In this document: positions 1 through 22,461 of the stretch, piece after piece
Layout: each line of letters starts with the position of its first letter
Numbering within the stretch: position 1 is the first letter of the stretch
Virus record (IMG/VR): IMGVR_UViG_3300013126_004313
Span: 1-22,461 of that record
Origin: a virus
Reading direction: 5' to 3' (one strand)
Length of the DNA stretch: 22,461 nt
Made by a program: the position numbers and the translations under genes
The notes under the pieces: model-generated
Seen by the model: the letters and a program-made list of their open reading frames with translations, nothing else
Told to the model about the DNA's origin: nothing
Database searches by the model: none

Positions 1-1
1 T

Positions 2-412
2 CCTGTTACACCGCAGGATCCCCCATGCTTACAAATGTATTACTATATAGAACACTATGCTGATTCATTTAATATTCCTAAACGATATGCTTATGGAGTA
101 GCCAAAATAGAAACAGGATATAACGGACCATTCCACTGGAGATACAACCCAGCACAAACATCTTGTGCAAACGCTTTAGGTCCTATGCAAGTACTGCTTT
201 CAACCGCTAGAGGCTTAAACAAAGATCATGTTTCTCGCGAACAACTTAAAACAGATATAAAATATAACGTACGAACATCTATGAAAATGCTTCGTAGATT
301 ATATAAAAAATATCGAAGTTGGGGAATTGTATTTGGATACTATAACACAGGTTATCCTCAAATAAACGGATATGCTATAAAAGTACTAAACCATAAAATA
401 AACTGGAAATGA
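2..412 (+). CDS. Lytic transglycosylase-like protein (5' end outside window)
   Basis: This is probably a peptidoglycan-cleaving lytic transglycosylase (SLT/goose-lysozyme-like fold). Visible motifs, counted from the ATG at 35, are a likely catalytic Glu in AKIETGY (about residue 26), ALGPMQV (about 48-54), which matches the G-x-MQV signature of SLT domains, and YNTGYP near the C-terminus, which matches the usual YNAG motif. The frame stays open from base 2 to the ATG at 35, and nothing near 35 looks like a leader, so the true start is probably upstream of the window. If 35 is the start, the protein has 125 residues, which is short for a full domain. Its stop overlaps the next gene (ATGA). It could act at lysis or be virion-associated for entry; the sequence does not decide. 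Confidence 0.7.
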   Translation, partial: PVTPQDPPCLQMYYYIEHYADSFNIPKRYAYGVAKIETGYNGPFHWRYNPAQTSCANALGPMQVLLSTARGLNKDHVSREQLKTDIKYNVRTSMKMLRRLYKKYRSWGIVFGYYNTGYPQINGYAIKVLNHKINWK

Positions 413-669
413 AAAAAGTAATTTGTATTAATGACAAGAATCTTCCTCGTGGAGCAAGTGTTAAAGAAGGACAAACCTACCACGTAGAAGAAGAATATTG
501 TAATTTTTTAGATCAACAAGTTTATATTCTTAAAGGTGTTCCAAATAAAGGAACCACTCGATGGGGTATAAAATGGATTGGATATGATGCTACACGTTTT
601 CAAGAAACAGGAGATGGTAAAATGGAATATAGAATAGTTGTTCAAGAGAAAAACTTTGCATATAATTGA
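409..669 (+). CDS. Small conserved-looking phage protein, unknown function
   Basis: This is an 86-residue soluble protein that I cannot assign. It is rich in beta-prone and aromatic residues (GQTYHVEEEY, QVYILKG) and ends with a stretch containing RF. This resembles the small SH3-like barrel proteins common in tailed phages, but that is only an impression. Its ATG overlaps the stop of the transglycosylase gene (ATGA), which suggests translational coupling. It ends 4 nt before the DpdA-like gene. No signal peptide or membrane segment is visible. Confidence 0.6.
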   Translation: MKKVICINDKNLPRGASVKEGQTYHVEEEYCNFLDQQVYILKGVPNKGTTRWGIKWIGYDATRFQETGDGKMEYRIVVQEKNFAYN

Positions 670-673
670 TGTT

Positions 674-1468
674 ATGAAAAAAATAAAAGTATCCCACGAA
701 GTGCCATTTTGCCTACTTACAAAAAGTAGAGAATTTAACGATTATGATTATTGTTTACCCCATTTAATGGATGAAAATGAAGAATATCGCATATTTTTCC
801 AAAATTCAAAAAATGTAGCGCGTTATATTGTAATGGACAATTCACTCCATGAACTTGGAGAAGCATACAATACAGAACGTTTACTACATTGGGTAAACGA
901 ACTTGAACCAGATGAATTTATTGTGCCCGATGTTTGGGAAGATAAAAATGCTTCCGTTAGAAACGCAAAACTATGGTCCCAAATTGAATTACCAGATGGA
1001 GTAATGAAAGTAGCTGTAGTACAAGCAAAATCATACCATGAAGCTGTCCTATGCACACAAGCATACAAAGATTTGGGCTATAAAAAGATAGCATATTCAT
1101 ATGGTGCTTCATATTACAATGAAATGTGCTCCCACCCAAATAAAGACTTGGGGAAAGCAATTGGTCGTTTTATGGTTATCTCTCAACTATTAAAAGATAA
1201 AATTCTAACAGATACAGATAGAGTACATTTGCTTGGAACTGCTTCTCCTATTGAGTTTGGATTATATAACGGAATAAAATGTATAGAATCAATTGATACA
1301 TCAAATCCCATAATGGCTGCAATTGGAGAAATGCCATATACGAATATGGGGTTATCTTCAAAACCACTAGCAAATATGAACAAATATCAAGATGTAAGTT
1401 TGGAGTTTGTAAATGAGGATCTTGTAGAATATAATGTTGAAATGTTTAGAAAAATAAATGGACTCTAA
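674..1468 (+). CDS. dpdA: DpdA-like 7-deazaguanine DNA transglycosylase (TGT family)
   Basis: This is a tRNA-guanine transglycosylase-fold enzyme, most likely the phage DpdA type that exchanges guanine in DNA for a 7-deazaguanine base. In its 264 residues the TGT landmarks appear in order: MDNS (54-57, where TGT has its catalytic DSGG aspartate), VPDVW (84-88), VAVVQA (113-118, like GIVQGG), IAYSYG (139-144), HLLGTASP (185-192, like the MGVGTP loop) and SIDTSNP (206-212), whose D208 fits the TGT nucleophile. The C-terminal CxCxxC zinc site of tRNA-TGTs is absent, as expected for phage DpdA. The queC, queD, queE and folE genes follow directly, which supports DNA modification. I chose ATG 674, preceded by gtt as at many starts here, over the in-frame TTG at 638 that would overlap the upstream gene. 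A tRNA substrate is the main alternative. Confidence 0.82.
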   Translation: MKKIKVSHEVPFCLLTKSREFNDYDYCLPHLMDENEEYRIFFQNSKNVARYIVMDNSLHELGEAYNTERLLHWVNELEPDEFIVPDVWEDKNASVRNAKLWSQIELPDGVMKVAVVQAKSYHEAVLCTQAYKDLGYKKIAYSYGASYYNEMCSHPNKDLGKAIGRFMVISQLLKDKILTDTDRVHLLGTASPIEFGLYNGIKCIESIDTSNPIMAAIGEMPYTNMGLSSKPLANMNKYQDVSLEFVNEDLVEYNVEMFRKINGL

Positions 1469-1491
1469 TTTGGAGTCCATATTTTTCTTTT
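1458..1491 (+). terminator. Intrinsic terminator after dpdA
   Basis: An 8-bp perfect stem is formed by ATGGACTC (1458-1465) and GAGTCCAT (1473-1480), followed by a T-rich run (1482-1491). The stem overlaps the last codons of the DpdA-like gene. The loop contains the TTTG of the next promoter. Confidence 0.8.
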
Positions 1492-1500
1492 GTATATTAA
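1469..1500 (+). promoter_or_regulatory. Bacteroidota-type promoter P1 (queC operon)
   Basis: TTTG (1469-1472), a 20-nt spacer, then TATATTAA (1493-1500). The first gene starts 16 nt further on, at 1516. The same TTG-N20-TATATT pattern occurs at six other gene starts in the window. It fits the Bacteroidota -33/-7 consensus TTTG...TAnnTTTG. Confidence 0.7.
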
Positions 1501-1515
1501 ACTAAAAATAAAGTT

Positions 1516-1824
1516 ATGGAATATTTAAGTTTATACGACTATTTGAAAAAACCGGCAGGTGAAAAACTAGGTTTAGAAGTAGCTGCTGAAGCTAGAAAAT
1601 GGGAAATACCCACCCAAACAAGAAAGGTATCAAACTCAAGATTTACAGGTACAGTATTTTTATACCCAAAAGAATTCCTTGAATTCTACTTTAGAGAACC
1701 AGATTCTAATCAAATGGAATGGGATGTTTATGTAAAGAATACGATAGGAAACCTTGAAGATGATGATTTACCTAAAGGACATGATTGGATGGGAAATCTT
1801 GGAGATGACGATTTACCTTTCTAA
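1516..1824 (+). CDS. Small protein with SSB-like acidic C-terminal tip
   Basis: This is a 102-residue protein of unknown function and the first gene of the queC operon. Residues 1-60 look like a compact mixed alpha/beta domain (LYDYLKKPAG, GTVFLYP). The C-terminus is acidic and carries a tandem element: GNLEDDDLP at 78-86 and GNLGDDDLPF at 93-102. The last residues DDDLPF closely match the C-terminal tip of bacterial single-stranded DNA-binding proteins (DDDIPF; DDLPF-type tips are what I recall for Bacteroidota). That tip recruits polymerase, helicase and repair partners. No OB-fold is recognisable, so it is probably not an SSB itself. It may bind host SSB-interacting proteins; this is inference from the tail alone. 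Confidence 0.75.
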   Translation: MEYLSLYDYLKKPAGEKLGLEVAAEARKWEIPTQTRKVSNSRFTGTVFLYPKEFLEFYFREPDSNQMEWDVYVKNTIGNLEDDDLPKGHDWMGNLGDDDLPF

Positions 1825-1826
1825 CT

Positions 1827-1979
1827 ATGGAAAAAGAACAATTTGAAGAATACCGCAAACTTTGGAAAGCAGAATGGTATAATCATTGGAGACTCTTGGA
1901 TATTGACTTTGAAGCTTATATGTTGATGAGAGGATTACCAAAAGAAGAATTTGATAGATTAAATAAAGAAGAAGAATGA
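1827..1979 (+). CDS. Small charged protein, unknown
   Basis: This 50-residue ORF (MEKEQFEEYRKLWKAEWY...) starts 2 nt after the previous stop. Its TGA overlaps the ATG of queC (ATGA). It is strongly charged and predicted helical, with several Trp and Tyr residues (WKAEWYNHW). The tight fit between two good genes is the main evidence that it is real. Function is unknown. Confidence 0.6.
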   Translation: MEKEQFEEYRKLWKAEWYNHWRLLDIDFEAYMLMRGLPKEEFDRLNKEEE

Positions 1980-2800
1980 AACACGTTGTAATTTCCCTAT
2001 CTGGAGGAATGGATTCCAGTACACTTTTGTTACGTTGTCTAAAAGAATACGACACGGTAACAGCAATTTCATTTGATTATGGACAAAAGCATCGAGTTGA
2101 GCTTGAACGCGCTCAATCGTTGGTAGGTTATTTAGGCAACAATGATATCGGGATTGCTAATATGGTACGTTATCGCCAAATTAAATTAGATGGTTTAACA
2201 GATTTACTTAACTCAGCACTTGTAGCAGGTGGAGATGATGTACCTGAAGGACATTACGCTGAAGAAAACATGAAAGCAACCGTTGTTCCAAACCGAAATA
2301 AAATATTTGCCTCTATTGTACAAGCAGTTGCACTTTCAATTGCAGATAAAACAGGTGAACAATGTGATATTGCAATGGGAATCCATGCAGGTGATTTTTC
2401 GATTTATCCTGATTGTAGAGCTGAATTTAGAGATGCAGATGATGTTGCTTTCCGTTTAGGAAACTGGGGGGCTGAAAAAGTAGGCTATTTTACCCCATAC
2501 ATTGATGGTATGAAATTTGATATCCTTAAAGATGGAGAAAAATTATGTGAAGAACTTGGATTAGACTTTAACGAAGTATATAAACGTACAAATACTTCAT
2601 ATAAACCAATTCAAATCATTTCATCATCCGGAGACAATTGGTACTCAGACTATAAATCAGCAAGTTCAGTTGAGCGAGTAGAGGCATTTATTAAATTAGG
2701 TCGCCCTGATCCTGCACCATATGCAGACGAAACAGGACCCGTAACATGGGATTTTGTTGTAGAACAAGTGAGCAAAGTTTTGGAAGAAAATGGAAAATAG
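1976..2800 (+). CDS. queC: QueC-like 7-cyano-7-deazaguanine (preQ0) synthase, zinc site lost
   Basis: This is an ATP-dependent enzyme of the PP-loop family. QueC converts 7-carboxy-7-deazaguanine (CDG) through the amide ADG to preQ0. Its 274 residues show the PP-loop SGGMDSS (9-15), FDYGQKHRVEL (33-43), VVPNRN (103-108) and YPDCRAEF (144-151), all typical of QueC. In ordinary QueC the C-terminal region carries four zinc-binding cysteines (SCY...CGxCxxC). Here the matching positions read Ser208, Asp225, Ser228 and Ser231, while the following VERVEAF is retained, so the zinc site is gone. The protein is also longer than the usual 220-235 residues. It could still make preQ0 or could stop at ADG. 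It sits in one operon with queD and queE. Confidence 0.87.
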   Translation: MKHVVISLSGGMDSSTLLLRCLKEYDTVTAISFDYGQKHRVELERAQSLVGYLGNNDIGIANMVRYRQIKLDGLTDLLNSALVAGGDDVPEGHYAEENMKATVVPNRNKIFASIVQAVALSIADKTGEQCDIAMGIHAGDFSIYPDCRAEFRDADDVAFRLGNWGAEKVGYFTPYIDGMKFDILKDGEKLCEELGLDFNEVYKRTNTSYKPIQIISSSGDNWYSDYKSASSVERVEAFIKLGRPDPAPYADETGPVTWDFVVEQVSKVLEENGK

Positions 2801-2834
2801 TTGTATTATAGATTGGGAATTACACCAGAAAGTT

Positions 2835-2969
2835 ATGGCAAAGAAAAATAAAATTACAGTTTGTACAGGTATAGGAGCAAATATGTTCTTCCCTGAATAT
2901 GTTACTATTGAACTTCCGGTTAAGATAGACACCGAAATTAAAAAACCAAAAACAAAGAAAAATGGGTAG
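2835..2969 (+). CDS. Small basic protein, unknown
   Basis: A 44-residue ORF lies between queC and queD, ending in a lysine-rich tail (KKPKTKKNG). It overlaps the start of queD by 8 nt. ATG 2835 is preceded by aaagtt, the leader seen at several genes here. An in-frame ATG at 2790 would give 59 residues and overlap queC by 11 nt, so the start is uncertain. Function is unknown. Confidence 0.5.
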   Translation: MAKKNKITVCTGIGANMFFPEYVTIELPVKIDTEIKKPKTKKNG

Positions 2970-3438
2970 ATATATTAGCACAAAACTATTCGAAAACTAT
3001 TCAGTAGCATTAAGACAATGGAGAGCATCTCACTCACATTGTGAACTATTACATGGCTACGCTTTAAAATTTAAAGTATGGTTCGCATCAAACGAACCAC
3101 TAGAGGAAAACCAGCTAGACGATATGAACTGGATTGTAGACTATGGTGGTTTCAAACCTGCACCTAAAGGAAACGGTTTAAAAGATTGGATGAACTATAT
3201 GTGGGATCATACATTGTTGATTGAAAAAGATGATCCATATTTAGATTTTTTTGAATCTGCAGCAATGGAAGGTTTATGTGCACTTCGTGTTATGGATAAA
3301 ATGGGAGCAGAGTCATGTGCAAAACTAGTGTACGATAAATTTAATGAAGTTCTATCTAAAACAGATGGTGGAAGATGCAAATGTATTAAAGTAGAATGTT
3401 TTGAAAACGATAACAACAGTTCAATATATGAAGAATAG
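2962..3438 (+). CDS. queD: QueD-like 6-carboxy-tetrahydropterin synthase
   Basis: QueD converts dihydroneopterin triphosphate, the FolE product, to 6-carboxy-5,6,7,8-tetrahydropterin, the second step towards 7-deazaguanine. The 158-residue protein has the PTPS/QueD layout: ASHSHC (22-27) with the likely catalytic Cys27, LHGYAL (30-35) where the canonical motif is HGH, WIVDYGGFK (57-65, like the usual v-DF), WDHTLL (81-86) with the Asp-His pair, and a C-terminal VECFEN that provides the conserved Glu. The third zinc histidine of HGH is Tyr33 here. His24 or His26 could take over as ligand, and I recall an SHC...HGYAL pattern in some bacterial and phage homologues. It overlaps queE by 11 nt. Confidence 0.85.
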   Translation: MGRYISTKLFENYSVALRQWRASHSHCELLHGYALKFKVWFASNEPLEENQLDDMNWIVDYGGFKPAPKGNGLKDWMNYMWDHTLLIEKDDPYLDFFESAAMEGLCALRVMDKMGAESCAKLVYDKFNEVLSKTDGGRCKCIKVECFENDNNSSIYEE

Positions 3439-4207
3439 AATAGAAGATTACAATAAAACACTACCAATAGTAGAACTATATCGATGCGTTCAATCTGAAG
3501 GTAGCCGCTTTGGTCGACCAACTATAGCGGTTAGAACCACTGGATGTACGCACAGGTGTTATTTTGGCGAAGGTGGTTGGTGCGATTCATGGTATACTTC
3601 AATCCACCCAGAAAAAGGTACATTTACCTTTAACGACATTATTAAAATATACGATGAAAATCCTCATATCAAGGAAATGATGTTAACAGGTGGTTCACCT
3701 ACAATTCATCCTGCACTTGTAAATGAACTTACACATTTTGCACATGAAAGAGACATCCTTATTACCATCGAAACTGAAGGTAGCCATTTTGTACCTACAG
3801 ATTATCCTATTGGGTTGCTATCTATCAGTCCGAAATTTAGTAATTCTGTACCCGTACTTGGTGTTCTTACGCCTCAAGGAAAAGTGGTGGACCAAAAAAT
3901 GATTGACCTGCATAACAAAAACAGACTTGATGTTCTTGCTATTAGACAAATGATGGATTACCATACAGATTACCATTATAAACCTGTAGTTAACCCTATT
4001 GAGATGCCTGATGTGTGGGTTCAAGTTGAAGCCTTTAGACTAGCACTTGGCATTCCAAAAGATAAAACATATATTATGCCTCCGGGAGACACAAGAGAAG
4101 AACTTATTAGAGTATACCCTATGATCTTTGATTTTTGTGCTGAACATGGTTATAACATGACTGGTAGAGACCACATTATTGCATTTGATACTAAAAGAGG
4201 AGTTTAA
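3428..4207 (+). CDS. queE: QueE-like 7-carboxy-7-deazaguanine synthase (radical SAM)
   Basis: QueE is a radical S-adenosylmethionine enzyme that rearranges carboxy-tetrahydropterin to 7-carboxy-7-deazaguanine (CDG). The 259 residues begin with a QueE-like VQSEGSRFGRPTIAVRTTGC. The 4Fe-4S ligands are probably Cys40, Cys44 and Cys52 (CTHRC then GGWCDSWY), a CX3CX7C spacing instead of CX3CX2C. Further motifs are MLTGGSP (the GGEP loop), IETEGS (like ETNGT) and SISPK. I chose ATG 3428; the in-frame TTG at 3401 would bury 27 more bases in queD. It overlaps queD by 11 nt and is followed by a micro-ORF and thioredoxin. The spacing of the cluster is a QueE subtype feature rather than damage, because WCD is intact. 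Confidence 0.88.
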   Translation: MKNRIEDYNKTLPIVELYRCVQSEGSRFGRPTIAVRTTGCTHRCYFGEGGWCDSWYTSIHPEKGTFTFNDIIKIYDENPHIKEMMLTGGSPTIHPALVNELTHFAHERDILITIETEGSHFVPTDYPIGLLSISPKFSNSVPVLGVLTPQGKVVDQKMIDLHNKNRLDVLAIRQMMDYHTDYHYKPVVNPIEMPDVWVQVEAFRLALGIPKDKTYIMPPGDTREELIRVYPMIFDFCAEHGYNMTGRDHIIAFDTKRGV

Positions 4208-4208
4208 T

Positions 4209-4271
4209 ATGTATTATACAGTCACAACAACATTTGGAGATTACCAAATCAATTATATTATAACAAAATGA
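4209..4271 (+). CDS. Micro-ORF (20 residues) upstream of thioredoxin
   Basis: A 20-residue ORF (MYYTVTTTFGDYQINYIITK) fills the gap between queE and the thioredoxin gene. Its TGA overlaps the thioredoxin ATG (ATGA), so it may be translated and couple the two genes. It may equally be chance. Function is unknown. Confidence 0.3.
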   Translation: MYYTVTTTFGDYQINYIITK

Positions 4272-4516
4272 AAAAATTACTATATTTTTCTACTCCGTGG
4301 TGCGGTCCCTGTAGACAGTTTAAACCGCTAATGGAATCAATGTCAACACAACTCCCCATTACGTTTGTTGATGTAGATGCTTCACCTCAAACAGCCACAC
4401 AATACAATGTGCGAAATGTTCCTACTACAATCTTAATTGATGAAAAGGGGAATGAATTGGGTCGTTTAGTAGGCCCAAAACCAGAAAGCGAAATTCGAGC
4501 TTTATATAATAGATAA
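4268..4516 (+). CDS. Thioredoxin-like protein
   Basis: This is a small thiol-disulfide oxidoreductase of the thioredoxin fold, 82 residues against about 105 for a typical thioredoxin and about 87 for T4 NrdC. It has the active site TPWCGPC (residues 9-15), a central VDVDA strand, the cis-proline motif VPTT (51-54) and a GRLVGP strand near the end. No signal peptide is present, so it is cytoplasmic. In T4-like phages such proteins serve as electron donors for ribonucleotide reductase. No reductase gene is in the window, so the partner is inferred. It is the last gene before the hairpin and promoter at 4517-4548. Confidence 0.88.
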   Translation: MKKLLYFSTPWCGPCRQFKPLMESMSTQLPITFVDVDASPQTATQYNVRNVPTTILIDEKGNELGRLVGPKPESEIRALYNR

Positions 4517-4548
4517 TTTGGAGGAGCGAAAGCTCCTTCGTATATTAC
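4517..4548 (+). promoter_or_regulatory. Bacteroidota-type promoter P2 with a hairpin in its spacer
   Basis: TTTG (4517-4520), a 20-nt spacer, then TATATTAC (4541-4548), 15 nt before the ATG at 4564. The spacer holds a perfect inverted repeat, AGGAGC-GAAA-GCTCCT (4522-4537), with a GAAA tetraloop. No T-run follows, so it is either a weak terminator for the upstream operon or an operator between the two promoter boxes. Confidence 0.65.
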
Positions 4549-4563
4549 AACAAAATTAAAGTT

Positions 4564-4839
4564 ATGGGAAGAGGAAGACCTTCTAAAAAAACCACTTCAA
4601 TTGTCCGAACAGGACGACCTAAAAGTGAAAAAACCGTTATTTGTGTTGTTTACAAAAAAGGTAAAAAACATTATCTAAACACGTATGCAAACTACGAGTT
4701 AGATGCTATTATCTCTACCCGCAAACACACACCTCTTATACCAAATGATTGCGAAATCCTTGAGATTGGTATAGGAAAATCGTATATTGAACGATATAAA
4801 AAACAGTTTAACATTAAAGAAATCACAATTAAAGATTAA
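4564..4839 (+). CDS. AT-hook-like small basic protein
   Basis: A 91-residue basic protein. The N-terminus carries two AT-hook-like cores, RGRPSK (3-8) and TGRPKS (17-22), which suggest minor-groove binding to AT-rich DNA. The rest (VICVVYKKGKKHYLNTYANYELD...) is an unassigned small domain. It is the first gene after promoter P2 and lies directly before folE (1 nt gap between its stop and ATG 4841). An N-terminal GRP-type sequence also opens the gene at 11803. It could be a regulator or a nucleoid-type protein. The AT-hooks are visible; the role is inferred. Confidence 0.6.
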   Translation: MGRGRPSKKTTSIVRTGRPKSEKTVICVVYKKGKKHYLNTYANYELDAIISTRKHTPLIPNDCEILEIGIGKSYIERYKKQFNIKEITIKD

Positions 4840-4840
4840 C

Positions 4841-5539
4841 ATGTCAGAAAACAAACGTAGAAAAAACCACACCGATCTAGAGTGTGTACAAATGGGTTTT
4901 GCAAATGGAGTTGCACCTGGTTTTCCATTAACTGAACAAGAAAAATGGAAAATGGTAGATGAAGCTGAAGAAGCTTATGGTAAATTTTTAGATGCACTTG
5001 GAGTGGATTGGAGAAATGATCCTAATTCTGAAGATACTCCTCGTCGTGTAGCCAAAGCATATGTATTTGATTTATTTGCTGGCCGCTATAATGCAATGTC
5101 TGATATTACATCTTTCCCATCAGACGGATACGATGGTATAGTGATTGAAAGAAATATTCCATTAACTTCAATGTGCTCTCACCACCACCAAACAATTGGA
5201 GGAGTTGTTCATATTGGCTATGTTGTTGGAGAAGGCGGACGTGTAATTGGACTTTCTAAACTAAACCGCATTGTAGAGCACTTTGGCCGTAGAGGAGCAA
5301 TCCAAGAACAATTAACCTCAGCTATTCATCAAGCAGTAAGTAAAGTATGTGAAGGTAATCGTGGAGTAATCGTTACAACAGTAGCAACACACAATTGTGT
5401 TTCATGTCGTGGTGTTAAACATCAAGGCGCTTCCATGGTAACAACCAAAGCATCAGGTGTGTTTATGGAAAATGACAATCAAGCTCGTAAAGAATTTTTC
5501 GACTCATTAAAAATCAACAATGGTGGACACCAAATCTAA
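4841..5539 (+). CDS. folE: GTP cyclohydrolase I
   Basis: FolE turns GTP into dihydroneopterin triphosphate, the first step of both folate and 7-deazaguanine synthesis. The 232 residues contain DTPRRVAKAY (65-74), SMCSHHHQTIGG (110-121) with zinc ligands Cys112 and His115, GRVIGLSKLNRIVEHF (133-148), QEQLT (155-159), and HNCVSCRGVKHQGASMVTT (184-202), whose Cys186 is the third zinc ligand. All catalytic landmarks of type I enzymes are intact. I chose ATG 4841; the upstream in-frame TTG at 4787 would overlap the previous gene by 53 bases. Its 3' end overlaps the phosphoribosyltransferase start by 20 nt. Together with queD, queE, queC and dpdA it completes the pathway from GTP to modified DNA. 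Confidence 0.93.
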   Translation: MSENKRRKNHTDLECVQMGFANGVAPGFPLTEQEKWKMVDEAEEAYGKFLDALGVDWRNDPNSEDTPRRVAKAYVFDLFAGRYNAMSDITSFPSDGYDGIVIERNIPLTSMCSHHHQTIGGVVHIGYVVGEGGRVIGLSKLNRIVEHFGRRGAIQEQLTSAIHQAVSKVCEGNRGVIVTTVATHNCVSCRGVKHQGASMVTTKASGVFMENDNQARKEFFDSLKINNGGHQI

Positions 5540-5927
5540 AATATATTATAGTTGGAGTGAAATAGAGGAACTAGTTGATCTTCTATGTGAACAAATCATA
5601 AAATCAGGACAACAAATTGAACATATATTTGGTATGCCAAGAGGTGGTCTTATTCCTGCTGTTATGATCTCGCATAGATTGGATATCCCGATGACACAAT
5701 CCCCATATCTACCTAACACTTTAATTGTAGATGATATTTGTGATAGTGGGGAAACATTCAAAGATCTATACCTTGAATACGCAAATGCAAAATTTGCCTG
5801 CCTACATTTTAAACCCCATACCTCAGTGTTCAACCCAGACTTTACCAATAAATTCTTCTCAGATGACTGGGTTGTATATCCTTGGGAAAAATTAGATTCG
5901 GAAACAATACAAGATTACTTAAAATGA
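5520..5927 (+). CDS. Purine-type phosphoribosyltransferase-like protein
   Basis: A type I phosphoribosyltransferase (PRTase) fold. The enzyme class joins a base to PRPP to give a nucleotide. Among its 135 residues are GMPRGGLIPA (38-47), the PPi loop seen in xanthine/guanine PRTases, and TLIVDDICDSGET (67-79), the PRPP-binding signature. It is shorter than Gpt (about 152), so the hood region is reduced and the base is unclear. It overlaps folE by 20 nt and is followed by an ATGA overlap. An attractive inference is that it salvages the guanine that DpdA releases during base exchange, returning it to GMP. A general purine-salvage role is the simpler alternative. Confidence 0.8.
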   Translation: MVDTKSKIYYSWSEIEELVDLLCEQIIKSGQQIEHIFGMPRGGLIPAVMISHRLDIPMTQSPYLPNTLIVDDICDSGETFKDLYLEYANAKFACLHFKPHTSVFNPDFTNKFFSDDWVVYPWEKLDSETIQDYLK

Positions 5928-6124
5928 CAAAAGAAGAAATACTAGCTATAATAGATGCAGAATTGCAAGGTAATCTTCAAATATTGATTGATCCTAAACA
6001 AAAGGATAGTTTATCCCAAATGCGAATCAACACTTGGAAAGATACCGTAAAAAACAGATTATATTACCATTTAATAGAAAACCAAAATGACACCACTAGA
6101 GAAAAAACAAGAAGAACTAATTAA
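5924..6124 (+). CDS. Small helical protein, unknown
   Basis: A 66-residue, mostly helical, charged protein (MTKEEILAIIDAELQG...). The chosen ATG overlaps the previous TGA (ATGA); the in-frame TTG at 5882 would overlap the PRTase gene by 46 bases. Its 3' end overlaps the MazG-like gene by 38 nt, an unusually long overlap, so its tail is constrained by two frames. Not recognised. Confidence 0.6.
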   Translation: MTKEEILAIIDAELQGNLQILIDPKQKDSLSQMRINTWKDTVKNRLYYHLIENQNDTTREKTRRTN

Positions 6125-6704
6125 AGTACTTTATGGACAAGTTGTGGATCTATCCATGATGTCTAAAATTGAACTTGGAGACGATGTAATACTTAAATAT
6201 AGAGAATTAACAGATGAAATTGAACATTTAAAATCATCTTATGTACCTTTCGTATCAGAAGTTGAAGAGTTTAACGCTGTAATGGGAAAACCCAATAATT
6301 ATAACCCGGTCATTCCCGATGAGAAGGAGTGGATGTTTGTCTATAATTTTATTTTGGAAGAATTAGAGGAATATAAACATGCCTGTCAAACCGGGAATAT
6401 TATTGAGGTTCTTGATGCTCTGTGTGACATCACGTATGTTTCCTTGGGTAATGGAGGCTGCTTACATGGCCTTAAGGATAAAATATGGCCCGCGTATCAA
6501 GAAGTACAAGCATCGAATCTTAGCAAGGCTTGTACAAGCGAAGAGGAAGCACAAAATACCGTTAGAGTACGGTCCTTTGAGCAAGAAGAAGAGTGCCACT
6601 ATGAAAAGGTTGGCAAATATTATATCGTCTATAGAACACGTGATAGAAAAGTCATGAAGAATATCAATTACTTTAGACCTGATTTAAGTAAATTCTTTAA
6701 GTAA
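6087..6704 (+). CDS. MazG-like nucleoside triphosphate pyrophosphohydrolase
   Basis: This is a member of the all-alpha NTP pyrophosphohydrolase superfamily, which hydrolyses (d)NTPs to monophosphates and pyrophosphate. The metal-binding pattern is visible: FILEELEEYKHA (88-99) gives the ExxE part and EVLDALCDITYVSLG (107-121) gives the DxxxD part with D110 and D114. A helix with EVQASNLSK (139-147) follows, as in MazG-type proteins. The N-terminal 80 residues and the C-terminal basic beta-rich tail (YYIVYRTRDRKVMKN) are extra. It sits between the nucleotide genes and DNA polymerase, so it probably edits the dNTP pool. The exact substrate cannot be read from sequence. Confidence 0.78.
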   Translation: MTPLEKKQEELIKVLYGQVVDLSMMSKIELGDDVILKYRELTDEIEHLKSSYVPFVSEVEEFNAVMGKPNNYNPVIPDEKEWMFVYNFILEELEEYKHACQTGNIIEVLDALCDITYVSLGNGGCLHGLKDKIWPAYQEVQASNLSKACTSEEEAQNTVRVRSFEQEEECHYEKVGKYYIVYRTRDRKVMKNINYFRPDLSKFFK

Positions 6705-6720
6705 CATTTAAATAAAAGTT

Positions 6721-8571
6721 ATGTACCAAGCAGTTTATTATAGCCGCCAACCAGGCGATGATCAGTACCATTATTATCTACGTGATGATAAAAAAGGCAT
6801 TAGCTGCTTTCAATATTGGCCCACATTATATAAACTAGATGAGGAAGGAGAATTTGAAACCCTATTTGGAGATAGATGCTCCCCCATTTCAGGTAAAGTA
6901 GATAGAAAAGACCCTACCATACTAGAAAAAGATATTGATCGTGAACTGGTTTTACTACGCGATGTATATTATAAAACAGATGATATGCCCTCGTATCACA
7001 ATGTCGTTTACCTTGATATTGAGATTGAAATTTTGGGTGCTCTTACCCCATACACTATTAAAGAGGCAAACGCAGAAATAACTGCAATTGCTCTTATTGA
7101 TGTTTCAACCAAGGAAAAGATATGCTTTATCTTGGATAAACAACAAAACATCCCAACAACAACTTCGGATGGAAAACAAGTTGTATCTTGTGTTAGTGAG
7201 GATGATCTTATTCGCAAATTTTTAAACAAATGGGAACAAATGGATCCTACCATTGTTGTAGGATACAATAGTGATTTCTTTGATATTCCATATTTGTACT
7301 ATAGAATTAAAAAGCGTTTAGGGGATGAAGTATTTCGTTTATCTCCAATTGGGAAAATTGAGGAAAACATTTACAATCCAAATTCTCCAATTTCAATTGG
7401 ACTGGTTAACAGTTTGGATTATATGTTGTTGCTTCGCAAGTATATTATGAAGGAAGAACCATCATATAAATTAGGTGATATTGGTTTAAAATATGCTAAA
7501 CTAGGTAAAATTGAATATAATGGTGGTTTAGATAAGTTATTTAAAGAAGACCCAAACAAATACATCGAATATAACATTCGAGATGTTGAAATTATAGAGG
7601 CATTAGAGGAAAAACAGAAATTTATCGAATTAACCATTTTGATATCCCACCTATGCCATACCCCATACGAATCCATCTACTACAATACAGCACTAAATGA
7701 AGGTGCTATATTAACGTATCTAAAACGTAAAAATATAGTAGCGCCAAATAAACCAACCACCACAAATCCAACCATTAGAGAACTGGAAGTTGGTGATGTT
7801 GTTCAACAACAGCGTGGAACACCTACGATTGATGGAACAATATATAGTTTTGAGGATGATAAAACAGTAATCGTTAAAACATTATCAAACAAGTTTATTC
7901 AACGTAATGTTAAAACAATCCGTAAAAAGGAAGGATATAGTGGAGGATATCTCTTGGACCCAGTACCTGGGTTATATAGTTGGTTGATAAATGCCGATTA
8001 TTCTTCGTTATATCCTTCTATAATCCGTACATTAAATTTAGGGATAGAAACACTAATTGGGCGAGTTAAAATCCCAAACCAAAACTATAATGCATGGTGT
8101 AGCCTTGTTGAATTAGAGGAACTAGAACCCACTCAGGTAGTAACTATAGAAAAACTAAACAAAAAAACATATAAAATAGTTGAGGGAACTACCACAGCCC
8201 AAAACCTCTTACACATAATTAAAGAAAACAACCTCATCCTTTCCGCAAATGGAACATTATATGATTCATCTAAAAAAAGCATAGTTGCTGAAATATTAGC
8301 AGATTGGTTTGATTTAAGGGTAGAATATAAAAAACTAATGAAAGAAGCATATAATAGCGGAGACACTGAAAAAGGGAAACTATATAATCAAAAACAACAT
8401 AGTATAAAAATACTCCTCAATGCAGTTTACGGTGGATTCGCCATTAACTCATTTAGATTTACAGACGGATATAAAATGTTATCTTCATCTATTACTACAA
8501 CTGGTCAAAGATGCATACAAGAAACTATAAAATATGCAAATGAACTAATAGAAAAAGAATATTTAAAATAA
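6721..8571 (+). CDS. 43A: DNA polymerase family B, N-terminal part (exonuclease, palm, fingers)
   Basis: First part of the replicative T4 gp43-type DNA polymerase. In 616 residues it shows the 3'-5' exonuclease motifs YLDIEIE (ExoI, about 97-103), VGYNSDFFDIPY (ExoII, about 180-191) and YNIRDVEII (ExoIII, about 284-292). Polymerase motif A is NADYSSLYPS (about 423-432) and motif B is the helix ending KILLNAVYGGF (about 563-573). It stops at 8571 before motif C, which lies in the gene at 9584. With the 300 residues there, the sum is 916, close to T4 gp43 (898). So this is a split polymerase, not a damaged one; the two chains must assemble. ATG 6721 is preceded by aaaagtt. Confidence 0.92.
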   Translation: MYQAVYYSRQPGDDQYHYYLRDDKKGISCFQYWPTLYKLDEEGEFETLFGDRCSPISGKVDRKDPTILEKDIDRELVLLRDVYYKTDDMPSYHNVVYLDIEIEILGALTPYTIKEANAEITAIALIDVSTKEKICFILDKQQNIPTTTSDGKQVVSCVSEDDLIRKFLNKWEQMDPTIVVGYNSDFFDIPYLYYRIKKRLGDEVFRLSPIGKIEENIYNPNSPISIGLVNSLDYMLLLRKYIMKEEPSYKLGDIGLKYAKLGKIEYNGGLDKLFKEDPNKYIEYNIRDVEIIEALEEKQKFIELTILISHLCHTPYESIYYNTALNEGAILTYLKRKNIVAPNKPTTTNPTIRELEVGDVVQQQRGTPTIDGTIYSFEDDKTVIVKTLSNKFIQRNVKTIRKKEGYSGGYLLDPVPGLYSWLINADYSSLYPSIIRTLNLGIETLIGRVKIPNQNYNAWCSLVELEELEPTQVVTIEKLNKKTYKIVEGTTTAQNLLHIIKENNLILSANGTLYDSSKKSIVAEILADWFDLRVEYKKLMKEAYNSGDTEKGKLYNQKQHSIKILLNAVYGGFAINSFRFTDGYKMLSSSITTTGQRCIQETIKYANELIEKEYLK

Positions 8572-8636
8572 TGTATTAAAGACGTAGATTACACATATGT
8601 ATAATATATATAATAGTAACCTATAATCTTTATCAT
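8572..8636 (+). other. AT-rich spacer between polymerase part and endonuclease gene
   Basis: A 65-nt very AT-rich spacer with alternating TA runs (around 8595-8615). It has no TTG-N20-TATATT promoter and no clear hairpin terminator. It is far too short to hold a group I intron core. Confidence 0.5.
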
Positions 8637-9587
8637 ATGCCTAAAAAATTAACTACTGAACAATTTATTGAAAGAGCAAAAAATAAACATGGGGATAGAT
8701 ATGATTATTCTGAAACCACATATAATGGTAATACACAAAAAATTAAAATAATATGCAAAGAACACGGCCCGTTCCATTGCAACCCTTCAGACCATTCAGT
8801 TAATGGATCGGGATGTCAAAAATGTGCTGGGATAGGGTATTTTGAAGATCCACTAGAGTATTTTATTGAAAGATCAAATGTAATACATAATAATAAATAC
8901 GACTATTCAAAATTTATTTACACCACAGCCAAAACCAAATCTACTGTTGTGTGTCCTACTCACGGTGATTTTCAAATCCATCCAAACAACCATTTAAACA
9001 ATCATGGATGCCCGGGATGTAGGGGAAGTAAAATATCCCAAACCAGAATATCCCACAATACTGATGAAAAAATATATGAAAAATTAAATAAAATCCACAA
9101 CAACAAATACACATACCCACCCCAACCAGAAATAAGTAGAAATAATAAGCATAAATTAAAGATAATATGCCCCATTCACGGTGCATTTACACAATCATTT
9201 TTAAACCATTTTTATAGGGGATGCGGGTGTGAAAAATGTGGTAATAATAAAATATCCAAAGGAGAAAAAAGAATAGAAGAATTTCTTATGAAACATAGTA
9301 TACCCCATAGTAGAGAATATACTTTTGAAGGATGCATAAACGATAAAACAGGCAAAAAATTACTCTTTGACTTCTACCTCCCAGAACACAAAACATGTAT
9401 AGAATATCAAGGTAAACAACATTTTGAAGAAAGTGAATTTTTTAAAATAAGAAGTGGAGATTTAAAAGAATATCAAAGAAGAGATGAAATTAAAGAAAAA
9501 TTTTGTATATTAAATGATATAAATTTGATCCAAATAACATATAAGCATTATCATAAAATCCCAACAATATTAACCCAATTCATATGA
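8637..9587 (+). mobile_element. Homing-endonuclease-like gene inside the DNA polymerase locus
   Basis: A 316-residue protein that is probably a free-standing homing endonuclease. Residues 1-200 hold three similar units of about 55 residues. Each opens with a helix (FIERAKNKHGDRYDYS, FIERSNVIHNNKYDYS, IYEKLNKIHNNKYTYP), then CxxHGxF, then GCxxC, a zinc-ribbon type DNA-binding repeat. Residues 206-316 look like a Vsr-type PD-(D/E)XK nuclease: GEKRIEEFL, FDFYLPEHKTCIEYQGKQHFE with the catalytic Asp/Glu/Gln-His positions, and a later K..C...LIQI. It splits the polymerase between motifs B and C. Its TGA overlaps the ATG of the second polymerase part (ATGA). The coding sequence is more AT-rich than its neighbours, consistent with transfer. 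Confidence 0.8.
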
Positions 9588-10486
9588 AATTTAATGTACA
9601 GGAATCAAATAAACACGTAGCTGGATCAGATACGGATTCATTGATTGTAGCTCTAGAAGGTATTCTTAAACACACTATAAAAAACTACGAAACCACACCA
9701 GACGAAAATATTATTGAACATGTAAAAAAACTTCAACAGGAAATAGGGGAAAAATTAAACACATACCAAAACACAATTGCATCTAAGTGCTTTAACACTA
9801 CAGAACACTACCTGGACCTCAAACCAGAATATATTATTAAAAAGACATATTGGGCTGGAAAAAGACGATATGCCCAATACATAATAGATAAAGAAGGCAT
9901 CCCTGTTGAAGAATTAGATATAAAAGGATTGGACATTATGAAATCCAATTTCCCTCCATACTTTAAAAACTTTGGAGAAGAGCTTATCAAAAGCATATTG
10001 TTTGGTAAAAAGAAAGAAGACGTTGATAAATTTGTAATGGATTTTAAAGATTCAATGCAAACTATAGAATGGATAAAATTGCTCAAACCAACAGGACTTA
10101 AAAAATTGGATGAATATATTGAGCGTAAACCTATGGCTGGTGAATTATTTTCAAAATTAAAATTGAAATGCCCCATCAATACAAAAGCAGCTATCATCTA
10201 TAATGATTTCCTTCGACATAAAAGTCTACAACGTAAATTCCCCGAATTTACCATTGGAGACAAAATGTATATTGCGTATTTGAAACCAAACCCATACAAA
10301 ATAGATGTTATAGGTTATAACGGATACAATGATCCAACAGAAATAACAGAGTTGATCAACAAATATATTGACCGTGATGGGTTATTTGACAGCGTAATCA
10401 GAAATAAATTGGAAACAGTATACGATGATATTAACTGGTCACTTAATTTGAACCCATACAAATCAATATTTTTTAACTTTAGTTGA
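9584..10486 (+). CDS. 43B: DNA polymerase family B, C-terminal part (motif C and thumb)
   Basis: Second part of the gp43-type polymerase, 300 residues. It opens with HVAGSDTDSLIV (residues 11-22), the motif C whose two aspartates bind the catalytic metals. KKTYWAGKRRYA (about 84-95) matches the KKRY-type primer-grip motif that follows motif C. The C-terminal half corresponds to the thumb. The C-terminal PCNA-interacting tail could be NPYKSIFFNFS, which resembles the hydrophobic ends used by T4 gp43 to bind the clamp; this is inference. The start is ATGA-coupled to the endonuclease gene. The N-terminal residues MKFNVQESNK would follow directly on ELIEKE of the upstream part in an unsplit gene. 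Confidence 0.9.
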   Translation: MKFNVQESNKHVAGSDTDSLIVALEGILKHTIKNYETTPDENIIEHVKKLQQEIGEKLNTYQNTIASKCFNTTEHYLDLKPEYIIKKTYWAGKRRYAQYIIDKEGIPVEELDIKGLDIMKSNFPPYFKNFGEELIKSILFGKKKEDVDKFVMDFKDSMQTIEWIKLLKPTGLKKLDEYIERKPMAGELFSKLKLKCPINTKAAIIYNDFLRHKSLQRKFPEFTIGDKMYIAYLKPNPYKIDVIGYNGYNDPTEITELINKYIDRDGLFDSVIRNKLETVYDDINWSLNLNPYKSIFFNFS

Positions 10487-10513
10487 TAAACCAAAATATT
10501 TTTCTTATATTTA
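10483..10513 (+). promoter_or_regulatory. Bacteroidota-type promoter P6 (sliding clamp)
   Basis: TTG (10483-10485, inside the stop region of the polymerase gene), a 20-nt spacer, then TATATTTA (10506-10513). The clamp start at 10530 follows 16 nt later. This site is closest to the textbook TAnnTTTG -7 box. Confidence 0.65.
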
Positions 10514-10529
10514 ACCAAAATAAAATAAA

Positions 10530-11264
10530 GTGGTCAATAAATTAGTTTTACAAGCAGCAATCAACAAATATTACTTGGGCGAAAACGAATCCGTTAAGTG
10601 GATCATCCAAGACAAAACACTCACCATAGACTTTATGTCGTTAAACAAAGAAGTTATAGGTAAAATCACATGCCAAAACATAGACATTGAAGACTGTGAG
10701 CTAGCTATTTTTGACACTAAAAAATTCTTGAGCCTGCTCAACATTACACAAGGTGAACTATTATTGAATTTGGAAAAACACAAATCCATCCCAACCAAAA
10801 TTCATATCCAAGATAGTAAATTTGATTTAACATACGCTTTAGCGGATCCACTTTTGATTTCCAAAGTAGGAACCGTTACAGAACCACAATGGGATGCTAC
10901 ATTTCCACTTGACTCGGAAGATTTGCTAAACCTAGTTAAAGCAAAAACCTCTTTAGGGGACATAGACAATATGATTATCTCTACCGAAATAGATTTGAAT
11001 GGAGATAAAATGTGTACTTTTACATTTGGAGACGAGCATGGCCACAACAACAAGGTAACCTACCATTTGTATGGCGAAATCAAAACAGACAATATTAAAC
11101 TACCATTTAATTCAAATCAGTTTAAAAATATATTAAATATAAACAAAGACTTAAAATCTGGAAAATTATATTTGAACTCTCAAGGTTTGATGAAACTAGA
11201 ATTCAACTCTGAAGATACCAAAAGTGAGTATTATATGGTACGTAAAGAAGATAGAGCTTTTTAA
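10530..11264 (+). CDS. 45: Sliding clamp (T4 gp45-like, PCNA fold)
   Basis: Probable DNA polymerase processivity clamp, 244 residues (T4 gp45 has 228). The sequence has the alternating beta/alpha pattern and acidic character of PCNA-fold clamps, with two similar halves (residues about 1-110 and 120-240). Features I associate with the family are the early LVLQAAINKYYL helix, the AIFDTKKFLSLLN and LPFNSNQFKNILN segments, which may be equivalent positions in the two domains, and an ending SEYYMVRKE. The start is GTG 10530, the only start that fits the promoter spacing. The position directly after the polymerase fits the T4 replication cluster, and gp44 and gp62 follow later. No catalytic motif exists to confirm it, hence moderate confidence. 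Confidence 0.75.
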   Translation: MVNKLVLQAAINKYYLGENESVKWIIQDKTLTIDFMSLNKEVIGKITCQNIDIEDCELAIFDTKKFLSLLNITQGELLLNLEKHKSIPTKIHIQDSKFDLTYALADPLLISKVGTVTEPQWDATFPLDSEDLLNLVKAKTSLGDIDNMIISTEIDLNGDKMCTFTFGDEHGHNNKVTYHLYGEIKTDNIKLPFNSNQFKNILNINKDLKSGKLYLNSQGLMKLEFNSEDTKSEYYMVRKEDRAF

Positions 11265-11275
11265 TATGTATAAAC

Positions 11276-11350
11276 ATGCTCGGATTCATATGTATAATAG
11301 TCCTCATTGTAGGTATATATTTAACCGCTTACTATTTTGAAGAAAAATAA
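11276..11350 (+). CDS. Micro membrane protein (24 residues)
   Basis: The ORF encodes MLGFICIIVLIVGIYLTAYY followed by FEEK: one strongly hydrophobic segment with a short charged tail, typical of a single-pass mini membrane protein. It starts 11 nt after the clamp gene. The hydrophobic pattern is clear, but translation is not proven. Function is unknown. Confidence 0.45.
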   Translation: MLGFICIIVLIVGIYLTAYYFEEK

Positions 11351-11375
11351 ATTATATAATAAAAAACAAAACAAT

Positions 11376-11714
11376 ATGAATAAAGAATTCTTATACATGC
11401 AAAAACTAGCTGGTGTCATCACAGAAAGTGAATATAAAGCTATTTTAAATGAAAATAAATTTGAAATGATAGGATCTGATGTTGATGAACTTTTAGATGC
11501 TATATCTATTTTAAATAGAGACATGATGAATTCAAAACATTCATTAAAAGATAAATTAAATCCTTTAAATACAACAGGACATGAAATAGCTGATGATAAA
11601 TTTTCTATTGAAGTAGAAAAAATAGGCGATACTGAAGACAATGAATGTCTTAGATTAGCAAATGATTATTTAGAAGAAAGAGGATATCAAAGTAAATTAT
11701 ATAAAGCTAATTAA
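11376..11714 (+). CDS. Small acidic protein with a cleavable-looking leader
   Basis: A 112-residue protein with unknown function. Its N-terminal 22 residues (MNKEFLYMQKLAGVITE then SEYKA) are nearly identical to those of the gene at 17650 (19 of 22 residues). ITE and the later LNE fit the (L/I)xE cleavage pattern of the T4 prohead protease, so this could be a capsid-targeted internal protein. The rest is acidic and helical. I chose ATG 11376, not the in-frame TTG at 11337, because the leader then lines up exactly with the other gene. It follows the clamp in the P6 operon and ends in a weak terminator. Confidence 0.7.
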   Translation: MNKEFLYMQKLAGVITESEYKAILNENKFEMIGSDVDELLDAISILNRDMMNSKHSLKDKLNPLNTTGHEIADDKFSIEVEKIGDTEDNECLRLANDYLEERGYQSKLYKAN

Positions 11715-11726
11715 AATTTGGCTTTT
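11703..11726 (+). terminator. Weak intrinsic terminator
   Basis: AAAGC (11703-11707) pairs with GCTTT (11721-11725), with possible extra AATT pairing inside the loop, followed by a short T-run. It overlaps the stop codon of the leader-bearing gene and the -33 box of the next promoter. The stem is short, so termination may be partial. Confidence 0.4.
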
Positions 11727-11748
11727 TAAATAGGTTTTCGTATATTGA
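11717..11748 (+). promoter_or_regulatory. Bacteroidota-type promoter P3 (chaperonin operon)
   Basis: TTTG (11717-11720), a 20-nt spacer ending in TTTTCG, then TATATTGA (11741-11748). The first ATG lies at 11803, so the leader is about 50 nt, longer than at the other promoters, and contains a palindrome. Confidence 0.7.
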
Positions 11749-11754
11749 AACAAT

Positions 11755-11772
11755 TAACCAATTAATTGGTTA
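11755..11772 (+). promoter_or_regulatory. 18-bp perfect palindrome in the chaperonin operon leader
   Basis: TAACCAATTAATTGGTTA is a perfect 18-bp palindrome just downstream of P3. As DNA it could be an operator for a dimeric regulator. As RNA it could form a 7-bp stem with a TTAA loop, followed by CTTTT, a possible attenuator. Two related blocks, TTTAAAGTTATA and TTTAAAGTATA, follow before the ATG at 11803. Confidence 0.5.
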
Positions 11773-11802
11773 CTTTTAAAGTTATAAATTTAAAGTATAG
11801 TT

Positions 11803-12161
11803 ATGCAAGAAACAAAAACAAGACGCGGTCGCCCCGCTAAAGGAGAATCTGTTGATCCACAATCTACACTTTGCACTATCAAGGATCCTGCTATGGAACC
11901 TTTCTATGTTGTCAAAGACGCTACCAATTTTACCGTTATGGAAACAGTTATTTCCACTCGTGGCTTTGGAGGAAAAGCAGCCACAGGTAAAGAACAAGAA
12001 AAAATAGTTGGATACTACAGTAGCTTTTCAAATGCCCTCAACAGTATTGCAAAACAAAAATTCTATCAAAACCAAGGTGACTACTCTTCCATCAAAGAAT
12101 ATATTACAACTTGGAATGAAGTAAAAAATGGATTAGAAAACCTTTTAAAATCAATCGAAAT

Positions 12162-12165
<4 letters not shown>
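11803..12165 (+). CDS. Small protein with AT-hook-like N-terminus
   Basis: A 120-residue protein. The start carries RRGRPAKGES (7-16), an AT-hook-like core. The remainder, with IVGYYSSFSNALNSIAKQKF (about 68-87), looks like a small alpha/beta domain that I cannot name. It is the first gene of the groES-groEL operon, and its stop overlaps the groES ATG by 4 nt. The RGRP start and the promoter-proximal position are shared with the gene at 4564. DNA binding, perhaps regulatory, is an inference. Confidence 0.6.
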
Positions 12166-14097
<1,932 letters not shown>

Positions 14098-14098
14098 T

Positions 14099-14362
14099 AT
14101 GGAAACAGAAGAAAAAGAATACAATAACCTAATCGCCGAACGTGTTCCACCAGGGGACCGTTGGCGATTAATCTCAGAGTATAAAGATACCACAGTTTAT
14201 ACTTCGTTAACAGATGTTTTGGAAGCATATTTCCAAAAAACAGACAACCCGTGTCATTTTAGATTGGAACCTTTAAATGGTAAATTATTTTCTATATCAA
14301 AAGAAGTAATTGAAATCAAACCAGAACCACCAAAACGATTTAACATATACGGGGATTACTAA
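14099..14362 (+). CDS. Small protein after groEL, unknown
   Basis: An 87-residue acidic to neutral protein that starts 1 nt after the groEL stop. It has a mixed alpha/beta look (RWRLISEYKDTTVYTSLTDVLEAYF) and a proline-rich C-terminus (KPEPPKRFNIYGDY). No known motif is recognisable. Its place in the chaperonin operon is the only context. Confidence 0.6.
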   Translation: METEEKEYNNLIAERVPPGDRWRLISEYKDTTVYTSLTDVLEAYFQKTDNPCHFRLEPLNGKLFSISKEVIEIKPEPPKRFNIYGDY

Positions 14363-14373
14363 TATGTATAGGT

Positions 14374-15348
14374 ATGAAATTACTCGATATATTACGTGAA
14401 ATAGAAGACGAAGAAGGTGGTGAGCAAAAACAGCTTCGAGTTAAATATGATTTAGCCGTTGAACCTGAATCTCTAGATGCTGCTTTAAAAGCACTATCCA
14501 ACGTTGAAAATTATGGAATGTATGCGCAAAACATGCGCGACCCTAAAGCAATCGTAAAAGCGTTTGGCCCTTCAATTCCTGCACAAAAAGCAGGCGCTGC
14601 TTGGAAAGACTGGGATTCGCGCTCAGAAGAAGAAAAAGCATTCAAACTTATCGACATTAAAAATAGAGCCCCACAAGCTTGGGAAGCTGCTCAAAAAGAA
14701 GCAGAACCTGGATTTGAAAAATGGCAAGCTGAAGGAAACGATGGAAGCATAAACGACTATTTGTTTTCCCTCCCAGGCAAAAACCTACCAAAAGAATTTG
14801 TGGGTCGATATGGAGCAAATTACTTTCCAATAAAAACCCCAGCAAACTTAAAAAAATACGCTGGTAAATTAGAGCAAGATGTAAACTATAAAGTAGAAGA
14901 TGGAAAAATTATATTTCCTTCCTCTATGGAAAATCCATTTAACACAAAAGCATATCTTGAAAAAGTTTTAAAAACTGTATTCGATAATGCTGGAGTTGGA
15001 TACAATGTGATAAGCATTGAAGCGGGTGATACAGAAACACCACAAACTATCCAAAAACCCAAAGCAGAAGATGTACCACCACTTTCCACCACTGTGAACT
15101 CAGCAGATCAAGCAGATAAACTTCGTAAACAACTCCAAGCAAAACTTGGAGACGTCCCATCAGCAAAATTTGAAGTTGAAACAACAGGTGATGGTACAGA
15201 AAGAAAATATAAACTAGTAGTAACAGGTATAACAGCGTCTCAAAGAGCAGCTCTTCAACCTATAGCTTTTGATTTTAAAACAAAATTGAAAGAGGCAATT
15301 GATTTTGAAATGCGAGCCATGCTTGTTAGAGCAGGAATTATAAAATAA
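14374..15348 (+). CDS. Unknown protein, last gene of the chaperonin operon
   Basis: A 324-residue soluble protein that I do not recognise. The N-terminus is acidic (MKLLDILREIEDEEGG), the middle is rich in Lys, Ala and Trp (GAAWKDWDSRSEEEKAF, QAWEAAQKEAEPGFEKWQ), and a proline-rich linker (about 222-240) leads to a C-terminal domain beginning SADQADKLRKQLQAKLG. It ends MRAMLVRAGIIK, reminiscent of LKMQRLAGIVK at the end of the gene at 18150. The modular, linker-containing build suggests a structural or scaffold-type protein and makes it a candidate client of the co-transcribed GroEL, but this is inference. A terminator follows 6 nt after the stop. Confidence 0.65.
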   Translation: MKLLDILREIEDEEGGEQKQLRVKYDLAVEPESLDAALKALSNVENYGMYAQNMRDPKAIVKAFGPSIPAQKAGAAWKDWDSRSEEEKAFKLIDIKNRAPQAWEAAQKEAEPGFEKWQAEGNDGSINDYLFSLPGKNLPKEFVGRYGANYFPIKTPANLKKYAGKLEQDVNYKVEDGKIIFPSSMENPFNTKAYLEKVLKTVFDNAGVGYNVISIEAGDTETPQTIQKPKAEDVPPLSTTVNSADQADKLRKQLQAKLGDVPSAKFEVETTGDGTERKYKLVVTGITASQRAALQPIAFDFKTKLKEAIDFEMRAMLVRAGIIK

Positions 15349-15354
15349 ACAGAG

Positions 15355-15380
15355 AAGCTTGCCTAGTGCAGGCTTTTTTT
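15355..15380 (+). terminator. Intrinsic terminator after the chaperonin operon
   Basis: AAGCTTGC (15355-15362) pairs with GCAGGCTT (15368-15375; one G-T pair) around the loop CTAGT, followed by seven Ts ending at 15380. The T-run runs straight into the next promoter's -7 region, and the stem contains its -33 TTG. Confidence 0.8.
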
Positions 15381-15389
15381 GTATATTAT
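15359..15389 (+). promoter_or_regulatory. Bacteroidota-type promoter P4 (clamp-loader operon)
   Basis: TTG (15359-15361), a 20-nt spacer, then TATATTAT (15382-15389). The ATG at 15394 follows within 5 nt, so the mRNA leader must be very short or absent if this is the -7 box. It overlaps the upstream terminator. Confidence 0.6.
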
Positions 15390-15393
15390 GGTT

Positions 15394-16302
15394 ATGAAAG
15401 AAAATACGTTATATGTAGAGCGTTTTCGCCCTACCGAACTCAAACATTACGTTGGAAACGAAAACGTTAAAGATACAATCCAAAAATACCTAGATCAAGG
15501 TGATATCCAAAATTTTATTTTCTACGGTTCAGCAGGCTGTGGGAAAACTACCCTAGCTAAAATCATAGTTAAAAATCTAGACTGCGATTATCTTTATATA
15601 AACGCAAGTGACGAAAACGGAATTGACACTATTAGAGAGAAAGTAAAGGGATTTGCTAGTGCTGCTTCTTGGAAAGGTATTAAAGTAGTAATATTGGACG
15701 AAGCAGATTTTATCACCATTCAAGGACAAGCCGCTTTACGAAACGTAATTGAAACCTTCTCTCGCTCAACACGCTTTATCTTAACTTGTAATTTTATAGA
15801 GCGAATCATTGACCCCTTACAATCTAGATGCCAGGTACTTAAAATTGTACCACCAACAAAAATGGATGTGTACAACCATTTAACTTGGATATTAGCTGAT
15901 CAATTAAATTTATCGTATCAACCTGAAGATTTAAAATCACTGATTTTAAAATACTATCCTGACATGCGTAAAATGTTAAACGTTTTACAAATGTCTGTAA
16001 AAGATGATGCAATTGTACTTGATAAAACAGTTTTAGTAGCAAATAGCTATATTAAAGAAGTATTAAAGGAACTAGCAGGTAAAAAAGACTGGAGGAAAAT
16101 CCGTCAAACCATTTCGGACTCGAACGTAAAAGACTTTGAAGAACTATATCGCAATCTATTTGACCATGCCCCAAAATACGCCCCAGGTAAAGAAGGATCT
16201 GTTGCAATTATATTAAACGAGCACCTTTACCAAGCAAATTTTAGAATAGATAAAGAAATTAACATAATGTCTGCAATTGCAAAGATTATAGAGGTAATAT
16301 GA
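15394..16302 (+). CDS. 44: Clamp-loader ATPase subunit (T4 gp44-like, RFC small-subunit type)
   Basis: An AAA+ ATPase that loads the sliding clamp. The 302 residues open with YVERFRPTEL, the RFC-box start, then show Walker A GSAGCGKTT (45-53), Walker B VVILDEAD (98-105), and FILTCNF (sensor 1) followed by PLQSRCQVL with the arginine-finger SRC. YYPDMRKMLNVLQ corresponds to sensor 2. The length is close to T4 gp44 (319). I chose ATG 15394 because gttATG matches other starts here; ATG 15388 and TTG 15379 lie inside the promoter motif. The small-subunit partner gp62 is encoded at 16981 in the same operon. It overlaps the next gene by 4 nt. Confidence 0.93.
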   Translation: MKENTLYVERFRPTELKHYVGNENVKDTIQKYLDQGDIQNFIFYGSAGCGKTTLAKIIVKNLDCDYLYINASDENGIDTIREKVKGFASAASWKGIKVVILDEADFITIQGQAALRNVIETFSRSTRFILTCNFIERIIDPLQSRCQVLKIVPPTKMDVYNHLTWILADQLNLSYQPEDLKSLILKYYPDMRKMLNVLQMSVKDDAIVLDKTVLVANSYIKEVLKELAGKKDWRKIRQTISDSNVKDFEELYRNLFDHAPKYAPGKEGSVAIILNEHLYQANFRIDKEINIMSAIAKIIEVI

Positions 16303-16502
16303 AACATTTCCTAAAATATACTCTTTCTTGGATATCTGGAAATTTAGCCGTACCTTTTTGGACAGTAGGTCATATACACTTGATGACCACAGTTTATCAA
16401 GATATAACAGAGATAATAACTTCACTTGGTATGAACTTAATAGTGGCAGCAGGATTCATACATGATTTTATAGAATATAAAAAAGAGAAAACAAATAAAT
16501 AA
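16299..16502 (+). CDS. Small membrane-associated protein, unknown
   Basis: A 67-residue protein with two moderately hydrophobic stretches (about 5-24 and 36-56) and a lysine-rich tail (EYKKEKTNK). The pattern suggests one or two membrane segments with a cytoplasmic basic tail. It overlaps the gp44 gene by 4 nt. A holin is conceivable for this size and shape, but nothing specific supports it. Confidence 0.6.
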   Translation: MKHFLKYTLSWISGNLAVPFWTVGHIHLMTTVYQDITEIITSLGMNLIVAAGFIHDFIEYKKEKTNK

Positions 16503-16507
16503 TAGTT

Positions 16508-16741
16508 ATGTCAAATTTAAGAGAAACAACCGAACTAGAACAAGAAGCATTTGAGTACCTAAATGATCTCCGTGAATCTGGGGTTACTAATATGTTTGGG
16601 GCTAGGCCATATCTTATGGAGGACCTAGAATTAGATAAAAAAACAGCAGGTGATCTCCTTACTACTTGGATGAAAGTATTCAACCCAGAGGGGGAATATG
16701 AATTTATAGATGCTAATATTAAACCAATAAATAAACAATAA
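16508..16741 (+). CDS. Small conserved-type phage protein (unknown)
   Basis: A 77-residue protein. EAFEYLNDLRESGVTNMFGARPYL then DLELDKKTAGDLLTTWMKVF is a helical pattern that I have seen in many small phage proteins, with an invariant-looking SG-TNMFGA-PYL core and a WM near the end. It may be a small helical fold of helix-turn-helix type. No function is known to me. It lies 5 nt downstream of the membrane protein gene, in the clamp-loader operon. Confidence 0.65.
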   Translation: MSNLRETTELEQEAFEYLNDLRESGVTNMFGARPYLMEDLELDKKTAGDLLTTWMKVFNPEGEYEFIDANIKPINKQ

Positions 16742-16747
16742 ATAAAA

Positions 16748-16984
16748 ATGCAAGCACAAGCACCAAACATTGACTTTAAACAAACCACTCCTGTTGAAGG
16801 ATTCAACGGTGGTAAACTTTTCGGACAAGCAGTCATTATCCGAAAAATCTCTAAATTTCTAATTGGAGCAGACGAGGATGCCCTTATTCCTATCCCTGTA
16901 TTTTACGATTTGGAAACAAAGAAAATCCTAACTGACTCACTACCTCCTGAAATTAGAGAAGAATACAAAGATATCTCATTGTGA
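16748..16984 (+). CDS. Small protein, unknown
   Basis: A 78-residue protein with a beta-rich middle (KLFGQAVIIRKISKFLIG, IPIPVFYDLETKKIL). It precedes gp62; its TGA overlaps the gp62 GTG by 4 nt, so the two are coupled. Not recognised. Confidence 0.6.
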   Translation: MQAQAPNIDFKQTTPVEGFNGGKLFGQAVIIRKISKFLIGADEDALIPIPVFYDLETKKILTDSLPPEIREEYKDISL

Positions 16985-17412
16985 GTAAACAAAAACACAT
17001 AAAAGATTTATGGGGGTGGTTAAACGAGATCACCCTTTATAAATCATCTATAGAAGATATTTCACCGGAATCGTGGGATTCTTGGAACTCTTACATGATC
17101 AACAGATACGTATCGATGGATATACGCTACATTGAACTTGTAAACTATATCCAAACAATCCCATACGATAACAAAAAACAAATATATCAAATTTATAGAG
17201 AGATGATCCCAAAACAAAAAACATTCTTCAAGTACCTCAAAGTAACCAAACGCAAGAAAAATACAGAAGTTATAGACTACATATCCCAATACTACCAGTG
17301 TAGTTTAGGTGAAGCAGAGGAATACCTTGATATACTCCGCGAAACCGGAGCCAGAAGAGTGCTATACGATATGGGAGTAACAGACAAAGAAGCAGATAAA
17401 CTATTAAAATAA
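16981..17412 (+). CDS. 62: Clamp-loader small subunit (T4 gp62-like)
   Basis: Probable small subunit of the T4-type clamp loader, which joins a gp44 tetramer to load gp45. The 143 residues (T4 gp62 has 187) have the family look: KDLWGWLNEITLYKS (8-22), SWNSYMINRYVSMD (34-47), an IELVNYIQTIP helix, then YQIYREMIPKQKTFFKYLK with the basic KK..F..Y.K patch. The C-terminus (DYISQYYQCSLGEAEEYLD) contains extra helices. The family is divergent and has no catalytic motif, so the call relies on these patches and on linkage to gp44. The start is GTG 16981, overlapping the previous stop. Confidence 0.75.
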   Translation: MSKQKHIKDLWGWLNEITLYKSSIEDISPESWDSWNSYMINRYVSMDIRYIELVNYIQTIPYDNKKQIYQIYREMIPKQKTFFKYLKVTKRKKNTEVIDYISQYYQCSLGEAEEYLDILRETGARRVLYDMGVTDKEADKLLK

Positions 17413-17627
17413 TGAATAGAGAAATTAAGGTTACAGATTCAGTTGTAGACTCTATAATTGACCAATTTGTAGAAAGAGCATCATTTGGTAAAACAAAATA
17501 TGGAGTAGATTTAGATCGTGAAGATTTAAGTGTTTTAGAGTGGATCGAGCATGCAAAGCAAGAGCATATGGATGCTATTCTATATTTAGAAAAGCTAAAG
17601 AAAATTGTAGAGACAAAAGGATTATAA
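17412..17627 (+). CDS. Small helical protein, possibly MazG-superfamily-like
   Basis: A 71-residue protein. RASFGKTKYGVDLDREDLSVLEWIEHAKQEHMDAILYLEKL is a pattern that recurs in small phage proteins. The E...EHxDAxxYLEKL part recalls the metal-binding helices of all-alpha NTP pyrophosphohydrolases. It is much shorter than a full MazG domain, so catalytic function is uncertain. It overlaps the gp62 stop by 1 nt. A nucleotide-pool role is only a suggestion. Confidence 0.6.
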   Translation: MNREIKVTDSVVDSIIDQFVERASFGKTKYGVDLDREDLSVLEWIEHAKQEHMDAILYLEKLKKIVETKGL

Positions 17628-17649
17628 TATTTATAATAAAATCTATAAA

Positions 17650-18153
17650 ATGAACAAAGAAACACTTAGAATGCAAATGCTAGCTGGAGTAATCACAGAA
17701 AGTGAATACAAAGCAAAATTAGAAGAATCCAAAAAACCACTCAACGAAAATTTCGTTGGTATGGGAATGGTTGGAAATATTTTCGATCGTGAAAAAACAG
17801 ATTACGAACTTGCATTTGAACACTTTACAAAAGGTACTTCATTAAATGAAGAGATGGAAGATGAAGATGAAGATGAATTTGATCTCTCCCAAGCCTTTAA
17901 AGATAGCCCAGAAACAGCTTCATATGATGATGTTTTAGAAATAGTAGATTTATATGGTGACTATACTACTTTAGATGCATTTCAAGGGACGTTTTCTGAA
18001 GATGAAGAAATATCTAAAAAAGATTATTTTAAATTTTTCTCTGGCTATATAGATGATATGTCTGATGTTGCTTATATCAAAGCAAATTGGATCTCAATTT
18101 TTGATGAAGACATATTTGACAAAGCAGGTCTCAACGAAAATAAAAAACCATGA
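17650..18153 (+). CDS. Acidic protein with a cleavable-looking leader (candidate internal head protein)
   Basis: A 167-residue, strongly acidic protein (for example EMEDEDEDEFDLSQ near 70-84). It begins MNKETLRMQMLAGVITE then SEYKAKLEE, almost the same leader as the gene at 11376. Several (L/I)xE sites are present, as used by the T4 prohead protease: ITE (15-17), LEE, and LNE more than once, including LNE close to the C-terminus. Acidic, proteolysed small proteins with an N-terminal targeting peptide are typical of T4 prohead core and internal proteins, so I suggest that role. It overlaps the next gene by 4 nt. There is no homology proof. Confidence 0.7.
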   Translation: MNKETLRMQMLAGVITESEYKAKLEESKKPLNENFVGMGMVGNIFDREKTDYELAFEHFTKGTSLNEEMEDEDEDEFDLSQAFKDSPETASYDDVLEIVDLYGDYTTLDAFQGTFSEDEEISKKDYFKFFSGYIDDMSDVAYIKANWISIFDEDIFDKAGLNENKKP

Positions 18154-18383
18154 ACCCACAAGACACAATCAAACTAGACGTTCCTCTATTCATCCGCCTT
18201 CTAGAATACGCTAGAGAGGATGCTAGTGGAGATATAGATCTACACAAAGTAGCAGAAAACGCAATTGATTTATCTCGTTTTGCAGGAACACTAGGTATGA
18301 TAGACTATGAAGCACTTGTGGGTGATGGAACAGAAATCACAGAACGATTAAAAATGCAGCGTTTAGCTGGTATAGTAAAATAA
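18150..18383 (+). CDS. Small protein ending in a leader-like motif
   Basis: A 77-residue protein with a helical N-terminal part (FIRLLEYAREDASGDIDLHKVAENAIDLSRF), which looks like a small helical domain. It ends ERLKMQRLAGIVK, echoing the MQxLAGVITE leader of the preceding gene (17650) and of the gene at 11376, but at the C-terminus. Its ATG overlaps the previous stop (ATGA). Function is unknown. Confidence 0.6.
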   Translation: MNPQDTIKLDVPLFIRLLEYAREDASGDIDLHKVAENAIDLSRFAGTLGMIDYEALVGDGTEITERLKMQRLAGIVK

Positions 18384-18384
18384 A

Positions 18385-18492
18385 ATGGCCAAAGCAAAAA
18401 AAGAAGGTAAACCTAAACGTAATAGAGCAAATCTAGTAAAACACCTTAATCGAATTGCTCGTAACCAACAATTACTAGAACAATATAAATAA
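18385..18492 (+). CDS. Tiny basic protein
   Basis: A 35-residue ORF (MAKAKKEGKPKRNRANLVKH...), highly basic, starting 1 nt after the previous stop and ending just before the terminator region. The composition suggests nucleic-acid binding. The tight spacing supports it being real. Confidence 0.5.
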   Translation: MAKAKKEGKPKRNRANLVKHLNRIARNQQLLEQYK

Positions 18493-18501
18493 CATTTAGG
18501 A

Positions 18502-18521
18502 CCGTTACAAAACTGTAACGG
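18502..18521 (+). repeat. Stem-loop upstream of the terminator
   Basis: CCGTTACA (18502-18509) and TGTAACGG (18514-18521) form a perfect 8-bp stem with an AAAC loop. It has no T-run of its own and sits 1 nt from the terminator stem. It could protect the 3' end of the mRNA or be a protein-binding hairpin. Confidence 0.6.
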
Positions 18522-18522
18522 C

Positions 18523-18560
18523 GAAACCCCCAACGCTCGCTATCGTGGGGGTTTCTTTTT
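18523..18560 (+). terminator. Strong intrinsic terminator
   Basis: GAAACCCCCA (18523-18532) pairs perfectly with TGGGGGTTTC (18546-18555), with a 13-nt loop and a T-run at 18556-18560. It is the strongest and most GC-rich terminator in the window and closes the clamp-loader operon. Confidence 0.92.
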
Positions 18561-18562
18561 CC

Positions 18563-18593
18563 TTGGAAGCCCCAAAAAGTTTTCGTATATTAC
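18563..18593 (+). promoter_or_regulatory. Bacteroidota-type promoter P5 (nuclease gene)
   Basis: TTG (18563-18565, in CCTTGGAAG), a 20-nt spacer ending TTTTCG, then TATATTAC (18586-18593). The nuclease ATG lies 4 nt further on, at 18598. This gives a nearly leaderless arrangement like P4. Confidence 0.65.
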
Positions 18594-18597
18594 TCTT

Positions 18598-19542
18598 ATG
18601 GCCAAAAAGAAAGTTATCCCCCAAATTGTAAAAGATGTCCGAAACAAAATAAAACGAGACATAGATTGGGCATCTGAAAAGTCTATTTCGTACTCTCAAC
18701 TTTCAATGTATAATGAATGCCCTAAAAAATACTCCCTACAATACATTGAAGGATTCAAACAATTTACCTCCACCATTCATACAGTTTTTGGAACAGCATT
18801 ACACGAGGTAATCCAACATTACCTAACAGTAATGTATGAGCAAAGTGGAACAGAAGCAGATAAAATAAACACATCCGAAATGTTTGAGGATGTTTTACGT
18901 GAAGAATATACCAAACAATATAAAGCAAACAACAAACAACATTTTTCCACCCCCGAAGAACTTAGAGAATTCTATGAAGATGGGGTAGAAATTATTCGAG
19001 ACTTTGCAAAAAATAGAGGTAAACATTTTTCTAAACGTGGATGGCATTTGATAGGATGTGAAGTTCCTATTGTACTATCTCCCAACCCAAAATTTCCAAA
19101 CATAGTATATCAAGGTTTTCTAGATATAGTAATGTATCATGAACCAACAAACAGAATTAAAATTATAGATTTAAAAACATCCACTAGTGGATGGACAAAT
19201 AAGCAGAAAAAAGACGAAAATAAACAATATCAACTTATAATCTATAAAAAATTCTTCTCCGAGCATTTTAATTTCCCCGAAGAAAACATTGATGTAGAGT
19301 TCTTTATAGTAAAAAGAAAATTGTACGAAAGTGAAGATTATGTTATTAGAAGAATCCAAACATTTAAACCGGCAGCAGGTAAAATTAAACTTAAAAGAGC
19401 AACAGAATCATTAAACAATTTCATAAACGAAGTATTTGATTCAAAAGGATTTAAAAAGGTAGAACACAAACCAAAATTAAACAACAATTGTAAATATTGC
19501 CCTTTTCACAAAACTCATCTTTGCTCTGCTACTTACCACTAA
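18598..19542 (+). CDS. PD-(D/E)XK nuclease of the Cas4/RecB-like type
   Basis: Probably a DNA exonuclease with an iron-sulfur cluster. In 314 residues: SYSQLSMYNECPKKYSLQYI (31-50) contains the first cluster Cys (41) and the CPxxY start of PDDEXK_1 domains. FGTALHEVIQHYL gives the motif I His. YQGFLDIVMYH and IKIIDLKTSTSGW give the catalytic D...DLK, and QYQLIIYKKFF the QxxxY helix. The end CKYCPFHKTHLC supplies three more cysteines, as in Cas4 and AddB. Such enzymes resect DNA ends in recombination. No other recombination gene is in the window. It has its own promoter and no ATGA overlap. Confidence 0.87.
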   Translation: MAKKKVIPQIVKDVRNKIKRDIDWASEKSISYSQLSMYNECPKKYSLQYIEGFKQFTSTIHTVFGTALHEVIQHYLTVMYEQSGTEADKINTSEMFEDVLREEYTKQYKANNKQHFSTPEELREFYEDGVEIIRDFAKNRGKHFSKRGWHLIGCEVPIVLSPNPKFPNIVYQGFLDIVMYHEPTNRIKIIDLKTSTSGWTNKQKKDENKQYQLIIYKKFFSEHFNFPEENIDVEFFIVKRKLYESEDYVIRRIQTFKPAAGKIKLKRATESLNNFINEVFDSKGFKKVEHKPKLNNNCKYCPFHKTHLCSATYH

Positions 19543-19552
19543 TCCCTACATA

Positions 19553-19562
19553 CGTATATACG
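19553..19562 (+). promoter_or_regulatory. CGTATATACG palindrome upstream of the ribbon-helix-helix gene
   Basis: The 10-bp perfect palindrome CGTATATACG lies 20 nt before the start at 19583, and ACGTATAT recurs at 19577-19584 over the start codon. Small ribbon-helix-helix proteins often bind short palindromes or direct repeats upstream of their own gene, so this is a candidate operator. No TTG-N20 promoter match is visible here. Confidence 0.4.
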
Positions 19563-19582
19563 ACAATATTAAATTAACGTAT

Positions 19583-19780
19583 ATGAGTGAAAAAAACCAA
19601 CAATTAACAAGCGTCAAACTAGACAAAGACTTATTTGAGCAATTTAGAGTAGAATGTATAAAACGCAAATTTTCGTTTCAAAAATTATCAGAGCGAGCAA
19701 TCCATTTGTATTTAACGGACGAGGATTTTAGAAAAAAAATTCACAACCACAGTGACTTATCCTTGGAAGACGAACAATAG
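19583..19780 (+). CDS. Ribbon-helix-helix-like DNA-binding protein
   Basis: A 65-residue protein with the CopG/Arc-like pattern: a short strand TSVKLDKDLF (9-18) then two helices (FEQFRVECIKRKF, FQKLSERAIHLYL) and an acidic tail. RHH dimers use the strand to read DNA. A transcriptional role is likely. Candidate operators lie directly upstream. Because CGTATAT is also part of several promoters in this window, it might control more than its own gene; that is speculation. It is followed by promoter P8, which overlaps its 3' end. Confidence 0.7.
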   Translation: MSEKNQQLTSVKLDKDLFEQFRVECIKRKFSFQKLSERAIHLYLTDEDFRKKIHNHSDLSLEDEQ

Positions 19781-19793
19781 GTTACTATATTAA
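19763..19793 (+). promoter_or_regulatory. Bacteroidota-type promoter P8 (glycosyltransferases)
   Basis: TTG (19763-19765, in CCTTGGAAG as at P5), a 20-nt spacer, then TATATTAA (19786-19793). The ATG at 19810 follows after 16 nt. The -33 box lies within the end of the ribbon-helix-helix gene. Confidence 0.65.
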
Positions 19794-19809
19794 AATAAAA
19801 ATAGTTTTT

Positions 19810-21237
19810 ATGAAAGAAAAATTCGGTTATTTACCAAAAAACGAGCGTAAAAAAATCCTCCTAATATGTGATGATATTAGAGTACACTCGGGTGTAGCAA
19901 CAGTTGCACGCGAATTAGTTTTAAACACGTGCCAACACTTCAATTGGGTAAATATTGGGGGAGCCCTCCAGCACCCAGATCAAGGCAAACGATTTGATTT
20001 ATCACAAGACACATCTCAAACAGCTCAAGTAGAAGATGCTTCCGTTATTTTATACCCTGTAAATGGATATGGGGATGGGAATTTAATTCGCCAAATGATG
20101 CAAATGGAAAAACCAGATGCAATCATGCTAATAACTGACCCCCGTTATTTTGAGTGGTTGTTTGCCATGGAAAACGAAATTAGAAAACATTGTCCTATCA
20201 TTTATTTGAACATCTGGGATGATTATCCAACACCATTGTACAACAAAGGATTTTATGAAAGTTGCGATGCATTGCTAGCGATTTCAAAACAAACAAAACT
20301 CATAAATGAGTTAGTGTTGGGTGAGAAAGCAAAAAATAAAATTATAGAATACGTTCCACACGGACTAAACGAAAATATTTTTAAACCGTTGGAGGAATCC
20401 GAATTAAAGGAAACCAAAAGGAATATATTTGGAGGAGCAGAAAAGGACTTTGTGTTGTTTTTTAATTCAAGAAACATTCGTAGAAAACAAATCCCGGATA
20501 CTATGCTTGCGTTTAGATACTTTTTGGATCGTTTACCGAAAGAAAAAGCAGAAAAATGTGCTTTTGTTCTACACACAGAAATCATTTCAGAACACGGAAC
20601 GGATTTGGAAGCGGTACGTAAATTGTTCTTTAAGGACTATCCAAACGCAATTTATTTTTCAACCAACAAACTTGATCCATTCCAATTGAACGTGTTGTAT
20701 AATATAGCGGATGCTCAAATTTTGTTGACATCTAACGAGGGATGGGGCCTATCATTAACAGAGGCAATACTTGCGGGAACTCCAATTATAGCAAACGTAA
20801 CAGGTGGAATGCAAGATCAAATGGGCTTTTTAGATGAAGAAGGAAAATGGTTTGTACCTTCTCCACAAGTACCTTCAAACCATACGGCTCATTATAGAAA
20901 ACATGGTGAGTGGGCTTTACCTGTTTATCCAACAAACCGCTCAATTCAAGGTTCACCCGTTACTCCTTATATTTGGGATGATAGATGCACATCAGAGGAT
21001 GCAGCTGATTGTATTAAACAATTATATAATATAAGTAGAGAAGAGCGTAAAGCACTTGGTTTAAAAGGTAGAGAATTTGCCTTAAATGAAGGTGGTTTTA
21101 CTGGTGGGAGAATGGGAGAGAGAGCGATTAACGCGATAGATCAATTATTTAACACGTGGACTCCAAGAGAAAAATTTGAATTCATCAACGTTAACGAAGT
21201 TAAAGAAGATGAGTTAAGTCACGAATTATTATATTAA
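19810..21237 (+). CDS. GT-B fold glycosyltransferase (GT4-like)
   Basis: A 475-residue retaining-type glycosyltransferase with the GT-B layout. The N-terminal domain starts KILLICDDIRVHSGVATVARELV (about 15-37), with the glycine loop near the acceptor site. The C-terminal domain carries NEGWGLSLTEAILAGTPIIA with the E-x7-E motif (about 310-318) that binds the nucleotide sugar. No signal peptide or membrane segment is seen, so it is cytoplasmic. The acceptor is unknown: modified phage DNA (as T4 glucosylates its hydroxymethylcytosine), a virion protein, or the host surface. A second, related enzyme follows 13 nt after the stop. The T4 DNA glucosyltransferases are not close in sequence, as far as I can judge by eye. 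Confidence 0.88.
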   Translation: MKEKFGYLPKNERKKILLICDDIRVHSGVATVARELVLNTCQHFNWVNIGGALQHPDQGKRFDLSQDTSQTAQVEDASVILYPVNGYGDGNLIRQMMQMEKPDAIMLITDPRYFEWLFAMENEIRKHCPIIYLNIWDDYPTPLYNKGFYESCDALLAISKQTKLINELVLGEKAKNKIIEYVPHGLNENIFKPLEESELKETKRNIFGGAEKDFVLFFNSRNIRRKQIPDTMLAFRYFLDRLPKEKAEKCAFVLHTEIISEHGTDLEAVRKLFFKDYPNAIYFSTNKLDPFQLNVLYNIADAQILLTSNEGWGLSLTEAILAGTPIIANVTGGMQDQMGFLDEEGKWFVPSPQVPSNHTAHYRKHGEWALPVYPTNRSIQGSPVTPYIWDDRCTSEDAADCIKQLYNISREERKALGLKGREFALNEGGFTGGRMGERAINAIDQLFNTWTPREKFEFINVNEVKEDELSHELLY

Positions 21238-21250
21238 AATTAAAAGTTAT

Positions 21251-22461
21251 ATGAGTAAGCCAACATTTGTAATTTCCTGCCCAATAGATACTTATAGTGG
21301 TTATGGAGCGCGTTCTAGGGATGTAGTTAAAGCCCTAATTGAACTAGATAAATATGATGTAAAAATATTACCTCAACGATGGGGGAACACACCTTTTGGA
21401 TTTATCAATGATAATCCGGAGTGGGGATTTCTAGTAAATTATATCCATAATTCCCCACAATTACCAGCACAACCCGAAATTTGGTGTCAAATTACTGTGC
21501 CAAATGAATTCCAACCAATTGGAAAATACAACATTGGAATCACAGCTGGGATTGAAAGTACAATTGCACCTGCAGAGTGGGTTGAAGGGTGTCAACGAAT
21601 GGATTTGATTTTGGGTTCTTCAAACCACACAATTGATATCTTACGTAACTCAAAATTTGAAAAACGTGATCCTAGAACAAATCAATCTGGGGGGTTAATT
21701 GAATGGACTCGTGATGGTGAAGTATTGTTTGAAGGAGCCAACACAAATGTGTATAAACCCGATAATAAACCATGCATGGTTGACTTTAATGTTAAAGAAG
21801 ACTTTGCATATCTGTTTGTAGGGCATTGGATTGGAAATGCCCCGATTGGAGAAGATCGTAAAAATGTAGGGTTACTTATTAAAGCATTTTATGAAACATT
21901 CAAAAATAAAACAAAGAAGCCAGCTTTGATTTTGAAAACAACACAAGTTGGAGCATCTTATATGGATCGTAATGAAATTATTAAACGCATTAAAGCAATA
22001 CAATCCACTGTAAAATCAAACAATTTACCTAACATATATTTACTTCATGGTGAATTTACAGATGAGGAAATGAACTCAATCTATAACCACTCAAAAGTAA
22101 AAGCTATGGTTAGCTTGACTAAGGGAGAAGGGTTCGGTCGCCCACTACTTGAATTCTCTTTGACCAACAAACCCATCATCACAACAAACTGGAGTGGGCA
22201 TATAGATTATCTTAACCCTGAGTTTACCACTCTTCTCCCGGGTCAACTAACAAATATTCATCCGGGTGCTGCAAATGATATGCTATTACAAGAATCACAA
22301 TGGTTTTCTGTAGATAATGGGCATGTAGGGCATTATTTGAAAGATGTATTTGAAAATTATAAAAAATATACAGACAACGCTAAACGTCAAGGATTTCATA
22401 GCAGGAGTAAATTCTCATTTGATGCTATGAAGGAAAAACTAGACAACATCCTAACAAACAA
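21251..22461 (+). CDS. Second GT-B fold glycosyltransferase, 3' end outside window
   Basis: An open frame of 403 codons running off the right edge. It begins MSKPTFVISCPIDTYSGYGARSRDVVKAL, with a glycine-rich N-terminal loop like its neighbour (SGYGARSRDVV versus SGVATVARELV). It contains FVGHWIGNAPIGEDRKNV, a start of the nucleotide-binding domain, and KGEGFGRPLLEFSLTNKPIITTNW (about 291-314), which gives the E-x7-E motif. The two genes are probably an ancient duplication or a functional pair, with sequential sugars or one acceptor. Only the last residues appear to be missing, since the C-terminal helix (FSFDAMKEKLDNIL) is reached. ATG 21251 follows aaaagttat. Confidence 0.87.
   Translation, partial: MSKPTFVISCPIDTYSGYGARSRDVVKALIELDKYDVKILPQRWGNTPFGFINDNPEWGFLVNYIHNSPQLPAQPEIWCQITVPNEFQPIGKYNIGITAGIESTIAPAEWVEGCQRMDLILGSSNHTIDILRNSKFEKRDPRTNQSGGLIEWTRDGEVLFEGANTNVYKPDNKPCMVDFNVKEDFAYLFVGHWIGNAPIGEDRKNVGLLIKAFYETFKNKTKKPALILKTTQVGASYMDRNEIIKRIKAIQSTVKSNNLPNIYLLHGEFTDEEMNSIYNHSKVKAMVSLTKGEGFGRPLLEFSLTNKPIITTNWSGHIDYLNPEFTTLLPGQLTNIHPGAANDMLLQESQWFSVDNGHVGHYLKDVFENYKKYTDNAKRQGFHSRSKFSFDAMKEKLDNILTN

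Follow-up and report, generated by a model that had tools for sequence, protein, structure and literature searches.

A short DpdA-like protein, zinc-less QueC and QueD and a folE-coupled phosphoribosyltransferase suggest a guanine-exchange system in a T4-like phage lineage

Phages are known to protect their DNA by replacing guanine with modified bases. Bacteria possess an enzyme for such base exchange, DpdA, which acts within the dpd island. The DNA of Flavobacterium phage vB_FspM_immuto (Immutovirus) and its kind is reported to contain a preQ1 derivative. Phages with a DpdA1 or DpdA2 transglycosylase (9g-like and nt-1-like) follow the same pathway logic, encoding DpdA together with que genes (PMC6884629). 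In the Campylobacter firehammerviruses, dG is completely replaced by 7-deazaguanine derivatives (PMC10273834); these phages were listed in 2019 as having no DpdA (PMC6884629) and were formerly thought to insert 7-deazaguanine without it.

Here we describe a related locus on a 22.5 kb virus fragment, the whole of which we call the window. Five pathway and exchange genes (dpdA-, queC-, queD- and queE-like genes and folE) lie on the same strand, and the presence of the set, FolE with QueD-, QueE- and QueC-like proteins and a protein of the tRNA-guanine transglycosylase (TGT) fold, is confirmed. We consider it highly probable that the locus specifies a phage-encoded, post-replicative system that takes guanine out of DNA and inserts preQ0 (or the amide ADG) instead, with a folE-coupled phosphoribosyltransferase (PRT) recycling the freed guanine. 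The first-pass annotation of this DNA is supported overall, although it took Escherichia phage 9g as its example, which is not the nearest case.

The exchange enzyme is the predicted product of positions 674-1468 (+ strand, ATG start), a DpdA-like DNA guanine transglycosylase of 264 aa. Searches of Pfam and NCBIfam assigned it no family. Its AlphaFold (AF2) model has a pLDDT of 93 and matches a tRNA-TGT in Foldseek (3.7e-9). The top VIA match is the bacterial DNA preQ0 insertase DpdA, PDB 7ui4 (Z 17.1, 231 residues). An archaeosine TGT ties with it at the same Z, so the fold by itself is no proof of a DNA substrate. The two DpdA proteins share the TGT fold, and their HLLG..P..F and SID..P motifs align; 7ui4 is longer (436 aa), identity is 14% over 231 aligned residues, and the sequence-profile match is weak (E 0.12). 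A TGT fold lacking the tRNA-TGT zinc site had been proposed from the sequence at the outset, and both points hold up: the model has the fold, and no Cys/His cluster corresponding to the C-terminal Cys3His site of tRNA-TGTs follows D208, either in the sequence or in the invariant columns. Nor was the protein clearly placed among tRNA-TGTs or in a different fold. The sequence relatives that have names come from phages, and one of them carries a DpdA annotation.

The protein is a member of a short phage DpdA family with the immuto protein (35.1% identity, 3e-46) and a 'hypothetical' protein of the Campylobacter firehammerviruses (36.7%, 1e-32). Cellulophaga phage phiST gp042 belongs to the same family (HMM E 4e-16, hhalign 98%). 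IMG/VR holds at least 142 relatives, and the relatives occur in phages or viral contigs only. Across 53 proteins from the window clade, immuto and firehammervirus CP220, D55, P85-D86, Q117, HLLG-x3-P and D208-T-S are invariant. This conservation makes D55, D86, Q117 and D208 candidate catalytic or base-binding residues, the first three matched to TGT residues by motif order, and D208 (in SIDTSNP) the candidate nucleophile. With its TGT-type barrel, conserved residues of presumed catalysis and base recognition, and linkage to preQ0 genes, the protein is a probable DpdA in the broad sense. Cui, in 2023, reportedly used DpdA3 as the subfamily name for the Campylobacter phage transglycosylase tied to complete dG replacement; the CP220 homologue may be this published DpdA3. 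In a tree of the family, the window clade stands apart from a clade joining CP220 and immuto. A profile comparison with DpdA1 and DpdA2 found no link, the family profile being of low diversity. The family connects a hypothetical firehammervirus protein with an extensive environmental group of T4-like phages.

The neighborhood of this gene is conserved as well. Of the 51 related loci whose sequence continues for at least 9 kb downstream of dpdA, all have queC and queD, 45 have queE and 41 have folE; every que or folE gene (374/374) lies on the dpdA strand. Such agreement shows that the clustering is not due to chance; the strand-consistent cluster is repeated in scores of viral contigs. A thioredoxin-like protein (4268-4516, +; PF00085 6.4e-16) recurs in 44 of the 51 loci, and a MazG-like nucleotide pyrophosphohydrolase (6087-6704, +; PF01503 1.2e-7, PHROG 1.4e-24) is a neighbor in 43. 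Most large relatives carry Gp23 capsid genes, in keeping with the initial assignment to a T4-like phage. A Bacteroidota host is plausible because Flavobacterium is the host of immuto.

How well do the pathway enzymes fit their families? All four had been recognized by catalytic motifs, and Pfam or PHROG matches bear this out; the zinc motifs of QueC and QueD, however, are gone. FolE, GTP cyclohydrolase I (4841-5539, +, ATG start; PF01227 4.3e-43), reaches 147 bits where the profile cut-off is 27, and retains its zinc Cys/His/Cys in the motifs MCSHHH and HNCVSCRG. The QueE-like radical SAM 7-carboxy-7-deazaguanine synthase (3428-4207, +; PHROG QueE-like 1.6e-45) falls under the Pfam Radical_SAM cut-off (1.2e-5) and under the NCBIfam QueE cut-offs. 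It keeps three cysteines in the spacing CX3CX7C, which is found in nearly all of 52 relatives. Its ATG at 3428 agrees with the relatives; the listed open reading frame begins further upstream, at TTG. In the QueD-like 6-carboxytetrahydropterin synthase (2962-3438, +; PF01242 (PTPS) 6.4e-11, PHROG QueD 8e-31), which is of a phage type with CxxxHGY, two of the three zinc histidines (AAH ... HGH) are replaced, leaving the canonical zinc set incomplete. Among relatives the first zinc His is F, L or I and HGH is HGY in 60 of 61; the catalytic CxxxH and DH are retained.

The QueC-like 7-cyano-7-deazaguanine synthase (1976-2800, +; PF06508 (QueC) 2.1e-38) is likewise a zinc-less variant, scoring 131.5 bits against TIGR00364, under the cut-off of 150.3. 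Alignment with Cys-bearing phage QueCs shows that all four cysteines of the C(x)8CxxCxxC motif are replaced: RTNTSYKP...SDYKSASSVERVEAF stands where the Cys4 motif normally is. The zinc-less form is found in 66 of 68 relatives, while SGGxDS, YxQxHxxE and VPxRN are kept in 68 of 68; YPDC is also retained. In two relatives (L029 and L052), a canonical QueC takes the place of the zinc-less form as sole copy in the same cluster, implying that the zinc-less form does the same job. Having lost zinc ligands, QueC and QueD might nevertheless catalyze altered reactions. We entertained zinc loss in QueC as a mark of ADG producers and rejected it: the QueC of CP220, whose DNA contains dADG, has intact cysteines, so the loss does not track ADG. 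The first-pass annotation had overlooked both these variants and the folE-coupled PRT.

Compared with described phages, immuto is similar to the window in its DpdA (35%), its zinc-less QueC (74%), QueD and QueE, in a PRT beside FolE, an NTP pyrophosphohydrolase and GroES/EL. Unlike the window, it has QueF and a formyltransferase adjoining dpdA and a family A polymerase, and its DpdA groups with that of CP220. CP220 shares the homologous short DpdA (37%), annotated there merely as hypothetical, along with QueC and QueD, and encodes a Gpt-like PRT (28%) separately, at another place in its genome; its genes are scattered, and the zinc ligands of both QueC and QueD are intact. The phiST cluster contains an HGY-type QueD, a QueE with CX3CX7C, FolE, MazG and PRT; in contrast to the window, no QueC was found in the region read and the PRT lies about 19 kb from folE. 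The transglycosylases of DpdA1 and DpdA2 phages have no detected sequence relation to that of the window, and the QueCs of VpKK5 and D484 keep the zinc cysteines.

The Gpt-like purine PRT (5520-5927, +; PF00156 2.7e-9, PDB purine PRT 6.7e-15) begins before folE ends (5520 versus 5539). It aligns with the PRPP motif VDDxxDSGxT and the purine-site motif W[VI]xxPW. PRT and folE adjoin in 23 of 26 loci, in either order, and in other dpdA phages, some with DpdA1 or DpdA2, a PRT-like domain is fused to FolE. Since the PRT is missing from 30 of the 51 loci, it is at most accessory. We infer that it returns DpdA-released guanine to GTP.

In the mechanism we propose, FolE, QueD, QueE and the zinc-less QueC would convert GTP to 7-cyano-7-deazaguanine (preQ0). 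The short DpdA would then replace guanine in the phage DNA by preQ0 (or ADG), with an Asp acting as nucleophile and a covalent intermediate of the TGT type, and the exchanged DNA would escape recognition by restriction enzymes. Each exchange would free one guanine, which the PRT would join to PRPP to give GMP; kinases would take GMP back to GTP, the substrate of FolE. The fullest version of this scheme, in which most or all guanine is replaced post-replicatively within a closed cycle from DpdA through guanine and the FolE-tied PRT to GTP, using QueC and QueD without their usual zinc sites, we put forward only tentatively.

Which base would be inserted? Because the window is a fragment, absences within it weigh little by themselves; late-step enzymes could sit elsewhere in the genome. 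QueF, noted at first as missing from the window, was sought with formyltransferase in 25 related contigs (up to 174 kb), and neither was found. Matches to QueF below the cut-off occur in four relatives, and the one checked (G018) falls within folE, which shares the T-fold. This makes dPreQ0 (or dADG) the best prediction for the DNA base. That the final base is ADG, the zinc-less QueC halting at its first product, is possible but doubtful. The firehammerviruses, the nearest phages of known chemistry, carry dADG (PMC6884629) and have a DpdA homologous to the window's; ADG arises as a QueC intermediate (PMC13329287), and the altered zinc region adjoins an essential tyrosine. Against this, the ADG phage CP220 has a Cys-intact QueC, and immuto combines the zinc-less QueC with QueF, which requires preQ0. 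A different 7-deazapurine altogether, for example CDG joined to another amine, is unlikely: the remaining QueC motifs (YxQxHxxE, VPxRN, YPDC) are intact and canonical QueC is swapped into the same cluster in L029 and L052, even though four zinc cysteines in QueC and two zinc histidines in QueD are replaced almost invariantly and repurposed QueC-family enzymes are known, such as ligases acting on proteins (PMC13329287).

Other readings change the target of the pathway. It could supply tRNA (queuosine) or boost the host, with a tRNA-type transglycosylase at 674-1468, as the equal score of archaeosine TGT might suggest. We regard this as very improbable: the protein has no zinc site and falls short of bacterial TGT by about 100 residues, its relatives are confined to phages and viral contigs, modification of the DNA is complete in one relative lineage (PMC10273834), and QueF is not found in the 25 related contigs. 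Alternatively, the PRT could make a 7-deazaguanine nucleotide, reducible by RNR, so that the polymerase incorporates a modified dNTP, rather than recycle guanine; the nearby MazG-like enzyme could remove dGTP. There is little to recommend such a pre-replicative route, since the PRT is coupled by adjacency and fusion to the first-step folE and not to queC or dpdA, the same clusters contain a base-exchange enzyme, and many loci keep dpdA without a PRT.

Guanine replacement as protection is of a known kind; our analysis suggests that the zinc-less QueC and QueD and the folE-coupled PRT are what departs here. How might a cell afford heavy base exchange, in which as many guanines are freed as 7-deazaguanines are inserted? 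If replacement is complete, a genome of 160 kb with this GC content would release about 54,000 guanines. A folE-coupled PRT offers a testable answer, and the recycling loop, if true, would be a general and unrecognized part of phage 7-deazaguanine systems. QueC and QueD enzymes that lack zinc ligands and keep other signature residues constitute a natural experiment on the role of the metal.

Two further features of the window were dismissed. Rfam gave no match for a group I intron at the polB split, and a PreQ1-riboswitch-like match at 9653-9694 (20.2 bits against a gathering threshold of 39), inside the polB coding sequence, was attributed to chance. Next to dpdA, positions 1516-1824 (+) encode a small conserved protein (102 aa) whose acidic tail, DDDLPF, is of the SSB type. 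We rejected an OB-fold SSB for it, as the AF2 model is beta-alpha-beta (mean pLDDT 68, poor beyond the first 60 aa) with no significant fold match. No more than 150 bp separate its gene from dpdA in 65 of the 76 loci having both, and the tail is kept in most relatives.

The first-pass annotation proposed a pathway from GTP to 7-deazaguanine together with a DpdA-like transglycosylase, and it was right overall: all five genes are real and lie on one strand. The transglycosylase gene (674-1468, + strand) is followed by queC (1976-2800), queD (2962-3438), queE (3428-4207, most likely starting at ATG 3428) and folE (4841-5539, most likely starting at ATG 4841). Scanning IMG/VR for the DpdA-like protein yielded at least 142 relatives. 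Fifty-one loci extend 9 kb or more downstream of dpdA, and every one of them has queC and queD; queE occurs in 45, a thioredoxin in 44, a MazG-like gene (window 6087-6704) in 43 and folE in 41; the que and folE genes share the strand of dpdA without exception (374/374). From these genes we predict that the phage modifies its DNA. The thioredoxin (4268-4516), present in most clusters, lies directly beside queD in 72 of 101 loci. The cluster cysteines of the QueE-like protein are spaced CX3CX7C, not CX3CX2C, a spacing shared by phiST and almost every relative.

The transglycosylase itself matches no Pfam or NCBIfam family, and its sole PHROG match is to a family of unknown function. Its AlphaFold2 model, built from 51 aligned relatives (pLDDT 93, pTM 0.89), bears out the TGT fold: the top Foldseek matches are tRNA-TGTs (E 3.7e-9), and the top VIA-align match is the bacterial DNA preQ0 insertase DpdA (7ui4; Z 17.1), tied with archaeosine TGT. 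The family profile aligns weakly with 7ui4 (E 0.12) but at the right place, HLLG..P..F and then SID..P. Invariant in 53 proteins, including those of Flavobacterium phage vB_FspM_immuto and Campylobacter phage CP220, are D55, P85-D86, Q117, HLLG, P192 and D208-T-S. No cysteine/histidine cluster follows D208, so the tRNA-TGT zinc site is indeed missing, as claimed.

Named homologues occur in immuto, annotated DpdA, and in the Campylobacter firehammerviruses, annotated hypothetical; profiles add Cellulophaga phiST gp042 and Chryseobacterium MA9V-3, and some Bacillus phages have weak homologues. The window protein falls in a supported clade apart from the CP220-immuto clade. In Firehammervirus DNA, dG is completely replaced by 7-deazaguanine derivatives (PMC10273834), and a 2019 survey listed such Campylobacter phages as having the pathway genes and lacking DpdA (PMC6884629). 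CP220 gp056 (9995-10771 of its genome, L003), a 'hypothetical protein', is a member of the window's short DpdA family; the next gene is thymidylate-kinase-like, as is one downstream of dpdA in immuto. Cui et al. in 2023 reportedly introduced the name DpdA3 for a family associated with complete replacement.

Which base would be made? QueF and a formyltransferase are encoded by immuto and some immuto-like contigs, whereas in the window's group all 25 contigs, including several of 150-174 kb, lack both; the absence of QueF noted earlier holds in these contigs too. Because both enzymes are missing there, the gene content points to dPreQ0 as the most likely product, with dADG second.

Canonical QueC combines SGGxDS with the zinc motif C(x)8CxxCxxC, and YxQxHxxE, VPxRN and YPDC are also conserved (PMC13329287). 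The window QueC keeps all but the zinc motif, whose four cysteines are replaced. In 66 of 68 relatives the sequence that takes their place, RTNTSYKP...SDYKSASSVERVEAF, hardly varies, and this region retains its demonstrably essential tyrosine. The replacement motif occurs in at least 120 viral contigs and in only seven contigs from 84,980 genomes of bacteria and archaea; each of the seven carries dpdA or phage-type queD/queE, and all look phage-derived. In two relatives (L029 and L052) the single QueC is of the canonical zinc type, suggesting that the two types do the same job. The loss recurs in phages, since QueC of Rhizobium RHEph04 and Dinoroseobacter R26L also lacks the cysteines. In QueD only one of the three zinc histidines survives: the histidine of AAH is replaced by F, L or I, and HGH reads HGY. 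This holds for 60 of 61 relatives and for several other phages, but CP220 and VpKK5 retain the histidines. The window FolE keeps its zinc ligands. The literature searched holds no description of zinc-ligand loss in phage QueC or QueD, which is not proof of novelty.

These losses and a putative FolE-linked salvage enzyme are the new elements of the system. The latter is a phosphoribosyltransferase (PRT; 5520-5927) overlapping the end of folE, with a PRPP motif (VDDICDSGET) and a purine-site signature (W[VI]xxPW); it matches solved purine PRTs (6.7e-15). Of 26 loci with both genes, 23 have them as immediate neighbours, and since both orders occur (13 folE-PRT, 10 PRT-folE) the pairing is more than a gene order passed on by descent. 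FolE of Vibrio VpKK5, Stenotrophomonas Bhz54 and related dpdA phages has a PRT-like domain fused to its N-terminus; this domain bears the same signatures but is not called by Pfam, and it is unannotated in the GTP cyclohydrolase genes L239:5917-6819 and L240:5905-6798 of VpKK5-like and Stenotrophomonas phages. Brevundimonas phage MaInes has a xanthine PRT directly after folE; in CP220 and phiST the PRTs are separate. Each DpdA exchange would free one guanine, and for that reason we infer that the PRT recycles it, through GMP to GTP. As no more than 21 of the 51 loci have the PRT, the host enzyme may serve in the others.

A small protein (1516-1824) is encoded no more than 150 bp from dpdA in 65 of 76 loci and usually ends in a conserved acidic DDDLPF. 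Tails of this type are the means by which SSBs recruit partners, and the protein could possibly tie DpdA to the replisome or to single-stranded DNA. Its model is poor and gave no structural match.

The window, the entire 22,461-base record, is a fragment, and none of 50,697 phage records matches it closely. Its assignment as T4-like is supported by its relatives: CP220 aside, 11 large phage contigs or genomes were checked and 10 of them encode a Gp23 capsid protein, among them the relative whose DpdA is 91% identical. Elsewhere the window encodes GroES and GroEL (12162-14097), which immuto likewise has, an AAA+ clamp-loader-like protein, a PD-(D/E)XK nuclease, two glycosyltransferases and a family B DNA polymerase. 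In the region of 6721-8571, 8637-9587 and 9584-10486, an insert of about 1 kb breaks the polymerase immediately ahead of motif C (GSDTDS) and carries a zinc-finger ORF, probably a homing endonuclease; Rfam found no intron there. Sixteen of 40 related loci are interrupted at the same site, by inserts of 66-2077 bp, and in the closest relatives the polymerase is uninterrupted.

Follow-up and report, generated by a model that had tools for sequence, protein, structure and literature searches.

A conserved subfamily of QueC proteins without the hallmark zinc site in phages, bacteria and marine archaea

The QueC protein of an aquatic phage, encoded on a viral genome fragment, lacks all four cysteines that bind zinc in this enzyme and, by sequence comparison, belongs to a conserved subfamily from which the hallmark zinc site has been lost. 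It is an unreported form of a known enzyme and not a new reaction; no description of zinc-less QueC in phages or archaea was found in the literature searched. From sequence, conservation and genomic context we infer, with good confidence, that a metal-free turn has replaced the zinc site, and that the subfamily is active and still converts CDG through ADG to preQ0.

QueC has been described as a zinc-binding enzyme, and its zinc motif is used for recognising QueC proteins. The gene under study lies in a 22,461-nucleotide stretch of a virus record (IMG/VR IMGVR_UViG_3300013126_004313), referred to here as the window. Reading the codons against an alignment confirmed the claim of the earlier note on this DNA that all four ligands are gone:

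1976..2800, plus strand: zinc-site-free QueC of 274 amino acids (PF06508, E 2e-38, 132.4 bits against a cut-off of 22)
2597..2599, plus strand: Ser208 at the first zinc cysteine, SCY having become TSY (codon read and alignment)
2648..2650, plus strand: Asp225 at the second zinc cysteine (codon read and alignment)
2657..2659, plus strand: Ser228 at the third zinc cysteine (codon read and alignment)
2666..2668, plus strand: Ser231 at the fourth zinc cysteine (codon read and alignment)

In the alignment with zinc-type QueC, CGxCxxC fell on D225-Y-K-S228-A-S-S231 (DYKSASS), and the tyrosine of the SCY motif was retained as Tyr209. The SGGMDS P-loop, YGQKHxxE and Lys180 are intact and so, as the same note had stated, are the flanking VPNRN, YPDC and VERVEAF motifs. 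The protein passes the gathering score of PF06508, which covers the broad QueC family, and falls under the cut-off of the NCBIfam equivalog TIGR00364 (131.5 against 150.3 bits). With canonical QueC (PF06508 cluster 1, including the B. subtilis protein 3bl5 and that of E. coli) it shares the fold, the SGGxDS, YxQxHxxE, VPxRN and YPDC motifs, the equivalents of K165 and Y189, the SCY tyrosine and a gene context of QueD, QueE and FolE. It differs from canonical QueC in having S208, D225, S228 and S231 in place of the C(x)8CxxCxxC zinc motif, in being about 50 residues longer and in scoring below the equivalog cut-off. The zinc motif, termed the hallmark of the canonical cluster in the accessible portion of PMC13329287, is likewise missing from the LarE and GMP synthase clusters of PF06508, but these, unlike the window protein, also lack the other QueC motifs. 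All four cysteines were kept in the seven zinc-type phage QueC proteins aligned with the window protein (those of Dp-1, HCTV-1, a Seuratvirus, a Rosebush-type phage, Cellulophaga phi3:1, a schizotequatrovirus and Campylobacter phage CPt10). QueC of the Rosebush/Hedgerow type, from dPreQ0 phages, shares with the window protein HYAEDNM..TVVPNRN, YPDCR and an adjoining transglycosylase gene; it differs in keeping SCY and CGRCGTC, and the two are about 34% identical.

The predicted structure of the protein (pLDDT 84.4) matched B. subtilis QueC best (3bl5; Z 18.6, rmsd 3.1, 197 residues aligned), with 2pg3 at Z 17.6. At the position of the former zinc knuckle, the model shows a short hairpin (residues 212-225) leading into the last long core helix (229-241). 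We propose that this is a metal-free turn in place of a structural zinc site: D225, S228, S230 and S231 would cap the helix and hold the turn, the D225/S228/S231 segment securing the loop through hydrogen bonds and helix capping as zinc did. The role of zinc in QueC would be to hold the lid and the essential Tyr, with no part in catalysis, and both ATP- and ammonia-dependent steps would be retained. In principle, zinc could be bound elsewhere in the protein. The cysteines previously put forward as alternative ligands were excluded by residue variation and by the zinc-type rows of the alignment: position 21 holds a cysteine in 87 of the 122 viral rows and a leucine in all ten gammaproteobacterial rows, positions 130 and 191 both vary in archaeal rows, and C147 is the YPDC cysteine, present in 48 of 48 zinc-type rows as well.

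Viral contigs were scanned with the window QueC, and the best 80 of 593 confirmed relatives were taken. The zinc-less site was common to all 80 loci. In an alignment of 82 rows, made of the window, a second copy of it (L081) and these 80 other loci (best 80 of 593), residues S208, Y209, D225, S228, S230, S231, V232, E233 and R234 were invariant. A second scan with a more distant query, the Rosebush-type QueC, gave 80 loci, half of them (40) with CxxCxxC and 40 with the zinc-less motif as in the window. In the enlarged zinc-less viral set, the D..S..S pattern occupies the last three site positions in 122 of 122 rows. Because the motif is fixed in every one of these rows, the change is a conserved trait of the subfamily, and decay or sequencing error could be ruled out; the earlier argument that a patterned loss is not random decay is thus borne out by the fixation of S/D/S/S across viral relatives. 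Residues Y35, Q37, H39, E42, R107, Y144, D146, C147, K180 and Y209 are kept in all 122 rows, and the canonical motifs are invariant save for P145 (121 of 122). According to the accessible part of a 2026 study (PMC13329287), alanine mutants of Y35, R99, Y131 and Y189 of E. coli QueC lost queuosine in vivo. The invariance of all catalytic residues in the 122 viral rows argues against an inactive phage QueC that would act as a scaffold only, with the host enzyme supplying preQ0. Such a division of labour has a parallel in hosts that may supply 7-deazaguanine precursors to phages encoding only DpdA, as put in the available text of PMC6884629; yet in 38 cellular genomes no strong QueC but the zinc-less form was found (see below), and we judge an inactive or scaffold protein to be very improbable. 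For another phage enzyme, the Gat-QueC of 9g, PMC6884629 reports that queuosine was not restored in an E. coli queC deletion even though the protein made a base derived from preQ0.

The genes around queC are those of a 7-deazaguanine pathway:

677..1468, plus strand: putative DpdA-like transglycosylase (phrog_19058), the probable base inserter, from its predicted fold
2962..3438, plus strand: QueD, PTPS family (PF01242, E 6e-11; phrog_2389)
3401..4207, plus strand: QueE radical SAM enzyme (phrog_2076, E 1.6e-45; TIGR03365, E 8e-15, under its cut-off)
4841..5539, plus strand: FolE, GTP cyclohydrolase I (PF01227, E 4e-43)
5520..5927, plus strand: phosphoribosyltransferase-like protein adjoining FolE (PF00156, E 2.7e-9)

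The QueE reading frame as listed starts with TTG, and an internal ATG start is possible. The 677-1468 protein gave no match to the TGT profile PF01702, and this profile matched nowhere in any of 13 related viral contigs. Its model (pLDDT 95.8) has the TGT/DpdA fold: Foldseek returned TGT (E 2.7e-8) and the DNA preQ0 insertase DpdA (7ui4, E 5.5e-7), and comparison with 7ui4 gave Z 17.5 and rmsd 3.1 over 230 aligned residues. The invariant residues of the family (D54 N55, D85, Q116, G187 and D207) follow each other in an order that, we presume, resembles that of the TGT active-site residues. A family member was present in 13 of 13 long related viral contigs and, in 67 of 80 loci (best 80 of 593 relatives), within the stretch retrieved for queC and its surroundings. 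Judging from the model, the protein is probably a DpdA-like transglycosylase that inserts the base into DNA. With FolE, QueD, QueE and QueC in the same window, the virus would therefore belong to the known phages that modify their DNA with 7-deazaguanines. The DpdA-like protein would place the preQ0 made by QueC in the DNA of the phage and, no QueF being seen in this lineage, the DNA base would be preQ0 itself.

The same neighbourhood bears on the idea that the window QueC has become a ligase that deazaguanylates protein or nucleic acid, like Cap9 or QatC. The QueC model does resemble QatC (Z 16.9) and Cap9 (Z 16.7), a likeness that is expected because the fold is shared. However, both of these proteins keep the zinc cysteines and sit in defence operons, with QatA/B/D or a CD-NTase for partners, as far as the available portions of PMC13329287 and PMC13279940 describe them, whereas the window protein lacks the cysteines and is adjoined by the whole preQ0 gene set (FolE, QueD, QueE) and the transglycosylase. 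On these grounds a Cap9- or QatC-like role was rejected as exceedingly improbable.

Other features of the window were recorded in passing. QueD (2962-3438) has Leu/Phe in place of the first and Tyr in place of the third of the histidines that normally bind zinc (HGY versus HGH), and an invariant His just ahead of the catalytic Cys; the Tyr and this His are found in 52 of 52 rows. The HGY form is common to Cellulophaga phi3:1 and a Thiotrichales locus (L196). The changes in QueD and QueC are not tied, since phi3:1 QueC keeps its zinc cysteines. A B-family DNA polymerase, recognised by eye and by partial matches, occupies two reading frames at 6721-10486 (6721-8571 and 9584-10486) with an HNH-like-looking frame between them, and GroES- and GroEL-like genes were read from the list of open reading frames at 12162-14097.

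The product of the zinc-less enzyme could be approached through the genes that accompany it. QueF is a nitrile reductase that converts preQ0 to preQ1, and its substrate must be preQ0. Among viral contigs carrying zinc-less QueC, QueF scored above cut-off in 6 of 13 long ones and in 4 of 26 further ones, and the catalytic motifs of the enzyme were complete in all ten proteins (ESKSxKLY for NADPH, a C-x6-D pair, FHE). QueF was not found above cut-off in the remaining 29 of the 39, many of which are fragments, and none was seen in the window lineage, including its long relatives G001 and G002. Matches under cut-off, in G022, G026 and cellular genomes, were left uncounted; the one checked, in the archaeal locus L208, was FolE. 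A single PF06508 protein was present in each of the 13 long contigs, among them the first six with QueF, so this check covers 6 of the 10 QueF-positive phage contigs. A phage pathway that goes on through QueF to preQ1 needs the nitrile and therefore not ADG. Host preQ0 could feed the phage QueF.

Beside QueF lies a PF00551-type formyltransferase, in Flavobacterium phage immuto and in all nine other QueF-positive loci. This arrangement suggests a formylated preQ1 base in the QueF-positive, immuto-type phages, where QueF and the formyltransferase would carry preQ0 on to preQ1 and its formylated derivative. A 2023 paper on further phage 7-deazaguanines reportedly describes a formylated dPreQ1 modification and its enzyme. 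The immuto-type cluster (L090:4590-7516) has in a row the DpdA-like protein, the formyltransferase (PF00551), a small AAA kinase-like protein and a two-domain QueF; the AAA kinase-like protein also occurs in seven of the nine other QueF loci. Nothing on DNA modification of immuto was found in the accessible parts of the literature searched.

Cellular genomes contain the zinc-less form as well. From a scan of genome contigs with QueC, the best 80 of 410 confirmed loci were taken, and the zinc motif was absent from 79 of them. The taxa included marine group II archaea, Cysteiniphilum, Thiotrichales and Legionella gresilensis. Nine of the 80 loci (L186-L194), with 60-72% identity, resemble phage contigs caught up in metagenome bins; another ten, at 55-58% identity, belong to gammaproteobacteria or to a closely related MAG; and 60, at 42-51%, are mostly from marine group II archaea, one being labelled Neomarinimicrobiota. 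The marine group II and Cysteiniphilum/L. gresilensis proteins are the nearest cellular relatives among these best 80 of 410, at about 43-58% identity. In six rows of the Cysteiniphilum type the SGG motif reads as missing, the rows being trimmed to a late Met; in one of them, L199, it is present upstream. The sole zinc-type protein among the best 80 of 410, L261, has TCY and CGRCGSC.

One strong PF06508 match was found in each of 39 cellular genomes searched, zinc-less in 38 and zinc-type in the one that holds L261. With one strong match likewise in each of the 13 long viral contigs, the presence of a further QueC of zinc type alongside the zinc-less one was rejected as an explanation; as many of the archaeal and some of the bacterial genomes are MAGs, a second copy could be missing from them. 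QueF and TGT were above cut-off in all 8 gammaproteobacterial isolates, the archaeosine-type TGT in 25 of 28 archaeal genomes, and TGT in 36 of the 39 genomes overall. The queuosine and archaeosine routes both go via preQ0, as given in the accessible text of PMC13329287. Pathway genes adjoin queC here too: the archaeal L208 has the order FolE-QueE-QueC-MsrB-QueD, and in the bacterial L196 and L199 QueE and QueD lie beside it. In some marine archaea and bacteria that depend on the normal product, the zinc-less form is thus the sole QueC, so that the zinc site is probably dispensable and not the switch to another DNA base.

These results bear directly on the proposal that loss of the zinc site stops QueC at ADG, which the phage would then put into its DNA. 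The total and fixed loss of the ligands is compatible with such a stop, as is the window itself, in whose lineage no QueF was seen and where nothing demands preQ0. It is unsupported, however, because the zinc-less protein is the only strong QueC in cells with QueF and TGT or with an archaeosine TGT; it is also the sole QueC in the six QueF-bearing phages checked. A further objection comes from Campylobacter phages CP220 and CPt10, in which, according to the accessible part of PMC8306585, all dG is replaced by dADG. CPt10 QueC keeps all four zinc cysteines and is unusual at other positions, with YGSNH and one extra residue where others have YGQxH, and FPDC where they have YPDC; its group thus departs from YxQxHxxE. 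Six viral contigs likewise encode a YGSxH form that has the additional residue, and all of them keep the zinc cysteines:

L082:6001-6660: YGSxH-type QueC of CPt10
L125, L130, L131, L133-L135: YGSxH-type QueC of viral contigs

The YGSxH form is accordingly offered as a better candidate marker for an ADG-making QueC, the correlation coming from one measured phage. We regard a halt at ADG as quite unlikely. Of the earlier note's interpretation, the complete loss of ligands, its patterned and fixed character and the identity of the protein as QueC stand, but the halt at ADG finds no support, given the phage QueF, the cells with preQ0-dependent pathways and the cysteines of CPt10. The observation which that note had itself named as decisive against it, a zinc site missing from ordinary preQ0-forming QueC, is what we found as far as genome content shows.

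The residues that replace the cysteines differ between groups. Phage and gammaproteobacterial rows have SDSS, whereas SSSD was read in 47 of 60 archaeal rows, the others having SSTD, SNTD, SHTD and the like; these readings come from a rough anchored pattern that mis-anchors 8 of the 122 viral rows and most zinc-type rows, and it was used for the archaeal mix only. As both quartets contain one Asp, a hard metal ion (Mg2+ or Ca2+, for instance) might hold the fold in place of zinc; but three of the four ligands would be hydroxyls and the archaeal quartet varies, which leaves this an unlikely arrangement beside the metal-free turn. Some archaeal copies also differ from the window protein in carrying an MsrB fusion. 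In L205 (2457-3641) one frame encodes zinc-less QueC together with a methionine sulfoxide reductase domain (SelR, PF01641), whereas in L208 QueC and MsrB are neighbouring genes. A length of 362-391 amino acids was noted for 28 of the 60 QueC frames in the archaeal set, of which L205 was the one scanned for a fusion.

Both forms of QueC occur in an 11-genome genus set around L. gresilensis. Two of these genomes have zinc-less QueC only, one has a zinc-less and a canonical QueC at different places, and the other eight have a single QueC of canonical score. The site was read in 6 of the 12 proteins, with four cysteines in L274, L266 and L269 and S,D,S,S in L275, L276 and L277. From this distribution, it looks as if one form stands in for the other. 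The L. gresilensis TGT, listed with one stop, proved on reading to have an intact frame of 384 amino acids. QueF of this species (L292:1361-2608) lies within a 424-amino-acid open frame whose start resembles a MerR-type regulator.

In an 84-row tree built without the site columns, zinc-less rows from phages, gammaproteobacteria and archaea grouped together with L261 (support 100). L261, which is the sole zinc-type protein in the subfamily, fell inside the zinc-less group. This position and the differing replacement residues make two losses of the site likely; an AU test with three long zinc-type rows left out did not reject a single zinc-less clade (p 0.41). In a 151-row tree, with the site columns kept and no cellular rows, the zinc-less rows of viruses all lay to one side of a single branch. 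The selective force may have been zinc scarcity or oxidation of the zinc-thiolate site in sunlit water; at least one archaeal zinc-less QueC from there carries a fused methionine sulfoxide reductase.

Taken at its broadest, the tentative picture is that QueC works without its zinc site, which was lost in one subfamily, possibly twice and with different residues, SDSS in phages and gammaproteobacteria and mostly SSSD in marine group II archaea, and that the metal-free enzyme supplies preQ0 to archaeosine and queuosine synthesis and to phage DNA. If so, annotation should not demand the zinc motif of a preQ0 synthase. The findings also caution against taking loss of the site as a sign of ADG as a new DNA base. 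A widespread and conserved zinc-less subfamily amounts to a natural experiment on what zinc does in QueC, and the L. gresilensis group, with genomes that have both forms or the zinc-less form only, opens this question to a direct in vivo test.
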